Source of the DNA: Pyrinomonadaceae bacterium
Lineage (GTDB): Bacteria > Acidobacteriota > Blastocatellia > Pyrinomonadales > Pyrinomonadaceae
Assembly: GCA_025054715.1 (NCBI GenBank)
Contig: JANWYH010000002.1
Location: forward strand, 62,001-126,000
Length of the DNA: 64,000 nucleotides
Direction: 5' to 3'
Notes under the pieces: generated by a model
Databases searched by the model: none
Told to the model about the DNA's origin: nothing
The model's input: only the letters and a program-made list of their open reading frames with translations
Part shown: positions 1 through 64,000 of the stretch, in pieces
How positions within the stretch are numbered: position 1 is the stretch's first letter
Layout: the number at the start of each line of letters is the position of its first letter
Translations under genes and position numbers: made by a program

Positions 1-1200
1 TAACTCTTCATCTGTAAAGTATTTTTCATCCATGAAGCTAGCTATTTCTTCTTTAAGTTTCTTGATAGCCTGCCTAGCTTTTTCGACCGAAGTAATCATT
101 GTTATTCTTATGGGACCGACGTTGCGTTGCGTGTAATAATGGACGTTTAAGCTTGTTGCAAGCTCTGAATCTATCAAAGCCTTCTGCAGTCTAGAACTTG
201 GTTGTTCAACGATGAAAGAAAAAACATCAGCAGCATAGGTTGATGCATCATCTTTACCGATAGAAGGCCCATGCCAGCCGAATTGGACAATGACGTTATC
301 TACGTCTTGAGTCAAAATCACAGCTTCGCTCTTTTGCAAAGGCGGATGCTCAACTAGCGGATACTTTACAAAGGGGTCTTCACCCTTTTGCCAGCTTCCA
401 AAAAGCTGTTCGGCAAGCTTGAAGACTTCTTCTGGATCAACATCGCCAGTAATCACTAAGGCCGTGTTGTTAGGAACATAATACCTGGATTGAATAAGAC
501 GCATCTTTTCAACTGTAGCACTTGCAACTGTTTCGCGTGTTCCCCCAGGATTTTTGCGACTTGGATATTTGTAAAAAAGTTTATCCATCATTGTCCTTTC
601 AAGATAGTAACCCGGCTCTGACATTTGTCGGTCAAGCTCGCTTAAAACTATTTGAATCTCCTTTCTCAGCTCCTCCTCGTTAAAAGATGGATAAACGAGT
701 GCATCGCGCATCAATCGCATCATTGTAGAAAGATTTTTACTTGTAGTGTAAAAGTAATAGTTTACGTGCTCTTCATGAGTTGAACCATTCCGCAAAAAAC
801 CTATTTCATCAATTGTTCGAAGGTAGCTAACGTCACCTACTTGATTTCTATACCTCATCGCAGCGGGGCAATTATTGCTTAAGTAAAGATCGCTTCTTCC
901 AAGCGAGTTAAAAAAGTCACATCTGAAAATTTCTATTGCACGATTTGTATTAAAAAACATGTGCTCATAAAGATGAGATAGCCCGTTTAATTCAGGTGGC
1001 TCAGTAAAAGAACCATTGCGAACAACCGCCTCAACCGTTACAAGCGGAACGGAACGGTCTTGCAAAACTATAATTTCTAAGCCATTGGCCAGTTTCTTGT
1101 TTACAAAGGGAACTTCTAATCCCCTCGAAACTGCTTGCGACGAAAAACCAATTTGTGACAAACTAAAAAGGAAAGTGATAAGTAAAACTAGCTTTTTCAC
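1..1200 (-). CDS. M16 family zinc peptidase (insulinase-like), 5' part only
   Basis: The reverse strand reads open from a GTG at 1200 to the window edge (400 codons), so the C-terminal part is missing. The product starts with a hydrophobic signal peptide (KKLVLLITFLFSLS) and should be exported. The inverted zinc motif HLYEH lies at residues 76-80, and the further glutamate ligand is probably E181 or E188 in a segment reading KEIQIVLSEL. This is the N-terminal half of a periplasmic M16 peptidase (pitrilysin/PqqL type), which digests peptides inside a two-half clamshell. The start is supported by AGGAG about 5 nt upstream. It is divergent from the small gene at 1253. The substrate cannot be told from sequence. 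Confidence 0.9.
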   Translation of the reverse strand, partial: MKKLVLLITFLFSLSQIGFSSQAVSRGLEVPFVNKKLANGLEIIVLQDRSVPLVTVEAVVRNGSFTEPPELNGLSHLYEHMFFNTNRAIEIFRCDFFNSLGRSDLYLSNNCPAAMRYRNQVGDVSYLRTIDEIGFLRNGSTHEEHVNYYFYTTSKNLSTMMRLMRDALVYPSFNEEELRKEIQIVLSELDRQMSEPGYYLERTMMDKLFYKYPSRKNPGGTRETVASATVEKMRLIQSRYYVPNNTALVITGDVDPEEVFKLAEQLFGSWQKGEDPFVKYPLVEHPPLQKSEAVILTQDVDNVIVQFGWHGPSIGKDDASTYAADVFSFIVEQPSSRLQKALIDSELATSLNVHYYTQRNVGPIRITMITSVEKARQAIKKLKEEIASFMDEKYFTDEEL

Positions 1201-1252
1201 AAGATGCTCCTAAAAATTTTCTTAGGGTGATTGTAACATACGAGGTGAAACA

Positions 1253-1480
1253 ATGAAAACAGATGCTTTGACACACGGCGCAAGAACATTGATGAATCGT
1301 AATCCAGAAGTTAGAGCATGGATCGAAAACTATCTGAAGGAAAAGGTCCGTGCTGAAAAATCTGAAATGAGCGATGAAGAGTTTGAAGTTTTTTGGAAAT
1401 ACCATAAGCCTGAAATAATACATGAACGTTCAGCAGAGGGCTTCCTAGCCTACAAAGAACACACAAAACAAGGGAGTTGA
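1253..1480 (+). CDS. Small hypothetical protein (75 aa)
   Basis: A charged, soluble, probably helical protein of 75 residues with no signal peptide or membrane segment; the C-terminal half is rich in Glu, Lys and His. I do not recognise a family. A GAGGTG Shine-Dalgarno sequence sits 5-6 nt before the ATG. The stop codon abuts the next gene, so the two are probably translationally coupled. A strong ribosome site and conserved-looking composition make it likely real; the function is unknown. Confidence 0.6.
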   Translation: MKTDALTHGARTLMNRNPEVRAWIENYLKEKVRAEKSEMSDEEFEVFWKYHKPEIIHERSAEGFLAYKEHTKQGS

Positions 1481-1488
1481 GTCAAAAA

Positions 1489-1878
1489 GTGCATATAAAG
1501 GAAAAATTCATTGGTCCGGGAGGCACGCAAGGCGGTTTTCTGGAGTTTTTTCTAGGCTTAGCAATGACAGTCATTGGAGCATATCTACTTACAAACAGAG
1601 TAGTTGTAACGACTGGTTTTTGGAATCTTTGGGGGTACAATACCTTTGGCTTATCGCTTCTTCCTTTAACCTTTGGCGTTGCTTTTCTTTTTTTCAATGG
1701 AAAGTCAATTATCGGATGGATACTTGTCTTCATAGGCGTTCTAATAATTTTTGTCGGTGTTTTAATGAACCTAAATATTTATTTTCAGCCTACAAGCCTT
1801 TTCAACACGCTAATAATGCTTTTACTTCTAGCAGGCGGTTTAGGCCTAATAGCAAGGAGTCTGGTGGAACATGAGTAA
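1489..1878 (+). CDS. Small integral membrane protein (about 129 aa), unknown function
   Basis: It has a short basic and Gly-rich N-terminus (FIGPGGTQGGF) followed by four hydrophobic stretches at about residues 15-35, 50-68, 72-93 and 104-122, so a four-helix inner-membrane protein is likely. No known family is evident. I prefer the GTG at 1489, which has AGGGAG 12 nt upstream; a TTG at 1477 overlaps the preceding stop but has the Shine-Dalgarno sequence directly against it. Its 3' end overlaps the next gene by 8 nt, so 1253, 1489 and 1871 look like one operon. Confidence 0.6.
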   Translation: MHIKEKFIGPGGTQGGFLEFFLGLAMTVIGAYLLTNRVVVTTGFWNLWGYNTFGLSLLPLTFGVAFLFFNGKSIIGWILVFIGVLIIFVGVLMNLNIYFQPTSLFNTLIMLLLLAGGLGLIARSLVEHE

Positions 1879-3097
1879 AATCATTAAAAGCCTATTGCTC
1901 ATCATTCTACTAACCAGCTTTTCCTTAGCACAAATAAAGGATTTAAAACCTACAGTCATTCTGGTTTCTTTAGATGGTTTTCGTGCAGATTACATAGAAA
2001 AATATAAACCACCGACACTTCTTGAGATAGCTAGAAGAGGTGTTCGAGCAAAGTGGCTAGTTCCTGTTTTTCCAACTAAAACCTTCCCTAACCACTATTC
2101 CATAGCAACTGGTCTTTATCCAGAAAATCACGGAATAATTGAAAATAACATATATGATTTTGGAACCATTTTCAGCCTAAACAAACGAGAAGAAGTCCAG
2201 AATGGTCGCTGGTGGCTCGGCGAACCAATTTGGGTTACAGCAGAAAAACAAGGGATAAAAACCGCTGCTTTCTTCTTTCCAGGAACAGAAGCAGAAATAA
2301 AGGGAATAAGGCCTACATTTTGGAAAACTTACGATGAAAAAGTGCCTTACGAGGAAAGAGTAGCAACCATTTTGAGCTGGCTTGACCTTCCAGTAGAAAA
2401 ACGCCCTCAACTGCTTATTCTCTACTTCGATGAACCAGATTCTTCGGGTCACCGATGCGGTCCTAATTCGGATTGCGTCGCAAATGCAATAAAACGGGTT
2501 GATCTACAGCTTCGGAATCTAGTTAACGGATTAAAAGAACGTAAAGTCTATGGAAAAGTTAACTTGATAATAGTTTCAGACCACGGAATGGCAGAGGTTA
2601 AGCCCAACCAAGTCATTTTTCTTGACGATTACCTGGATCAAAACTTAACTGAGAGGATTCTTTGGACCGGCGAAATTGTTCAGATTTTTCCAAAAGAAGG
2701 AAAAAAGGAAAAAATTGCCGAAAACTTGAAATCTATAGCTAATGCGAAATGCTGGAAAAAGGAAGAAATTCCTTCAAGATTTCGTTATCAAGCCAGCCCG
2801 AGAATTGCTCCAATAATTTGTCTAGCCGATGAAGGTTGGTTTATGACTTCCCGCGAAAGATACGAATCTCAAAAAAATAGACCTGAATACAACCAAATTC
2901 GAGGCGCACATGGTTACGATAATCAACTTGCCTCGATGAGAGCCATTTTTATAGCACAAGGAAAAGCTTTCAAAAAAGGAAAAATCGTAGAACCCTTTGA
3001 AAACGTGGATATTTACAACATCTTAGCAACTATTCTAGGACTTAAACCCGCACAAACAGACGGAAATCTGAACACACTAAGAAAAGTCTTGAGATAA
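1871..3097 (+). CDS. Secreted NPP-type nucleotide pyrophosphatase/phosphodiesterase (alkaline phosphatase superfamily)
   Basis: 408 residues with an N-terminal signal peptide (residues 1-20). The two-metal site of the family is visible: VSLDGFRADY with D35, PTKTFPNHYS with the probable nucleophile T71, DEPDSSGH, VSDHGM and GAHGYDN near the C-terminus. NPP enzymes hydrolyse phosphodiester or pyrophosphate bonds in nucleotides, nucleotide sugars or lipids; the periplasmic location is inferred. Length fits a single catalytic domain without the nuclease-like domain of animal homologues. The start overlaps the preceding membrane-protein gene. Which substrate it prefers is not readable from the sequence. 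Confidence 0.9.
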   Translation: MSKIIKSLLLIILLTSFSLAQIKDLKPTVILVSLDGFRADYIEKYKPPTLLEIARRGVRAKWLVPVFPTKTFPNHYSIATGLYPENHGIIENNIYDFGTIFSLNKREEVQNGRWWLGEPIWVTAEKQGIKTAAFFFPGTEAEIKGIRPTFWKTYDEKVPYEERVATILSWLDLPVEKRPQLLILYFDEPDSSGHRCGPNSDCVANAIKRVDLQLRNLVNGLKERKVYGKVNLIIVSDHGMAEVKPNQVIFLDDYLDQNLTERILWTGEIVQIFPKEGKKEKIAENLKSIANAKCWKKEEIPSRFRYQASPRIAPIICLADEGWFMTSRERYESQKNRPEYNQIRGAHGYDNQLASMRAIFIAQGKAFKKGKIVEPFENVDIYNILATILGLKPAQTDGNLNTLRKVLR

Positions 3098-3110
3098 TAG
3101 AATCGAATCC

Positions 3111-4226
3111 CTAGTCAAAAAAATGTTTGACTTTTTCTATCAAAGACTCTTCTTCTAAGTTTTTATTCTCGATCTCGGCAAGTTTTTCAAAGAGCTTTCT
3201 TTGCTCTCTAGTTAAATTCGTTGGGGTTATAACTTTAACTGCAACAAAAAGGCTACCTCTATGATTTCCACCAAACGCAGTCATACCCTTTCCTTTGATT
3301 TCAAAAACAGTGCCTGTTTGTGTACCTGCGGGAATTTTTAATGTTTCTTCTTGCCCATCTAAGCCTTTTATTTTAAGTTGGGCACCCAGTGCTGCTTGGG
3401 AAAATGAAATAGGAACGGAAGTGTAAAGATTATCACCTTCTCTTACGAACCGCTCATGCTCCTTTACTTGAATCACAATGAACAAGTCCCCAGGCGCTCC
3501 GCCGTTCCTGCCCTCTTCACCCTCTCCTCTAATTCTAATTCTCGAACCAGAATTAACACCGGCTGGAATACTAACTTCAAGAGTTTTCTCCTTCTTCACT
3601 CTGCCTTTTCCATCACAAGCCTCACACTTTTCCCTTACAATCTGCCCTGCACCAAGGCAATTATGACAAGTTCTTGCGACCGTAAAGAAGCCTTGCTGAT
3701 AGCGAACGCTTCCCGTTCCTCTACAAGTAAGACAAACTTCCGGATAAGACCCTTTCCGAGCACCACTTCCACCACAATCAACACAAAGAACAAGCTTAGG
3801 CAACTTGATTTGCTTTTCAACCCCGCTAAATGCTTCTTCAAGCGTTATTTCCAGATCATAGCGAAGGTCTGCTCCGCGTTCAGCACGCGTTCTACTAGAT
3901 CGCCTAGAGCCTGTAAATCCGAAAATATCATCGTTAAAAACGCTAAAGAAGAAATCTTCAATGTCACTAAAAGCATCTGTCGAGAATCCAGAGAACCCTT
4001 GTCCGTTTACTCCAGCATGTCCAAATTTGTCATAACTTGCTCTTTTTTCCGGATTTGACAGAATTGAATAAGCTTCTTGAATTTCCTTGAATCTTTCCTC
4101 TGCTTGCTTGTCACCTGGGTTTTTATCAGGATGATATTTTACGGCGAGTCTTCGGTACGCTTTTTTTATCTCATCTGCAGTTGCACTTCGTGAGACGCCT
4201 AGAACTTCGTAATAGTCCTTTCTCAT
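3111..4226 (-). CDS. dnaJ: Chaperone DnaJ (Hsp40)
   Basis: Type I Hsp40 co-chaperone that stimulates DnaK ATPase and hands over unfolded clients. Domain order is complete: J domain with HPD (YHPDKNPGD) near residue 30, a Gly/Phe-rich segment, four CxxCxGxG zinc motifs ([32 protein letters not shown]) at about 135-200, then the C-terminal substrate domains. I place the start at the ATG at 4226 ([10 protein letters not shown]), preceded by GAGAGGG; an in-frame TTG at 4238 lacks this. It is the last gene of hrcA-grpE-dnaK-dnaJ and follows dnaK by about 60 nt. Confidence 0.97.
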
Positions 4227-4285
4227 AAGCCCTCTCAAAGAAGGTCAAATTCTATTTTAATAGCAGTAAAACTTATTTCAAACGA

Positions 4286-6094
4286 TTATGAGTGAGAACT
4301 TATGAGAAGAGTCGTAAGCTCAGCAGCAACTTCCTCAACCTCAAGCATTTTTTGTTTGATTATTTCCAAATCGCTCGAACTCAAAACTTCTTCTGCATCA
4401 CTTAAAATAAAGCTGACCTGCTTTATTTTCTCGCTAGGCAAGCCCTTACCGAATTCTGCTAGCGTTCTACGAGTATTTTTAATAAGTGAGTCAAGACGGT
4501 TTCTTTGTAGTATAAGCTCCTTTTCTTTTCGATCCTTTTCGGCTGAAGCTTCAGCTTCAATAATCAACCGCTCTATTTCATCAGGAGAAAGCCCTGAAGA
4601 AGGTGTTATTTGCATAGCTTGCTCTAAACCCGTGAATTTATCTCTGGCTGAAACATGCAATATCCCGTTTGCATCAACTTCAAAAGTAACCTCAATTTGA
4701 GGAACCCCTCTTGGAGCGGGTGGTATTCCTACAAGCTCAAATTTTCCTAAAGACCGATTTTCCCGAGCTATTTCGCGCTCACCTTGGAGAATGTGTATTT
4801 CAACCGATTGCTGATTGTCAACTACCGTTGTGAAAACCATTGTATTTTTCAACGGTATGGTAGAGTTCCTTTCGATGAGCTTAACGAAAAGACCACCACG
4901 GGTTTCTAATCCGAGAGAAAGCGGTAAAACATCGAGTAAAACTATATCCTTAACATCGCCTGCCAAAACAGCACCTTGTATAGCTGCTCCCATGGCAACG
5001 ACTTCATCAGGATTTATCTCGGCTGAAGGTTCTTTACCGAAGATTTCTTTAACGGTCCGAGCAATAATAGGCGAACGAGTCTGACCTCCAACTAAAATAA
5101 CTTTGTCTATATCAGCAGGCTTTAATTTTGCATCCCACAGAGCTTTTTGACACGGCTCTATGGTTGATTCGACAAGGTCTTTGACTAGCTCTTCAAATTT
5201 ATCCCTAGTCAAAACCTTATTGATGTGTTTAGGTCCTGTCGAATCAGAAGCAATAAAAGGAAGATTTATGGTTGTTTCTGTCACACTGGAAAGTTCACAT
5301 TTAGCCCTTTCGGACGCTTCCTTAAGTCTTTGCAGTGCCAAACGGTCTTGACGAAGGTCTATTCCATGCTCTTTCTTGAAGTCTTCCACAAGCCAGCCAA
5401 TTATACGTTCATCAAAATCCTCGCCACCTAAAAAAGTATTTCCCGAAGTCGAAAGCACCTCAAAAACCCCGTCGTTTATTTCAAGAATCGTTATGTCGAA
5501 GGTGCCTCCTCCAAGATCATAAACAGCTACCTTTTCTGTTTTCCCTTTTCCGAAACCGTAAGCTAAAGCGGCAGCCGTAGGTTCATTTATAATTCTTTCA
5601 ACCTTCAAACCCGCAATTTTACCGGCATCGCGAGTAGCCTGACGTTGCGCATCGTCAAAATAAGCCGGCACTGTGATTATCGCTTCAGTAACTTTATCAC
5701 CCAAGAAATCTTCTGCCGCAGACTTGAGTCTTTGAAGGACTATTGCTGAAATTTCGGGAGGACTATAGACTCTATCAAGAACCCGAATGTGAGCATCCCC
5801 ATTTGCCGACTCAACAATTTCAAAGGGGACTGTCTCACGCATCTTCTGAACTTCAGGAGAATTGAATTTGCGCCCTATTAGCCTTTTAACGGCGTATAAC
5901 GTATTGTTTGGGTTTGTTACAGCTTGCCTTTTAGCTATCTGTCCGACTAATTTTTCACCTTTTTCGGTAAAGGCTACTACGGAAGGCGTCGTTCTAGCAC
6001 CTTCCCTATTTGGGATAATCTGCAGGGTGCTGCCTTCCATAAAAGCAACACAAGAATTAGTCGTTCCCAAATCAATACCTATTATCTTGCTCAT
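4286..6094 (-). CDS. dnaK: Chaperone DnaK (Hsp70)
   Basis: ATP-dependent Hsp70 that binds exposed hydrophobic peptides with DnaJ and GrpE. The nucleotide-binding domain shows [10 protein letters not shown] at the N-terminus, [10 protein letters not shown] and [10 protein letters not shown]; the linker reads [10 protein letters not shown], followed by the beta-sandwich and a helical lid. The protein is 602 residues, about 35 shorter than E. coli DnaK: it stops after the lid and lacks the usual disordered Gly-rich acidic tail. The VGGQTR variant is also seen in HscA proteins, but the neighbours grpE, dnaJ and hrcA settle the identity. Confidence 0.96.
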
Positions 6095-6139
6095 AAGCCA
6101 AATCTAAAAACGCCTTTTAAGCCTTTTAAGAATAAAGCT

Positions 6140-6802
6140 TCAAACATTAAAATTCTCATTTACAGAAACCTTAACCAAAGCATGTCGAATAACCTTGTCA
6201 CCTATCCTGTAGCCGCGTAGAAATTCAGAAACTACGGTATTGTTAGGAAACTCACTGTTTTTTTCTACTTCTATAGCTTCATGAAAGTGTGGATCAAATG
6301 GCATGCCTACGGTCTTTATAGGCTCGACTCCCATTTCAGCAAGTATCTCATAAAGCTGCTGATTTACCATTATGATGCCATCTAGAAAGCCTTGAAACTC
6401 TCTGGTAAGATAAGAGTTCCTTTGCGAGGATTCAATAGCCCTTTCAAGATTATCAACTACAGGAAGAAGTCTCCTAGCAACATCTATCATCAGCTTACTG
6501 GTTATTTCTGCCTTTTCTTTTTCAAACCGCTTCCTAACGGCTTCGAAATCCTTTATCCGGCGATCGAGCTCTTCGCGCTCTTTTTGAAGTTGACTCTCAA
6601 AATGAAAAGTTTTCTTTTCCGCTTTCTGGTCTTTGATCTCCAAGGTTCTGTCGAACCACAAAGAATCCTCGAGGAAGGTTTTATCATCCTCATAGACTTC
6701 TATTTCTAACTCTACAGAATTGATTCCGTCTATTGACAAGCTTCTTTCCTTTTCTTCTAACTCTTTAATGAATTCATCTAAGGGGACATCCTTTTTTTCC
6801 AT
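6140..6802 (-). CDS. grpE: Nucleotide exchange factor GrpE
   Basis: 220-residue cofactor that releases ADP from DnaK. An acidic, low-complexity N-terminal region (1-65) is followed by a long coiled coil (about 70-130, rich in Glu, Lys and Arg) and the C-terminal beta-domain with the family-typical GVEPIKTVGMPFDPHFHEA segment and a GYRIGDKVIRHALVKVS end. A GAGGAGATAAGG Shine-Dalgarno stretch precedes the ATG. It lies between hrcA (27 nt away) and dnaK (45 nt away). The DnaK-binding C-terminal domain is complete. Confidence 0.96.
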   Translation of the reverse strand: MEKKDVPLDEFIKELEEKERSLSIDGINSVELEIEVYEDDKTFLEDSLWFDRTLEIKDQKAEKKTFHFESQLQKEREELDRRIKDFEAVRKRFEKEKAEITSKLMIDVARRLLPVVDNLERAIESSQRNSYLTREFQGFLDGIIMVNQQLYEILAEMGVEPIKTVGMPFDPHFHEAIEVEKNSEFPNNTVVSEFLRGYRIGDKVIRHALVKVSVNENFNV

Positions 6803-6829
6803 ATTTCCTTATCTCCTCGGAGGTTGATT

Positions 6830-7906
6830 TTAAGTTTTTCTACTCATCAACTTCTCAAGAAGACGAGCAACATAGCTAACCACAGAAATTACCCTCGCAT
6901 ACTCTATACGGGTAGGACCTACAACGCCTATAGTCCCAAAAGCTTCACCACTTCCAATCCTGTATGAAGTGGTAATTAAAGAACAGTTTTGCATTGAAGG
7001 AGCGAGATTCTCTTTACCTATCATTATCTTCACGTCTTTGTTAGAAACATCACTAGAAATACATTCATTGAGAATCCTAACTAGCCGAGTTTTTTCTTCA
7101 AATGTTTTTAGCAACGCTTGAAGCTGTTCAAAGTTAAAGTCCCGCTTTGACAGTATGTTTGCCGTTCCTTCAACATACACTTGTCCAAGCTCGTCATTTT
7201 CAATGCTTTGAGAGCAGAGAATTATGGCTGTTTGAAGCAATTTATCAAAAAGTGCTCTCTCTTCATGCATCAAACGTAAGATTTCATTGCGAATGGCTAT
7301 GAGACTTTTCCCTCTAAACTCAGCGTTAAGATAACGAGCAGTTCTATTAAGCTCTTCCTGTGAGATATTCTCTTCTAGCCTTATTATCTTATTGTGAACA
7401 ATGTTAGGAGACGATATCATCATTACTAGTATTCTTTTGTCGGAAAGATTGAAAAACTCAATGTGTTCAAGCAAATCATTTGACATACTTGGCAAGGCAA
7501 CTATACCGACATTTTCAGAAATAGTGGAAAGAAGTAAACAGGATTTCTCCATCAATTTTTCCGGGTCATCTTCATCGCTTAGATACTCATTTATAAGTCT
7601 TAAGTCTTCTTCTGTTAGCTTCAGAACACCCAGCAAGTTATCTACATAAAAGCGATAACCCTCATCGGTTGGAACTCTACCTGCGGAGGTATGAGGCTGT
7701 TCCAAAAGACCCGCATCTTCTAACTCGCTCATAACGTTACGAATGGTAGCAGGACTCCAGCCGTAACTATACGAAAACTTCTCTGCGATCGTTTTCGACC
7801 CAACCGGCTCGCCCGTCAACAAATGTTCGTGTATAACAGCAGATAAAACCGCTCGCCCTCGACTATCAGGAAACTCTTCTTTTCTTTTTGTGTTGTGACT
7901 AAGCAT
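6830..7906 (-). CDS. hrcA: Heat-inducible transcription repressor HrcA
   Basis: Repressor of class I heat-shock genes, active when GroEL-assisted. It has an N-terminal winged helix (WSPATIRNVMSELEDAGLL then QPHTSAGRVPTDEGYRFYVD, about residues 40-90) and a C-terminal GAF-like dimerisation region ending in a GTIGVVGPTRIEYARVI motif. I choose the ATG at 7906, which has AGAAGGGA about 7 nt upstream; the in-frame ATG at 7954 lacks a ribosome site and would lie upstream of the transcription start expected from the promoter at 7945-7973. First gene of its operon. No CIRCE operator is visible in the leader. Confidence 0.95.
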   Translation of the reverse strand: MLSHNTKRKEEFPDSRGRAVLSAVIHEHLLTGEPVGSKTIAEKFSYSYGWSPATIRNVMSELEDAGLLEQPHTSAGRVPTDEGYRFYVDNLLGVLKLTEEDLRLINEYLSDEDDPEKLMEKSCLLLSTISENVGIVALPSMSNDLLEHIEFFNLSDKRILVMMISSPNIVHNKIIRLEENISQEELNRTARYLNAEFRGKSLIAIRNEILRLMHEERALFDKLLQTAIILCSQSIENDELGQVYVEGTANILSKRDFNFEQLQALLKTFEEKTRLVRILNECISSDVSNKDVKIMIGKENLAPSMQNCSLITTSYRIGSGEAFGTIGVVGPTRIEYARVISVVSYVARLLEKLMSRKT

Positions 7907-7944
7907 ACTTGTCCCTTCTCTTAAGCTTAGTCTATGCTTTCTTT

Positions 7945-7973
7945 TTGATAACATTTTATGAACGCAAAGTCAA
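7945..7973 (-). promoter_or_regulatory. Predicted sigma70-type promoter of the hrcA-grpE-dnaK-dnaJ operon
   Basis: On the minus strand TTGACT (7973-7968) and TATCAA (7950-7945) are separated by 17 nt. Transcription would start near 7938, leaving a leader of about 30 nt with a ribosome site. The -35 box lies inside the 5' end of the divergent gene at 7958. Confidence 0.6.
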
Positions 7974-8662
7974 CAAAAAATGTTAAACAGCAGCTCATAC
8001 AAAGCTTTTACGAAGAAGCTCTTAAAGCGTTTAGTTTCAAAAAAGTTAGCATCACATTTTATCCATACAAAGGATTAAGGCACAAAATCAAGGTCAAAGA
8101 TGGTTATGTCACGGTGAGGCTTGCCAGCTTTATTGAAAATGCTCCTTTGAAAATCCATAAAACTCTCGCAAGAATGCTTGTGGCAAAATTACTGAAGAAA
8201 AAAGTTTCTCAAAAAGACATTGCAACCTACGAAGAATTTTTAGAGCAAAACAGAATAAAACTAGAAAACGTCGTAGAACCAAACCCAAAAGGCCAGATTT
8301 ACAATCTTGAGGAAATTTTTGAAAATCTGAATAAAAAATACTTTGATAACAAAATTCCAAAACCTGTAATTAAATGGTCATCAAGAAAAACCTACAGAAA
8401 ACTTGGTTGCTGTAGCCTAACAGGAAAAGTAATAACCATCAGCAAGATCCTCGACAACGAAAAGGTGCCCCTATACGTTCTCGAATATGTAATGTATCAT
8501 GAAATTCTGCATATAAAACACCCCGCATCTTATCAGAATGGAAAAAGACTTGTTCATACAAAGGAATTCAAAAAGGACGAAAAAAAGTTTAAGCAATTTG
8601 AAAAAGCTAGAAGATGGTTAGATGAGCATCAGACATGGCTTCAAAAACAATCAAAGATATAA
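7958..8662 (+). CDS. SprT-like zinc metallopeptidase domain protein
   Basis: 234 residues, no signal peptide. The active-site helix reads YHEILHIKHP with HEILH at 181-185, and H200 in LVHTKEFKK is the likely third zinc ligand, the arrangement of SprT/Spartan and YgjP-like proteases. The N-terminal half is very basic (Lys-rich) with no recognised domain. SprT-type proteases act on DNA-protein crosslinks in eukaryotes; the bacterial role is poorly known. Its 3' end overlaps the alkyltransferase-like gene by 28 nt, suggesting co-translation. No clear Shine-Dalgarno sequence precedes this ATG, so the start is less certain. Confidence 0.8.
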   Translation: MNAKSTKNVKQQLIQSFYEEALKAFSFKKVSITFYPYKGLRHKIKVKDGYVTVRLASFIENAPLKIHKTLARMLVAKLLKKKVSQKDIATYEEFLEQNRIKLENVVEPNPKGQIYNLEEIFENLNKKYFDNKIPKPVIKWSSRKTYRKLGCCSLTGKVITISKILDNEKVPLYVLEYVMYHEILHIKHPASYQNGKRLVHTKEFKKDEKKFKQFEKARRWLDEHQTWLQKQSKI

Positions 8663-8961
8663 CTTATCGTGAAAAAGTTTATGAACTTGTAAGACAAATT
8701 CCCTACGGACGAGTGATGACTTACGGTCAAATTGCAAGGATTTTGGGAGAAGAATACACTCCTCGCAAAGTTGGTTTTGTCATGAGGCTAGCCGAAGAAG
8801 ATAAAGTACCATGGCATAGAGTGATAAACTCAAGAGGCGGTTGCTCAACCGCTAAACTGACCATCCCAGTAAATCTTCAGCAAAAAATGCTAGAAGAAGA
8901 AGGAATCGAATTCGATGAAAAAGGTTTTTGCGATTTAGACAAGTATCTGTGGAATCCCTAA
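8635..8961 (+). CDS. Alkyltransferase-like protein (ATL, MGMT family without the active-site Cys)
   Basis: 108 residues matching the DNA-binding domain of O6-alkylguanine-DNA alkyltransferases: IPYGRVMTYGQIARILG helix, RKVGFVMR around the arginine finger, and the catalytic PCHR replaced by PWHR at 59-62. A Trp in place of the acceptor Cys defines ATL proteins, which bind O6-alkylguanine and hand the lesion to nucleotide excision repair instead of repairing it directly (known for E. coli, Thermus and yeast members). It overlaps the SprT-like gene by 28 nt, so a shared DNA-damage role is reasonable inference. C46-equivalent chemistry is absent, so it is not a methyltransferase. Confidence 0.9.
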   Translation: MASKTIKDITYREKVYELVRQIPYGRVMTYGQIARILGEEYTPRKVGFVMRLAEEDKVPWHRVINSRGGCSTAKLTIPVNLQQKMLEEEGIEFDEKGFCDLDKYLWNP

Positions 8962-9047
8962 ACTTAAGGTTTGCTTAACTGGCTACGGCAAAGTTATCAT
9001 TTTCTTTCTTCTGATATTTTCTGAATTGAAAGAGGTATCTTTAGAAA

Positions 9048-10370
9048 ATGAGAAAAGGTGTCGAGATTGCACCCGCCGAAGGAAAATTAGGCATTATGTT
9101 AGTTGGACTAGGAGCAGTCAGCACGACTTTTGTCGCAGGTGTAGAAGCTGTTCGCAAGGGGATGGCTTTACCTATAGGCTCTTTGACCCAGATGGGAACA
9201 ATTCGTCTCGGAAAGAGGACTGAAAATCGCTTTCCAAAAATCAAGGATTTCGTTCCTTTAGCCGATCTAAATGACTTGGTCTTTGGTGCCTGGGATATTT
9301 TTCCAGATTCAGCTTATGAAGCTGCTCTAAAAGCGGGAGTTCTGGAAAAACAACTAATTGAGGATTTAAGAGAACAGCTCCAGTCTCTAAAACCAATGCC
9401 TGCTGTTTTCTCGCAAGAATACGTAAAAAAACTAAACGGTAACAATGTTAAAAAAGCAAAAAACAAAATGGAGCTTGCTGAAGCTCTAATGGAAGACATT
9501 GCTCGTTTCAAAACGGAAAACGGTTGTGAGCGACTTGTGATGATCTGGGCTGCCTCGACGGAAGCCTTCTTAGAACCTTCCGAAGTTCATTCTTCAATTG
9601 AAGCATTTGAAAAAGGCCTTTACGACAATGATCCGAAAATTGCCCCTTCGATGATCTATGCTTATGCCGCCATAAAGTCAGGTGTCCCATTTGCCAACGG
9701 TGCTCCCAACTTGACGATCGACATACCAGCTCTTACCGAGCTTGCGGAAATTAAACGCGTTCCTATCTGCGGAAAAGACTTCAAGACAGGACAAACCTTA
9801 ATGAAAACCATAATCGCGCCGGGATTGAAAGCACGAATGCTCGGTCTTGAAGGTTGGTATTCAACTAACATTTTAGGAAATAGAGACGGAGAAGTGCTAG
9901 ATGACCCTGAAAACTTCCGAACGAAAGAAGAATCTAAGCTTTCTGTTCTCGACGCGATTCTCCAACCGGAACTTTATCCGGAACTCTATGGCAAATTTTC
10001 ACATGTAGTCCGAATAAACTACTATCCTCCGAGAGGTGATAATAAAGAAGGTTGGGATAACATTGATATCTTCGGATGGCTCGGCTATAAAATGCAGATA
10101 AAAATAGATTTTCTCTGCCGAGATTCCATTCTTGCCGCACCTTTAGTCTTAGACCTTGCTCTTTTTCTAGACCTAGCTCAGCGAGCACAAATGAAAGGGG
10201 TGCAAGAGTGGCTTTCCTTTTATTTCAAGTCACCACAGACGGCACCCGGGCTTTATCCCGAGCATGATCTTTTTATTCAACTTAAAAAACTCAAAAACAC
10301 TTTAAGATATTTAAGAGGAGAAGAATTGATAACGCACCTCGGTTTAGAATACTATGAATCCGACATCTAA
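9048..10370 (+). CDS. ino1: myo-Inositol-1-phosphate synthase
   Basis: 440 residues. It converts glucose 6-phosphate to inositol phosphate using an internally recycled NAD. The N-terminal Rossmann segment reads LGIMLVGLGAVSTTFVAGV, followed by the family motif around GAWDIFPDSAYEAA; GKDFKTGQTLMKTI and GWYSTNILGNRDGEVL are the conserved NAD/substrate segments. A GAGGT ribosome site lies about 11 nt before the ATG. The length fits the eukaryote-like long form rather than the short archaeal one. With the inositol monophosphatase at 35498 the cell can probably make free myo-inositol. Transcribed alone; convergent with metH. Confidence 0.95.
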   Translation: MRKGVEIAPAEGKLGIMLVGLGAVSTTFVAGVEAVRKGMALPIGSLTQMGTIRLGKRTENRFPKIKDFVPLADLNDLVFGAWDIFPDSAYEAALKAGVLEKQLIEDLREQLQSLKPMPAVFSQEYVKKLNGNNVKKAKNKMELAEALMEDIARFKTENGCERLVMIWAASTEAFLEPSEVHSSIEAFEKGLYDNDPKIAPSMIYAYAAIKSGVPFANGAPNLTIDIPALTELAEIKRVPICGKDFKTGQTLMKTIIAPGLKARMLGLEGWYSTNILGNRDGEVLDDPENFRTKEESKLSVLDAILQPELYPELYGKFSHVVRINYYPPRGDNKEGWDNIDIFGWLGYKMQIKIDFLCRDSILAAPLVLDLALFLDLAQRAQMKGVQEWLSFYFKSPQTAPGLYPEHDLFIQLKKLKNTLRYLRGEELITHLGLEYYESDI

Positions 10371-10492
10371 TAACTCATGTTAACAATGATCGCAAAGTTT
10401 GAAATTTGTATGAAGATTGCTTATCGTGTTAGCCTAACTAACTTCCTAGTGCGTTGAAGAAGCATTTAACTTTTGCAACATAGCCACATTCT

Positions 10493-13400
10493 TCATCCTT
10501 CGATATTAAAATACCTAGCTTCTGGATGATGAGTGATTATGGCGGAAGTTGATTGCTCTGGATTTAGTTGAAATTCTTCTGTCAGCTCAACACCGATTCT
10601 TTCTGGCTGCAAAAGTTCAAATATCTTTGCCTGGTCTTCAAGATTTGGACATGCGGGATAGCCGAAGCTAAAGCGAGCGCCGCGGTATCCTTGCTTGAAA
10701 AGTTTTTCTATGGAATCAGCATCCTCATCTGCGATTCCCAACTCTTCTCGAATTCGTTTATGCCAGTATTCAGCAAGTGCTTCTGTTGCTTCAACAGAAA
10801 GCCCATGAAATAGCAGATATTCTTTGTAGTTATTTGCTTTAAAAAGCTTTGCGGAGTGTTCGGAAGCCCTCTTTCCCATCGTTACCAAATGGAATGCCAC
10901 AACATCAATTCTTCCACTCTCTCTTGGTGCAAAAAAGTCAGCTATACACAAATTTTGACTTCCTCTTTGCGTAAGAGGCTGTCTTGGAAAAGTAAAGCGT
11001 AACCACTCGGTTTTTTCGTCATCTCGATAAATTATCAAATCATTTCCTTCAGACTGGCAAGGAAAATAACCATAAACCAATTTAGCTTCAAGCAATCGTT
11101 CACGAATTGCTTGCGCCTTTAGTTCGTTATACTTAGGATAAACCTCCTTCCTTAAAAACTCCTCATATTCCTCTTTTGAGCGTCTTCCTTGCTTAAATTG
11201 CCATTGCCCTTTGAAAAGAGCCGTTTCATTGATGAAGGCAAAAATTTTACTTAAATCCTTTATTTCGACCACTTTCGAGCCATAAAAAGGAGCCTTCGGA
11301 ATTGGAACATTTGTTGAGACGAAAGAGCGTGTTGTGTGAGTCGTATCTTGTTTGGACCTAGCTGAAAAACGAATAATTTTTTTACCAAGCTTTGCTTCCT
11401 CAGCCAAAAGTTCCTCTTTTCCGTTTTGCTTTGCTAGTTTGGGTTGTTTATCTTGACTATGTCCGGTGATTAAATCCATGGCACGAAGCCCGTCGAAGGC
11501 ATCTTTTGCATAAAAGAGCCTACCCTTGTAAAGGGGTATTAGTTCTTCCTCGACATACTTTCTATTCAAAGCAGCACCGCCCAAGATAACTGGTACGGTT
11601 ATACCTTTATCGTTCATCACCTCTAGATTTTCTTTCATTATTAAGGTTGATTTCACTAAAAGTCCGCTCATGCCGATCGCATCAGCTTTATGTTCTTCGT
11701 ATGCTTTAAGAATGTTCTCTATCGGCTGTTTTATGCCGAGATTGATAACTCGGTAGCCGTTGTTCGTCAAAATTATATCAACTAAGTTTTTGCCAATATC
11801 GTGAACGTCGCCTTTTACAGTGGCAAGAATCATTGTACCCTTACAAACTCCTTCTACCCGCTCCATAAAAGGCTCAAGAAACTTCACAGCAGCTTTCATC
11901 ACTTCAGCTGACTGAAGAACAAACGGAAGTTGCATTTTCCCTTCGCCAAACAGATCGCCAACAACCTTCATTCCATCAAGTAAAATATCGTTTATTATGT
12001 CGAGTGGAGAGTATTTTTCCAGCGCTTTTTTAAGATTTTCCTCAAGCCCGATTTTTTCACCGTCAATTATGTGCCTTTTGAGCTTCTCTTCTAATGAAAG
12101 ATTTTCTGTTTCTGCCTTAATTGATTTTGCATTCTTCCCTTCGAAAAGCTTTGTAAATTCCGCCAGTGGATCGTAGATACACACTCCATCGCTAAATCGC
12201 CTTCTGTCGTATATTAGATCAAGCGCTACCTCGATTTCGTGCTCGCTAAAACGACTCAATGGGAGTATTTTTGAAGCGTTGACAATTGCCGAGTTCATTC
12301 CTGCCTGCACGCATTCATGTAAGAAAACAGAATTTAGTACAATGCGAGCCGCAGGTACCAAGCCAAAAGATATATTGGATATACCGAGAATTATATTTGC
12401 GTCGGGCATTTCTTTGTGGATTTGCTTAATTGCTTCGATCGTTTCTGCCGCATTTCGCCTATCTTCCTCTATGCCGGTTGAAATAGGCAAGGCTAAAGGA
12501 TCGAAGAAAATGTCATGAGGCTTTATACCAAACTCAATTGCTTGCTTGTAAGCACGACGAGCTATGGCAGTTTTTTTTTCTGCTGTTCGAGCCATTCCTT
12601 CCTCGTCAATAGTTCCGATGACAACGCTAGCACCGTAAACTTTAGCCAGTTCGAGAACTTTAAGGAATCTAGGCTCGCCATCTTCGTAATTTGTAGAGTT
12701 TAGTATGCATTTACCACCAGCAAGTTTTAATCCTGCCTCCATTTTTTGCCATTCTGTTGAGTCAAGCATCAAGGGAATCTTTACATTTGTGACTAACCTT
12801 GACACAAGCTCATGCATGTCCCGAACGCCATCACGTCCTACAAAATCAACGTTAACATCAAGAATATGAGCCCCTTCGCGCTCTTGCTCTTTTGCAAGCT
12901 GAACCAAACCGTCCCAATCTTCCTTTTGCAAAAGTTCACGCATTTTCTTAGAGCCAGAAGCGTTGACTCTTTCGCCAACAATCAAAAACGAACTGTCTTG
13001 ATTGTAAGGTTGAGAAATGTAAATTGAAGATGCAGAGGGTGTAAACCTAGCTTTACGCTCTTTAGGTAATACGCCTTGCATTTTCTCCACGACTAGCTTC
13101 AAGTGAGCAGGCGTAGTGCCACAGCATCCTCCAACGATGTTTACCCCGAACTCCTTAGCAAAACGCTCGATTTTTGCTGAAAAATCTTCAGGCGTTTCTG
13201 GATAAAATTGCTTTCCATCTTTTATTTCCGGCAAACCCGCATTTGGCAGGACGGAGACAGCAAATGGTGCATTCTCGCAGAGAAACTTGACATTTTCGGT
13301 CATATGATCGGGTCCTGTCCCGCAATTCATTCCTATAACATCAATCGAGAATGGCTCAAGCGCCGTAAGCGCTGCGCTTATTTCTGTTCCGTTAAGCATT

Positions 13401-13993
13401 GTCCCGAAAGTTTCAATCGTAACTTGCACTATTATCGGTATCCGAACACGTCTTTCGGCGAAGAACTCAAAAATTGCGTTAAGTGCAGCCTTAGTTTGAA
13501 GTATATCCTGACAGGTTTCGATGATATACATATCAACGCCACCGTCAAAAAGACCTCGAACCTGCTCTCTGTAGGCTTGCTTTAGCGCATCGTATGAAAT
13601 GTGCCCTAGAGTAGGAAGTTTGGTTCCAGGTCCGATTGAACCAGCTACAAAGCGTGGATGATTAGGCGTTGAGAAATCTCTTGCCAGACGCTTTGCAAGT
13701 TCGGCAGCCCGTTTGTTTATGTCATAAGTCTTGTCGGCGATACCGTATTCTCCAAGAACTACGCCATTTGCTCCAAATGTGTTCGTTTCAATAACATCGC
13801 ACCCTACTTCTAAAAACCCCAAATGCACCTTCTCTATCGCTTCGGGCTTGGTGTAGATAAGGTTTTCAGAGCAATTTTCAAACTGAGCACCTCCCCACTC
13901 TTCGAGTGAAAGATTTTGCGCCTGAAGATTGCTCCCCATCGCCCCGTCAAAAACTACTACTTTTTCTTTTAGAATCTTCAAAAAGTCTTTCAT
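10493..13993 (-). CDS. metH: Cobalamin-dependent methionine synthase
   Basis: Full-length (about 1166 residues) modular MetH, which methylates homocysteine from methyltetrahydrofolate through B12. In order: homocysteine domain (VVFDGAMGSNL, GMNCGTG and GGCCGTTP zinc Cys), pterin-binding domain (FLIVGERVNASGSKKMREL), cobalamin module (cap, then DVHDIGKN with the B12-ligating His, SGLLVKS, GGAALN) and the AdoMet reactivation domain to the C-terminus. The ATG at 13993 follows TTG-CTG; the TTG at 13999 is spaced 6 nt from a GAGGT site and could be the true start. A SAM-II-like riboswitch and a terminator lie upstream, so expression should fall when S-adenosylmethionine is abundant. Confidence 0.97.
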   Translation of the reverse strand: MKDFLKILKEKVVVFDGAMGSNLQAQNLSLEEWGGAQFENCSENLIYTKPEAIEKVHLGFLEVGCDVIETNTFGANGVVLGEYGIADKTYDINKRAAELAKRLARDFSTPNHPRFVAGSIGPGTKLPTLGHISYDALKQAYREQVRGLFDGGVDMYIIETCQDILQTKAALNAIFEFFAERRVRIPIIVQVTIETFGTMLNGTEISAALTALEPFSIDVIGMNCGTGPDHMTENVKFLCENAPFAVSVLPNAGLPEIKDGKQFYPETPEDFSAKIERFAKEFGVNIVGGCCGTTPAHLKLVVEKMQGVLPKERKARFTPSASSIYISQPYNQDSSFLIVGERVNASGSKKMRELLQKEDWDGLVQLAKEQEREGAHILDVNVDFVGRDGVRDMHELVSRLVTNVKIPLMLDSTEWQKMEAGLKLAGGKCILNSTNYEDGEPRFLKVLELAKVYGASVVIGTIDEEGMARTAEKKTAIARRAYKQAIEFGIKPHDIFFDPLALPISTGIEEDRRNAAETIEAIKQIHKEMPDANIILGISNISFGLVPAARIVLNSVFLHECVQAGMNSAIVNASKILPLSRFSEHEIEVALDLIYDRRRFSDGVCIYDPLAEFTKLFEGKNAKSIKAETENLSLEEKLKRHIIDGEKIGLEENLKKALEKYSPLDIINDILLDGMKVVGDLFGEGKMQLPFVLQSAEVMKAAVKFLEPFMERVEGVCKGTMILATVKGDVHDIGKNLVDIILTNNGYRVINLGIKQPIENILKAYEEHKADAIGMSGLLVKSTLIMKENLEVMNDKGITVPVILGGAALNRKYVEEELIPLYKGRLFYAKDAFDGLRAMDLITGHSQDKQPKLAKQNGKEELLAEEAKLGKKIIRFSARSKQDTTHTTRSFVSTNVPIPKAPFYGSKVVEIKDLSKIFAFINETALFKGQWQFKQGRRSKEEYEEFLRKEVYPKYNELKAQAIRERLLEAKLVYGYFPCQSEGNDLIIYRDDEKTEWLRFTFPRQPLTQRGSQNLCIADFFAPRESGRIDVVAFHLVTMGKRASEHSAKLFKANNYKEYLLFHGLSVEATEALAEYWHKRIREELGIADEDADSIEKLFKQGYRGARFSFGYPACPNLEDQAKIFELLQPERIGVELTEEFQLNPEQSTSAIITHHPEARYFNIEG

Positions 13994-14037
13994 CAGCAAA
14001 AATTTACCTCTTCTTTGATTTATAGCCCAAAGCTAAA

Positions 14038-14058
14038 AAAGCGCCAAACAGGCGCTTT
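14038..14058 (-). terminator. Intrinsic terminator between the riboswitch and metH
   Basis: On the minus strand an 8-bp perfect stem (AAAGCGCC / GGCGCTTT) with a 5-nt loop runs into a T-tract. It lies 25 nt downstream of the aptamer and 45 nt before metH, so it is placed to attenuate metH rather than end the upstream gene. The 5' arm contains CGCCT, complementary to AGGCG at 14122-14118 inside the aptamer, a possible antiterminator pairing. Confidence 0.8.
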
Positions 14059-14082
14059 CTTGAGATTCACTTCTTTGAGAGC

Positions 14083-14135
14083 GGCTGTTTAGCAACTTCT
14101 TTAACGTGGCTGCAAGTCGCCTTAAATCACCACGT
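14083..14135 (-). promoter_or_regulatory. SAM-II-type (SAM_alpha) riboswitch aptamer upstream of metH
   Basis: The minus strand carries the H-type pseudoknot layout of the SAM-II class. P1 is ACGTGG (14135-14130) with CCACGT (14109-14104). The loop begins TGATTTAA. P2 pairs GCGACTT (14120-14114) with AAGTTGC (14098-14092), seven base pairs with one G-U, and the 3' side ends GCTAAA. The conserved TGATTTAA, TTGCA and GCTAAA blocks match what I remember of the metX SAM-II aptamer whose structure is known. SAM-II elements control methionine and SAM biosynthesis genes and are best known from Alphaproteobacteria. The position ahead of metH and a terminator supports SAM-triggered termination. Confidence 0.85.
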
Positions 14136-14143
14136 ATAAAAAC

Positions 14144-14172
14144 ATTGAATCATCTATTCGAGAAAAATGCAA
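14144..14172 (-). promoter_or_regulatory. Possible promoter of the metH riboswitch transcript
   Basis: Minus strand TTGCAT (14172-14167), 17-nt spacer, TTCAAT (14149-14144). Transcription would begin at about 14136, exactly at the 5' edge of the aptamer. The boxes are only moderately close to consensus. Confidence 0.45.
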
Positions 14173-14198
14173 ATCCTGCAAGCTCTCGAAAACCGTAG

Positions 14199-15329
14199 TT
14201 AAACTTCTTCTACCCTCAACTTAATTCCTCTTCGATCAAGCTCAGCTATGAACTTTTCTGAATCAATTAGAATTTCCTGCGGAATCGCTCCCTTTTCCGA
14301 AGTGTCACCTCTTGCAATCATCTGCGCAATGATTGAAGCTGGGAAAGCTGTCATCCGCATCATTGCACTTAAGCCCGATACAGGATCGAATCTATCAATA
14401 ATCGAGTAACGAAAATGTTTCTTTGGTTTTTCTCCAACAAAATCCACCCTAACAAGCACGACATCGGGCTCATCCGCGGGCAAGCGTCTTCTTAAAAGCT
14501 CTGTAAAAATTTCCCTTGGCACAAACTTTTTTCCGCCAACCTCTATTGTTTCACTTGAACAAAGCCCAAGCTCTATCATTGTTTTGAATTTTTCACAATG
14601 CCCTTTGTATCGAATGGTCTTATAATCAAGATTCCGAACTTTTCCAAAAAAAGTTCTTGGTAATGTAGACGCCCCACCCGAGGTATGAAAAGCCTCTAAA
14701 GGCGGGAAGCCGTTGAAACTTAAGCTCTCAATTTCAGTCATGGAATCTACTTTTAGGATTTTTCCGTCTCGAATGATCATTGCTGGCTCGACATACTCGT
14801 TAATCAAGCCCTCAACGCTGAATGTTAGTTGGTAATCAAGCGGCGGCTTCGGATTTTGGGGAAGCCCTCCAACTCGAATAAAAATGCTTTCTACCTTGTC
14901 AAATCGCTTTGCCCCATGCGCTGCTAGAATCGAAACCATGCCGGGTGCCAGTCCACAGTCCGGCACTATGTTTATTCCAGCCTGCTTTGCCTTGTCGTTT
15001 AAAGCCAACTGTTTTTCAACTACAAGGATATTTCCTCCAAGATCGCAAAAGTTTGTTTTAGCCTCTATAGCTGCTTCAGAAAGCTGAACATTGTGCCAAT
15101 AGTCAACACAAGAAATAGCAACATCAAACTTTTGCATCAATCTAACCGTTTCTCCATAGTCGGACACATCAATCCTTTCGGCTTTAACCACTTTGAAATC
15201 ACCTGCTACTTTTTCCGCCTTTTGAATTAATAAATCTGCAATCGTAATCGAATCAACGCTGCTATTTTTCAAAAGGTCATAAACAACCCCATAGCCCATT
15301 CTGCCTGCGCCTAAAACTAATACTTTCAT
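14199..15329 (-). CDS. Saccharopine dehydrogenase-family oxidoreductase (lysine dehydrogenase-like)
   Basis: 376 residues: N-terminal NAD(P)-binding Rossmann fold (VLVLGAGRMGYGVVYDL) and the family's C-terminal catalytic region, with NIVPDCGLAPGMVSILAAHG in between, as in saccharopine dehydrogenases and lysine 6-dehydrogenases. The short form without the fused lysine-ketoglutarate reductase favours a lysine 6-dehydrogenase or carboxynorspermidine-type enzyme, but the substrate cannot be fixed. It overlaps the acyltransferase gene by 4 nt (ATGA), so the two are co-transcribed. The riboswitch and metH follow about 60 nt downstream. Confidence 0.85.
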   Translation of the reverse strand: MKVLVLGAGRMGYGVVYDLLKNSSVDSITIADLLIQKAEKVAGDFKVVKAERIDVSDYGETVRLMQKFDVAISCVDYWHNVQLSEAAIEAKTNFCDLGGNILVVEKQLALNDKAKQAGINIVPDCGLAPGMVSILAAHGAKRFDKVESIFIRVGGLPQNPKPPLDYQLTFSVEGLINEYVEPAMIIRDGKILKVDSMTEIESLSFNGFPPLEAFHTSGGASTLPRTFFGKVRNLDYKTIRYKGHCEKFKTMIELGLCSSETIEVGGKKFVPREIFTELLRRRLPADEPDVVLVRVDFVGEKPKKHFRYSIIDRFDPVSGLSAMMRMTAFPASIIAQMIARGDTSEKGAIPQEILIDSEKFIAELDRRGIKLRVEEV

Positions 15330-16120
15330 ACTTTTGCAAGTTCCTCAGCTATCATTCCACGGACCTTGTTTAAAAGCTTGGGAATATCTTCAGTCCTGTA
15401 ACCTTCCACTTCAACCGGCGGCAGGAAAATCATCTGAATCGTTCCCGGGAAAGCCGTTCCGCAGTTTTTTCCCATCATCCAATCCGTATTCTTGATTGCT
15501 ACAGGAACTATCGGTGTTCCAGTTTGCAGAGCCAAATGAAAAGCCCCTTTCTTAAAGGGCAGTAGCTCACCCGGCATCGCTCTTGTGCCTTCAGCAAAAA
15601 AACCTACTGAATAGCCTTTGCTAAGAAGTTCTTGAGTTCTATTTATTGACTCAATAGCCTTTTCCGGATTCGACCTATCTATTGCAATTATGTTCACAAA
15701 TCCCATTCCTTGCCCAAAAATTGGCACTTTCAAAAGTTCTTTTTTAGCCACGATGCTCATTCTTCTGCCCGTGTAAGCAAAAAGTGCTGCTGTATCAAGA
15801 TAGGAACGATGATTACTAACGAAAATATAACTTTTTCGCGATTCAAGATTCTCTATACCTCTTACTTCCACTTTTGCACCGCAAGCTCTCAACCAAATTT
15901 TAGCACCCCATTGCGCAAGCGGATAAAGCCATGTTCGGCGATTTATAAGCCAAAGAAAAACTAACGTCGGAGCACCAATAAACAAAACCATAACTGCGGC
16001 AACAAACCAGCACCAGTAATATCGCAATTTTCCTGAAAAAGAGAATTTGCTAGACTTTTTTACTGGGAACTCAATTTTTTCGTTTTTCTCTATCTTTTCA
16101 GCAAAGGAGACTTCAAACAC
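15326..16120 (-). CDS. plsC: 1-Acyl-sn-glycerol-3-phosphate acyltransferase (PlsC-like)
   Basis: 264 residues. Motif I is NHRSYLDT (HX4D) near residue 100, motif III FFAEGTR near 170, followed by PFKKGAFHLA and PIVPVAI, the PlsC order. One or two hydrophobic helices (about 33-60) anchor it to the inner membrane. It makes phosphatidic acid from lysophosphatidic acid. The start is a GTG at 16120 lying back to back with the GTG of the divergent peptidase gene; no Shine-Dalgarno sequence is present, but TTGAGG-16-TAAACT ends 6 nt before it (16154-16127), so a leaderless start is possible. A start further inside would still keep all motifs. Confidence 0.88.
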   Translation of the reverse strand: MFEVSFAEKIEKNEKIEFPVKKSSKFSFSGKLRYYWCWFVAAVMVLFIGAPTLVFLWLINRRTWLYPLAQWGAKIWLRACGAKVEVRGIENLESRKSYIFVSNHRSYLDTAALFAYTGRRMSIVAKKELLKVPIFGQGMGFVNIIAIDRSNPEKAIESINRTQELLSKGYSVGFFAEGTRAMPGELLPFKKGAFHLALQTGTPIVPVAIKNTDWMMGKNCGTAFPGTIQMIFLPPVEVEGYRTEDIPKLLNKVRGMIAEELAKV

Positions 16121-18526
16121 GTGATCAGTTTAAGGCTTAATCGGAAAACCTCAAAGTTTACTTTCGGGCTTTTCTTAAGTCTCGTTTTACTTTGTGCGGC
16201 TGTTTTCTCCCAAAAAATTCCTTCACCGGAAGAAGTTCTAGGTTTTCGACCAACAACCAGTAGAACCATCGCCGACTGGTCGCAAATAGTTAGCTATTTC
16301 AAGAAACTCGATGCCGCTTCAAACCGCATCATAGTTAAAGAAATCGGCAAAACTACACTCGACAAACCATTTATTGTTGCGTTTATTTCCGATGAAGAAA
16401 ATTTACAACAGTTAGAAAAATATCGCCAAATAAGCGAAAAACTTGCTAATCCTCAGCTTATAAACGAAGCACAAGCAAATAAACTCATCGAAGAAGGCAA
16501 AGTCGTCGTAGCGATCTCTTGCTCAATTCATTCAACTGAAATCGTAGCTTCACAAATGTCAATGAATCTTGCCTATGAACTAGTATCAACAGCTGACGAA
16601 GAGACAAAAGAAATCTTGCGAAACGTTATCTTGATCTTAATTCCTTCAGCCAATCCAGATGGAATTGACATAGTAGCCGATTGGTATCGGAAAACCCTCA
16701 ACACAAAATCAGAAGGAACAAACCCGCCTGAACTTTATCATTACTACGCAGGCCATGATAACAACCGCGATTGGTTTATGATGAATCTTCAAGAAACTCG
16801 CCTTGTAACAAAACTTTTCTGGCAGGAATGGTTTCCGCAAATAGTCTATGACATTCATCAAATGGGGCAAAACGGTGTGCGTTTCGTAGTTCCACCATTT
16901 TACGACCCAGCAAATCCTCGTATTTCGCCTTCGATTTTACGCGAAGTAGGACTTATCGGCTATAAAATCGCAGCCGATCTTCAAGCAAAAGGTTTTGCCG
17001 GAGTTGCAACAAATACAATTTTTGATACATGGTGGCATGGCGGTTTCCGCTCAACACCTTATTATCACAATTCAATCGGTATTCTAAGCGAAGCAGCAAG
17101 CGCAAATCTCATGACACCAGTAAATATAACAAAAGAGCAGCTGAAAGCCTCTAGGCCAGTGCGCGGGCTCGTCTCTCCGCTAGAAACGGCAACAAATCAC
17201 CCACAAGCCTGGCAAGGTGGCGTCTGGCGCCCTGAAGACATCGCAGCAATGGAAACTATTGCATCAAAGTCCGTGCTTGAAATGGCTTCAAAGTTTCGCA
17301 AAAGATATTTGCGACTCTTTTACGAAAATAACCTAAAAAATCTTACCCACAATGAATTCGATCCGATCGCTTTCGTCATTACCGCAGGACAGCCAAACAC
17401 GCAAAGCATTTCTAGATTTATCGAAATCCTCATGTGGCAAGGTATTGAGATTTTCGAGATGACCGAAGAAGGATATTTTAGCACGGACGAAAAAAAGCGT
17501 GACGATTTTCATGAATTTCCACTAGGTTCGTTTCTAATTTTCACAAACCAACCACAAAAACCTAATATCCTCGCACTTTTAGAAAGACAGTCTTATCCAA
17601 ACAGAGTTAATGAAAGAGGCGAAGCTGAACCGCCTTATGATGTAGCTGGTTGGACACTTCCGCTTCAGATGGGGATCGAATGTCAGGCTGTTTGGGCTAT
17701 ACGCGAGCTTGATAAGTTTAGAAAAACGCTGCGACGCATTGAAAATATAAATCAGGCACGAGCAACCTTGAATCTACCGCCTGTAAAAGAGCCCTTCTCA
17801 AAACTACCAAATCCGCTGAAAACCAGTCCGAGAATCGGCATTTACAAGTCTTTTGTTCCCTCGATGGACGAAGGCTGGACTAGATTTGTGTTTGATACAT
17901 TTCAAATTCCGTTCTCTTCCGTTTCAAACAAACAGATAAAAAAAGGCGACCTTGAGTTTGACGTTATAATCCTTCCTTCCGATAGCAAGCAGGAAATCTT
18001 GGATGGACTCAGCAAAACTCGCTATCCTGAAGAATTTGCCGGCGGAATTGGTGAAGAAGGAGTTGAAAATCTTAAAAGATTTGTCGAAAAAGGTGGCAAA
18101 CTTATCTGCTTCGATGAATCTTGCGAACTAGTTATTGAAGTTTTTCAGCTACCGCTTAAAAACGTTCTTAAGGGTTTAAAAAGAAACGAGTTCTACAACC
18201 CTGGATCAGTCGTCAAAATTGAGGTAAACCGCTCCTCGTCCTTAGCTAAAGGCATTCCTGAAGAGCTACCCGCATATTTCATCAACAGTTCAGCCTACGA
18301 AATCCTAGAAGAAAGCAGGGTAAAGGTAGCGGCTCGATATGCTTACAAAGATGCACTGCTTTCGGGCTGGATGCTAGGCGAGAAATTCCTAAACGGCAAA
18401 GTTGCACTCGCAGAGGCTGACTACGGCCAAGGAAAAATTATTCTTTTTGCATTTCGACCACAACATAGAGGACAGACCTTTGCTACCTTTCCTCTTATCT
18501 TTAATGCTCTGGAGAAAAATCAATGA
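16121..18526 (+). CDS. Secreted M14-family zinc carboxypeptidase-like protein
   Basis: 801 residues with a signal peptide (hydrophobic core about 15-29, ending VFSQ). M14 hallmarks: HSTE with zinc ligands H137 and E140, SANPDG, NNRDW and the third ligand H246 in YDIHQMG; the catalytic Glu is probably in GILSEAAS. The C-terminal 250 residues resemble a class I glutamine amidotransferase-like fold (EKGGKLICFDES) with no obvious catalytic role. Such large M14 proteins are frequent in Acidobacteria and related phyla. The start GTG has AAGGAG 11 nt upstream. Its 3' end overlaps the next gene by 4 nt. Confidence 0.88.
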   Translation: MISLRLNRKTSKFTFGLFLSLVLLCAAVFSQKIPSPEEVLGFRPTTSRTIADWSQIVSYFKKLDAASNRIIVKEIGKTTLDKPFIVAFISDEENLQQLEKYRQISEKLANPQLINEAQANKLIEEGKVVVAISCSIHSTEIVASQMSMNLAYELVSTADEETKEILRNVILILIPSANPDGIDIVADWYRKTLNTKSEGTNPPELYHYYAGHDNNRDWFMMNLQETRLVTKLFWQEWFPQIVYDIHQMGQNGVRFVVPPFYDPANPRISPSILREVGLIGYKIAADLQAKGFAGVATNTIFDTWWHGGFRSTPYYHNSIGILSEAASANLMTPVNITKEQLKASRPVRGLVSPLETATNHPQAWQGGVWRPEDIAAMETIASKSVLEMASKFRKRYLRLFYENNLKNLTHNEFDPIAFVITAGQPNTQSISRFIEILMWQGIEIFEMTEEGYFSTDEKKRDDFHEFPLGSFLIFTNQPQKPNILALLERQSYPNRVNERGEAEPPYDVAGWTLPLQMGIECQAVWAIRELDKFRKTLRRIENINQARATLNLPPVKEPFSKLPNPLKTSPRIGIYKSFVPSMDEGWTRFVFDTFQIPFSSVSNKQIKKGDLEFDVIILPSDSKQEILDGLSKTRYPEEFAGGIGEEGVENLKRFVEKGGKLICFDESCELVIEVFQLPLKNVLKGLKRNEFYNPGSVVKIEVNRSSSLAKGIPEELPAYFINSSAYEILEESRVKVAARYAYKDALLSGWMLGEKFLNGKVALAEADYGQGKIILFAFRPQHRGQTFATFPLIFNALEKNQ

Positions 18527-19497
18527 AAGCTGTCTTTATAAGAGAATTTGGCGGCATTGAAAATCTAGAGATCAGAGAAGTTGAAGAACCTGTCCATCCA
18601 AAAGGAAAAGAGATAATCGTAAGAGTAAGAGCTTGCGGCGTAAATCGTGCAGATATCCTGCAAAGACGAGGACTTTATCCTGCTCCAAAAGACGCACCCC
18701 AAAGAATCCCAGGACTAGAATTTGCAGGTGAAATTATCAAAATAGGCGAAAAGGTTAAAAAGTTTCGTCTCGGCGAAAGAGTCTTCGGTATAACCTCTGG
18801 TGGCGCCCAAGCTGAACTTATAAAAACTCACGAAAGCATTCTGATGAAAATTCCTAATGGCTTAAACTACACAAAAGCTGCTGCCATCGCTGAAGCCTTC
18901 ATAACGGCTCACGACGCTCTGTTTACGCTTTCAAAACTCAAGCGAAACGAAACCGTATTGATTCACTCGGCTGGCTCAGGTGTCGGAATTGCAGCGGTTC
19001 AATTAGCAAAGCTAATAGGAGCTAAAGTTATAGGCACTTCAAGAACAGCAGAAAAGTTAGAAAAATGCGCCAAATTCGGACTCGACGTCCCGATTCTCAT
19101 TAAATCAGATGCAGATTTTGCCGACATTTTAAGAAAACTCGGAGGAGTTGATGTCATATTAGACCTTGTCGGAGCCGCTTATTTCCGACAAAATCTTGAA
19201 AGCCTGAAGAAAAAGGGACGAATCGTTCTCGTAGGACTTGTCGGCGGCGCGAAAACAGAGTTCAATCTAGGAATTGCTCTTTCTAAACGACTTACAATTA
19301 TTGGAACGGTTCTGCGTTCGAGGAGCTTAAAAGAAAAGGCACAAGCAATCAGAAAATTCGAGCGAATGCTTCCATTTTTTGAAGATCGAACCCTAAAACC
19401 TGTCGTTGACAAGGTCTTTAAGGTCTCAGACGTCCGACTTGCCCATGAATACATCGAATCAAACAAAAATTTCGGAAAGGTTATTCTTGAGTTTTAA
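18523..19497 (+). CDS. NAD(P)H:quinone oxidoreductase, zinc-independent MDR family
   Basis: 324 residues of the zeta-crystallin/PIG3 branch: GroES-like N-terminal domain (RACGVNRADILQRRGLYPAP) without the zinc ligands of alcohol dehydrogenases, then the cofactor fold (LIHSAGSGVGIAAVQLAKLIGA). Members reduce quinones with NADPH by one electron or act on enones. It overlaps the M14 gene by ATGA and is probably co-translated with it. The 3' end overlaps a convergent small gene by 17 nt. Confidence 0.92.
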   Translation: MKAVFIREFGGIENLEIREVEEPVHPKGKEIIVRVRACGVNRADILQRRGLYPAPKDAPQRIPGLEFAGEIIKIGEKVKKFRLGERVFGITSGGAQAELIKTHESILMKIPNGLNYTKAAAIAEAFITAHDALFTLSKLKRNETVLIHSAGSGVGIAAVQLAKLIGAKVIGTSRTAEKLEKCAKFGLDVPILIKSDADFADILRKLGGVDVILDLVGAAYFRQNLESLKKKGRIVLVGLVGGAKTEFNLGIALSKRLTIIGTVLRSRSLKEKAQAIRKFERMLPFFEDRTLKPVVDKVFKVSDVRLAHEYIESNKNFGKVILEF

Positions 19498-19696
19498 TCT
19501 TTTTTGATTGTATCCTCTCAGCAACTTCATCTGTAACTATACAAACTCCATTTTGCATCTGTCTTTCTAGCCTCTCAGCCCATGACAAAGCTTCTTCATA
19601 AGTCAAATGATGTGCTACAACCGAATCAAAGGTTATCACGGCCCAACAAGCTTTTTCTAACTCCGACTTCATCTCAATTTGCTCTATTTGCTCCAT
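19481..19696 (-). CDS. Small hypothetical protein (71 aa)
   Basis: A 71-residue acidic protein with a WAVITFDSV strand, a helical LTYEEALSWAERLERQM stretch and a GVCIVTDEVAERI end, i.e. an alternating alpha/beta pattern that looks like a small folded domain. No family is recognised. The ribosome site is weak (AAAAAG). The gene converges on and overlaps the quinone oxidoreductase by 17 nt. Composition argues for a real gene, but confidence is moderate. Confidence 0.5.
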   Translation of the reverse strand: MEQIEQIEMKSELEKACWAVITFDSVVAHHLTYEEALSWAERLERQMQNGVCIVTDEVAERIQSKKIKTQE

Positions 19697-19743
19697 CTTT
19701 TTGAAAATTTATCATAGGTTCGGCAAATCACAAAAACTTTGAC

Positions 19744-19749
19744 TATAAT
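19744..19749 (+). promoter_or_regulatory. Consensus -10 box (TATAAT) 7 nt before the SDR start codon
   Basis: TATAAT at 19744-19749 ends exactly 7 nt before the ATG at 19757, so RNA would begin at or next to the A of the start codon. No -35 close to consensus is found at 17 nt, and no Shine-Dalgarno sequence is present. Confidence 0.55.
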
Positions 19750-19756
19750 TGCAAAT

Positions 19757-20821
19757 ATGGAAAGAACAATCTTTCTTACAGGCTTTCCTGGCTTTATTGC
19801 CGAAAGGCTTGTAAGGCGTTTAGCAAAAGAAAATATTAAATTTTTCCTGCTAGTTCAACCGCAATTCTTTGAAAAAGCTCAGCGATCAATAGAAAAAATT
19901 TCGGCTCTTACTAATACCAACAGAGAAAATTTCTCAGTTTTTCAAGGCGATATAACTAGAGAAAACCTGAGTCTTTCAGAGTCGGAACAAGAAAAGATTT
20001 TTAATGAAACAACTGAGGTTTTCCACCTTGCGGCGATTTATGACTTAGCCGTTAAGAAAGATATAGGCTATCTGGTCAACGTAAAAGGCACTCAAAACGT
20101 AAACGCATTCGTCAAAAAGATTCCCTCTCTTCAACGTTATAACTACGTTTCGACATGTTACGTAGCAGGAAAACGCGAAGGTGTTATTTTGGAAACAGAG
20201 CTTTATCATGAAGCCGGTTTTCGCAATTATTATGAAGAAACAAAGTATTTAGCAGAAGTAGAAGTTGATAAGTTAAAAAACGAGTTGCCGATTACTATTT
20301 TCCGCCCTTCTGTCGTTGTTGGAGACTCAAAGACTGGTGAAACTAGCAAATACGACGGCATTTATTACCTAATTCTTTACTACAGAAGGTTCCCTGCGCT
20401 TCTTAGACTCTTCAATGTTGGCAACGAGATGGTGCGTCTTAATGTTGTTCCTGTTGATTTTGTAGTTGAGGCAATGGCAAAGCTTTCTGAAGATGAGTCC
20501 TCACTAGGAAAGACGCTTGCTTTAGCTGATCCATCGCCATTGACTACAAAAGAAATCTGTGATGCTGTAATAGAAGCGATAAGCGGAAAGAAATCGATTA
20601 TTACACCGCCAGCCGGACTAGTTCGATGGATTCTAAACCTTCCCTTCTCGCCCACAATAACAGGACTGCCGCACTTTGGCGTTCCATATTTTTTTATCAA
20701 GCAAACTTATGATACAAGCATTGCCAATAACCTTCTTTCAAAATACAACATTACTTGTCCAGACTTTAGAAGCTATGTTAAAAATCTAGTTCAGTTTGTG
20801 GAAAAAAATCCTAAACTTTGA
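19757..20821 (+). CDS. Extended SDR / thioester-reductase-like NAD(P)-binding protein
   Basis: 354 residues. Rossmann motif TGFPGFIAERLVRRL at the N-terminus, an FHLAA segment, and NYVSTCYVAG with YYEETK giving the Tyr-x3-Lys pair of extended short-chain dehydrogenases. The fold and the FRPSVVVGDS segment resemble fatty acyl-CoA reductase/thioester reductase (NAD-binding 4) domains. This could fit wax or lipid chemistry with the WS/DGAT gene at 36874, which is speculation. I use the ATG at 19757; a TTG at 19739 would lie upstream of the expected transcription start. Its stop overlaps the cstA start. Confidence 0.82.
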   Translation: MERTIFLTGFPGFIAERLVRRLAKENIKFFLLVQPQFFEKAQRSIEKISALTNTNRENFSVFQGDITRENLSLSESEQEKIFNETTEVFHLAAIYDLAVKKDIGYLVNVKGTQNVNAFVKKIPSLQRYNYVSTCYVAGKREGVILETELYHEAGFRNYYEETKYLAEVEVDKLKNELPITIFRPSVVVGDSKTGETSKYDGIYYLILYYRRFPALLRLFNVGNEMVRLNVVPVDFVVEAMAKLSEDESSLGKTLALADPSPLTTKEICDAVIEAISGKKSIITPPAGLVRWILNLPFSPTITGLPHFGVPYFFIKQTYDTSIANNLLSKYNITCPDFRSYVKNLVQFVEKNPKL

Positions 20822-22545
20822 TCTTGAAGCTATTTTTTCTTATATTTGCTTCGTTTGAAAATATGTTAACTTTCGTGGCAATAATTTTTCTCAGCTGGCT
20901 ACTTTTTGGATACTTTTTTTACGGAAGGTGGATAGCTAAACAGCTGGAACTTGACGACACAAGGATAACGCCTGCCCAAGAAATTAACGACGGCGAAGAT
21001 TACGTTCCTACAAAGCCGTTTTATCTGTTCGGTCAGCATTTTTCGGCGATTGCTGCTGCAGGTCCTATTGCTGGACCTATACTGGCTTGTCAATCTTTCG
21101 GCTGGCTTCCTTGCCTTTTGTGGATAGGGCTTGGCGTGGTTTTGATAGGTGCAGTTCATGACTTTACAACTCTTTTTTCATCGGTCCGACACAAAGCTTG
21201 CTCGATAGCCGAAATTGCCCGAGAAAAAATGGGGCGTCGAGCTGGAAGAGCAATGATGGCTTTTATCTGGATAGCTCTCGTTTACGTAATCATAGCATTT
21301 ACGGACATAACAGCTGGCACTTTTGTATCAGGCGATGAGGCACTTCAAGGCGAAATGAGCTTTAACCCAGGCGGTGCAGTCGCTTTTGCGAGCATAACTT
21401 ACCTAATACTGGCAGTTATTCTCGGTTTTGTTCAGAGATATCTAAATCCGCCCCTTTGGCTTTCGACAATTATATTCGTGCCAGCGGTTTTCTTGCTTTC
21501 CTATCTTGGAACGAAGTTTTCCAATATATTCGTGCTCGATCATACGAGCTGGGCAATTTTGATTTTGATCTACTGCATTGTAGCTTCAATTGTGCCGGTC
21601 TGGTTGCTTTTACAACCGCGTGGCTATCTTGGAGGATTTGTTCTTTACGCGGCACTCGCCGTAGGAGTAATTGGTGTTTTCTTTGGCGGTTACGAAATTC
21701 AACAACCGTATTTCAAAACTTGGGATGCAGGTGGACTAACTGGTGCTCTTTTTCCGTTCCTCTTTGTTACAATAGCCTGCGGAGCCTGCTCGGGGTTTCA
21801 TGGTTTAGTTTGCTCTGGAACTACGTCAAAGCAGATAGAAAAAGAGTCTCACACTCATCCTGTCGGATACGGAGCGATGCTAGCGGAAGGTTTCGTCGCA
21901 TTTATTGCGCTTGTAACAATAATGATAGTCTCGTCTGAAGCCGTTAAAGGAGTTTCACCGGGTAAAATCTACGGTAATGGCATAGGGGAGTTTTTAACCA
22001 TTTTAATTGGAAAAGAGAATCTACCATTCGCGATCACTTTTGGCGCTATGGCTTTTTCAACTTTTGTTTTCGACACTTTAGATGTTTCCTTGCGTCTTGG
22101 TCGTTACATTGTTCAAGAGTTAACGGGGCTTAAAGGTCGTTTCGGCGCCGCAGTTGGAACATTAGCTACAATTATAATTCCGTTTATTAGCATTATTCTT
22201 GCTCCAAGGGGTAGTTGGAACGAATTTTGGACGCTCTTCGGCGCATCAAACCAGCTTCTTGCAGCACTTACACTTCTGTCGCTTACGGTTTGGCTATATC
22301 AGTCAAGAACACGAATAGCCTTTACACTTTTTCCGATGCTCTTCGTCCTTACAATAACCATTTGGGCACTCGGAAGCCTTTTAGTCGGTAACTTCAAAGC
22401 ATCAACAGGCTTAGACATAAAACTGATAAATGGCTTAGCTTCTCTGATTTTAATTTTTCTGGCGACGTTTCTCGTGCTCGCAGCAATAGTGAAAATTAGA
22501 TACGAAAGACGCTTCCAATCAGAAAAGGGCAATGTCAGCGGTTGA
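20818..22545 (+). CDS. cstA: CstA-family peptide/pyruvate transporter
   Basis: Up to 575 residues with about 15 hydrophobic helices. CstA motifs are clear: NDGEDYVPTKPFYLFGQHF, AAAGPIAGPI, GAVHDFTTLFSSVRH and ACSGFHGLVCSGTTSKQI. CstA proteins import pyruvate or peptides during carbon starvation. The start is either TTG at 20818, which overlaps the upstream stop, or ATG at 20860 just before the first helix; neither has a strong ribosome site. It overlaps the next transporter gene by 14 nt, so SDR-cstA-DASS form one unit. Confidence 0.93.
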   Translation: MILKLFFLIFASFENMLTFVAIIFLSWLLFGYFFYGRWIAKQLELDDTRITPAQEINDGEDYVPTKPFYLFGQHFSAIAAAGPIAGPILACQSFGWLPCLLWIGLGVVLIGAVHDFTTLFSSVRHKACSIAEIAREKMGRRAGRAMMAFIWIALVYVIIAFTDITAGTFVSGDEALQGEMSFNPGGAVAFASITYLILAVILGFVQRYLNPPLWLSTIIFVPAVFLLSYLGTKFSNIFVLDHTSWAILILIYCIVASIVPVWLLLQPRGYLGGFVLYAALAVGVIGVFFGGYEIQQPYFKTWDAGGLTGALFPFLFVTIACGACSGFHGLVCSGTTSKQIEKESHTHPVGYGAMLAEGFVAFIALVTIMIVSSEAVKGVSPGKIYGNGIGEFLTILIGKENLPFAITFGAMAFSTFVFDTLDVSLRLGRYIVQELTGLKGRFGAAVGTLATIIIPFISIILAPRGSWNEFWTLFGASNQLLAALTLLSLTVWLYQSRTRIAFTLFPMLFVLTITIWALGSLLVGNFKASTGLDIKLINGLASLILIFLATFLVLAAIVKIRYERRFQSEKGNVSG

Positions 22546-24055
22546 GGAAAATTTGGAAATTCAGCAAGCTTTAAGCCCAGGCGAAGAAAAGTTTGATCGC
22601 TGGCGCAAAAAAGCAGGCTTTTTCCTTGCTCCGACAGTTTTTCTTTTAATTTATTTTTCACCCTTCAATCTCAGTCCTGAAGCCCACAAATTAGCAGCTG
22701 TAATTTCAGCAACAATAATCCTTTGGATTTGCGAATCGCTTCCAATGCCAATAACGGCTCTGACCGCTGCAGCCCTTTGTGTCGTTTTAAGGATTGCTCC
22801 AGCAAAAGAGGTTTTTGCCCCTTTCGCCGATCCACTGATGTTTCTCTTTATAGGATCTTTTATCATTGCCAGAGCAATCTTTCTACATAAAATCGACAAA
22901 CGCTTTGCCTATAGCGTTTTATCGCTGAAATGGATAGATGCCCGCCCTTCACGCATACTCTTCGCTTTCGGTGCAACAACAGCTTTTCTTTCAGCATGGA
23001 TTTCAAACACTGCAACAACAGCAATGATGATGACTTTAGGACTGTCAATCATCTCTTTTATTTTTGAACAAGAAAGAAAATCCGCAGTCAAAATCAATTA
23101 TCAATATGCAACCTCACTGATGTTAATGACTTCTTTCGCGGCTTCAATAGGTGGATTGATGACGCCGATAGGAACTCCACCGAATGTTATCGGCATAGGA
23201 TTCATCAGACAACTAACCGGCTATGAAATCACTTTCTTTAAGTGGCTTTTGATCGGAATTCCTATTGTCTTAACTCTTTACATCTTTCTTTTTTCTTACC
23301 TTAACTTCTTAGCTCCTGCAGGCATTAAAAAGCTAGAAGCAAGTCGAGAACTTCTAAAGTCGGAAAAGCAGAAGCTTGGTAAATGGACGCGCGGACAGAA
23401 ATCTGTTATTGTAGCGTTTCTTACGGCTGTTTTTTTATGGATTTTTTCAGGCTTAGTTGCTCTGATCGCTGGTGAAAATAGTGAAATTTATAAAACAGTT
23501 AATTTGAGATTACCCGAAGCTGTTGGTGCAATTTTGGGCGCTTTTCTGCTATTTATTTTGCCGGGCGACAGAAAAGGCGAAAGGGCAATCACATGGTCTG
23601 AAGCATCGAAAATTGACTGGGGCGTAATTCTGCTTTACGGTGGCGGTTTTTCTCTCGGAGTTCTCTCCTTTCAAACAGGACTTGCTGAAGCTATCGGTAA
23701 AAGCCTAACTTCATTCATACCTTTTGGAAGCGAACTAGGATTACTCATTGTCTCTGCCTTCATCGCCGTATTACTTTCAGAAACAACTTCAAACACGGCT
23801 TCAGCAAACATGGTTGTTCCGGTTGTAATTGCAATTGCGCAAAATCAAGGTATTAACCCCGTAATTCCAGCGCTAGGTGCAACCTTTGCCGCTAGCCTCG
23901 GCTTCATGCTACCTGTCTCAACTCCATGCAACGCAATAGTTTATGGCTCTGGTTACATTCCATTAAAGAAAATGATCAAATACGGACTCCTGCTGGACAT
24001 ATTTGGAACTATTATTGTCATTCTGCTACTTGGCATTGGTCTACGCTTCTTTTAG
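22532..24055 (+). CDS. DASS-family sodium:dicarboxylate/sulfate symporter (SLC13)
   Basis: 507 residues, about 12 membrane segments. Both Ser-Asn-Thr signatures of the DASS fold are present: ISNTATTAMM in the first half and TSNTASANM in the second, with PIGTPPN and PVSTPCNAIVYG following them. These proteins import succinate, malate, citrate or sulfate with sodium. The pair with cstA suggests organic-acid uptake. The ATG lies inside the end of cstA. Confidence 0.92.
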   Translation: MSAVEENLEIQQALSPGEEKFDRWRKKAGFFLAPTVFLLIYFSPFNLSPEAHKLAAVISATIILWICESLPMPITALTAAALCVVLRIAPAKEVFAPFADPLMFLFIGSFIIARAIFLHKIDKRFAYSVLSLKWIDARPSRILFAFGATTAFLSAWISNTATTAMMMTLGLSIISFIFEQERKSAVKINYQYATSLMLMTSFAASIGGLMTPIGTPPNVIGIGFIRQLTGYEITFFKWLLIGIPIVLTLYIFLFSYLNFLAPAGIKKLEASRELLKSEKQKLGKWTRGQKSVIVAFLTAVFLWIFSGLVALIAGENSEIYKTVNLRLPEAVGAILGAFLLFILPGDRKGERAITWSEASKIDWGVILLYGGGFSLGVLSFQTGLAEAIGKSLTSFIPFGSELGLLIVSAFIAVLLSETTSNTASANMVVPVVIAIAQNQGINPVIPALGATFAASLGFMLPVSTPCNAIVYGSGYIPLKKMIKYGLLLDIFGTIIVILLLGIGLRFF

Positions 24056-24060
24056 AGGCT

Positions 24061-24089
24061 TTGCCATCTGCTTAACCTACTAATAAAAT
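24061..24089 (+). promoter_or_regulatory. Predicted promoter of the ABC exporter gene, leaderless arrangement
   Basis: TTGCCA (24061-24066), 17-nt spacer, TAAAAT (24084-24089). The -10 overlaps an upstream in-frame ATG at 24088, and the ATG at 24097 lies exactly 7 nt after the box, so the transcript should begin at that codon. Confidence 0.6.
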
Positions 24090-24096
24090 GAAAATA

Positions 24097-25914
24097 ATGC
24101 CAAAAGAAATAAGAAAACCTCACGAAGAAGAGGAAATAAGTAAAAGTCATGACCTTAAAAATGCAAAAAGACTCCTAAAATACCTCAAGCCTTATCGAAA
24201 AGAAGTAGCACTAACACTTGTAGCAACCCTAGCTCTTAATTTTCTCGCTAGTCTTCAACCTATTTTCACAAAAATTGCTGTTGACGATTTTATAACGCCT
24301 CGCCAAATCAACGGTATATTGCTTTTCGCCTCCGCTTTTTTCCTCGTTTTTCTAGCTAGATTCTCGCTGCAATACTTTCAAGAGCTGCTTTTAAATTCGA
24401 TAGGTCAAAAAGTAATGCTTGATCTAAGAAGTGAAATTTTTGATAAGCTCCAGCGTCAAGAAATTGCGTTTTACGATAAAAACCCAGTCGGCAGAATCAT
24501 TACAAGACTCACATCTGACGTTGATGCTCTAAACGAGCTATTTACAGCGGGCGTTATAGATGTTCTCGGCGATCTAGTTATAATACTCGCCATTGTCGGA
24601 TGGCTCTTTTGGTTAGACTGGTCATTAGCTATAGTCTCTCTGATAATTATCCCACTGCTTTTTATCGCAACAAACTGGTTCCGGAAAAATGCAAGACGCG
24701 GATTCGACCGCGTCCGAACTAGAACGGCAAAACTTAACGCCTTTCTTCAAGAACATATATTAGGCACTCAAATCGTTCAGCTCTTCAACGCTGAAGAAAA
24801 AGTCAAAAGAAAATTTCATCAAGTCAACGACGACTACCGCAAAGCAAACATAGAAACCATTTACTACTATGCGGTCTTTTATCCTCTTGTCGATTTTATA
24901 GGCGCGGTCGGAATAGCCTCCTTGATCCTTTTCTTTGGCTTTAGTGTCATCACTCAATTTTCTGCTCACAGCACAAGCCTTACAATCGGAACACTTGCCG
25001 CCTTTATTCAATATTCTGGCTTGCTTTTTCAACCAATAAGAGACCTATCTGACAAATTTAACGTTTTCCAAGCTGCCATCGTCGCTTCACATAGAATTTT
25101 TCTTCTACTTGACTTACCAATCCAAATTCAATCTCCCTCAGTTCCCAAGAAGAAAGGTAAAGCTCTCGGAAAAATCGAATTCCAAAACGTATGGTTCGCT
25201 TATAATGAAGGAGAATGGGTGCTGCGTGATGTCTCCTTCAAGATTGAACCCGGCGAATCTGTAGCTTTAGTTGGAGCAACTGGCTCAGGAAAAACTACCG
25301 TCACAAACTTGCTAATGCGCTTCTACGACGTAAAGAAAGGAAGAATACTCGTTGACGATGTTGATGTAAGAGATTGGGATTTGAAGTCTTTAAGAGAAAA
25401 TTTCGCTGTTGTTCTACAAGACGTCTTTCTCTTTTCTGGCACAATCAAAGACAACATCCGTTTAGGTAACGAGCAGATAAACGACTTACAAATAATTCAA
25501 GCTGCAGAAGAAGTTAAAGCCGACGAGTTTATAAGAAGTCTTGAAAAAGGTTATGACACCAAAATCAAAGAGCGTGGCGCTGGACTTTCAGTAGGTCAAA
25601 AACAGTTGATCTCGTTTGCCCGTGCTTTAGCCTTCGATCCAAAGATCCTAATTCTTGACGAAGCAACAAGCTCCATTGACACAGAAACTGAACAGTTAAT
25701 TCAGCAGGCTACGATGAAACTCCTGAAGAAGAGAACTTCAATCATCATTGCACATCGACTTTCCACAATAAAAAATTGCAATAAGATCTTGGTCTTTCAT
25801 CACGGAGAATTAAAAGAAACAGGAAGTCATGACCAACTACTTGCAAAAAAAGGCATTTACTGGAAGCTTTATCAACTCCAATACTCCGAACAAGCCTTTT
25901 CTACTGGAAATTGA
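24097..25914 (+). CDS. ABC exporter, fused permease and ATPase (MsbA-like)
   Basis: About 605 residues: six-helix transmembrane domain (roughly 40-320) then the nucleotide-binding domain with Walker [11 protein letters not shown]-loop QDVFLFSG, signature LSVGQ, Walker [13 protein letters not shown] and H-loop AHRLST. As a half-transporter it should work as a homodimer exporting lipids, peptides or drugs; the cargo is not evident. I take the ATG at 24097 because the -10 box of the predicted promoter overlaps the earlier ATG at 24088. Confidence 0.93.
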
Positions 25915-25939
25915 ATTTGTCTTAAAAGTGTATTAAAAT
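25911..25939 (+). promoter_or_regulatory. Predicted promoter of the sigma-factor gene
   Basis: TTGAAT (25911-25916), 17-nt spacer, TAAAAT (25934-25939). The -35 box overlaps the stop codon of the ABC exporter. The ATG at 25950 follows after 10 nt, leaving at most a few nucleotides of leader and no Shine-Dalgarno sequence. Confidence 0.55.
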
Positions 25940-25949
25940 TGCTTACGAA

Positions 25950-26927
25950 ATGGATTCATCACAAATAATTCACTCTAATTTTCAGTCCTGTAAAGAAAAA
26001 ATTTTACAGATTTATGAATCCTGCCGCCAGAAAAAACCTCAATACAATGTAACTTATCAGCAGTTTGAAGAAAGGATACAAAAAAGCATCTACAAGTATT
26101 TTAAAGAAAAATCTCTGAGTCTAGCAGAACTAAATCAGCTTCTTGAAGAACTACACAGTGAAGATCTTTACCTCTCCATCGCTTGTGCAAACGGAGACGA
26201 ACAAGCATGGTGGGATTTTGATAAAGAATATCGTTCTTATCTGGAAAAAATAGCTTTAAAACTAACCAAAAATCAAACTGACGCTGAAGAAGTAGTAGAA
26301 AATCTTTACGCTGAGCTTTACGGAACTACGTTAAAAGAAGGGCAAAGAGTGTCAAAATTTCTGACCTATAGTGGCCGAGGATCGCTTCGTGGATGGCTCA
26401 AAGTCATAATACAAAACTCCCTGGTTGACCTACATAGAGCTTTTGAAAATATATCCTCAGTAGATGAAATAATCGAAAAAATCGGCGAGAGTGCAACTAA
26501 CTTTCTTATTTGCGGCAATCAAGAAAAAGAATTAGAAGACGAAACACTCAAAAAACTAGAGTACAAGAAGTACCTTAAAATGGTTTTTCAAGCGCTAGAA
26601 AAAGCTTTTTTATCACTTAGCAACGAAGAAAAACTTTTGCTCTGCTACTACTACAAAGAAAACTTGAAATTAAGAGAAATTGCAAAGCTTGCTGAATCAC
26701 CTGTGTCCCCTCTGAAAAGATTGTTTCAAAGACATAATAAAAAAGCAGGTCGCATCCATGAATCAACTATAATGCGATGGTTAGAGAAGACTTACAAGAA
26801 AGTTCACAAAAATTTTCGTAATGAACTTAAAGCACTCAATCTGAAACCAAAAGAAATAGAAGTTTGTCTTAGAGTTATTACAGAAGACTTTAAACGCTTT
26901 TCTCTTGAAAATTTGTTATCTTTTTGA
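25950..26927 (+). CDS. Sigma-70 family (ECF-like) RNA polymerase sigma factor
   Basis: 325 residues, longer than a usual ECF sigma (about 190). Region 2 lies near 75-165 (ANGDEQAWWDF, NQTDAEEVVENLYAELYG, GRGSLRGWLKVIIQNSLVDLHR), and region 4 near 215-270 (LSNEEKLLLCYYYKENLKLREIAKLAE helix-turn-helix). An extra 70-residue N-terminal helical region and about 50 C-terminal residues are unassigned. It is followed 100 nt later by a small zinc-finger protein of anti-sigma type, so the pair may act as regulator and regulator-binding partner. Targets are unknown. Confidence 0.8.
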   Translation: MDSSQIIHSNFQSCKEKILQIYESCRQKKPQYNVTYQQFEERIQKSIYKYFKEKSLSLAELNQLLEELHSEDLYLSIACANGDEQAWWDFDKEYRSYLEKIALKLTKNQTDAEEVVENLYAELYGTTLKEGQRVSKFLTYSGRGSLRGWLKVIIQNSLVDLHRAFENISSVDEIIEKIGESATNFLICGNQEKELEDETLKKLEYKKYLKMVFQALEKAFLSLSNEEKLLLCYYYKENLKLREIAKLAESPVSPLKRLFQRHNKKAGRIHESTIMRWLEKTYKKVHKNFRNELKALNLKPKEIEVCLRVITEDFKRFSLENLLSF

Positions 26928-27027
26928 ATATTCCATCTGAGGATGATGCATCTTGCTCGATTTTTGTTAAAAAACATGGCAAATTTGAAAGAAAAATAAG
27001 TCTTGCTTTTTGGGGGAACAAAGATAA

Positions 27028-27390
27028 ATGGAAAAAATGGATGGATTCGAAAACCTTCTGAGAGCATATTTGGCGGCATCTTTTAACTCCTCCGAAGAAA
27101 ATGATCATTTAGACGAAGACATGATAAACGCGCTGATAGAAAAACGACTAAGCCAAAAAGAACAAAAGCCCATCTTAGAACACTTAATGAATTGCGCTTT
27201 TTGCCGCCATCTAACAGCACAAATTATAAGGCTTGATTTTAACCTTCTCGAAGAAACTCCTCTACTCGAAACTACGCCAAGCTTTTCAGAAAGAATTACA
27301 CAATTCTTATCAAATCTCCTTCAACCGTCTTTAGCACCCATCGAAGCTTTTGGAGAAAAAAAGGAAGAAGAAGAAAAAGAAAAAAAATAG
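27028..27390 (+). CDS. Small zinc-finger (ZAS-type) anti-sigma-like protein without membrane segment
   Basis: 120 residues. HLMNCAFC gives the HX3CX2C zinc motif of zinc-associated anti-sigma domains, preceded by a helical LDEDMINALIEKRLS segment typical of zf-HC2 proteins. Unlike many ZAS proteins it has no transmembrane helix or periplasmic sensor; it ends in a Lys/Glu-rich tail encoded by an A-rich tract. It should therefore be a cytosolic binder of the adjacent sigma factor. GGGGGAA about 8 nt upstream is a plausible ribosome site; the next in-frame ATG is three codons on. Confidence 0.72.
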   Translation: MEKMDGFENLLRAYLAASFNSSEENDHLDEDMINALIEKRLSQKEQKPILEHLMNCAFCRHLTAQIIRLDFNLLEETPLLETTPSFSERITQFLSNLLQPSLAPIEAFGEKKEEEEKEKK

Positions 27391-27419
27391 GAAAGAGATT
27401 TTTGATGAATTCCGCTTTT

Positions 27420-28007
27420 CTATTTCTTCTCTTCAACAAAAACCATCGTTTTTGCTACTTCGATCCATCGTCTTTGAGCTTCCTCGAAACCCTTTATCAA
27501 AGAGTCTGCGATATCTACCGAAAAAGAAATTGTACTCTGTTCGGACTGATTCTTTCCTACAACCTCACTAAATTCATGTAATTGTTTGTGAATAAAATTC
27601 ATCCAAGCATTTTGCATTTGCGAAATGCCTTCTAAAAGATTTTTAGAGTAGCTTTTCATTGAAACGCTATCACTAGAAGCTGATTCCACAACGAAAATTT
27701 GCTTTGTTAATATTTCGATCCACTTTTTTTGCAATTTGAGAAAACCTTCAGAGCCTTCCCTTATGAAATCTAACAACATATCTAAAACATCACTCTTGAA
27801 ACCAGCAAGCTGTGAAATCAGTTTCAGAGTAAGCTCGGTTTGTTTTATGTTTGCCTCTATCCAGATCGCTTGTAGTTCTAACATCCCATTGAATACATCC
27901 TGAACTACTGTTGCAGTTTTCTGATTAGCTTCTTTTTCAGTCCTATCTTGTTTCCTGCTTTCCTCTCTTGTACGACTTGGTTTTAGGCTCTTTCTTCTAC
28001 TACTCAT
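27420..28007 (-). CDS. Phasin-like protein with four GxxxxQxxW repeats
   Basis: 195 residues; a basic, charged N-terminus (1-35) and then all-helical sequence without Cys. The segment G-x4-Q-x2-W occurs four times, with W at 49, 96, 135 and 181, each inside an amphipathic helix ending in (I/N)xxxKQ or similar. This resembles phasins, small helical proteins that coat polyhydroxyalkanoate granules. It lies 82 nt downstream of a second phasin-like gene on the same strand and near phaR, which supports the role. Sequence identity to known phasins cannot be judged here. Confidence 0.7.
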   Translation of the reverse strand: MSSRRKSLKPSRTREESRKQDRTEKEANQKTATVVQDVFNGMLELQAIWIEANIKQTELTLKLISQLAGFKSDVLDMLLDFIREGSEGFLKLQKKWIEILTKQIFVVESASSDSVSMKSYSKNLLEGISQMQNAWMNFIHKQLHEFSEVVGKNQSEQSTISFSVDIADSLIKGFEEAQRRWIEVAKTMVFVEEKK

Positions 28008-28044
28008 ACCTTCATTTTCCTAGATGAATCTCAATTAAAAAAGA

Positions 28045-28072
28045 AACCCGCCGACACTTGGTCGAGCGGGTT
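28045..28072 (-). terminator. Intrinsic terminator after the 28090 phasin gene
   Basis: On the minus strand AACCCGC-T-CGAC pairs with GTCG-GCGGGTT (11 bp with one bulged T) around a 5-nt loop, followed by TTTCTTTTTT. It lies 18 nt past the stop of the 28090 gene and 38 nt before the second phasin-like gene, so it may separate or attenuate the two. Confidence 0.85.
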
Positions 28073-28089
28073 CCTTCTGAGGAGGGAGT

Positions 28090-28464
28090 TTATTTGCTTG
28101 CCGTTTTGGGCTGAGCAATTGAAGCCTCCGTAACTCTCTGAAAGCTGTCAAAGACTTTCTGCGCAAAGGCAAAAATTTGTTTCTGAACGGGAAGTTCAAA
28201 CTTAAAAGCTGATTCTATAATATTTTCACCATTTGATGCAAGCAGTTTTAACCAATCCTGCCTAATCTGCGAAGTCGCATCCCAATAGTTCTTTGCAACC
28301 TTCAAAGTTTCAACATTTGCATTATAACCAGCGTTGTAGATTCCTTGAACACAATTTTCTACTACCTCTGCCATCTGAATAGCAGTCTTAAAAGTTGTTG
28401 TTGTGGCTTTCTGTGCTAATTCAACCGTCGTACTTAAAGTTTCATTTACATTCTTCTTCGTCAT
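28090..28464 (-). CDS. Phasin family protein
   Basis: 124 residues, all helical, Ala/Thr/Lys-rich, without Cys apart from one residue; the layout (KTAIQMAEVVENCVQGIYNAG, NYWDATSQIRQDWLKLL, IFAFAQKVFDSFQRVTEAS) fits phasin-type PHA granule proteins. It has a clear AAGGAGAG ribosome site and a strong promoter (28517-28545), consistent with abundant expression. It is divergent from phaR, whose product in other bacteria represses phasin genes when no granule is present. No PHA synthase gene lies in this window. Confidence 0.75.
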   Translation of the reverse strand: MTKKNVNETLSTTVELAQKATTTTFKTAIQMAEVVENCVQGIYNAGYNANVETLKVAKNYWDATSQIRQDWLKLLASNGENIIESAFKFELPVQKQIFAFAQKVFDSFQRVTEASIAQPKTASK

Positions 28465-28516
28465 ATCAAATCTCTCCTTTTAGTTCTTCAGCCTGTTAAA
28501 CTGACTGACATTTTGA

Positions 28517-28545
28517 ATCTTAGCAGGTAGAAACTAGTTTGTCAA
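28517..28545 (-). promoter_or_regulatory. Predicted strong promoter of the phasin gene
   Basis: Minus strand TTGACA (28545-28540, perfect -35), 17-nt spacer, TAAGAT (28522-28517). Leader of about 45 nt with AAGGAGAG. The 28546-28706 intergenic stretch holds an AT-rich near-palindrome TTTTTGC-ATTT-GCGAAAAA (about 28552-28571) that could be an operator for PhaR; this is a guess. Confidence 0.65.
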
Positions 28546-28690
28546 GAAAAATTTTTGCATTTGCGAAAAAATTTTTTCATAAGTTTATCAACTTTCGATT
28601 TTTCAGCACTTTATATAATTATGCACAAGCGTAATTAAAATTTCGCTCGCTTTTTGATTTGTTTTTCTTCAACTATGTAGCTTTTTTATA

Positions 28691-28699
28691 TGATAAAAT
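28691..28699 (+). promoter_or_regulatory. Extended -10 box 7 nt before the phaR start codon
   Basis: TGATAAAAT at 28691-28699 is an extended -10 element ending exactly 7 nt before the ATG at 28707, giving a leaderless transcript. No good -35 is visible. Confidence 0.5.
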
Positions 28700-28706
28700 T
28701 CCAAAT

Positions 28707-29213
28707 ATGCCTAGGAAAAAAATGCAAACCGAAGACGATTCAAAACAACTGGTAATAAAAAGATACGGCAATCGCCGCCTTTACAACACAAAAACAAAAA
28801 GCTACGTCACCTATGAGGATCTTATAGAGCTAATACGCGAAGGAAAAGATATAAAAGTAATAGATTCTACTACTTCCGAAGACGTAACTAAAACCATTTT
28901 AATTCAGCTTATCTTAGAAGAAGAAAGAAAAAAAAAGTCCATTCTTCCAACAGAATTTCTTCTACAACTTTTGCGTTCACGAGAAGAGGCAGTGCAAGAC
29001 TTTTTCAAAAATCATCTTTCAGCAAGTTTCGAAGCCTATCTGAAAACCAAACAGGAATTTGATAAGAGATTTCGTGCCATGTTAGAGATGGCAGCTTCAG
29101 TGCCTCAACTTTGGGAGAAGATTATTCCAGGAGCGGAGGTTTTTCGAGAGTTTTTGACAGGAGAGAAAAGCCCTGAATCAAACGTAAACAAGCCGAAAAA
29201 ATCCAGGAAGTAG
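28707..29213 (+). CDS. phaR: PHA synthesis repressor PhaR
   Basis: 168 residues. The N-terminal PHB/PHA accumulation-regulator DNA-binding domain is plain: [24 protein letters not shown] then [20 protein letters not shown], residues about 13-70. The C-terminal half is helical. PhaR binds phasin promoters and PHA granules, releasing the phasin gene when granules form. I use the ATG at 28707; an ATG further upstream would add a Phe-rich stretch that overlaps the -10 element. It is divergent from the phasin gene and ends 1 nt from the convergent MFS gene. Confidence 0.92.
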
Positions 29214-29214
29214 T

Positions 29215-30447
29215 TTAAGTATTTTTTCGCATAAGCGAATAATAGATAGACACAAAAAAAGCTAAAAGCATTATGAAACCAGCTGTCCAAAATGTTCGTT
29301 TTAGCGTAAAATCATCTACTTCGTCAAAAGCGTTATTAAGAAGAATCCCACAAAGAAAAGGTCCAACAACTCTTGCTAGGCTAGCCGCTGACTGCATCAA
29401 CCCAAGAGCTCTGCCCTGTTCATTCTCTCCTACCAACTTAGAAGCTAATGAATTCAATGAAGGAGAAGAAATAGAATTTCCGAAAGAAAAAACTGCAGTT
29501 CCTAGAAGTAAACTTATCAAACCGCCAGAATCTTTCGATACCAAAGGAACAGAAAACAAGCTCAAAGACAAAATTAAAGAGCCAGCTATGATGAGCTTTT
29601 CTTCTCCATAAAGTTTTACGAGCCGGTCAAGAAGAAAGCCTTGAGTTACCACAGCGATAAGACCTATGTAACCTAACAAATAGCCTGTTTGAGAAGCGTC
29701 GTAGCCGAAGTTAGTCATTGTGTAATAAGCAAAAGCCGTGGTCATCATCGAAAAGGCAGTTACAAGAAGAAAGTATTCAATCGTTAAAACTGAAAATCTG
29801 CTGTCTCGAAGAGCTCTCAAAATTTCCTTAAAACGGCTTTCCCTGTTACGGACTAGGCCATTACTTTTTAAAGATTCGGGAAGTATGAAAAAGATCAGGA
29901 CAACATTTATAAAACTCAGCAACGAAGCAAAAAGAAAAGGGATGTGATGACCGAATTTACTTAAAACCCCTGCTATTGCAGGACCTAAAATAAACCCGAG
30001 CCCAAAAGCCATGCCGAAAAGCCCCATACCTTTTGCTCTATTTCGCTCCGTCGTAACGTCCGCAATGTATGCCTGTGCCGTAGATAAGTTCGCAGCTGTT
30101 ATACCTCCTAGAATGCGACTTACATATATCATCCACAAAGAATTCGCTAAACCAAGCATCAGATATCCAACACAAGAGCCGGCTATGCTTAATAAAAGTA
30201 CTGGACGTCGCCCGTATCTATCAGATATTCCGCCCAAAATAGGAGCAAAAATAAATTGCATAAAAGAATAAGAAGCCACAAGCAATCCTATGTCTAAGGG
30301 TGTAGCCTCAAATTCTTCGGCATAGAATGCCAAAAGAGGAATTACTATTCCAAACCCAATTAAATCAATCAAAACTGTAAGAAAAATGATTAAAAGAGGT
30401 CTGGAGAGAAAATTTTCATCTGTCTTTTCAAAAGGCTCGTTTCCCAT
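29215..30447 (-). CDS. MFS transporter, TetA-like drug efflux type
   Basis: 410 residues, 12 hydrophobic segments. The MFS signature between helices 2 and 3 reads GGISDRYGRRPVLL, and the helix-5 motif GPAIAGVL typical of drug:proton antiporters (DHA1 family) is present. TCR/Tet-class exporters look like this, but substrate cannot be deduced. GAAGG is a weak ribosome site. The gene is divergent from the M61 peptidase and convergent with phaR. Confidence 0.87.
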   Translation of the reverse strand: MGNEPFEKTDENFLSRPLLIIFLTVLIDLIGFGIVIPLLAFYAEEFEATPLDIGLLVASYSFMQFIFAPILGGISDRYGRRPVLLLSIAGSCVGYLMLGLANSLWMIYVSRILGGITAANLSTAQAYIADVTTERNRAKGMGLFGMAFGLGFILGPAIAGVLSKFGHHIPFLFASLLSFINVVLIFFILPESLKSNGLVRNRESRFKEILRALRDSRFSVLTIEYFLLVTAFSMMTTAFAYYTMTNFGYDASQTGYLLGYIGLIAVVTQGFLLDRLVKLYGEEKLIIAGSLILSLSLFSVPLVSKDSGGLISLLLGTAVFSFGNSISSPSLNSLASKLVGENEQGRALGLMQSAASLARVVGPFLCGILLNNAFDEVDDFTLKRTFWTAGFIMLLAFFVSIYYSLMRKNT

Positions 30448-30450
30448 TTC

Positions 30451-30479
30451 TCGAAACCTTCAAGCTCATGTAGTAAGAT
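30451..30479 (+). promoter_or_regulatory. Possible promoter of the M61 peptidase gene
   Basis: TCGAAA (30451-30456), 17-nt spacer, TAAGAT (30474-30479); the -35 is only a partial match. Leader of about 35 nt containing GAGGAG before the ATG at 30520. Confidence 0.4.
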
Positions 30480-30519
30480 AGCAAAAAGAACATTAACACA
30501 TGAGGAGATTAATGAAGAA

Positions 30520-32343
30520 ATGAGAAGGCAATTCTTTTTACAGGCTTTGCTAGTTTTTGCGATTTTTGCTTTATTCTTAAACTCTAAGTCTCAACAAGAC
30601 AAAACAAGCAAACAACATACTTTGCCTGAAATCAGTTTTGTAGTTTCTATGTCTAAGCCTTGGACTCATCTTTTAGAAGTAGAAATGCATATAAAAAACG
30701 AAAAAATGCCCGAGAAGATAGAACTTGTAATGCCGGTATGGACTCCTGGAAGTTATATGATTCGAGAGTATTCTAGACATGTTCAAGACTTTGAAGCAAA
30801 AGGTAAACTCGATGGTAAGTCACTTCGATGGCAAAAGACAAGCAAAAACGTCTGGCAAATAGAAACAAAAGGTTCAAAAGAAATACTAGTAACTTATCGA
30901 GTGTATGCAAATGAGCTCACAGTCCGAACAAATGAGCTAAATCATGAACACGCCTTTTGGAACAACACGGCGTTATTATTTTATGTAAAGGGGTGGCTTA
31001 ATGCACCTTCCAAAGTAAAAGTTATTCCCTATGGAAACTGGAAAGTGGCAACTGCTTTACCCGAGATAGAACCAAATGTCTTCTATGCCGAAAATTTTGA
31101 TATTCTTTATGATTCCCCTTTCGAAGTTAGCGATTTCAAAGAGATTACTTTCAGCGTGAGAGGTATTCCTCATCGCTTTGTTGTCACGGGTGAAGGAAAT
31201 TACGATCTTGAACAAATAGCAAAAGACACCGCAAAAATAGTAGAAGAGCATGCCCGAATTTTTGGAGAATTACCTTACAAAAATTATCTCTTCATACTCA
31301 ACCTAAGAGGTAGAGGCGGACTTGAACATCTTAACTCCACAGCACTACAATGGGGCCGTTTTGATTTTAAGCCAAGAGAGCGGTATTTAGACTTTCTATC
31401 ACTCGTAGCTCATGAACACTTCCACGCATGGAACGTAAAACGCATTCGTCCCGACGCTTTAGGTCCATTTGATTACTCTAACGAAAACTACACGAAGCTA
31501 CTTTGGGTTGCCGAAGGCGCTACTTCCTATTACGAAGGCGTAGTTTTGTTAAGAGCTGGATTTATCACCCCAAAGGAATTTTTAGAAACAAAAGCTTCTC
31601 AAATACAAGCTCTGCAAACTAGACCTGGAAGATTTCAAACAAGTCTAGAAGAAGCTAGTTTCGATGCTTGGATAAAGTTTTATAGGCAGGATGAAAATTC
31701 CATAAACAATCAGATTTCATATTACGACAAAGGCGAAATAGTAAGCTTTCTTCTCGATCTCAAAATCCGTTCTTCTTCTGGCGGCAGAAAATCTCTAGAT
31801 GATGTCTTTCGCCACCTTTACAATGAATTTTACAAAAAACAAAGAAACTATACTCCTGAGGACTTTCAAAGAGCATGCGAGTTGATGGCTGGTAGTAGCT
31901 TAGAAGATTTTTTCGCAAGATACGTCCGCGCAAGAGAAGAAATCGACTATAACTCCATACTAAAAGATTTCGGACTTCAGCTCATTGAACCAAGCGGTAA
32001 AAGAGCATTTTTAGGCGGTAGTCTGTCACAGCAGGGTGACAGACTAATCATAAATAGCATTCCTGCAGACACTCCAGCATACAATCAAGGACTTAACGCA
32101 GGCGATCAAATAGTTGCAATAGATGGCTACAGAGCTTCTAACAGTTTTTTACAAAACTATCTGAACGAAAAAAATCCTGGTGACAAAGTCAAAATAACCG
32201 TTTTTCGCTTCGACAAACTAATGGAATTTGAAATAATTCTCGGCTCGCAATTTACATCGGGCTACGGGATAAAAACAGTCGAAAACCCAAATGAGCAACA
32301 GCAAATTCTCTATCGAAGTTACTTCGGAGTAGAATTGAAGTGA
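30520..32343 (+). CDS. M61 family glycyl aminopeptidase with PDZ domain, exported
   Basis: 607 residues. Signal peptide at 1-24, then the M61 N-terminal beta domain (MPVWTPGSYMIREYSRHVQDFEA), the thermolysin-like catalytic domain with HEHFH at about 298-302 and the Glu ligand in LWVAEGATSYY, and a C-terminal PDZ domain (GLNAGDQIVAIDG near 530). These enzymes cut N-terminal Gly or Ala from peptides in the periplasm. A GAGGAG ribosome site precedes the ATG. The stop overlaps the next start (TGATG). Confidence 0.93.
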   Translation: MRRQFFLQALLVFAIFALFLNSKSQQDKTSKQHTLPEISFVVSMSKPWTHLLEVEMHIKNEKMPEKIELVMPVWTPGSYMIREYSRHVQDFEAKGKLDGKSLRWQKTSKNVWQIETKGSKEILVTYRVYANELTVRTNELNHEHAFWNNTALLFYVKGWLNAPSKVKVIPYGNWKVATALPEIEPNVFYAENFDILYDSPFEVSDFKEITFSVRGIPHRFVVTGEGNYDLEQIAKDTAKIVEEHARIFGELPYKNYLFILNLRGRGGLEHLNSTALQWGRFDFKPRERYLDFLSLVAHEHFHAWNVKRIRPDALGPFDYSNENYTKLLWVAEGATSYYEGVVLLRAGFITPKEFLETKASQIQALQTRPGRFQTSLEEASFDAWIKFYRQDENSINNQISYYDKGEIVSFLLDLKIRSSSGGRKSLDDVFRHLYNEFYKKQRNYTPEDFQRACELMAGSSLEDFFARYVRAREEIDYNSILKDFGLQLIEPSGKRAFLGGSLSQQGDRLIINSIPADTPAYNQGLNAGDQIVAIDGYRASNSFLQNYLNEKNPGDKVKITVFRFDKLMEFEIILGSQFTSGYGIKTVENPNEQQQILYRSYFGVELK

Positions 32344-33602
32344 TGCAGTCGTATCTGAAAGTTTTTTTATTAGTTTTGCTGTTAATCTCTTGTCAAAATC
32401 AAAAAGATAAACCTAAAGAAGAAAAAAGAATTGGACTTCTTGGAAACGTTCCTGCTACAAAACTTAGTTTCAGACTTGAAGCAGACGTTCCTGCCCCTTC
32501 TGTAGAAGCCGAAGGCTGGAAGCAGCGTGAAATTTCGGCTAAACTTAGTCAATCTGATGCTTTCTTTCCAGCAGTTAGAGAAGATTTTGAAAAAAACAGA
32601 ATGGAAGAAGTTTTGGACGGTACTTTCGTATCACCAGACGGTACTCGCATTCTTGCCCTATATCATCGCCCAGAGGATACAGAAAAACAATATCGCTTAG
32701 ACTTGTATTCAAAAGAAGGAAAACTTATAAAAAAAATCACTCCGGAAGGACTCGCCGTTATATACTTTCCTGATACAATTGCATGGTCGCCCGACTCAAA
32801 GTATTTCGCCTTCATAGCTTCAGCAAGATTAGTTGCGACGAAACCTCAAGAAACACTAGTTCCAACACCAGAACCAACACCCACAGAAGAAACTTCCCCA
32901 TTACAAACTCCAGCTCAACCAGAATCCACACCAGCTTTTAGAACCGAACAAATCTACATCTGTGACTCAAACGGCAGTGCCCTAAAACCTCTCACACAAA
33001 ACGAAGGCTTAATTCACTTCTATTTAGCATGGTCGCCAAACAGCGAGCTTCTTCTTGCAATGGCTTTGACCTGGCGAGAATGGGAACTTGAAAGACTACA
33101 AGCCCAAAGAAAAGGTGAGATTTTCATTCCTTCGGGACGTCCCAGAGTTATTGAAAAAAGTGGACGAATAAGATTGTTAGACGATCGCAAAACGCAAGTT
33201 TTACCAGTATGGTCTCCTGACTCCTCAAAAATCGCCGCTGCCTTTAACACTGAAATTTGTATTTATGACGCTTCTGGTGACCTGCCTACACAAGCCTCTA
33301 TACCGCTTAGAAACCAGCTTCTTATCGCTTCTCAAAAATACGAAGAAGAAATTAAAAAGCAAAATCAAGATGGCTCATCTGAAACCGAAAAAAACCAGGC
33401 AACACCAACTTCCGATATTGGTGTTACAACCTTACCAAAAGAAGAAGATTTAGTTTCTTTTAACCCGATAGTCCGCCTTCTCTGGCTTGAAGACCGAATA
33501 CTTTACTTTCAAACAGGCTATGTTAAAGAAATGTTAAATCCCTCCGAAAGCGTGAGAAGCTTTCTCCGATGGCATCGCATTATCCTCAGCCTTCAAGGTT
33601 AA
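32343..33602 (+). CDS. Lipoprotein with TolB/PD40-type beta-propeller repeats
   Basis: About 419 residues. The lipobox LISC puts the acylated Cys at residue 17 after a hydrophobic N-terminus, so it is an outer-membrane or periplasmic lipoprotein. At least four WD40-like PD40 motifs are seen (SPDGTRIL, WSPDSKYF, WSPNSELL, WSPDSSKI). A Pro/Thr/Glu-rich linker interrupts the propeller around residues 175-200 and an acidic loop around 345-370. The function is unknown; coupling to the M61 gene by an overlapping TGATG suggests they act together. Confidence 0.8.
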   Translation: MQSYLKVFLLVLLLISCQNQKDKPKEEKRIGLLGNVPATKLSFRLEADVPAPSVEAEGWKQREISAKLSQSDAFFPAVREDFEKNRMEEVLDGTFVSPDGTRILALYHRPEDTEKQYRLDLYSKEGKLIKKITPEGLAVIYFPDTIAWSPDSKYFAFIASARLVATKPQETLVPTPEPTPTEETSPLQTPAQPESTPAFRTEQIYICDSNGSALKPLTQNEGLIHFYLAWSPNSELLLAMALTWREWELERLQAQRKGEIFIPSGRPRVIEKSGRIRLLDDRKTQVLPVWSPDSSKIAAAFNTEICIYDASGDLPTQASIPLRNQLLIASQKYEEEIKKQNQDGSSETEKNQATPTSDIGVTTLPKEEDLVSFNPIVRLLWLEDRILYFQTGYVKEMLNPSESVRSFLRWHRIILSLQG

Positions 33603-33696
33603 ATTTTCATAGAGCTATATGGAAATTTAACGTTTTGTTTCATAACATTTGGAGAGTCGAAAAATTCGGTGTAAAATTTTAAAAGAGGTTTGAAAA

Positions 33697-34629
33697 ATGA
33701 AAGAGGATATACAGTTCCCCGACGAAGAAGAGCTACATTTAAGTCAAATGAGTCCCTCGATTCGATCTTTAGCCGAGGAAGTAAAACTAAGAAGTAGTAA
33801 AGCGAAACTTCAGCCAGAAAAAATAGTTCAGAAGCTGTCGCCATCAGAGTTTAATACGGCGATGGTTCATTTTTATCGCGGTGAAATTCAAAGGTCTAAT
33901 GTCTGGCGCACACGCCTTGATACTACAACTAACTGGGCAGTTATAACGACGGGAGCGACGCTTTCATTTGTTTTTAGTTCTCCAGATAATCCACATTTTG
34001 TAATACCGATAAATACGATTCTAGTTGCTATCTTTATGTTCATGGAAGCACGACGTTATCGTTATTACGAAGTCTGGGCAAATCGAGTTCGTGTTCTTGA
34101 AACAGGGTATTTTGCACCGATGTTATCCAATCAAGCTATCCCACCCGATAGAGAATGGGCTGAACATTTGTCGGCAGATTTACTCTCACCGCACTTCACA
34201 ATAAGTGAATGGGAAGCTATCGGAAGAAGGTTACGAAGAAATTACATCTGGATTTTCGTTTTGCTTGCCTTAAGCTGGATGCTAAAGGTTTATTTACATC
34301 CTTATCCAATCGCTTACAGCGACCCGCGCATTGACCCTGTAGAGGTTTTCTTAGAAAGAGCCGCAGTTGGAGTAGCCCCTGGATGGCTTGTTGTTTCAGT
34401 CGGCTTTGTTTTTAATCTTTTAATTTTCTTCGTTGCTTTTGTTACAATGAAACTTCACAATGCTTCTAGCGAGGTGTTACCGCTGGAAAAATTCGAGTGG
34501 CACCCTTTGAAACAAATGAAAGACTGGGCAGAGTCCAGCTTTCGCTATAAAACTATTAGACGAGCGAAAAAGGCTCGTCAAAGAATTCGTAGCATTCAAA
34601 GAGATACTGAAGAGTCGAATTCATCATAA
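33697..34629 (+). CDS. DUF2270 integral membrane protein
   Basis: 310 residues. The region 60-190 carries the DUF2270 pattern: HFYRGEIQRSNVWRTRLDTTTNWAV, then FMEARRYRYYEVWANRVRVLETGYFAPML. Four membrane segments occur at about 90-130 (two), 190-208 and 230-250, with a basic C-terminal tail. The biochemical function is not known. TAAAAT at 33672-33677 and AGAGGT near 33685 give a plausible promoter and ribosome site. Confidence 0.8.
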   Translation: MKEDIQFPDEEELHLSQMSPSIRSLAEEVKLRSSKAKLQPEKIVQKLSPSEFNTAMVHFYRGEIQRSNVWRTRLDTTTNWAVITTGATLSFVFSSPDNPHFVIPINTILVAIFMFMEARRYRYYEVWANRVRVLETGYFAPMLSNQAIPPDREWAEHLSADLLSPHFTISEWEAIGRRLRRNYIWIFVLLALSWMLKVYLHPYPIAYSDPRIDPVEVFLERAAVGVAPGWLVVSVGFVFNLLIFFVAFVTMKLHNASSEVLPLEKFEWHPLKQMKDWAESSFRYKTIRRAKKARQRIRSIQRDTEESNSS

Positions 34630-34646
34630 GGAAAGACATCGGTGTG

Positions 34647-35498
34647 ATGAGAAAATATTTTCCTTTCTTCTTTCTGTTTCTTCTTTCTTTTGTTTCAGCT
34701 CAAACCCCACAAGCAATCTTTGAAGATTTCTATCTTCAAAGCAAGTTGATGGGACGCCAAATGCCTTACAGAATCATTTATCCTAAAAACTACAAAGAAT
34801 CTAAAGAAAAGCGCTTTCCGACGATATACTTACTTCATGGTTTATCGGGAAACTACAAAAACTGGTCTGAAAAAACGGCTTTATTAAAATATGCGACCGA
34901 ATACGACTTTCTATTTGTTTTGGTCGAAGGCGAGAATGGTTGGTATTCGGACAGTCCTTCAAAGCCGAACAGTTTTTACGAAAGCTATGTGATTGAAGAG
35001 TTAATACCTGAGATTGATAGAAACTTCCGTACTATTGCAGATAGAAATCATAGAATCATTGCTGGTCTTTCGATGGGCGGATACGGCGCTATAAAATTTG
35101 GTCTGAAATACCCAGAGAAATTTGCCCTTGTAGGCTCTTTCAGCGGAGCTCTGAGCGCAACTTCAATAGATGAAAGACAGACTCTTGAATGGATTTCAAA
35201 GTCTCTACGAGAAGCATTTGGAGAGCAAAACAGCCAAGCAAGAAAAGCTAACGATATTTTTCTACTAATTCAACAGATGCATGAAAAGCAGCTCAGCTCA
35301 TTGCCCTTTATATACTTCGATTGTGGAACAGAAGACTTTCTATTCAAAAGCAATCAGGATTTTATGAAGCTCCTAACTGAGAAAAAAGTCAAGCACGAAT
35401 ATAGACAGCTTCCCGGAAATCACACATGGGATTATTGGAACGCTCAAATTCAAGAGTTTCTGCGTCTCGTTAAAAGGTTTCTAGAAAAGGTGAACTGA
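34647..35498 (+). CDS. Secreted esterase of the alpha/beta hydrolase fold (esterase D-like)
   Basis: About 283 residues with a signal peptide (hydrophobic 5-17, ending VSAQ). The oxyanion region TIYLLHGLSGNYKNW, nucleophile elbow GLSMGG and a C-terminal His in LPGNHTWDYW give the catalytic triad of the esterase D/tributyrin esterase group. Substrate is probably a short ester or a glycan ester; not determinable. Its stop overlaps the inositol monophosphatase start. Confidence 0.87.
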   Translation: MRKYFPFFFLFLLSFVSAQTPQAIFEDFYLQSKLMGRQMPYRIIYPKNYKESKEKRFPTIYLLHGLSGNYKNWSEKTALLKYATEYDFLFVLVEGENGWYSDSPSKPNSFYESYVIEELIPEIDRNFRTIADRNHRIIAGLSMGGYGAIKFGLKYPEKFALVGSFSGALSATSIDERQTLEWISKSLREAFGEQNSQARKANDIFLLIQQMHEKQLSSLPFIYFDCGTEDFLFKSNQDFMKLLTEKKVKHEYRQLPGNHTWDYWNAQIQEFLRLVKRFLEKVN

Positions 35499-36265
35499 TG
35501 CTAAATTTTGCTGTAGAAACTGCGGTTTTAGCTGGTAGAGCTTTGCTAGAGAGGTTTGGTCGAAAATTGAATGTATCTAAAAAAGGAGAAATCAATTTAG
35601 TAACCGAAGCTGACCTCGCCTCTGAAAGGCTAATTTTAGAGCGAATTAGAAGCCATTTTCCAAAGCATGCAATACTTGCCGAAGAGTCAGGCGAGGCTCT
35701 CCTCCCTGAGAATGATCAAAAGTGGAAGTGGATAGTTGATCCACTCGATGGAACTACAAATTTCGCACATGGTTATCCTTGCTTTGCCGTCACAATCGCC
35801 CTCGAACACAATGAAGAAGTTGTCCTAGGCGTTACGTTCGACCCCACAAGAAATGAACTTTTTGCTGCAGAAAAAGGCATGGGTGCCACGCTAAATGGCA
35901 AAAAAATTAGAGTTTCAGAAACTGAAGCGCTAAGTGATGCTTTGATAGTAACCGGTTTCCCATATGATTTTGCAAAACGAAAATCCGTCATCGAAAACCT
36001 TTTGAAATTACTTTTTCGCGCAAGAGGCGTTCGTCGTGATGGTTCTGCGGCTATTGATTTAGCTTACATCGCATGTGGTCGTTTCGATGGCTTCTGGGAA
36101 GAAGGTTTAAATCCTTGGGATGTTGCCGCAGGTTATTTGCTTGTCAAAGAAGCAGGAGGAATGGTTACACACTATGATGGCTCGCCTTTCAGCATCTACA
36201 AACCGACTATTCTAGCAAGTAACGGTTTGATTCATCAAGAAATGGTCGAAGCTCTCAAAAGTTAA
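35498..36265 (+). CDS. suhB: Inositol monophosphatase family protein
   Basis: 255 residues with the lithium-sensitive phosphatase motifs EESG near 60, DPLDGTTNFAHGYP near 82-95 and the C-terminal WDVAAG. Magnesium-dependent hydrolysis of inositol 1-phosphate is the usual activity, and it would complete inositol synthesis with the synthase at 9048. SuhB-like proteins also affect rRNA transcription in E. coli, which cannot be excluded. The ATG overlaps the esterase stop (TGATG). Confidence 0.9.
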   Translation: MLNFAVETAVLAGRALLERFGRKLNVSKKGEINLVTEADLASERLILERIRSHFPKHAILAEESGEALLPENDQKWKWIVDPLDGTTNFAHGYPCFAVTIALEHNEEVVLGVTFDPTRNELFAAEKGMGATLNGKKIRVSETEALSDALIVTGFPYDFAKRKSVIENLLKLLFRARGVRRDGSAAIDLAYIACGRFDGFWEEGLNPWDVAAGYLLVKEAGGMVTHYDGSPFSIYKPTILASNGLIHQEMVEALKS

Positions 36266-36309
36266 CTTGCTTTTTGCTTTTCAATCAGGTTAAACTTTCC
36301 AAAGTCAAA

Positions 36310-36870
36310 ATGAAAGCGGATAAAGCCTATCCTAAAACCGTCAAGATAGCTGAAAAAACAATAACTTTACGCCCCTTATTGGAAGAAGACGGAAAAGCCA
36401 TTTTAGATTTTGCACGGTCTTTACCGGAAGAAGATTTGCTCTTCTTATCTTTTGACATAACTGACGAAAATGTAGTTAAGCAATGGATCAAGTATGTTAA
36501 ATCAGGACTTTGGCATACGATCATTGCTGAAAATGACAACAAAATTGTAGGTCATGCCACACTGCTGAGAACCGAGCAAATATGGACAAGGCATCTAGGC
36601 GAGCTAATTATTCTGGTCGCACCGGAACTACGAGGCCATGGACTTGGAAGTAAACTTGCTTTTGAGATATTTAAAAAAGCAGAAGAGTTGAAACTAATGA
36701 AACTTGTGGCAAGAATGGCTGCAACACAAAAAAGCGCTATTGCCGTTTTTGAAAGGCTTGGATTTAGAGCAGAAGCTCTCTTAAGCGACTATGTTATTGA
36801 CAGAAAGGGTCAAACTCATGATCTGCTTGCAATGTCTTACGACGTTAGGGGCTTTACTCAAAATCTTTAG
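36310..36870 (+). CDS. GNAT family N-acetyltransferase
   Basis: About 186 residues with the acetyl-CoA loop motif A: VAPELRGHGLGSKLAFEIF, and an AIAVFERLGFRAEALL end. It transfers an acetyl group from acetyl-CoA to an amine; substrate unknown. I start at ATG 36310 because an earlier in-frame ATG at 36274 lacks a ribosome site and TTGCTT-18-TAAACT (36267-36296) ends 13 nt before 36310. It lies 3 nt before the WS/DGAT gene. Confidence 0.85.
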   Translation: MKADKAYPKTVKIAEKTITLRPLLEEDGKAILDFARSLPEEDLLFLSFDITDENVVKQWIKYVKSGLWHTIIAENDNKIVGHATLLRTEQIWTRHLGELIILVAPELRGHGLGSKLAFEIFKKAEELKLMKLVARMAATQKSAIAVFERLGFRAEALLSDYVIDRKGQTHDLLAMSYDVRGFTQNL

Positions 36871-36873
36871 GCA

Positions 36874-38271
36874 ATGAAACCGAAGCTGAGGAAATATCTA
36901 TCCACGTTAGACGCGGCTTTTCTTTACCTAGAAAGAAAAGAATGTCCGATGAATATCGGTGCTGCTTGCATCTTTGAAGGAAAGTTAACCTATGACAGTT
37001 TGCTAAAACACATAGAAGATCGCCTACCCTTAGTTCCACGTTATCTACAGAAACTTTCACCAGACCCATTTAATATCACTCATCCGTCGTGGGAGCTTGA
37101 CAGAAAATTTTCAATAAAAAAACACGTAATTAAGGTCAAACAAAAAAAGACCTTCAACAAAAAGGATTTGGAAAACTTCATGGGCAAATTGATGTCCGAA
37201 CTGATGGACAGAAGCAAGCCTTTATGGGAACTTTACTTGATAGAGGATTTTGAAGGTGGCGGTTCGGCAATTATTGCAAAGATTCATCACTGTATGGCTG
37301 ATGGCATTTCAGGAATTGACATAATGAAAGTAATGTTCGATGTTACCGCAAAAGCCGAAAAACCTGAAACGCAACCGATACCTGATGAGCCGCAGAAAGA
37401 TTTGACAGAAAAACTTCTTGACTCTTTCTTCAATACTCTCCAAGAAGAAGCAAAGAACTTTCTCGCGCTTCAAGGCGGTATCTTTTATCTTTTATCTTCT
37501 TTTACAAAACCTGAATTGATAAATTCTCTGCCGGAAATAGCAGAATTAATACCTGCTATTTCGTCACCACCATTTATTTTGCCGTTTAATCGAGAATGTT
37601 CCGGAGAAAGAAGGCTTGCCTGGACAGAATTTTCCTTCAAAGATGCCAGAAAAATCCGCGATCGTCTAGGCGGAACTGTGAACGACGTTGTGCTTACGGC
37701 TCTGACGAAGTCGGTTTCGGAATATACGAAACTGCACAAGCAAAGCGTTAAAGATAAGTTTGTTCGCTTTATGGTTCCAGTAAGCTTACGTCAAAAGGAA
37801 GAAAGAGGTTCTTTAGGTAACTTGATTTCTTTTCTTCCGGTAGAAATACCCATAGACATAGAAGAAACGGACGAAATTTTTAGATATGTCAATCGAAAGA
37901 TGAATTTAATGAAAAATGCTCACATTGCAGAAACCCTGATGCTTTTTGGTGCTGCTTACGGCATGTTACCGCCTCCGATACAGGCAGCTATTGGAGCCAT
38001 TGTTGATCTGCCCTTTCCGCCTTTTAACATGGTTGCGACAAATGTGCCCGGACCTCAAATACCGCTTTATCTTGCCGGCAGAAAAATGGTAGAACAATAT
38101 CCGTATGTGCCCGTAGGCTATCGCTTGGGCTTAGGTTGCGCAATTTTAAGTTATGACAAGAAACTTTACTTCGGGCTTTCTTCCGACAAACAAGCTATGC
38201 CAGATGTAGAAAAATTCAAGCAGATTCTAGACGATACACTGAGCAAAATGAAAGGAAAATACTGCGCATGA
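36874..38271 (+). CDS. Wax ester synthase / diacylglycerol acyltransferase (WS/DGAT)
   Basis: 465 residues with the catalytic HHxxxDG motif (HHCMADG, H138 and H139), the SPDP/WELD segment of the N-terminal half and the GTVNDVVLT and NVPGPQ segments of the second half. It esterifies fatty alcohol or diacylglycerol to form neutral storage lipids. It belongs to a run from GNAT to lipase to permease with overlaps of a few nucleotides. The lipase-like gene next door suggests storage-lipid turnover. The length fits the family. Confidence 0.92.
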   Translation: MKPKLRKYLSTLDAAFLYLERKECPMNIGAACIFEGKLTYDSLLKHIEDRLPLVPRYLQKLSPDPFNITHPSWELDRKFSIKKHVIKVKQKKTFNKKDLENFMGKLMSELMDRSKPLWELYLIEDFEGGGSAIIAKIHHCMADGISGIDIMKVMFDVTAKAEKPETQPIPDEPQKDLTEKLLDSFFNTLQEEAKNFLALQGGIFYLLSSFTKPELINSLPEIAELIPAISSPPFILPFNRECSGERRLAWTEFSFKDARKIRDRLGGTVNDVVLTALTKSVSEYTKLHKQSVKDKFVRFMVPVSLRQKEERGSLGNLISFLPVEIPIDIEETDEIFRYVNRKMNLMKNAHIAETLMLFGAAYGMLPPPIQAAIGAIVDLPFPPFNMVATNVPGPQIPLYLAGRKMVEQYPYVPVGYRLGLGCAILSYDKKLYFGLSSDKQAMPDVEKFKQILDDTLSKMKGKYCA

Positions 38272-39041
38272 AAGGAGAAGAAATCTTAACAAATTTCGAT
38301 AGAGAAATAAGAGAAGTCGCCCTTCCTATTTGTTTAGAGTCTTTAGTTGGTGTTGATTGGTTTTTGCTTCATGTATCACCGGTTTACTATGGTCTTGGCA
38401 TTCCAAAAGGAAACGGTTCAGCAGTAATTCTCGTGCCTGGATTTCTTGGCTCTGACGCATATCTTTACGAGCTTCATTGCTGGCTGGCTAGAATTGGTTA
38501 TAAGCCCTACTTTTCTGGCATAGGCTGGAACGCTGATTGTCTGAATGTTTTAGTTGAAAAGCTACAAGTTACGGTTGGGAAAGCCTACGAAGAAACGCGC
38601 GCCAAAGTCCACCTTATAGGTCACAGTCTAGGCGGTATCATTTCACGCTCGTTAGCGGCACAAAATCCGGAATTGATTGAATCCGTGATTACACTAGCAT
38701 CGCCTTTTCGGGGTGTTCGATCTCACCCGAAAATCATTAAGTTAGCCGAAAAAGTTCGCCAAAGAATTTTTGCAAGAAAAGAAAAAAGCAACTATCCAAG
38801 ATGCTATACAGGCTATTGTAACTGCCCAACAATCCAAGCCTTAAAATCATTTCCTTCAAATAAAGTGCGCAGAATATCTATTTATACGAAATCGGACGGA
38901 ATAGTTGATTGGCGTGCCTGTCTTACGCGCGACCCTAAACGAAACTTTGAAGTTACGGGAACTCATATTGGTTTAGTTTACAACTTTCAGGTTTATAAGC
39001 TGATAGCAAACTTCTTGGCTGAAAGTCTTTCTAATGAGTGA
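38268..39041 (+). CDS. Alpha/beta hydrolase, lipase-like
   Basis: 257 residues; oxyanion loop VILVPGFLGSDAYLYELHCWL, nucleophile elbow GHSLGG (Ser about 125), and a conserved GTHIGLVYN His near the end. No signal peptide, so it is cytosolic or membrane associated. The fold matches PGAP1/triacylglycerol lipase-like proteins. It overlaps the WS/DGAT gene by 4 nt (ATGA), so co-production is expected: likely acting on the same neutral lipids. Confidence 0.85.
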   Translation: MKGEEILTNFDREIREVALPICLESLVGVDWFLLHVSPVYYGLGIPKGNGSAVILVPGFLGSDAYLYELHCWLARIGYKPYFSGIGWNADCLNVLVEKLQVTVGKAYEETRAKVHLIGHSLGGIISRSLAAQNPELIESVITLASPFRGVRSHPKIIKLAEKVRQRIFARKEKSNYPRCYTGYCNCPTIQALKSFPSNKVRRISIYTKSDGIVDWRACLTRDPKRNFEVTGTHIGLVYNFQVYKLIANFLAESLSNE

Positions 39042-40320
39042 AAACTTAAAGCGTGAAATAGGTCGTTGGAGTCTCACTGCGATTGCAATCAACACAATCA
39101 TTGGAGCAGGCATTTTTGGCTTGCCAGCTAAAGCATTCGAGAAAACCGGTAGCTGGAGTTTGCTGCTTTTTGTTTTCTGCGCTTTCGTAATCGCAATAAT
39201 CGTCCTGTGCTTTGCAGAAGTTTCAAGCCGTTTTCAACAAACCGGGGGAATGTATCTTTATGCTAAAGAAGCCTTCGGCTCAACAATTGGTTTTGAGATA
39301 GGCTGGCTTTACTGGCTTGTAAGAATTACAACTTTTGCTGCAAACTGCAATCTTTTTCTAGCTTACCTCACACTCTTTTTGCCAAGCTCAAATTCAGGTT
39401 TTACTAGAATTGCATTGATTTTCCTAATTGTTGCTTCTCTGACCACGATCAACATCCTTGGAGTTAAAGAATCGGTCTGGCTTACTAATCTTTTTACTAT
39501 CGGGAAAATCTTGCCTTTACTGATTTTCGTATTAGTAGGTTTATTCTTTGTTGAACCTAAAAATTTTTCTTTTGCCGCGACTCCCAACTACGAAGCTATT
39601 TCCACAACTGCTTTACTTTTGCTTTACGCTTTTGTCGGTTTTGAAGCTGCCGTGATTCCAGCAGGTGAGACTAAAAATCCTGAAAAAAATGTTCCGTTCG
39701 CTCTTCTGGTGTCGCTTGGCTTTTGCACGATTCTTTTCGTTTTGATTCAATTCGTTGCGATTGGCACTTTCGACGAGCTAGCACATTCGGAACGCCCACT
39801 TGCCGATGCAGCATATAGATTTATGGGCGACTTCGGTGCTGTTTTTATAGCTACTGGAGCTTTAATCTCGATACTTGGCAATCTAAATGGTGGATTTCTC
39901 GCTGCCACTAGACTTCCCTTTGCTATGGCAGAGCAAGAAAGCGCTCTTTTACCTGCCTTCATTAGAAAAACTCATAAAAAATTCAAGACACCTTATATTT
40001 CGATCTTACTTACTGCACTCCCGATACTATTTTTAACGATACAATCTTCCTTCATCTCAGCCGTAGCAATTGCAACTGTAACTCGACTTCTGGTTTATGC
40101 GACTACTTGCCTAGCCCTTCCTGTTTTCCGTAAAAAACCCAGTGTTCCTAAAGCTCAATTCGAAGTGCCCTTCGGCACAGTGATTTCTGTCCTTTCAATT
40201 CTACTGATAATTTTTCTCCTATCGGCTATTAGCTTAAATGAGCTAATAAATCTCTTGATTTTCGCACTTTTAGGTTTTATCATTCTCTGGATTGCGAAAA
40301 GACTCAATTCTTCTATCTAA
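39034..40320 (+). CDS. APC-family amino acid permease
   Basis: 428 residues, about 12 membrane helices, with the APC signature in helix 1 (NTIIGAGIFGLPAKAFEKTGSW) and a GGMYLYAKEAFG segment in helix 3. It imports or exchanges amino acids or polyamines. It overlaps the lipase gene by 8 nt and ends this operon. No terminator is clear downstream. Confidence 0.9.
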   Translation: MSENLKREIGRWSLTAIAINTIIGAGIFGLPAKAFEKTGSWSLLLFVFCAFVIAIIVLCFAEVSSRFQQTGGMYLYAKEAFGSTIGFEIGWLYWLVRITTFAANCNLFLAYLTLFLPSSNSGFTRIALIFLIVASLTTINILGVKESVWLTNLFTIGKILPLLIFVLVGLFFVEPKNFSFAATPNYEAISTTALLLLYAFVGFEAAVIPAGETKNPEKNVPFALLVSLGFCTILFVLIQFVAIGTFDELAHSERPLADAAYRFMGDFGAVFIATGALISILGNLNGGFLAATRLPFAMAEQESALLPAFIRKTHKKFKTPYISILLTALPILFLTIQSSFISAVAIATVTRLLVYATTCLALPVFRKKPSVPKAQFEVPFGTVISVLSILLIIFLLSAISLNELINLLIFALLGFIILWIAKRLNSSI

Positions 40321-40668
40321 ACTTACAAGCTCCATTTTCATTACCAAATAATGCGTGAGAAAGTCACTAGCCCTTGAGACACACTATTTTACCTGGCCTT
40401 AACCCCATTAAACCGATAATATCCAAAGACATTCGTTAGCATTACATAACCGTTACTTGCTCTTTTCGTTTATATAAGTAACCTGACGTGTCTGCTACTA
40501 GCTGTTCGCATACGCCTTTTTATCTTGTCTTACAGTTTTCCACAAAACTAAAAGTTTAGAGAAGCTTTATGCTCTACAGCATGAAACTTACTAAAGAATC
40601 AAAGAACGATGATTATTCTTTCAAAAAGATGCGACATTTTGAGAAAATGACTTTTGAATGAGGCAATT
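40321..40668 (+). other. 348-nt non-coding gap, no assigned function
   Basis: No ORF with coding character and no tRNA-like fold was seen. An imperfect hairpin AAGCTTTATGCT-CTAC-AGCATGAAACTT lies at 40562-40589 and a short AAACT/AGTTT hairpin near 40548-40560; neither has a T-tract. The stretch is AT-rich and less ordered than its neighbours. It may hold the promoter of the phosphoesterase gene. Confidence 0.4.
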
Positions 40669-41304
40669 ATGCTTATCGTTTGCATTTCAGACACACATAA
40701 TCAAAGAATTGATCCTCCTGAAGGCGATATTTTGATACATGCCGGAGATGCAACAAATGAAGGCACTTCGGAGGAATTAAAGGAATTCTTTGATTGGTTT
40801 TGTTCCCTTCCGCATAAGACGAAAATTTTTGTCGCTGGCAATCACGACGTTTTATTCGAAAAAGACCCAGAAACGGCTAAAAGTTTTATAAGTGATTCAA
40901 CAATCTATCTTCAAGACACTTCCGTAAAAATAAACGGTATAAAAATTTACGGAAGTCCATGGCAACCGGTTTTCTTCGATTGGGCTTTCTGCTTGCCGAG
41001 AGGTAAAAAGCTTGCTGAGAAATGGGAGCTTATCCCCGACGACGTAGAGATACTTGTAACTCATTGCCCTCCTTACGGAATACTAGATGAAGTTTACAAA
41101 AATGGCGGCACGAGTCACGAAGGTTGTGAGGAACTAAGAAAGCGTGTCGAAGTGCTCTCTCGAAAAAGACTTAAGTTACACGTTTTCGGTCACATTCACT
41201 CTGGCTACGGTATCACAAAAGCTTTTGGCGTTGAATTTGTAAATGCCTGCATTTGCGACGAAGAAAACATAGCCAAGCAAAAACCGATAGTTATTGAGAT
41301 TTAA
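40669..41304 (+). CDS. Calcineurin-like metallophosphoesterase (MPPED-like)
   Basis: About 211 residues with all metal motifs: CISDTHN (D..H), HAGDATNEG, AGNHDVL, THCPPYG and the terminal GHIHSGYG. This pattern and length match the MPPED group, phosphoesterases of uncertain substrate. GAGG 4-5 nt before the ATG at 40669 picks the start over a TTG at 40654. The 3' end overlaps the convergent oxidoreductase gene by 14 nt. Confidence 0.87.
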   Translation: MLIVCISDTHNQRIDPPEGDILIHAGDATNEGTSEELKEFFDWFCSLPHKTKIFVAGNHDVLFEKDPETAKSFISDSTIYLQDTSVKINGIKIYGSPWQPVFFDWAFCLPRGKKLAEKWELIPDDVEILVTHCPPYGILDEVYKNGGTSHEGCEELRKRVEVLSRKRLKLHVFGHIHSGYGITKAFGVEFVNACICDEENIAKQKPIVIEI

Positions 41305-44155
41305 CGTAGAACTGATCTTCTTTTGGCTTCAACGGTCTTCCAAGCCAGAGTGGACGTCTTAGTCCGTTTGGTCCTGGAGCCGGACGAGTCATCGCTAACC
41401 ACTCTTTGTAAATTTGGAAAGCTTTATCAGTATCAACGAAAATATCGCCGTATTGATCGCCTTCATGAGCTTTCTCAATTCTGACCTTCTGATGCCAGCA
41501 ATGCATACCAGAGAGAGGATCAGGATGAACCGGAAAAGTTATGTTTTGATGAACTCCGCCATCAGTCCAGAAGACTCTGGCAGTGTCGGGGTCATCACTT
41601 TTATAAGGTGTTATTCCCTCTTCTATGCGCATTTTCCATTTGCCTTCTTCAACTTGCTCGATCTTAACAAGATTTGTTGCCCAGCGGTTTCCACCGGGAT
41701 CTTGGCGACGGCGCCATCTACCTATGTGGTGAGAACAAGCGATTACACCTGGCTTTATTCCTTCTGTTACCCACACCTTGTTGACGAAATAACCTATATC
41801 GGTGTAAACTCTCACCAAATCACCAGTTTTCAAGCCCCATTTTTTAGCGTCTTCGACATTGACCCAAACAGGATTGCGATGTGATATTTCTGCAAGCCAT
41901 TTAGAATTCCCCGAGCGAGTGTGAATAAGCGTCGGAAGCCGAAATGTCGGAACAAGAACAACTTCGTTTTTCGTTGGATCGAGTTTTTCCGGATGAATAT
42001 GGCTCTTTATATAGGTTGGGAAAGCGTATTCGGGCCAGCCCCAGCTCTTTAGAGTCTGCGAAAAGAGTTCTTGACGACGAGAAGGTGTCGGAAAACCTTG
42101 ACGAGGCTTCCCGTCAACCACTATGCCTATCACTTTGCCATTTTTGATTACTTCGCCTGTTTCTTCTCGAATCTCAGAACCTATCAAATCTTCTTCGGAA
42201 AGCTCCTTCATATGCACTTCGTAGCAATGCTTTTCAATCTCAAAAGCTCCATACTTTTTCATGTATTCAAGCGGCGTCAAGCCTTGCTCTGCAGCTTTCT
42301 CCGGCAGTCCCTTTATTTCATTCTCGAAGATATATTGGTAATACTCATCAATGTTTATCTTTTCGCCTTCTCGATAAGGAGACATGAAGTATTGACGAAT
42401 TCCTAATGAACCATCTTCGTCAATCCGCCACGAAAGCTCGAACCAGAATTCATCTTCTTCCCAAACTTCGCCTGGATTAGCTTCGTAAGTGAATTTAACG
42501 TCTTTACCCATCTTTTTCAGAGCCTCGCGCAGAACTGGCTGACGAAAACCTACCCATAACCCAGAATGAGTTTCATATGAGACAAGATCGTGACGCTCAG
42601 GCGAATGCCCCATCGGAAGAACGTAATCGGCAAAATATGCCGTTTCGTTCCAAGTCGGTGTCAGTGCTACATGCAAACCTATTTTTTCTTCGTCTGTTAA
42701 AACTTCGATCCATGTAAACCCGTCCGGATAAGTCCATACAGGATTAAAAACGCGTGTAAAGTAAACTTCGAGTTTGCCTCTTCCTTCCTTGAGAAAGTGG
42801 GGAAGTAGAAAGCTCATTTCATAGTGAGAAAATGGGTATTCAAGCGGAAAGTGTAATTCATTCCAAGTGTCCTGCGGTGGCGGTGTGCTAAACCCTTTCG
42901 GCTTAAACTTATTCCATGCGCTAGGTAGTGTTCCACCAAAAGTTCCTACACTTCCCGTAAGAACGCTTAGAAAATGCAGGCATCTTGAAACCATCCAACC
43001 ACCCAAATTTCCACTAGCAGCGCTACGCCAGTTATGCGTAGCAAATCTTGTTCCGGCTTGACCTATCTTGATTGCAACTTCTCTTATCATTTCTGCCGGA
43101 ACACCGCTTTCTTTTTCAGCGAATTCTGGTGTATATTCAGCGTAAAATTTCTTCAGCTCTGAAATGAAATTATCAAAATTCACCTCTGCTTGAGGATTCA
43201 TTTCCTTTAAGCTTTCCCGCCAGTTAACCCAATCAAAAAGAAATTTTCGGTTGTAAAGGCCTTCGTCCAGTATAACCTTTGCCATCGCTAATAGAACAGC
43301 AACTTCGCTTCCCGGGTGCGTTGGCATCCAGTAATCAGCCATAGAAGCCGTATTAGATAATCTCGGATCCATCACGGCTAGTTTTGCTCCGTTCATCATG
43401 CCTTCAATGATTCTTTGAGCATGAGGATTAAAGTAATGCCCTGACTCAAGATGCGAAGAAACTAAAAGAATAAACTGAGCGTTCGCATAATCAGGAGACG
43501 GGCGATCATAACCTTGCCAAATCGCATAGCCAAGACGGGCACTTGAAGAGCAAACGTTTGTGTGTGAATTATGTCCATCAACTCCCCATGCCTGTAAAAT
43601 CCTCTCGATAAAACCTTCGTGTCCCGGCCTTCCCACGTGATAAACAACTTCATTTTTGCGTCCTTCTTTCAAAGCCTTGCGAATTCTTGAAGCAATATCA
43701 TTCAGCGCTTCATCCCAAGAAACTCGCTCCCATTTTCCTTCACCACGCTTTCCTGCGCGACGCATCGGATAAAGAATTCGTTCAACATCTTCTATCTGAT
43801 TCAAAGTAGCCGGTCCTTTAGCACAATTCCTCCCGCGACTCCCAGGATGATAAGGGTTTCCCTCTAACTTTCTAATCTTTAGAGTTTCTTTGTCTACGTA
43901 AGCCAAAAGACCACAACCAGCTTCGCAATTAAAGCAAATCGTGGGAACAATCATGTAGTTCTTCACTTTTCGCTCCTGACCGCTAGTTGCCTCATATTCT
44001 TTCCAATCATCCCACTTTTCTTGAGGTGGATGAGTATTTAGCCCTCCATCAGCAACCACTCTTTCGAGTTTTACAGGCTCTGCCTTGTGCAAATTTTCAA
44101 TAAGCCCGATCTTTTCCGCAATTCTCTCAATAAACGAAACGCTCCTTTCACTCAT
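41291..44155 (-). CDS. Molybdopterin (bis-MGD) oxidoreductase, single-subunit, orphan
   Basis: 954 residues. A 4Fe-4S site (C74, C77, C81, C111) after a 70-residue N-terminal extension, a likely Mo-ligating C202 in TNVCSSSAR and the C-terminal MGD-binding domain (about 750-870) place it in the DMSO reductase superfamily, nearest formate dehydrogenase and polysulfide/thiosulfate reductase-type enzymes. There is no Tat signal, so it is probably cytoplasmic. No Fe-S, membrane or chaperone subunit lies adjacent, so its electron partner and substrate are unknown. A ribosome site AGAGGTAGG and a promoter precede the ATG. Confidence 0.85.
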   Translation of the reverse strand: MSERSVSFIERIAEKIGLIENLHKAEPVKLERVVADGGLNTHPPQEKWDDWKEYEATSGQERKVKNYMIVPTICFNCEAGCGLLAYVDKETLKIRKLEGNPYHPGSRGRNCAKGPATLNQIEDVERILYPMRRAGKRGEGKWERVSWDEALNDIASRIRKALKEGRKNEVVYHVGRPGHEGFIERILQAWGVDGHNSHTNVCSSSARLGYAIWQGYDRPSPDYANAQFILLVSSHLESGHYFNPHAQRIIEGMMNGAKLAVMDPRLSNTASMADYWMPTHPGSEVAVLLAMAKVILDEGLYNRKFLFDWVNWRESLKEMNPQAEVNFDNFISELKKFYAEYTPEFAEKESGVPAEMIREVAIKIGQAGTRFATHNWRSAASGNLGGWMVSRCLHFLSVLTGSVGTFGGTLPSAWNKFKPKGFSTPPPQDTWNELHFPLEYPFSHYEMSFLLPHFLKEGRGKLEVYFTRVFNPVWTYPDGFTWIEVLTDEEKIGLHVALTPTWNETAYFADYVLPMGHSPERHDLVSYETHSGLWVGFRQPVLREALKKMGKDVKFTYEANPGEVWEEDEFWFELSWRIDEDGSLGIRQYFMSPYREGEKINIDEYYQYIFENEIKGLPEKAAEQGLTPLEYMKKYGAFEIEKHCYEVHMKELSEEDLIGSEIREETGEVIKNGKVIGIVVDGKPRQGFPTPSRRQELFSQTLKSWGWPEYAFPTYIKSHIHPEKLDPTKNEVVLVPTFRLPTLIHTRSGNSKWLAEISHRNPVWVNVEDAKKWGLKTGDLVRVYTDIGYFVNKVWVTEGIKPGVIACSHHIGRWRRRQDPGGNRWATNLVKIEQVEEGKWKMRIEEGITPYKSDDPDTARVFWTDGGVHQNITFPVHPDPLSGMHCWHQKVRIEKAHEGDQYGDIFVDTDKAFQIYKEWLAMTRPAPGPNGLRRPLWLGRPLKPKEDQFYVKSQ

Positions 44156-44189
44156 AACCTACCTCTTTCTCAGAAAATTTCCTTCTAAA

Positions 44190-44218
44190 AATCTATCCTA
44201 TCTACGACGAAAAAGCAA
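44190..44218 (-). promoter_or_regulatory. Predicted promoter of the molybdopterin oxidoreductase gene
   Basis: Minus strand TTGCTT (44218-44213), 17-nt spacer, TAGATT (44195-44190); transcription would start near 44183, leaving a leader of about 28 nt with AGAGGTAGG. Confidence 0.5.
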
Positions 44219-44267
44219 ACTGCTTTGGCATATAGAAATGCGGTTTTAAGTTTCTATCAAAAATTCC

Positions 44268-44296
44268 TTGATTGTTAAGAAAGACTCCACTAGAAT
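44268..44296 (+). promoter_or_regulatory. Predicted promoter of the secreted zinc protease gene
   Basis: TTGATT (44268-44273), 17-nt spacer, TAGAAT (44291-44296), leader about 30 nt with a perfect AAGGAGG. This rules out a TTG start at 44272, which lies inside the -35 box. Confidence 0.65.
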
Positions 44297-44331
44297 CTAA
44301 TAAGTTTCCTTCAAACTTGAAAGGAGGAAAG

Positions 44332-46215
44332 ATGCTGAAATCAATACTTCTAACTTTGTTGTTTTTGCTTACGGCTGGGATTTATTCACAAACGCCAAAT
44401 TTTGAAAAAGACCGCGAAATGGCTGAATTTATACGGCGCGTAACCAACAGAACCTCTGAGGGATTAACTGAAATCCAGACTAAAAATGGCGTGATAGTTG
44501 ACCTACAGGGAAGATTCCAAAATGTCGTTTTAGCAAGAATTGATGAAAGTAAGTTTTTGCGAACTGCATGTGTGGTTGACTTGAACGAAGCAAATCTATT
44601 TTTCGGTAGAAACCTTGAAACAGGTGAACCTATATTCAGTGGTTTACTCAACGCAGAAGAGTCTCTTTACGAAGTAGCCAAAAGGCACGGAATGTCGTCA
44701 GATGAGTTTATTTTTTATAAAAACCTAATTCAACAATTCAATGAAGGAAAACTTGGTCCTGCAAGCTCTACAATAACAATAGTAAATAATGATGGAGCTG
44801 GTGAAGGATTCAATGATACAACCCCTGCAACTCCCGAAGGTGGCAATACAGGAACTACACTAGGTCAGCAAAGACTCAATGTTTTCAACTATGCTGCCAG
44901 TATCTGGTCAGCTTTTCTTGATAGTGGAGTTACCATTTTAGTTAGATCAAACTTTGACCCACTTACTTGCACTGCAACAAGCGCCGTCTTAGGATCTGCC
45001 GGCACAATATCAGTTGTTAGAGATTTTCCTGGTGCTCAATTCACGAGCACTTGGTATCACGTGGCTCTAGCTAACAAAAGAAATGGTTCAGACCTTGTCC
45101 CTGCAAGTCCAGACATACAAGCTACTTTCAATAGTAGCCTTAATGGAAATCCAAGCTGTCTAGGCGGATGGAGATTTTATATGGGCTATGACAACTCCAC
45201 ACCACCTAATACTATCAATCTTCTTGTTGTGGTTCTGCACGAGTTAGGACATGGATTAGGTTTTTCTAGCTTTGTAAATGGTTCAAATGGTCAGTTCTTT
45301 ATGGGTTTCCCTGATGTTTACACTACTTTTATGTTTGATCGGACGGTTAATCTTTACTGGAATAACATGACTAATACCCAAAGACAAGCTTCTGCCACAA
45401 ATGCAAACAATGTTTTATGGGACGGTGCGAACGTTCGAATAGCTTCTGGCTTTCTAACTGCAGGAAGAGAATCTGCAACTGGAAGAGTAGAACTTTACAC
45501 TCCTTCAACCTTTTCTTCGGGTTCTTCCATTTCGCATTGGAACACATCAGCGACACCAAACTTATTGATGGAGCCTTTTATAACTGTAGGTTTACCTCTA
45601 ACTTTAGACCTAACTCGTCAACAAACTCGTGACATCGGTTGGTATAGAGATACCACGAACGATCTAATCCCTGACACGATAACAAATGTTGCTCCCAGCA
45701 ATGTGATCTTAACGGTAGGCTCTACTGCTCAAGTTACGTGGACAAATACAGGTGGATTCAACCGCCCTGTAATAATAGAGCTTTCAACGAACGGTGGAAG
45801 CACTTACCCAATAACTTTAGGCACTAATATAACCAACACAGGTTCTTTTACTTTCGTAGTTCCAAATACTCCCACAGCTCAAGCCAGGATAAGAGTAAGA
45901 GAAGATAATTTCGTTGAGCCTTCTGGAGTTTCACCAAATTTCATAATAACGACTCTCAGTTCAGCTTCCGTATCCGTAAGCGGTAGAGTAATTGGGACAA
46001 ACGGCAGAGGTGTGGCTTCCGCAATAGTTAGAATGGTATCTCAAAACGGAATAGAAAGAGTAGCTACTACAAATCCTTTTGGCTACTACTACTTCACCGA
46101 TGTTGAAATCGGGGCTTATATCTTTTCAGTGAAGAAAAAAGGAACGAATTTTGCTGATAGAGCAGTAAACATTACCGAAGATATTTATGATTTGAACTTT
46201 ACGGCTTTGCCTTAA
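44332..46215 (+). CDS. Secreted zinc protease-like protein with C-terminal CarboxypepD_reg domain
   Basis: 627 residues: signal peptide (LKSILLTLLFLLTAGIYSQ), a propeptide-like region, then the zinc helix HELGHGLGF at 303-311 (HExxHxxG plus following region), and a serine-and-glycine rich catalytic remainder. Residues about 470-540 look like an Ig-like domain and the last 85 residues like a CarboxypepD_reg beta-sandwich (VSGRVIGTNGRGVASAIV). It is probably an outer-surface or secreted peptidase. The ATG has AAGGAGG 4-8 nt upstream. The 3' end overlaps rsmA by 17 nt. Confidence 0.82.
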   Translation: MLKSILLTLLFLLTAGIYSQTPNFEKDREMAEFIRRVTNRTSEGLTEIQTKNGVIVDLQGRFQNVVLARIDESKFLRTACVVDLNEANLFFGRNLETGEPIFSGLLNAEESLYEVAKRHGMSSDEFIFYKNLIQQFNEGKLGPASSTITIVNNDGAGEGFNDTTPATPEGGNTGTTLGQQRLNVFNYAASIWSAFLDSGVTILVRSNFDPLTCTATSAVLGSAGTISVVRDFPGAQFTSTWYHVALANKRNGSDLVPASPDIQATFNSSLNGNPSCLGGWRFYMGYDNSTPPNTINLLVVVLHELGHGLGFSSFVNGSNGQFFMGFPDVYTTFMFDRTVNLYWNNMTNTQRQASATNANNVLWDGANVRIASGFLTAGRESATGRVELYTPSTFSSGSSISHWNTSATPNLLMEPFITVGLPLTLDLTRQQTRDIGWYRDTTNDLIPDTITNVAPSNVILTVGSTAQVTWTNTGGFNRPVIIELSTNGGSTYPITLGTNITNTGSFTFVVPNTPTAQARIRVREDNFVEPSGVSPNFIITTLSSASVSVSGRVIGTNGRGVASAIVRMVSQNGIERVATTNPFGYYYFTDVEIGAYIFSVKKKGTNFADRAVNITEDIYDLNFTALP

Positions 46216-46999
46216 GAGCTTTTTCAAATGCAAGAAAAAGCTTTTTCCATTCTTCGTTAGTCAAAGCTTCTGCGCGTTGCGTTTTATTTATCTCGACAGT
46301 TTCTAGTATTTGCTCTAATTGAGCTAAGTCAATAAGATCTAGCCCTCTAAGATTGTTAAAAAGTGTCTTTCTCTTTTGGGAAAAGCATTTTCCAACAAAA
46401 TCAAAAAACCTTTCAATCTCTATGTCGGATTCTTCTTTGGGTATGGCTTTGACGACCGAACTCCAAACTTTCGGCACTGGTCGAAATGCAAAAGGTGGCA
46501 CCTCAAAAATTTTCTCCACAAAAAGAAAAGTCTGCGCAATTACGGTTAAAAATCCTCTCTGTTTATTCTTTGGCTGTGCCAAAATCCTGTCGGCTACCTC
46601 CTTTTGAAACATAAATGTACAGTCTAGAATAAAATCCTTTTCCCTCACGATTTTCTGCAAAATTGCCGTTGAGACATAATAAGGCAGATTGCCTACTACT
46701 TTAGCTTTTTTATAAAGAAGACCACAGAGTTTTACGTCCAAAATATCCGCATGAATGACGGAAAAATTCTTCCTTTCTGAAAATTCTTTTTGAAGAAAGC
46801 CTGCTAAGTCAGAATCAAGCTCAACAGCAATAACCCTTGCTCCTGACTCAACAAGACTCTTTGTAATTGCTCCTCTTCCTGGTCCTATCTCCAAAATTAA
46901 ATCCTCAGGTTGAGGATTGACTGCCAAGATTATTTTCTCGATGTGGTTTTTGCTAACCAAAAAATTCTGCCCTAAAGACTTTTTAGCCTTCTTGCGCAT
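46199..46999 (-). CDS. rsmA: 16S rRNA dimethyladenosine transferase RsmA (KsgA)
   Basis: 266 residues. It dimethylates two adenosines in the 3' hairpin of 16S rRNA. Motifs: KSLGQNFLVS at the N-terminus, SAM-binding EIGPGRGAIT, and catalytic NLPYYV. Last gene of the rimP-nusA-infB run, and its start overlaps the ribD stop by one base. The start ATG at 46999 lies at the very end of ribD. Length is normal. Confidence 0.95.
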   Translation of the reverse strand: MRKKAKKSLGQNFLVSKNHIEKIILAVNPQPEDLILEIGPGRGAITKSLVESGARVIAVELDSDLAGFLQKEFSERKNFSVIHADILDVKLCGLLYKKAKVVGNLPYYVSTAILQKIVREKDFILDCTFMFQKEVADRILAQPKNKQRGFLTVIAQTFLFVEKIFEVPPFAFRPVPKVWSSVVKAIPKEESDIEIERFFDFVGKCFSQKRKTLFNNLRGLDLIDLAQLEQILETVEINKTQRAEALTNEEWKKLFLAFEKALKAKP

Positions 47000-48099
47000 T
47001 ATTCTGTAGGATAGCCGGTGATTTCCACGTCCTCGCCTAGTTTCTTTACGTCTATATTTTTCAGACGAAATGCAGTTTCTAGACTATCTGCTCCTCTACC
47101 CTCAACTGCCACAGGAGCGGTACTTCTGCCTACTATCAAAGGAGAATAAATAAAAGACACTTTGTCAATCAACCTCGAATCAACGAACGCACCTGCAATT
47201 TTTGCCCCACCTTCAACTAAAACGCTCTGAATTTGAAGTGAATAGAGGGTTTTTAAAACTTTGTGCAAATTGCGAGCGTCTTGCTGAAGAACCTTAACCT
47301 TCTTCTCAGCGAGTAACTTTATTTTTTCCTCATATTCCGAGTTTGAAAATACGATTGTGGGAAAATCTTTAGCCGTTTCAACAATCCTTGAATTAAGCGG
47401 TATTCTTAGACGATTATCTAGAACGATTCTAACAAGAGGTCTTCTTCTGGGCCTGCCGCTTCTATCGGTAAGTAATGGATTATCAGTAATAACTGTGTTC
47501 GAGCCTACCAAAATGGCATCGTGTTCGTGTCTTAACTCATGGACTCGCTTTAGCGAAATTTGGCTTGAAAGCGTAGTAGATACAGTTCTATTAAGTGATA
47601 TTCTTCCATCGAGCGATAGCGCCATTTTAAGATGAACAAATGGGCGCTTTTTTCGATGCCAAACAAAGAATTTCTCGTTAAGTTTATGCGCTTCTTCTGC
47701 CAATATACCAGTTACGACCTCGATTTGATGTTCCCGTAAAACCTTAAAACCTCTTCCTGAAACCAGAGGATTTGGGTCTTCAATAGGACAAACGACTCTT
47801 TTTATTCCCGCCTTTATGAGTGCATCGGTACAAGGTGGTGTTCTTCCCGTATGTGCGTGTGGTTCTAAAGAGATGTAAGCAGTTCCTCCCCTTGCTTTCT
47901 CACCTGCTTGTTCCAAAGCAATAACTTCGGCATGGACTACATTATCGTAAATGTAAGTCCCTTCACCTACGATCTGTCCATTTTTGTCAACTATAACACA
48001 ACCTACAAGAGGATTTGGGCTTACTTGTCCAACTCCCAGTGCTGCAAGCTCGAGAGCGCGACGGGTCATTTTGAGGTCGAATTCCGAAAAATTTCCCAT
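46999..48099 (-). CDS. ribD: Riboflavin biosynthesis deaminase/reductase RibD
   Basis: 366 residues. The N-terminal deaminase domain has HAEVIALEQAG and PHAHTGRTPPCTDAL (zinc His and two Cys); the C-terminal reductase domain includes LVEGGAKIAGAFVDSRL. It performs two steps of riboflavin synthesis. No other rib genes are adjacent; it lies between nrnA and rsmA in the translation operon, a placement driven probably by co-expression only. Confidence 0.95.
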   Translation of the reverse strand: MGNFSEFDLKMTRRALELAALGVGQVSPNPLVGCVIVDKNGQIVGEGTYIYDNVVHAEVIALEQAGEKARGGTAYISLEPHAHTGRTPPCTDALIKAGIKRVVCPIEDPNPLVSGRGFKVLREHQIEVVTGILAEEAHKLNEKFFVWHRKKRPFVHLKMALSLDGRISLNRTVSTTLSSQISLKRVHELRHEHDAILVGSNTVITDNPLLTDRSGRPRRRPLVRIVLDNRLRIPLNSRIVETAKDFPTIVFSNSEYEEKIKLLAEKKVKVLQQDARNLHKVLKTLYSLQIQSVLVEGGAKIAGAFVDSRLIDKVSFIYSPLIVGRSTAPVAVEGRGADSLETAFRLKNIDVKKLGEDVEITGYPTE

Positions 48100-48101
48100 A
48101 A

Positions 48102-49067
48102 CTAGGCATCAGATTTTGCTCGGTCAACCGCCTCAATTACAGCTTTAACAATTTCTCTTTCCCAGTAATCCCAATCTCCCTTTACTCGGCAGCCTGCAGC
48201 ATTTTTGTGACCGCCACCACCGAATTTTTCTGCTACCTTGGATACATCTATATTACCTTTCGATCTGAAGGAAACTCTGTAGGTTTGAGGCTGCGTCTCT
48301 CTCATGTAAATTACGGCTTCTACTTCTTTTGCAGAAAGGGGTATATTAACAAAACCTGCATGATCTCCGTCAACCGCACCTGCCTCTTCTACCATCTGAA
48401 GCGACTGTCTCATCCACGCAACTCTCCCTGATGGGTCGCGCTTTACAGTGTTCAGAACTCTTCTTAAAAGCTCTATACGACTCCATGGATAAGAGTTATA
48501 AACGATTTCAGAAATCTTCGACGGATTCACCCCTACTTTTACCAACTCTGAAGCAACTTTTAAGGTCCTATCCGTAGTATTTGAAAAATGAAAGCTACCG
48601 GTATCCGTGATTAAGGCCATGTATAGGCATTCAGCAATCTCACGTGTAATGCGTCCGCCGATTGCCTTGCAAAGGTTATAAATCATCTCGCCTACAGCGG
48701 AAGCGGTCGAGTCTATCCAGTTTATATCGCCAAACCGCTCGCAAGTTACGTGATGATCAATGTTAACTATAAATTGTTTTTCCAAGTTTCTTATGCCGGG
48801 TCTATCAATGTCAGAACATTCTATAACAAATACGGCATCATACTGTCGGTCTATTTCATCAACTTGTCTTATTCTATCTGCTCCTGGAAGCATTAGATAG
48901 TAAGAAGGTATAGGGTCTCGAACGATTACTTCTGCTTGCTTTCCTAGAGAAAGCAAAAGCCAGTAAAGTCCTAAGGATGAACCTATTCCGTCACCATCGG
49001 GCCTGACGTGCGTAGTAACAGCAAAATTTGTGTTTTTTTCAATAAGCTCAACTACTTGACCTAGCAT
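48102..49067 (-). CDS. nrnA: DHH family phosphoesterase, NrnA-like
   Basis: 321 residues with DHH/DHHA1 motifs: THVRPDGDGIGS, VIECSD, the NIDHHVTCERFGDINWIDS core and a terminal GGGGHKNAAGC. NrnA degrades short oligoribonucleotides and phosphoadenosine phosphate. Its place directly after rbfA in the infB operon is common in other phyla. The gap to rbfA is 14 nt. Confidence 0.93.
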   Translation of the reverse strand: MLGQVVELIEKNTNFAVTTHVRPDGDGIGSSLGLYWLLLSLGKQAEVIVRDPIPSYYLMLPGADRIRQVDEIDRQYDAVFVIECSDIDRPGIRNLEKQFIVNIDHHVTCERFGDINWIDSTASAVGEMIYNLCKAIGGRITREIAECLYMALITDTGSFHFSNTTDRTLKVASELVKVGVNPSKISEIVYNSYPWSRIELLRRVLNTVKRDPSGRVAWMRQSLQMVEEAGAVDGDHAGFVNIPLSAKEVEAVIYMRETQPQTYRVSFRSKGNIDVSKVAEKFGGGGHKNAAGCRVKGDWDYWEREIVKAVIEAVDRAKSDA

Positions 49068-49081
49068 CTTTCTTAGGATAT

Positions 49082-49423
49082 TTAGCCTTTTGAGCTCAGC
49101 TCGTCAATGAGTCTTTCAACCTTCATAGCTCTTTCTTCAACAGTGTCGCGAATGAAGTGAATATAAGGCACTCGCCTCATATTCATACTCAAAGCCAACT
49201 GACGACGGACGAATCGTTCAGCATTTCTCAAGACTTGCATTGTTTTGAGAATCTCTTCTTCAGTTCCTTCGACCAAAACATAAACGCTCGCATCCCGCAA
49301 GTTATCTGAAACCACAACTTTTGTGACTGAGATGGATTGAATGCGTGGATCTTCAAGTTCGTAGGATACTATTTCGGTTATTTCCTCACGCAAAGCCTCT
49401 GCAATTCTTTTGGGACGATGCAT
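49082..49423 (-). CDS. rbfA: Ribosome-binding factor A
   Basis: 113 residues of the KH-like RbfA fold: RPKRIAEALREEITEIVSYEL near the N-terminus and RVPYIHFIRDTVEE with a helical C-terminus. It assists late 30S maturation. It starts 3 nt after the infB stop. Typical for the family in size. Confidence 0.94.
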   Translation of the reverse strand: MHRPKRIAEALREEITEIVSYELEDPRIQSISVTKVVVSDNLRDASVYVLVEGTEEEILKTMQVLRNAERFVRRQLALSMNMRRVPYIHFIRDTVEERAMKVERLIDELSSKG

Positions 49424-49426
49424 AGT

Positions 49427-52108
49427 CTACAATTCGGTAGCTGCGATCTTTTCTAATGTAAAAGACTCTATTTCATCGCCAACTTTTATGTCGTTGAAAT
49501 TCAAAAGTCCTATTCCGCACTCAAATCCTGCACGAACTTCGCTCACATCTTCCTTAAAGCGCTTAAGTGAGGCAATGTCTCCTTCCCAAACTCGAACACC
49601 ATCGCGGAATAATCTCGCCTTTGAAGAACGCTTAATTGTGCCCTCGACAACTAGACAACCAGCCACCGTTCCAACCTTAGGCACGCGGAAAGTCTGTTGA
49701 ACTTTTGCCTTACCTAAGATTACCTCTTTCTCAACGGTGTCCAGCATTCCTATCATTGCTGCTTTTATTTCTTCTTCAACTTTGTAAATTATCGAGTGAA
49801 GACGTATCTCGACTCCTTCTTGCTTGGCTATTTCCGCAGCTCTTGCTTCCGGACGGACATTAAACCCTATTATCACGACGGCTGTTTGCTTGCTGTCTGC
49901 TTGAGTAGCTGAAGCTAGAAGAACATCTGACTCGGTAATTGCACCAAGCCCAGCACGAATTACTCGCACCTTTACTTTTTCCGTAGAAAGTTTTTCTAAA
50001 CTAGGACGCAAAGCTTCGATAGAACCTTGAACATCTGCTTTTAGAATTACAAGAAGCTCTTTTACGTCTTCTTGCTTCAGAAGCTCTATACCACGCCTTA
50101 TGGTTCTGCTTAAGTCTGCCGTTCTTGCTTTTAGCTGTCTTTCTCTAGCTATTTCTTGTGCCTGTTCTATATCCGTGACAACTTGAAAGATATCGCCTGC
50201 TTGTGGGACTTCTTCTATTCCTAAAACCTCCACAGGTGTTGAAGGAGGAGCTTCCTTTAAGCTTTCTCCTCTATCAGAAAACATTGCTCTAACTTTTCCA
50301 TATGTTTTACCGACAATAAAAGGATCGCCGATGCGTAAGGTTCCTTGCTGCACCAAGACGGTAGCTACCGGACCGCGACCTTTGTCTAGTTTTGCCTCTA
50401 AAACCACACCTGAGGCCCGAAGTGATGGACTTGCCTTTAACTCCATTATGTCTGCTTGAAGAATGACAGTTTCTAAAAGCAATTCGAGATTTTGACGTTT
50501 CTTCGCTGAGATAGGTATCATCTCGGTATTTCCGCCCCATTCAACCGGCTGCAATCCTTGAAGTGCAAGTTCTTGTTTTACTCTTTCTACATTCGCATCC
50601 GGTTTATCAATCTTGTTAATAGCAACAATTATTGGCACTCCTGCAGCCTTCGCATGTTCTATAGCTTCGATTGTTTGTGGCATCACGCCGTCATCGGCAG
50701 CGACAACCAAAATAACTATATCTGTAACACGTGCACCGCGAGCACGCATCATCGTAAAGGCTTCATGCCCAGGCGTATCGAGGAAGACTATTCGGCGCGT
50801 CTTTTCAGGGTCATCAGGATCAGGAACATAAACCGAATATGCTCCTATATGCTGAGTTATTCCTCCAGCTTCACCGGCAGCTACATTCGTGTGTCTTATA
50901 GCATCTAGAAGCGACGTCTTTCCGTGATCAACGTGTCCCATTACAGTTACTACAGGGGCGCGCGGAACCTCTACTACGTCTTCATCTGATTCTACAACCT
51001 TCAAAAAGTCTTCTTCTTGTATCGCTTCTTCAAAGGGAACTACGGTTATGTCAAATCCAAGTATTCTGCCAATTTTTTTCAGATCATTTTCGGAAAGTTG
51101 CTGGTTGATAGTTGCAAAAATTCCTTGCTTTATCAGAAACTGCACCATGTCTTTCGGGATTACTCCCAGCTTCTCAGCGAAATCTCTAACGGTGGTGCCT
51201 TCGGATAGCTTCAAAGGTCTTAGACCACCAGCATCTGGTTTCCCGACCTGCTCAAATATCTTTTGTTCTATTGTCTTCGGTTGGTAGTGAGCAATTTCTT
51301 TTTCTTCTAATTTGCTTTCCTTCTGATAACGATGGGCCTTTTTGTCATGACGTCCAACAGGTCTTCTATCGCCCGGCTTTGGAAAATAAACGGTCTGAGG
51401 CGTCGGGGTTTCGCCCGGAGTCGCTTTAAGTTCTGTCCTTTTTTCTTCTTTTTTCCCTTTGATGAATTTCTGTCTTTTTTTGTCCGTTTTTATTTCATCT
51501 TTAGGTTTAGCTGGCTCAAATACAACCTTTTCGCCTTCCTTAAATCCAGCACTTATAGCATCTTTTCTAAGTTTTAGTTGCTTAACCTGCGCGCCAGCTA
51601 AGGTCTGCCTTTTATCATCTGTAGTCGTAACCCTCTCTTCTGTAGATTTTTCTTCTTGCTTTGAAATTTCAGCTTCCACAGTGGTTTGAACTGTTTGTTC
51701 TGGTTTTTCAATTCCTCTGGCAGGTTGAGCTTCTACCGCAGATATTTCTGTTTTCCTAATTACCTTAACTGTTCTAAGAATGGTTCTAGGCTCCTCTTCT
51801 TGTGCTTCTCTCTTTGGCTCCACCTTTTTTTCAGCTTCTGTTACGATTGGTTTCTCTTCCTCTCTTGAAGGAACCTCTGTTTCAGCAGATCTCTGCTTTT
51901 TTATAACTTTTATCGCTTTAGCAGCAACAGGCTGGTTTGGAGCGAAATAGCGATTTCTTACTTTGTCTGCTAGCTCCTTTGATACAGAATTGGAAGGAAC
52001 AGTTACATCGGCACCTTCGCGCCTTAATTCTTCTATGACGCGTTTTGTGTCCAATTTAAGCTCTTTAGCCAGCTCGTATACCCTAACTCTACTTCCAGAC
52101 ACTGACAT
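49427..52108 (-). CDS. infB: Translation initiation factor IF-2
   Basis: 893 residues. The N-terminus has the IF2_N fold ([27 protein letters not shown]); a long, charged, low-complexity region follows. The GTPase domain starts near 390 with G1 [10 protein letters not shown]3 DTPGHEAF, G4 NKIDKP, then domain II and the initiator-tRNA-binding C-terminal domains. It brings fMet-tRNA to the 30S subunit. The gap to nusA is 43 nt. Confidence 0.97.
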
Positions 52109-52151
52109 AACTATTGAAAGCTAAAATTATAACTCAAGGTTTGCTGAAAGG

Positions 52152-53480
52152 CTACTCATTTGATTCGCTAGTTGTTTTCTTATCACCCATTAGCTCTTGT
52201 TTTGCGTTTACTGCAGAACGAGCTGTATCCAATATCCTTTGTGCTTCGTCCATGCTAACATCGAGAATATCGGCAAGCTCATCAATCGTTAACTGCGCCA
52301 AAGCCTCGATGTCACTTATGTTACGCTTATTTAATTCTTCAGCCTGTGCAGCCGAAACTACACCAAGAGCAGAGAGCGGAACAGATTTCCCTTCTGCCAT
52401 CATTGCCCCCATCTTCATAGAAATTTCTTTCTTGATTTCTTCTTCGCTGACAATATCTATGTCCCAACCAACAAGTTGTGCAGCAAGTCTTACGTTTTGT
52501 CCCTTCTTACCAATGGCTAAAGAAAGCTGATCTTCCGGGACAATCACCCGCATTTTTCTTTTTTCAATATCAGTTATCTGAACCTGAGAAACCCTTGCAG
52601 GACTTAAAGCATTAGCTGCAAAGATAGAAGGCTCTTCTGACCATTGAATAATATCAATTTTTTCACCTCGAAGTTCCTTTATTATGTTCTGCACGCGCGA
52701 ACCCTTAACACCTACGCACGCTCCCACTGGATCGACATCCTTTTCGTTCGAAGCAACTGCTATTTTAGAGCGTTCACCCGGATCGCGAGCAGCAGATTTT
52801 ATCACAACCGTTCCGTCATATATCTCGGGAACTTCCATCTCAAAAAGTCTTTTCAAAAGTTCTTCTGAAGCTCTTGAAAGCTGAATCTGAGGTCTTTTTG
52901 TTTCCTTTGTAACCTTCGATATAACGGCACGTATTCTATCGCCCTGATTCCACTTTTCCGTCTTAACTTGTTCCTCTTTCAAAATGATTCCTTCAAGACC
53001 GTTACCTAAATCAACAATTATGTCCTGACGCTCGAATCTTCTAATAACGCCATTTACAAGTTCTCCGATTTTAGCCTCATATTCTTCATAAATTCTCTCA
53101 CGAATAGCTTCTCTAACTCTTTGAATCAGCGTCTGCTTTGCCTGCTGAGCTGCTATTCTACCCATTTCTTCGGACGGCAAGGGTATTTCAAGCTCATCCC
53201 CAGGCTCTAAGCTATCATCTCCGGTCAACTCTTTAGCTTCCTCAAGTGAGATTTCCGACCCAGGGTCTTTCACTTCGCTAACAACACGCTTCTTTTGATA
53301 AACGTCTATAATGTCCTTTTCCTCGTCCCATTCTATTACGATTGTTTCTGGTTTCACCCTTGATTTGAAATGCTTACGTGCCGCATGAAGCATTGCTTCT
53401 TTCATGGCACGTATGACTGTTTCACGTTCTAGATCGTACTCATTGCATATGGCTTCGATGTTCTGCTTAATTAGAACCAT
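52152..53480 (-). CDS. nusA: Transcription elongation/termination factor NusA
   Basis: 442 residues: N-terminal domain (FKSRVKPETIVIEWDEE), S1 (GIILKEEQ), two KH domains (VGVKGSRVQNIIKEL and LSLAIGKKGQNVRLA) and a single C-terminal acidic-repeat-like module near 395-425. It couples RNA polymerase pausing, antitermination and termination. It starts 3 nt after rimP. Shorter than the E. coli form, which has two acidic repeats. Confidence 0.96.
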   Translation of the reverse strand: MVLIKQNIEAICNEYDLERETVIRAMKEAMLHAARKHFKSRVKPETIVIEWDEEKDIIDVYQKKRVVSEVKDPGSEISLEEAKELTGDDSLEPGDELEIPLPSEEMGRIAAQQAKQTLIQRVREAIRERIYEEYEAKIGELVNGVIRRFERQDIIVDLGNGLEGIILKEEQVKTEKWNQGDRIRAVISKVTKETKRPQIQLSRASEELLKRLFEMEVPEIYDGTVVIKSAARDPGERSKIAVASNEKDVDPVGACVGVKGSRVQNIIKELRGEKIDIIQWSEEPSIFAANALSPARVSQVQITDIEKRKMRVIVPEDQLSLAIGKKGQNVRLAAQLVGWDIDIVSEEEIKKEISMKMGAMMAEGKSVPLSALGVVSAAQAEELNKRNISDIEALAQLTIDELADILDVSMDEAQRILDTARSAVNAKQELMGDKKTTSESNE

Positions 53481-53483
53481 AGT

Positions 53484-53972
53484 TCACTTCCCACGCTTAA
53501 GTTCCTTTCTTAAGTCCATTTCTAAATTTGCTTTTTCAACTAAATTGTAACTTATCTTAACCTCACCGCTTGTTCTGTCAAGAATTGTGATCTCATTGCC
53601 GTTGACTGATTTTATTATCCCACGAAAATTCTTCCTTCCATCTATTGGCTCGCTCATCCGAACCTTTGCCGCATGACCGATAAATTTTTCAAAATCTTTC
53701 AAGCTATAAAGCTGACGTTCTATGCCGGGCGAAGAAACTTCAAGAAGGTAAGACGTTGGAATGAAATCTTCTACGTCAAGAATCGCTTCAACTTTTCTGC
53801 TTACATTTGCACAATCGTCTAAAGTTACACCAGCTGGTTTGTCAATATAAATCCTTACCACTGGCTTTCTAGCTAAACCTATAACTTCAACATGAACTAA
53901 CTCTAATCCTTCATTTTCTGTAACCTGAAGAGCAATCGCTCGTACCTTTTCCGTGAGCCAGCTCTTTTCCAT
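53484..53972 (-). CDS. rimP: Ribosome maturation factor RimP
   Basis: About 162 residues: N-terminal domain (EKVRAIALQVTENEGLELVHVEVIG) and RimP-typical VTLDDCANVSRKVEAILD then SPGIERQL and a C-terminal SH3-like part. It supports 30S assembly. I start at ATG 53972 (MEKSWLTEKV) since the -10 box of the operon promoter overlaps the earlier ATG at 54035 and the ATG at 54014 lies inside a stable hairpin. Ribosome site is weak (ACGGGT). Confidence 0.9.
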   Translation of the reverse strand: MEKSWLTEKVRAIALQVTENEGLELVHVEVIGLARKPVVRIYIDKPAGVTLDDCANVSRKVEAILDVEDFIPTSYLLEVSSPGIERQLYSLKDFEKFIGHAAKVRMSEPIDGRKNFRGIIKSVNGNEITILDRTSGEVKISYNLVEKANLEMDLRKELKRGK

Positions 53973-53989
53973 ACCCGTAAACAAAATTA

Positions 53990-54014
53990 GGCGCGACTCG
54001 CCTAGGCTCGCGCC
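53990..54014 (-). promoter_or_regulatory. GC-rich hairpin in the leader of the rimP-nusA-infB operon
   Basis: GGCGCGA and TCGCGCC pair over 7 bp around an 11-nt loop that itself contains the palindrome GCCTAGGC. It lies about 17 nt before the rimP start and about 13-37 nt past the predicted transcription start, followed by TAATTTTG. It could act as an attenuator or as a 5' RNA stabiliser. Confidence 0.55.
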
Positions 54015-54033
54015 CATACTTTCAGAAAAAATC

Positions 54034-54062
54034 ATGATATATTAATTCAACTTATCAGTCAA
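54034..54062 (-). promoter_or_regulatory. Predicted strong promoter of the rimP-nusA-infB operon
   Basis: Minus strand TTGACT (54062-54057), 17-nt spacer, TATCAT (54039-54034), each one base from consensus. The -35 overlaps the stop codon of the upstream phosphatase gene. Transcription should start near 54027. Confidence 0.7.
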
Positions 54063-55347
54063 TCCGCTTTATCACAAAAATGGTCACATCATCGGAAGGT
54101 TTCCCGCTCTCGGAAAAATCAAGCAGGCTCTCTTCTATAAAACGAATTAGCTCTTTAGCAGAAAGATGACTGCCCTGCACTACCTTTTGAGCAAACCTTT
54201 CACGTCCAAATTCTTTTCCTTCTTTGTTGGTCGTTTCTACGACTCCATCCGTGTATAAAACCAATATGTCGCCTCGATCAAATCGCAAAAAATGCTGATG
54301 ATAATGAACGTCCCGGAAAATCCCGAGTGGAAGATCCCCATATTCGATAAACCTATACTCTCCCGTAGATTTAACTAAAAGCAAAGGGTTATGCCCGGCA
54401 TTGGAAAAAACAAATGTCTTGTTCGTGGCATCTAATATGCCATAAATGGCTGTTATGAATTGATGCTCCTCAACCGAATCCCAAAGCAGGTTACTAACCT
54501 TTGCAAGAGCTACGTGCGGAGCATAGCCTATTTGCATGCCTGTGCGAAGCGATGCTCGAAGGAAAGCCATCAGTAGCGCAGCCGGAATGCCTTTACCAGC
54601 GGCATCAGCTATGATTATGCCGATTTGATCTTCAAAAATTTTCACCCAATCGTAGTAATCACCCGAAACCTCATCTGCTGGGAAAATATACGCACTCATA
54701 TCAAAGCCTTCGAGTTGAGGATCTTCTTCGGGCAAAAGTTCAAATTGCACCTGACGAGCTACTTCTATTTGTGCCTCTAATCTTTTTTTCTCTATCAGTT
54801 CTTGATGTAGCTTTACCTTCTCAATAATTATCGCAACCTGAGATGCAAGAAGCTGTAGAACAGAAAGATCATCCTCATCGTAAGCGTTTAGATAATCACA
54901 TTCCAGATCGAAAACTCCTATGACTTCGTTATTCGAGATAATTGGCGCAACCATCTCAGATTTGGTTTTAGGGCGTGCAGGAAAGTATCTCGGATCTTTG
55001 CTCACATCTGGACAAATTATGGGCTGACCAGTCTGAGCTACATATCCGATGAACCCTTCGCCCATTTTCAATCGAGGTTCTATAAGCTCAAAGCTTATCT
55101 CATAGCCACGTAACCTCTTAGACTTGAAGATGTAAGGATTATCCTCTGTCTGATCATGTTCTATTAAATAGATTCCCGCAGCGTCATAATGAATCAGAGA
55201 ATCTAAAGTGTCCATCACCAAGTCCAAAACTTCGTCCAGATCGAGCGAAAGGCTTATTTTCTTCGTAATGTCAAGCAACATCCGAAGCTTGTCAACTACA
55301 GTTAAGTTTTTATCCTTATCAGAAAAATGTTTAATGGGCTCTTGCAT
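54055..55347 (-). CDS. GAF domain-containing PP2C-type (SpoIIE/RsbU) serine phosphatase
   Basis: 430 residues: an N-terminal GAF domain (about 35-185, ligand or signal-sensing), a coiled-coil linker (EKKRLEAQIEVARQVQFELLP) and the SpoIIE PP2C domain with DEVSGDYYD, IIADAAGKGIPAALLM, SNAGHNPL and LYTDGVVE motifs and the metal Asp residues. It probably dephosphorylates an anti-anti-sigma protein in a partner-switching pathway; no anti-sigma partner lies adjacent. A well-formed promoter precedes it. Confidence 0.9.
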   Translation of the reverse strand: MQEPIKHFSDKDKNLTVVDKLRMLLDITKKISLSLDLDEVLDLVMDTLDSLIHYDAAGIYLIEHDQTEDNPYIFKSKRLRGYEISFELIEPRLKMGEGFIGYVAQTGQPIICPDVSKDPRYFPARPKTKSEMVAPIISNNEVIGVFDLECDYLNAYDEDDLSVLQLLASQVAIIIEKVKLHQELIEKKRLEAQIEVARQVQFELLPEEDPQLEGFDMSAYIFPADEVSGDYYDWVKIFEDQIGIIIADAAGKGIPAALLMAFLRASLRTGMQIGYAPHVALAKVSNLLWDSVEEHQFITAIYGILDATNKTFVFSNAGHNPLLLVKSTGEYRFIEYGDLPLGIFRDVHYHQHFLRFDRGDILVLYTDGVVETTNKEGKEFGRERFAQKVVQGSHLSAKELIRFIEESLLDFSESGKPSDDVTIFVIKRID

Positions 55348-55360
55348 TTACCTATCGAAA

Positions 55361-55389
55361 ATTTTAGAAGACTGATTGCTGTTTAACAA
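55361..55389 (-). promoter_or_regulatory. Predicted promoter of the SpoIIE phosphatase gene
   Basis: Minus strand TTGTTA (55389-55384), 17-nt spacer, TAAAAT (55366-55361); the -10 ends 13 nt before the ATG, so the leader would be about 6 nt and without a Shine-Dalgarno sequence. Confidence 0.55.
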
Positions 55390-55399
55390 ATAAACCGAT

Positions 55400-56560
55400 T
55401 CATTTCTCCAGGAAATTAAGAATTGCTCTAGCGGCATTCAAGGCCGCACCACCTTGTCCCAAAGTAGCCACGATATTTTTTAATTCCATACGCATTTTTT
55501 CGTTGTTTGGTTTTTCTAACAAAAAGAAAAGCTCCTCAGATAGTTTCTCTGGCGTAAACTCATCTTGAATAAGCTCAGTAACTAATCTCTTACCAGCAAT
55601 CAAGTTAACCAAACTGAAATGCGGAACATCAATTAAAGGTCTTAGAAGTTTATAGTTAAGACTTGAAGTTTTATAGACTACCACAAGCGGTGTTCCTATT
55701 ATTGCAGCTTCAAGTGTTGCCGTCCCACTAGTAACAGCCGCTACGTCCGAAGCATTAAGCGCATCATAAGTTTCACCATAAACGGTTATCAAACTAGCGT
55801 TTAGATTATTCAGCTTTCTTAAGACCGAATTTTTTGCCTTTTGCACTTCTTCAATTCTTCGCGTAGGAGCTAACGCATTAACAAACTGAATTTCTCGATT
55901 TCTTCTGTGCATTATTTCAGCAGTTTCAATCATTACTGGCAGGATTCGGCTTAATTCCTTCTGGCGACTTCCAGCAAGAAACGCAATTATTGGCTTATTA
56001 GGGTCAAGCCCGTGTTTTGAACAAAATTGTTCCTTTGAACAGCTAGCAAATACTTCACCCACTAATGGATTTCCTACATACTCTACGTGATGAATTCCTC
56101 TCTCAAAATACCACTGTTTTTCAAAAGGTAGGATTACTAACAGAAGATCAACGAATTTTCTTATTGCTTTTATCCTATAACCTCTCCACGCCCAAATTTG
56201 CGGAGAAATGTAGTATATAACTTTCAAGCCTCTTTTTTTTAGCGCTTTCGCAAGCTTTAAATTAAAATCCGGAAAATCCACCAAAATTAAGGCATCTGGC
56301 TTTCTCAAGAGCGCTTCTTGTTTCAATCTTTTAAAAGCTCGCAAAAACATCGGAAGCGATAAAGCTATTTCTAAAACTCCCACAACAGAAAGTTCATCAG
56401 CATCAACGATGGTTTCAACGCCGCAAGCCCTTAAGTTTTTCCCTGTAGCTCCGAAAAATTCTATTTTCTCTTCCGAAAGCTCACGAAGCCTGCGAACAAG
56501 TCTTGCTGCAAGTGCATCACCAGAAGCCTCGCCTACCACTATCATCAATCGCTTCATCAC
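55400..56560 (-). CDS. lpxB: Lipid-A-disaccharide synthase
   Basis: 386 residues, GT-B glycosyltransferase of the LpxB family: VGEASGDALAARLVRRL at the N-terminus, DFPDFNLKLAK, YYISPQIWAWR, VGNPLVGEV and TSGTATLEAA near the donor site. It joins two acylated glucosamines during lipid A synthesis, implying an outer membrane with lipopolysaccharide. Two ATGs are tandem at the start. No other lpx genes are adjacent. Confidence 0.95.
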   Translation of the reverse strand: MMKRLMIVVGEASGDALAARLVRRLRELSEEKIEFFGATGKNLRACGVETIVDADELSVVGVLEIALSLPMFLRAFKRLKQEALLRKPDALILVDFPDFNLKLAKALKKRGLKVIYYISPQIWAWRGYRIKAIRKFVDLLLVILPFEKQWYFERGIHHVEYVGNPLVGEVFASCSKEQFCSKHGLDPNKPIIAFLAGSRQKELSRILPVMIETAEIMHRRNREIQFVNALAPTRRIEEVQKAKNSVLRKLNNLNASLITVYGETYDALNASDVAAVTSGTATLEAAIIGTPLVVVYKTSSLNYKLLRPLIDVPHFSLVNLIAGKRLVTELIQDEFTPEKLSEELFFLLEKPNNEKMRMELKNIVATLGQGGAALNAARAILNFLEK

Positions 56561-56645
56561 ACAACTTAACTCGCTAATTAGGTCATCTTACGATTTTCAA
56601 CAAACAGATCGCTCTGTTATACTTTTGTTTGTTATTTTTAAGCTT

Positions 56646-59225
56646 ATGAAATTCGTAGAGGTTTTACTAGTAAAGTTAAGATTTTCGCCTATCTTGCTTC
56701 TGATTGTAGTGTCAGCACAAGCACAGCTAGATTCTGTAGTGGCTCAGATAACTAACTCTACAAGAGAATCCTTCGTAACAGGAATTTCTGGAGACGGTCG
56801 CTTTGTTGTTTTTGAATCTACCGGCAACATAGCAACCGTCAATCCAAGAAATTCTGACGGTAATAGAGAGATTTTTTTGTTTGACTACGCTCAAAGACAG
56901 ATTTTTCAGATAACTAACACAAAAAGCCTTCTAAACGACCCAGCGCGAGATCCATCTTTTGACAATATCAAAGTCGAAATTGTAAACCAGCGCCCAGTAA
57001 TCAGCAATGATGGTCGTTGGATAGCCTTTAGTTCAAACGCAACATGTTCTTATCCAGGAAATCCTACAGCAAGTCCGCCCATTCCACCTATAGATCCAAC
57101 AGCCACTACTAATCCCGGCAACTTTGATCCGAATACGACCGACACATCCTTCCCCTGCAACATAACTTTAGGAAGCAATGTCACCAACAATCTAGTAAAT
57201 GATGGAAACACAGAGATTTGGCTTTACCAAATTCCTCTGGTTCCACCTGCAGACCTTTCAAGTGGTGACGAAGTCCCATTCGTTGACCTAAGTGCAGGAA
57301 CCTTTATTCGCGTAACAAATACCTTACCTAGTCGTCTTCCTCAGCCGGGCACTTCTTCAACCGCAGCGGTAATAGCAGACGATAATCGAGACGTAAGCAT
57401 CAATGACAATGGTAATGTTATCGCTTTCATTTCAAATAGGGACCTAGTTCCCTGTCCTACGACTCCATCTCCAACTTGTGGCAACGCATATCCAGATTTT
57501 GACAATCCAGAAGTATATGTTTATGTTCATTCCGTAAACACAATTTCTCAAGTTACGGCAACTCCACGCGGAAACATCTTAGCACCTATTTATAATGTCA
57601 ACCCAAACATTTCAGGTAACGGCTTGAGAGTATTCTTTTTAAGCAACGCAAATAATCCTATCGTTGGCATGTCTGGTGGTAACAACTCCGATAATTCAGA
57701 TGAAATCTTCTACGCTGATCTTGACCCAAACGGTAATCCAACTGGAACAAAAAGACAGGTAACACAAACAAGCAGAACTCAAACAAACGATTTCGTTAAC
57801 ATCTTAAGCTATGGAAAACGAGTTAGCCGAGACGGAAGATTTATCGCCTTTGAATCATTTGCTGACTTGACTAATGAAAACAATGGAAACAATTATAACT
57901 CAAGTGCTGTTTTCGTTTTTGATGCAACAGCCTCAGCGAATCCATTCCGTCGCATTGGCCCCAGAGCCGACGCCGACCCAGGCGCATCCGAAGGTGATGT
58001 GCTAAGATTCCCCGGATTTACTGATTATGATTCAAACGGCACTCCAGCTACAGTTGTGCTTACCACCAGGTTAAACATAACTCCTTCAGGCACGATTCCA
58101 TCTAATCCTCAAGATGGACTGAATCCTGCTCCGGAAAGACCTCCTCAAATATATGCTTATCAACTTAATCAGCCTCCATCATCGGCAAGATTTACGAGAG
58201 TATCGAAATTTCCCGCAAGTTCTGTTATTGCTTCTACTCAAGCCTATGCTAGCAATTCTTTTCGTAGAATGGCTTTTAGCCTCGCTCAATCCGAATTAGG
58301 AACAGGTAACTTTGATCTAGTCACGGAAGGATACTATCTTTTAACTCCTTTCGTTGAAACAACTGCCGCAGCTAATTTTAATTTTGCAACCGGAGCTAGC
58401 CGCTTAGCGGTTTCGCCCTCACCTGTCCCAACACCATCTCCGACATCTTCACCGACACCAACACCTAGCCCCACAACATCTCCAACTCCAACGCCAACTC
58501 CCATAACACCGCCTGCTGTTCAAGGCATCTCACCCGGCATGCTGGCAATTGTAAGCCTTGATAGTGGCTTCATTAGACCCATACCGAACAAAACTGCTGT
58601 AGGTTCAATCTCACGAAGTCCACAGCTTCCGATAGAACTGGCAGGCGTCACAATGACAATAGGTGGTGCTACGGTCGGTTTAAAATCAATAAGTAGAAGG
58701 GAAATTGTTTTCGTAGTTCCGCTAGGACTTTCTACAGGCTCATCAGATTCGGCTTCTTACCCATTTGTAATAAACGTAAGAGGCGTAGTCTATAAAGGCA
58801 CAGTTACGATTGTTCCCTTCCGACCCGATGTATTTACGAATCTACCCTCACCAGGTCCCGGCGGAAGAGCCAAAATACAAAACGTTACAAATCGAGTTCC
58901 TACAACAGAACCCTTTACAACTACAACCATTAAAATAAAAGGTGGAAGGCGCGTTCCGACCGTCTTAAGGATTTATGTTACTGGCGTTGCCAACATAGAT
59001 ATTCGCTCACTTCTTTTAGTGAGAATCGGCAGCGTAACAATTCCTGTCTCAATCTCATCTTCTAACCCTAGAACCATAGAACCCGGTATTCAGGTCATAG
59101 ACTTTGAGCTTCCTTCCAGTCTAGCAGGTGCAGGCGATCAGCCAGTAGTTGTTTCGGTAACCTTCTCTGGCAGAGAGTATTCGAGTCGCCTAGACGATAC
59201 TGCACCGAAAACAAGAATTCTCTAA
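56646..59225 (+). CDS. Large secreted beta-propeller protein with Pro/Thr linker and C-terminal Ig-like domain
   Basis: 859 residues: signal peptide (SPILLLIVVSAQAQ), a long TolB-like propeller (repeated ISGDGRFVVF, ISNDGRWIAF, ISGNGLRVFF, VSRDGRFIAF motifs), a Pro/Thr/Ser linker at 58417-58515, and a final domain beginning QGISPGMLAIVSLDSGFI with VGSISRSPQLP and VVPLGL segments that resembles an uncharacterised C-terminal domain frequent in Acidobacteria (TIGR03437-like). It is a probable extracellular or outer-membrane protein of unknown role. TATACT at 56618-56623 may be the -10 box. The start at 56646 puts the signal peptide at the N-terminus. Confidence 0.82.
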   Translation: MKFVEVLLVKLRFSPILLLIVVSAQAQLDSVVAQITNSTRESFVTGISGDGRFVVFESTGNIATVNPRNSDGNREIFLFDYAQRQIFQITNTKSLLNDPARDPSFDNIKVEIVNQRPVISNDGRWIAFSSNATCSYPGNPTASPPIPPIDPTATTNPGNFDPNTTDTSFPCNITLGSNVTNNLVNDGNTEIWLYQIPLVPPADLSSGDEVPFVDLSAGTFIRVTNTLPSRLPQPGTSSTAAVIADDNRDVSINDNGNVIAFISNRDLVPCPTTPSPTCGNAYPDFDNPEVYVYVHSVNTISQVTATPRGNILAPIYNVNPNISGNGLRVFFLSNANNPIVGMSGGNNSDNSDEIFYADLDPNGNPTGTKRQVTQTSRTQTNDFVNILSYGKRVSRDGRFIAFESFADLTNENNGNNYNSSAVFVFDATASANPFRRIGPRADADPGASEGDVLRFPGFTDYDSNGTPATVVLTTRLNITPSGTIPSNPQDGLNPAPERPPQIYAYQLNQPPSSARFTRVSKFPASSVIASTQAYASNSFRRMAFSLAQSELGTGNFDLVTEGYYLLTPFVETTAAANFNFATGASRLAVSPSPVPTPSPTSSPTPTPSPTTSPTPTPTPITPPAVQGISPGMLAIVSLDSGFIRPIPNKTAVGSISRSPQLPIELAGVTMTIGGATVGLKSISRREIVFVVPLGLSTGSSDSASYPFVINVRGVVYKGTVTIVPFRPDVFTNLPSPGPGGRAKIQNVTNRVPTTEPFTTTTIKIKGGRRVPTVLRIYVTGVANIDIRSLLLVRIGSVTIPVSISSSNPRTIEPGIQVIDFELPSSLAGAGDQPVVVSVTFSGREYSSRLDDTAPKTRIL
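58417..58515 (+). repeat. Pro/Thr/Ser-rich linker-coding repeat
   Basis: Imperfect tandem codons give PTPSPT-like units between the propeller and the last domain of the 56646 gene. Low complexity, typical of an extended cell-surface linker. Confidence 0.7.
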
Positions 59226-59230
59226 ATCTA

Positions 59231-59266
59231 AAGTCAGAAAGTCTAAATAAAAGGACTTTCTGACTT
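59231..59266 (+). terminator. Hairpin terminator after the secreted propeller gene
   Basis: AAGTCAGAAAGTC pairs with GACTTTCTGACTT (13 bp, perfect) around a 10-nt loop, beginning 6 nt after the stop codon. The following tract (AATCTCTCTT) is only partly T-rich, so termination may be incomplete. Confidence 0.75.
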
Positions 59267-59327
59267 AATCTCTCTTGAAACTTTAGGCAAAACCTAACCC
59301 TGCTTTTCGTCTATTTAGTTAGAACCT

Positions 59328-60284
59328 ATGACTACAGATTTTATTCGTGATGTGATTAATAGTCGTTGGGAAGACGCTTTCTTCAAACTTGGTAGACTCC
59401 AATTCAAAGAGATCTTACAAAGCTTCGCTACGTTAGACCCGATAGATTTAGATGAGCTATGGAAAAATAGAGGAAAGGTCTGCATAGCAGATTTACCAAA
59501 GGTAGAATTCGCATACAAGATAGTGAAAAACCGACAAATACCTTTTCCTACTCCGAAAGAAATCACTCAAGCTGAATTAGCTGATGCAAGTGCCTTTATT
59601 ACAAAACCTTCTTATTTAAAAATTGATGAAGATCTAACCGGCATCTTACCGAAAGCAGGCACTCCCTTAACCCTTACAGATGCTGCATACGAGCAACAAG
59701 CTTCAACGTTAGGTGTAGAAGTATCTGCAATAATGGCAGTTGCACAGGTCGAAGCCGGAGGCCGTAAAGGTTTCGCCAATGGTTTCCCGATTGTTCGTTA
59801 TGAGTTACATGTTTTTCACAGGCTAACAAATGGAGTTTACTATAAAACGCATCCTCATCTTTCTCAGCCAACATTCGCAAAAGGCAATCCTTATCATACG
59901 GGAAAACAAATAGATGAATGGAGATTCATTCACGCAGCTATGCTGCTTCAAGACGGAGCTGGTAGAAGACGCTATTCAGAAGCATGGCAGTCAACTTCTT
60001 GGGGAATGTTTCAAATAATGGGATTCAACTATAAACTCGTTGGCTGGACTAGCGTTGAAAGCTTTGTTGCTGATATGTTTAAATCAGAAGAAAATCACCT
60101 TAAAGCCTTTATAGGATTTTGCCAAAAAAACGATCTTGTAAAATATATCAAAGATCGAAAGTGGGAAGATTTTGCTTTTCGCTACAATGGACCAAGTTAC
60201 AAAGTTAACAAATACCACGAAAAAATGGAGCAAGCTTACAAGAAGATAAGAGAAGAAAGAATAAAGCAAGGAAAGAGGCCTTAA
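59328..60284 (+). CDS. N-acetylmuramidase (DUF3380, endolysin-like), no signal peptide
   Basis: 318 residues. From about 115 onward it fits the DUF3380 muramidase family of phage endolysins: ALLAVAEVESGG-like AIMAVAQVEAGG (catalytic E142), then a PIVRYELHVFHRLT segment and TSWGMFQIMGFNY. It should cleave the glycan strand of peptidoglycan. The first 110 residues are not a known domain. No signal peptide and no holin or other phage genes nearby. The next gene, a secreted protein, begins 1 nt after its stop, which suggests an effector-immunity pair rather than a prophage relic. Confidence 0.85.
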   Translation: MTTDFIRDVINSRWEDAFFKLGRLQFKEILQSFATLDPIDLDELWKNRGKVCIADLPKVEFAYKIVKNRQIPFPTPKEITQAELADASAFITKPSYLKIDEDLTGILPKAGTPLTLTDAAYEQQASTLGVEVSAIMAVAQVEAGGRKGFANGFPIVRYELHVFHRLTNGVYYKTHPHLSQPTFAKGNPYHTGKQIDEWRFIHAAMLLQDGAGRRRYSEAWQSTSWGMFQIMGFNYKLVGWTSVESFVADMFKSEENHLKAFIGFCQKNDLVKYIKDRKWEDFAFRYNGPSYKVNKYHEKMEQAYKKIREERIKQGKRP

Positions 60285-60285
60285 T

Positions 60286-60939
60286 ATGCTAAAGATTTTG
60301 TTATGTTTTTCCTTAATCTTGCAAAACACCTGCTTCGGAGTCGAAGAAAGCCAACAAATTCGGAAACAAGAAATCGTAAGGAAAACAGAACCTGGATATT
60401 CTGGGATTTTTGAAGCGTTAACTATTGGAATAAACGATCGGATTATAACAGGTTATTACGAAAATTATAGAGGAGAACTGATTGAGGGCGGCGCACCTCA
60501 GTTTTCATGTGCATTTTATTTAGAAGGCGAGCTAAAAGACGATAAATACGAGATAAAAGTCGTATATCCTGACATAGACTATAAAATAGAAGGTTTTATC
60601 GAGTTTACAAGATTTGAGGACAAACCCGCTGTTTTCATGAAGCTAAACGAAGACCCACCAGGATGCGCAAACGTAGAGCCTAAAAGTTTCGTAGAGGGCG
60701 TCTTTTTGACAGCAAACCAAAAAGGCACATGGAGAGAAATTCGTCTTGTCAGGAAAGATAAAACCTTCTTTTACAAAAATCCGGATTCAAGAGCCAGAAC
60801 AAAAACTTACGTAATTAAACATGATCCGGTTCGCCTTTTCGAAATCAAAGATGGTTGGACGAAGGTAGAAGTAGAAACCCGAAAAGGAAAGAAAATAGAC
60901 GGCTGGGTGAGATTAGAAGATTTGTATCCTTCAAATTAA
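60286..60939 (+). CDS. Secreted protein with C-terminal SH3-like domain, partner of the muramidase gene
   Basis: 217 residues: signal peptide (LKILLCFSLILQNTCFG), an uncharacterised beta-rich domain (about 30-155) with two Cys likely to pair in the periplasm, and a C-terminal SH3b-like part ending DGWTKVEVETRKGKKIDGWVRLEDLY. It follows the muramidase gene by 1 nt. A periplasmic protein coupled to a cytosolic muramidase is the usual layout of immunity to peptidoglycan-cleaving toxins; it could also be a regulator or a cell-wall binding cofactor. Function is inference. Confidence 0.72.
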   Translation: MLKILLCFSLILQNTCFGVEESQQIRKQEIVRKTEPGYSGIFEALTIGINDRIITGYYENYRGELIEGGAPQFSCAFYLEGELKDDKYEIKVVYPDIDYKIEGFIEFTRFEDKPAVFMKLNEDPPGCANVEPKSFVEGVFLTANQKGTWREIRLVRKDKTFFYKNPDSRARTKTYVIKHDPVRLFEIKDGWTKVEVETRKGKKIDGWVRLEDLYPSN

Positions 60940-61019
60940 AAAACTGTTGTCACGAACAGAAACTCCATCTAAGCTTACTTTGAACATCAAAACTACAAAG
61001 CTAGAATTCCTCGTGTAGT

Positions 61020-61048
61020 TTGACAATTTCCCGAAAGAAAATTAACTT
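61020..61048 (+). promoter_or_regulatory. Predicted promoter of the threonine deaminase gene, leaderless
   Basis: TTGACA (61020-61025, perfect -35), 17-nt spacer, TAACTT (61043-61048, weak -10). The ATG at 61056 is 7 nt past the -10, so the transcript should start at the codon. Confidence 0.5.
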
Positions 61049-61055
61049 GAGCTTA

Positions 61056-62291
61056 ATGACTCTGAAACTAGCCGATATTCAAGACGCGAGGAAAATTTTA
61101 CAAAAGGTTATAATCCCTACTCCGATACTTTTCGACGAAAAGCTTTCAAATTTAACGGGCGTGAAAGCATATCTAAAAGCTGAGTGTCTTCAGCGGAGCG
61201 GCTCTTTTAAGGTTCGTGGTGCATATAATAAAATTGCCCGTTTATCGCCGGAGGAGAAGGCGCGCGGAGTTATCACGGCTTCGGCGGGAAATCACGCCCA
61301 AGGCGTGGCTTTAGCAGCAAGATTGCACCAAATAAAAGCAACTATAGTTTTGCCCGAATATGCTCCGTTGACGAAGGTTACGGCGACTAAGGCTCAAGGT
61401 GCTGAAGTCATACTTCACGGCTCAAGTTTCGATGAAGCCGTATCTTATTCGCTTCAACTTCAGGAAAAACACGGCTACACATACGTTCATGCCTTTGACG
61501 ACGAAATGGTAATTGCTGGTCAGGGAACAATAGGCTGGGAAATCGTCGAAGACATTCCTGAAACGACCGTAGTAGTCGTGCCAATAGGAGGTGGTGGTAT
61601 AATTTCAGGCATCGCTCTTGCTGTTAAAAACCTATTGCCAAAGGTAAGAGTATATGGTGTTCAAGCAGCAAATTGTGCTGCTATGAGAGATTCCATAAAG
61701 GCTGGAAAACCTGTAGAAGCAAAGAGTTATCAATTTACTATTGCAGATGGAATCGCCGTTAAAAAGCCCGGTGGGAAAACCTTAGAGATAATCAAAAACT
61801 TTGTTGACGATATTGTAGAAGTTACCGAAGAAGAAATAGCCAGCGCGATTTTTCATTGCGTTCAGAATTTGAAGTTAGTCGTTGAAGGAGCTGGGGCAGC
61901 CGGTGTGGCAGCACTTTTGGCAAGAAAAGTAAAGATTGATCCTGGTGATACGATATGCACAGTGCTTTGCGGAGGAAACATTGACGCAAACTTACTTTCG
62001 AGGGTTTTGGAGCAAGAACTTGTTCGTCGTGGCCACTACATAATCTTGAAACTACTTGTTCCAGACAGACCCGGCATGCTTGCTGCTCTCACAAAAGCCG
62101 TAGCTGAAACTAGAGCAAACATAATAGAAGTTTTTCATCGCCGCTCGATGTGGCTCGCCCCTCTTGGCTTCGTAGGTATTGAAATGCTACTCGAGGTAAG
62201 AGACGAAGAGCATGGCAAGGAAGTTTTTGAGCATCTTCAAACCGTAGGCTATCACGTAGAAAGAGAAGGTGTGGGTGATTGGGAAGAATAG
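61056..62291 (+). CDS. ilvA: Threonine ammonia-lyase (PLP-dependent, with ACT domain)
   Basis: About 411 residues. It makes 2-oxobutyrate and ammonia from threonine, the first step to isoleucine. PLP-Lys in SGSFKVRGAYNK, the ASAGNHAQG substrate loop and the PIGGGGIISG phosphate loop are present, and a C-terminal ACT-like part (VPDRPGMLAALTKAVAETRANI) suggests allosteric control. The in-frame TTG at 61020 is part of the -35 box, so I start at 61056. Confidence 0.93.
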   Translation: MTLKLADIQDARKILQKVIIPTPILFDEKLSNLTGVKAYLKAECLQRSGSFKVRGAYNKIARLSPEEKARGVITASAGNHAQGVALAARLHQIKATIVLPEYAPLTKVTATKAQGAEVILHGSSFDEAVSYSLQLQEKHGYTYVHAFDDEMVIAGQGTIGWEIVEDIPETTVVVVPIGGGGIISGIALAVKNLLPKVRVYGVQAANCAAMRDSIKAGKPVEAKSYQFTIADGIAVKKPGGKTLEIIKNFVDDIVEVTEEEIASAIFHCVQNLKLVVEGAGAAGVAALLARKVKIDPGDTICTVLCGGNIDANLLSRVLEQELVRRGHYIILKLLVPDRPGMLAALTKAVAETRANIIEVFHRRSMWLAPLGFVGIEMLLEVRDEEHGKEVFEHLQTVGYHVEREGVGDWEE

Positions 62292-62366
62292 TTGCCATTT
62301 TCGATTTTTGGTGGCCAAATCTTATAATTTTGTTTTTGAATTTTTGACAAGTAAGGAGATTACGAA

Positions 62367-63776
62367 ATGGCAGAAAAGTTTGATGTAGTTATAATTGGCG
62401 CCGGGCCCGGCGGATATGTTGCCGCAGTTCGTGGTGCGCAAATAGGATTAAAAGTAGCCATAATTGAGAAGGAAAAAGGCGGTCGCCTTGGAGGCACCTG
62501 TGGTCTCAGAGGGTGTATTCCAACAAAGGCATTGCTAAATGCTGCTCATCTTTACGAAAAGGCACAACATTTTGAGAATTTCGGTCTTAAAGTCGAAAAA
62601 CTAAGCTTTGATTGGAAGCGAGTCCAAAAATACAAAGACGATGTGGTAGCAAAAAACTCGGCAGGGGTTTCCTATTTGATGAAAAAAAATAAGGTTACAG
62701 TCTTCAATGGTTTCGGCAAGATACTTTCTCCTGGTAAAGTCGAAGTCAAATACGAAGACGGCAAAAGCGAGGTTTTGGAAACGAAAAATATAATAATTGC
62801 AACAGGTTCCGTATGTCGTCCCATCGCGGGCTTTGAAACCGATGGTAAAAAGGTTGTGAATTCTGACCAAATTCTTGAGATTGAAAAAGTCCCAAAGAGC
62901 CTAATAGTAATGGGCTCAGGCGCCGTCGGAGTTGAATTTGCCAGCGTTTACTCCCGTTTTGGTGCGGAAACAACAATCGTCGAGCTTCTTGATAGAATTG
63001 TCCCTCTAGAAGATGAAGAGGTTTCAAAAGAGCTTGAACGCAGCTTCAAAAAAAGAGGGATAAAGGTTTACACGGGCGTAAAGCTAGAAAAAATGGAGAA
63101 AAAAAGCTCATCAGTGAAAGTATCTGGAAAAGATTCAAAGGGTAATGAAGTAAGCTTTGAAGCTGAGATGTTGCTTGTAGCTGTCGGAAGAATGCCTTAC
63201 ACAGAAGGGCTTGGGCTTGAAAACACAAAAGTCAAGGTCAATCCTCGCGGAACAATAAAAGTCAATGAATTCTGCGAAACGGACGAACCAGGAATTTACG
63301 CAATAGGAGATGTAATTGATACGGCGTGGCTTGCTCATCTCGCCTCGAAAGAAGGTATTCTCGCCGTCGAAAAAATAGCGGGTAAAAGGGTCGAACCTAT
63401 AAATCACAGATTAGTTCCAAATTGCACTTACTGCGATCCAGAAGTTGCTTCGGTTGGTCTAACTGAAGCTAAGGCAAAAGAGTTGGGTTATGACGTAAAG
63501 GTGGCAAAATTTCCTTTTTCGGCAAGCGGGAAAGCTAGAATTTTAGGAGAAACCGAAGGATTCGTTAAGATAGTCGCAGAAAAGAAGTATGATGAAGTCT
63601 TAGGTGTTCATATTATTGGTCCGCATGCTACTGAACTTTTAGCTGAAGCTTGCGTTGCAATGCAGCTTGAAACGACGGCTGAAGAACTTGGACGAACTAT
63701 TCATGCTCATCCGACAGTTTCTGAAAGTATCATGGAGGCAGCAGAAGGAATACACGATTTAACGATACATTTGTGA
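62367..63776 (+). CDS. lpd: Dihydrolipoyl dehydrogenase
   Basis: 469 residues of the E3 family: FAD motif IIGAGPGGYVAA, redox Cys pair in GTCGLRGCIPT, NAD motif GSGAVGVEFAS, FAD motif YAIGDV and the C-terminal His-Glu active site (HAHPTVSE). It reoxidises dihydrolipoamide in the 2-oxoacid dehydrogenase or glycine cleavage complexes; no E1 or E2 gene lies adjacent. AAGGAG 8 nt upstream and TATAAT at 62323 mark the start region. Confidence 0.95.
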   Translation: MAEKFDVVIIGAGPGGYVAAVRGAQIGLKVAIIEKEKGGRLGGTCGLRGCIPTKALLNAAHLYEKAQHFENFGLKVEKLSFDWKRVQKYKDDVVAKNSAGVSYLMKKNKVTVFNGFGKILSPGKVEVKYEDGKSEVLETKNIIIATGSVCRPIAGFETDGKKVVNSDQILEIEKVPKSLIVMGSGAVGVEFASVYSRFGAETTIVELLDRIVPLEDEEVSKELERSFKKRGIKVYTGVKLEKMEKKSSSVKVSGKDSKGNEVSFEAEMLLVAVGRMPYTEGLGLENTKVKVNPRGTIKVNEFCETDEPGIYAIGDVIDTAWLAHLASKEGILAVEKIAGKRVEPINHRLVPNCTYCDPEVASVGLTEAKAKELGYDVKVAKFPFSASGKARILGETEGFVKIVAEKKYDEVLGVHIIGPHATELLAEACVAMQLETTAEELGRTIHAHPTVSESIMEAAEGIHDLTIHL

Positions 63777-63779
63777 ACA

Positions 63780-64000
63780 ATGATTTATCTTTCACAGGTT
63801 TTAGGAAAGCCTATTTACGATGCTGAAGGCGAAAAAGTCGCCGTGATTCGTGATGTAGTCGTCCGATACGGAGATGAAGATTATCCGCCCGTTATAGGTC
63901 TAGTCGCCCGATACAGACGAAGAGATTTTTTCGTCCCATGGGCAAGAATTGCAAATTTTGGTGAAAGTGGAGCAAGACTTAACACAGACATTCTTGATTT
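63780..64000 (+). CDS. MgtE-like magnesium transporter with N-terminal PRC-barrel, 5' part only
   Basis: The first 73 codons from ATG 63780 run off the window. They read as a PRC-barrel-like domain (SQVLGKPIYDAEGEKVAVIRD, YPPVIGLVARY, RRDFFVPWARI), the N-terminus of a known group of MgtE-type magnesium transporters with CBS domains. The channel part is beyond the window, so the assignment rests on this start only. It begins 3 nt after the lpd stop. Confidence 0.65.
   Translation, partial: MIYLSQVLGKPIYDAEGEKVAVIRDVVVRYGDEDYPPVIGLVARYRRRDFFVPWARIANFGESGARLNTDILD

Follow-up and report, generated by a model that had tools for sequence, protein, structure and literature searches.

We show here that the cobalamin-dependent methionine synthase gene (metH) of a Pyrinomonadaceae bacterium is preceded by a genuine SAM-II riboswitch that adds a member to this known class; the switch would be expected to bind SAM and, at high SAM levels, very probably halts transcription. 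The element lies on the minus strand of the 64-kb stretch of DNA analysed here (the window), and its ligand-binding strand can form either the SAM-II pseudoknot or an antiterminator with the terminator that follows it. We put the probability of a SAM-II riboswitch turning metH off via transcription termination at about 0.88. Although the switch class is known, its spread through Pyrinomonadaceae and its terminator-control mode are new relative to the papers searched.

Results

A cmscan search of the 64-kb window with Rfam 15 returned SAM_alpha/SAM-II (RF00521) as the only match, covering the model over its full length (1-79) with a score of 52.5 bits where the gathering score is 36, at an E value of 6.3e-9. 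The preliminary description of this DNA had called a SAM-II-type riboswitch and proposed this covariance search as a check, which bears the call out; every string that it quoted is found on the minus strand of the window. SAM_alpha occurs once in the 2.45-Mb genome of the host and gave no match in 14 control genomes. When the window was read against the list of invariant bases in PMC3764141, all of the pocket bases were present (U10-U12, U20, U21, G22, C23, G42, C43, U44 and A45-A47); U10-U12, in 2QWY numbering, correspond to window positions 14126-14124 within L1.

The 6-bp P1 stem appears in the cmscan alignment with the arms that had been named for it (Table 1), and according to the alignment and the folds it fits both states of the switch. 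The P2 pseudoknot of the window joins GGC-GAC-UUGC (14121-14112) to GCUAA-ACA-GCC (14093-14083, with GCTAAA at 14093-14088 of the minus strand), contains C23-G42, G22-C43, U21-A45 and U20-A46, and includes a P2a helix, GGC/GCC, of merely 3 bp. Base triples of the SAM-II crystal structure contain C23-G42, U21-A45 and U20-A46 (PMC3764141), and the helix suggests that G22-C43 is a crystal-type pair as well; the analogous P2 of SAM-V has a bulged U (PMC6061858). Among 98 distinct Acidobacteriota aptamers these four pairs are formed in 98/98, the first P2a pairs in 96/98 and 95/98, and the next pair, with several pair types, in 67/98. The six crystal-structure P2 pairs form in 95-98 of the 98 aptamers, and the outer P2 pairs vary, again with several pair types. 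The preliminary description had instead drawn P2 as GCGACTT (14120-14114) with AAGTTGC (14098-14092). Both strings occur on the minus strand and their pairing exists in the window and in a sister genome, but it is absent as a class feature, and we discarded it since its two central pairs form in just 17/98 and 20/98 aptamers.

Table 1. Features of the metH leader and of the methionine synthase genes. Positions are those of the window unless a contig is given.
Feature	Position	Strand	Sequence or detail	Basis
Probable promoter	14144..14172	-	-35 TTGCAT 14172-14167; 17-nt spacer; -10 TTCAAT 14149-14144	read from sequence
SAM-II (SAM_alpha, RF00521) aptamer	14069..14143	-		cmscan covariance match
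P1 hairpin	14104..14135	-	arms ACGTGG 14135-14130 with CCACGT 14109-14104	cmscan alignment and fold
L1 third strand	14122..14129	-	UGAUUUAA (= TGATTTAA)	alignment; role from PMC3764141
P2 5' strand	14112..14121	-	GGCGACUUGC	2QWY topology and pairing counts
P2 3' strand	14083..14093	-	GCUAAACAGCC; holds SAM-binding GCUAAA; also antiterminator core	
Antiterminator strand A	14080..14093	-	GCUAAACAGCCGCU	duplex energy and minimum-energy leader fold
Antiterminator strand T	14043..14056	-	AGCGCCUGUUUGGC	duplex energy, leader folds
Intrinsic terminator	14035..14058	-	AAAGCGCC-TGTTT-GGCGCTTT (with T tract: GGCGCTTTTTT); T tract to 14035	fold, conservation
metH, cobalamin-dependent methionine synthase	10493..13999	-	start TTG 13999 or ATG 13993; GAGG at 14010-14007	TIGR02082 and Pfam
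bhmT-metF of the same genome (L172)	C17:72231-74093	-		

The aptamer stands, as expected of the class, upstream of a methionine/SAM gene. Indeed, the product of metH, which had already been named as the target, scores 1431.6 bits against TIGR02082 (cut-off 1011) and contains all five Pfam domains (S-methyl_trans, Pterin_bind, B12-binding_2, B12-binding and Met_synt_B12). The gene upstream of the leader belongs to the saccharopine dehydrogenase family and has its stop codon at 14201-14199. Elsewhere in the window, an ORF at 9048-10370 (+) with a weak match to inositol-3-phosphate synthase (19 bits) probably encodes a distant myo-inositol phosphate synthase relative.

No promoter over threshold was returned by a simple scan of the window leader. 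A probable promoter can be read there, with a -35 box weaker than that of relatives, and transcription would be expected to start at about 14137, just ahead of P1. In most relatives a promoter-like site (TTGACA, a spacer of 16-18 nt, then TTCAAT or a close variant) is found a short way 5' of P1, in the form of TTGACA and TTCAAT at metH and of TATAAG/CATTAT at bhmT-metF. The hairpin that follows the aptamer folds with -15.4 kcal/mol (z -4.8 against shuffles), in agreement with the strong terminator first described there. A simple terminator scan of the window did not pick up the hairpin at 14058-14035, probably because the entire T tract can be drawn into an extension of its stem.

Antiterminator strand T comprises the 5' arm of the terminator, its loop and the first bases of the 3' arm. 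With strand A it forms a duplex of 13/14 pairs, one of them G-U, at -21.9 kcal/mol; compared with composition-matched random hairpins this gives a z of -3.9, and 0/300 shuffles were as good. The free leader folds into P1 and a long helix of GCUAAACAG.CGCU with AGCG.CUGUUUGGC (z -4.2). Since this helix takes up both the ligand-binding strand and the terminator 5' arm and loop, it excludes P2 as well as the terminator, and leaves P1 untouched. According to folding models, which treat neither pseudoknots nor SAM nor kinetics, the antiterminator has a pair probability of ~1 and the terminator of 0 in the ensemble of the free leader, whereas reserving the P2 strands to mimic SAM raises the terminator to a probability of 1. 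In the same models of a growing leader, the antiterminator is formed before the 3' arm of the terminator is complete. Folds and sequence agree on a predicted terminator and on a predicted antiterminator that is incompatible with the ligand-bound fold.

Given that the antiterminator excludes both P2 and the terminator, SAM should fix P2 in place and so release the terminator, which would turn metH off. Transcription would begin just 5' of P1. With SAM bound, the pseudoknot P2 (GGC..UUGC with GCUAA..GCC) would hold the strand GCUAAACAGCC, the terminator could form and RNA polymerase would leave ahead of metH. When SAM is scarce, P1 would persist and the GCUAAACAGCC strand, extended to GCUAAACAGCCGCU, would be free of P2 to capture the emerging terminator 5' arm and loop, AGCGCCUGUUUGGC; with the terminator blocked in this way, metH would be transcribed.

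The metH loci related to that of the window are from Acidobacteriota, the nearest being MAG J014 (83% identity), followed by Pyrinomonadaceae including Pyrinomonas methylaliphatogenes; the earlier impression of a phylum other than Proteobacteria therefore applies to these loci as well as to the host. The aptamer core is present in the window and in 43/46 related metH leaders, and two of the three leaders without it are on contigs ending close to metH. In all, the unit of promoter, aptamer and terminator is kept in ~100 leaders, with the terminator 3' of the aptamer and before metH or bhmT-metF. An automatic hairpin finder made a wrong or poor choice in L002, L020, L026, L152 and L111; a clear hairpin is visible by eye in the first four, in L020 without a good T tract, and by eye no clear terminator hairpin was found in L111, which is from another family. 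The terminators of relatives differ widely (e.g. GCCCCGCGTTGTTTGGCGCGGGGC, AAACTCTGTGCTTGTTTGGCACAGAGTTT, GTCTCGCTGTTTGGCGAGAC), their loop stays UGUUU-like, and the arm tracks the aptamer 3' tail (e.g. GAGTTT/AAACTC, CUCGG/CCGCG).

The antiterminator is better than shuffled hairpins at 0.05 in 81/101 leaders. Cognate pairs of aptamer strand and terminator reach -18.6 kcal/mol, compared with -16.5 +/- 0.2 kcal/mol for permuted pairs (z -10, 0/2000), and with the invariant core removed they still beat permuted pairs (z -7.9, 0/5000), kinship being ignored in both comparisons. This co-variation stems from an AT-richer group and from differences between groups, and distal co-variation within the group of GC-rich terminators gave no signal (z -0.3). 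Outside the family, L162 pairs GCUAAAGAGC with the terminator GCUCUUUA and shows a two-sided C-G to G-C change at one pair.

Other readings of the leader were considered. In one, the aptamer works on translation and the hairpin at 14058-14035 plays no part in it. This has precedents, as translational SAM-II riboswitches exist (PMC6061858), that of S. meliloti metA being one (PMC9373788). However, the probable ribosome site GAGG is located past the terminator, where neither alternative structure reaches, and the aptamer strand and terminator co-vary, which makes a translation-only mode very improbable. The preliminary remark that SAM-II elements often act on translation also runs against surveys that hold most to be transcriptional (PMC6061858, PMC2258182). 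We consider it slightly less probable still that the hairpin merely ends the upstream saccharopine dehydrogenase family gene. It does lie 3' of that gene, but a promoter-like site and the aptamer stand in between, the aptamer-terminator unit also precedes bhmT-metF elsewhere in relatives, and several metH loci have a small ORF as the following reading frame, in front of metH.

From the pocket one might suspect a relative of SAM-II whose ligand has changed, to SAH for example. PMC3764141 describes U10 as fully conserved in SAM-II, and a G replaces it in about nine tenths of the family aptamers (95/105 leaders, before both metH and bhmT-metF). The window keeps U10 (14126) together with every listed contact base; copies with U10 and with G10 control identical genes, and the MetH tree shows three or more exchanges between the two, so that a change of ligand is highly unlikely. 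Equally poor is the prospect of the antiterminator of the preliminary description, the aptamer AGGCG paired with CGCCT of the terminator arm, which we dropped on energy: the two are complementary over five bases, but AGGCG (14122-14118) sits within the loop of P1 and leaves out all of the loop-complementary bases that relatives keep, and forcing this pairing gives -21.3 kcal/mol against -38.5 kcal/mol for the free leader with its different antiterminator, at a cost of 17 kcal/mol. The logic attached to it, that SAM binding would free the terminator, is kept in the SAM-II termination switch proposed here, through other strands.

SAM-II scores over the cut-off in 108/119 Pyrinomonadaceae genomes, usually with two copies, one at metH and one at a bhmT-metF fusion, i.e. 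a gene matching bifunctional homocysteine S-methyltransferase/methylenetetrahydrofolate reductase. The gene behind SAM-II is metH in 64 and bhmT-metF in 39 of the 105 leaders collected in the family, and further targets in relatives are metY, a cystathionine gamma-synthase-like gene and thrC. Of 396 genomes sampled from the phylum, 52 match SAM-II at E 0.001 and 35 exceed the cut-off, most of them in Pyrinomonadaceae; other families and classes have copies here and there. The host genome itself has a bhmT-metF (77% identity to the Pyrinomonas protein), but neither an Rfam match nor aptamer strings were found upstream of it. Its leader is short and closely behind a recombinase-like gene, at a place where relatives mostly carry SAM-II; the switch was probably lost there in a small genome.

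Several loci depart from this arrangement. At L007, L008, L012, L016 and L018, ~540-650 nt separate the SAM-II terminator from metH, and L007, L016 and L018, which were inspected, hold a small ORF in this gap, which the switch would thus control too; the ORF of L007 has no match among NCBIfam families. In a Pyrinomonas-like genome (G101), a third, weak SAM-II match of 28.1 bits, below the cut-off (L163, C1:90695-90766), stands ahead of two genes, one cystathionine gamma-synthase-like and one for aspartokinase/homoserine dehydrogenase. Tandem SAM-II-like aptamers, ~110-150 nt apart, occur at L160, L161, L162, L164 and L127 in other Blastocatellia, and at L165. The gene 3' of the L160 tandem encodes threonine synthase, and the tandems of L162, L164 and L127 are followed by similar protein starts. 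Tandem SAM-II is already known from 44 cases (PMC9481103); threonine synthase is an unusual target for it.

Discussion

SAM-II has been placed in alpha- and some other Proteobacteria and in Bacteroidetes (PMC1273637, PMC2258182), and the text of a survey of regulons in Proteobacteria names metY, hom, metA, metX, metC and metW as its targets, and not metH (PMC4239095). We found no description of SAM-II in Acidobacteriota in the literature searched, which covered few subscription papers; such matches may already be listed in Rfam or RefSeq annotation.

Terminators were noted when SAM-II was discovered (PMC1273637), and the SAM-II of Sinorhizobium meliloti metZ (L174) is predicted to be transcriptional (PMC9373788). 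L174 shares P1, the L1 triplex strand, P2 with GCUAAA and a 3' terminator with the window. In addition, as long as the terminator hairpin of L174 is incomplete, its P2 3' strand, GGCCGG, is paired to CCGGTC of the terminator 5' arm, and thus the switch logic is common to both. In contrast, L174 scores 85.2 bits and is from another phylum, the target in the window is metH rather than metZ/metY/metA/metX, and the P2a of the window has 3 bp. The antiterminator of the window is also stronger (-21.9 vs -14.3 kcal/mol), and that of Acidobacteriota is longer and, crossing the ligand-binding GCUAAA, reaches into the loop of the terminator without a break. The SAM-binding core of SAM-V is nearly superimposable on that of SAM-II (PMC6061858). 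However, SAM-V is translational, with the Shine-Dalgarno sequence in P2a, whereas P2a of the window feeds a terminator, and the window passes the cut-off of SAM_alpha only. The SAM-I (S-box) terminator switches of Firmicutes also turn genes off through a terminator in response to SAM, but with an unrelated four-way-junction aptamer, and no SAM-I Rfam match is present in the window.

We lean towards a lineage-specific Pyrinomonadaceae design, with a mostly tolerated U10 to G change, in which the ligand-binding strand is one arm of an antiterminator of 13-14 pairs. Its first arm would consist of GCUAAA and the P2a 3' strand, and its second of the terminator 5' arm and loop. If this is true, the pocket, the pseudoknot and the terminator loop evolve together. 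The natural alternation of U10 and G10 offers a ready comparison for ligand recognition by SAM-II. Expression platforms of SAM-II have been little studied, and here the sequence itself shows how the ligand strand would compete with the terminator, with ~100 aligned aptamer-plus-platform sequences as a resource. SAM-II, of which most descriptions come from Proteobacteria, Bacteroidetes and marine metagenomes, is now extended to a whole family of Acidobacteriota, and in most genomes of Pyrinomonadaceae it is predicted to control both methionine synthase genes.
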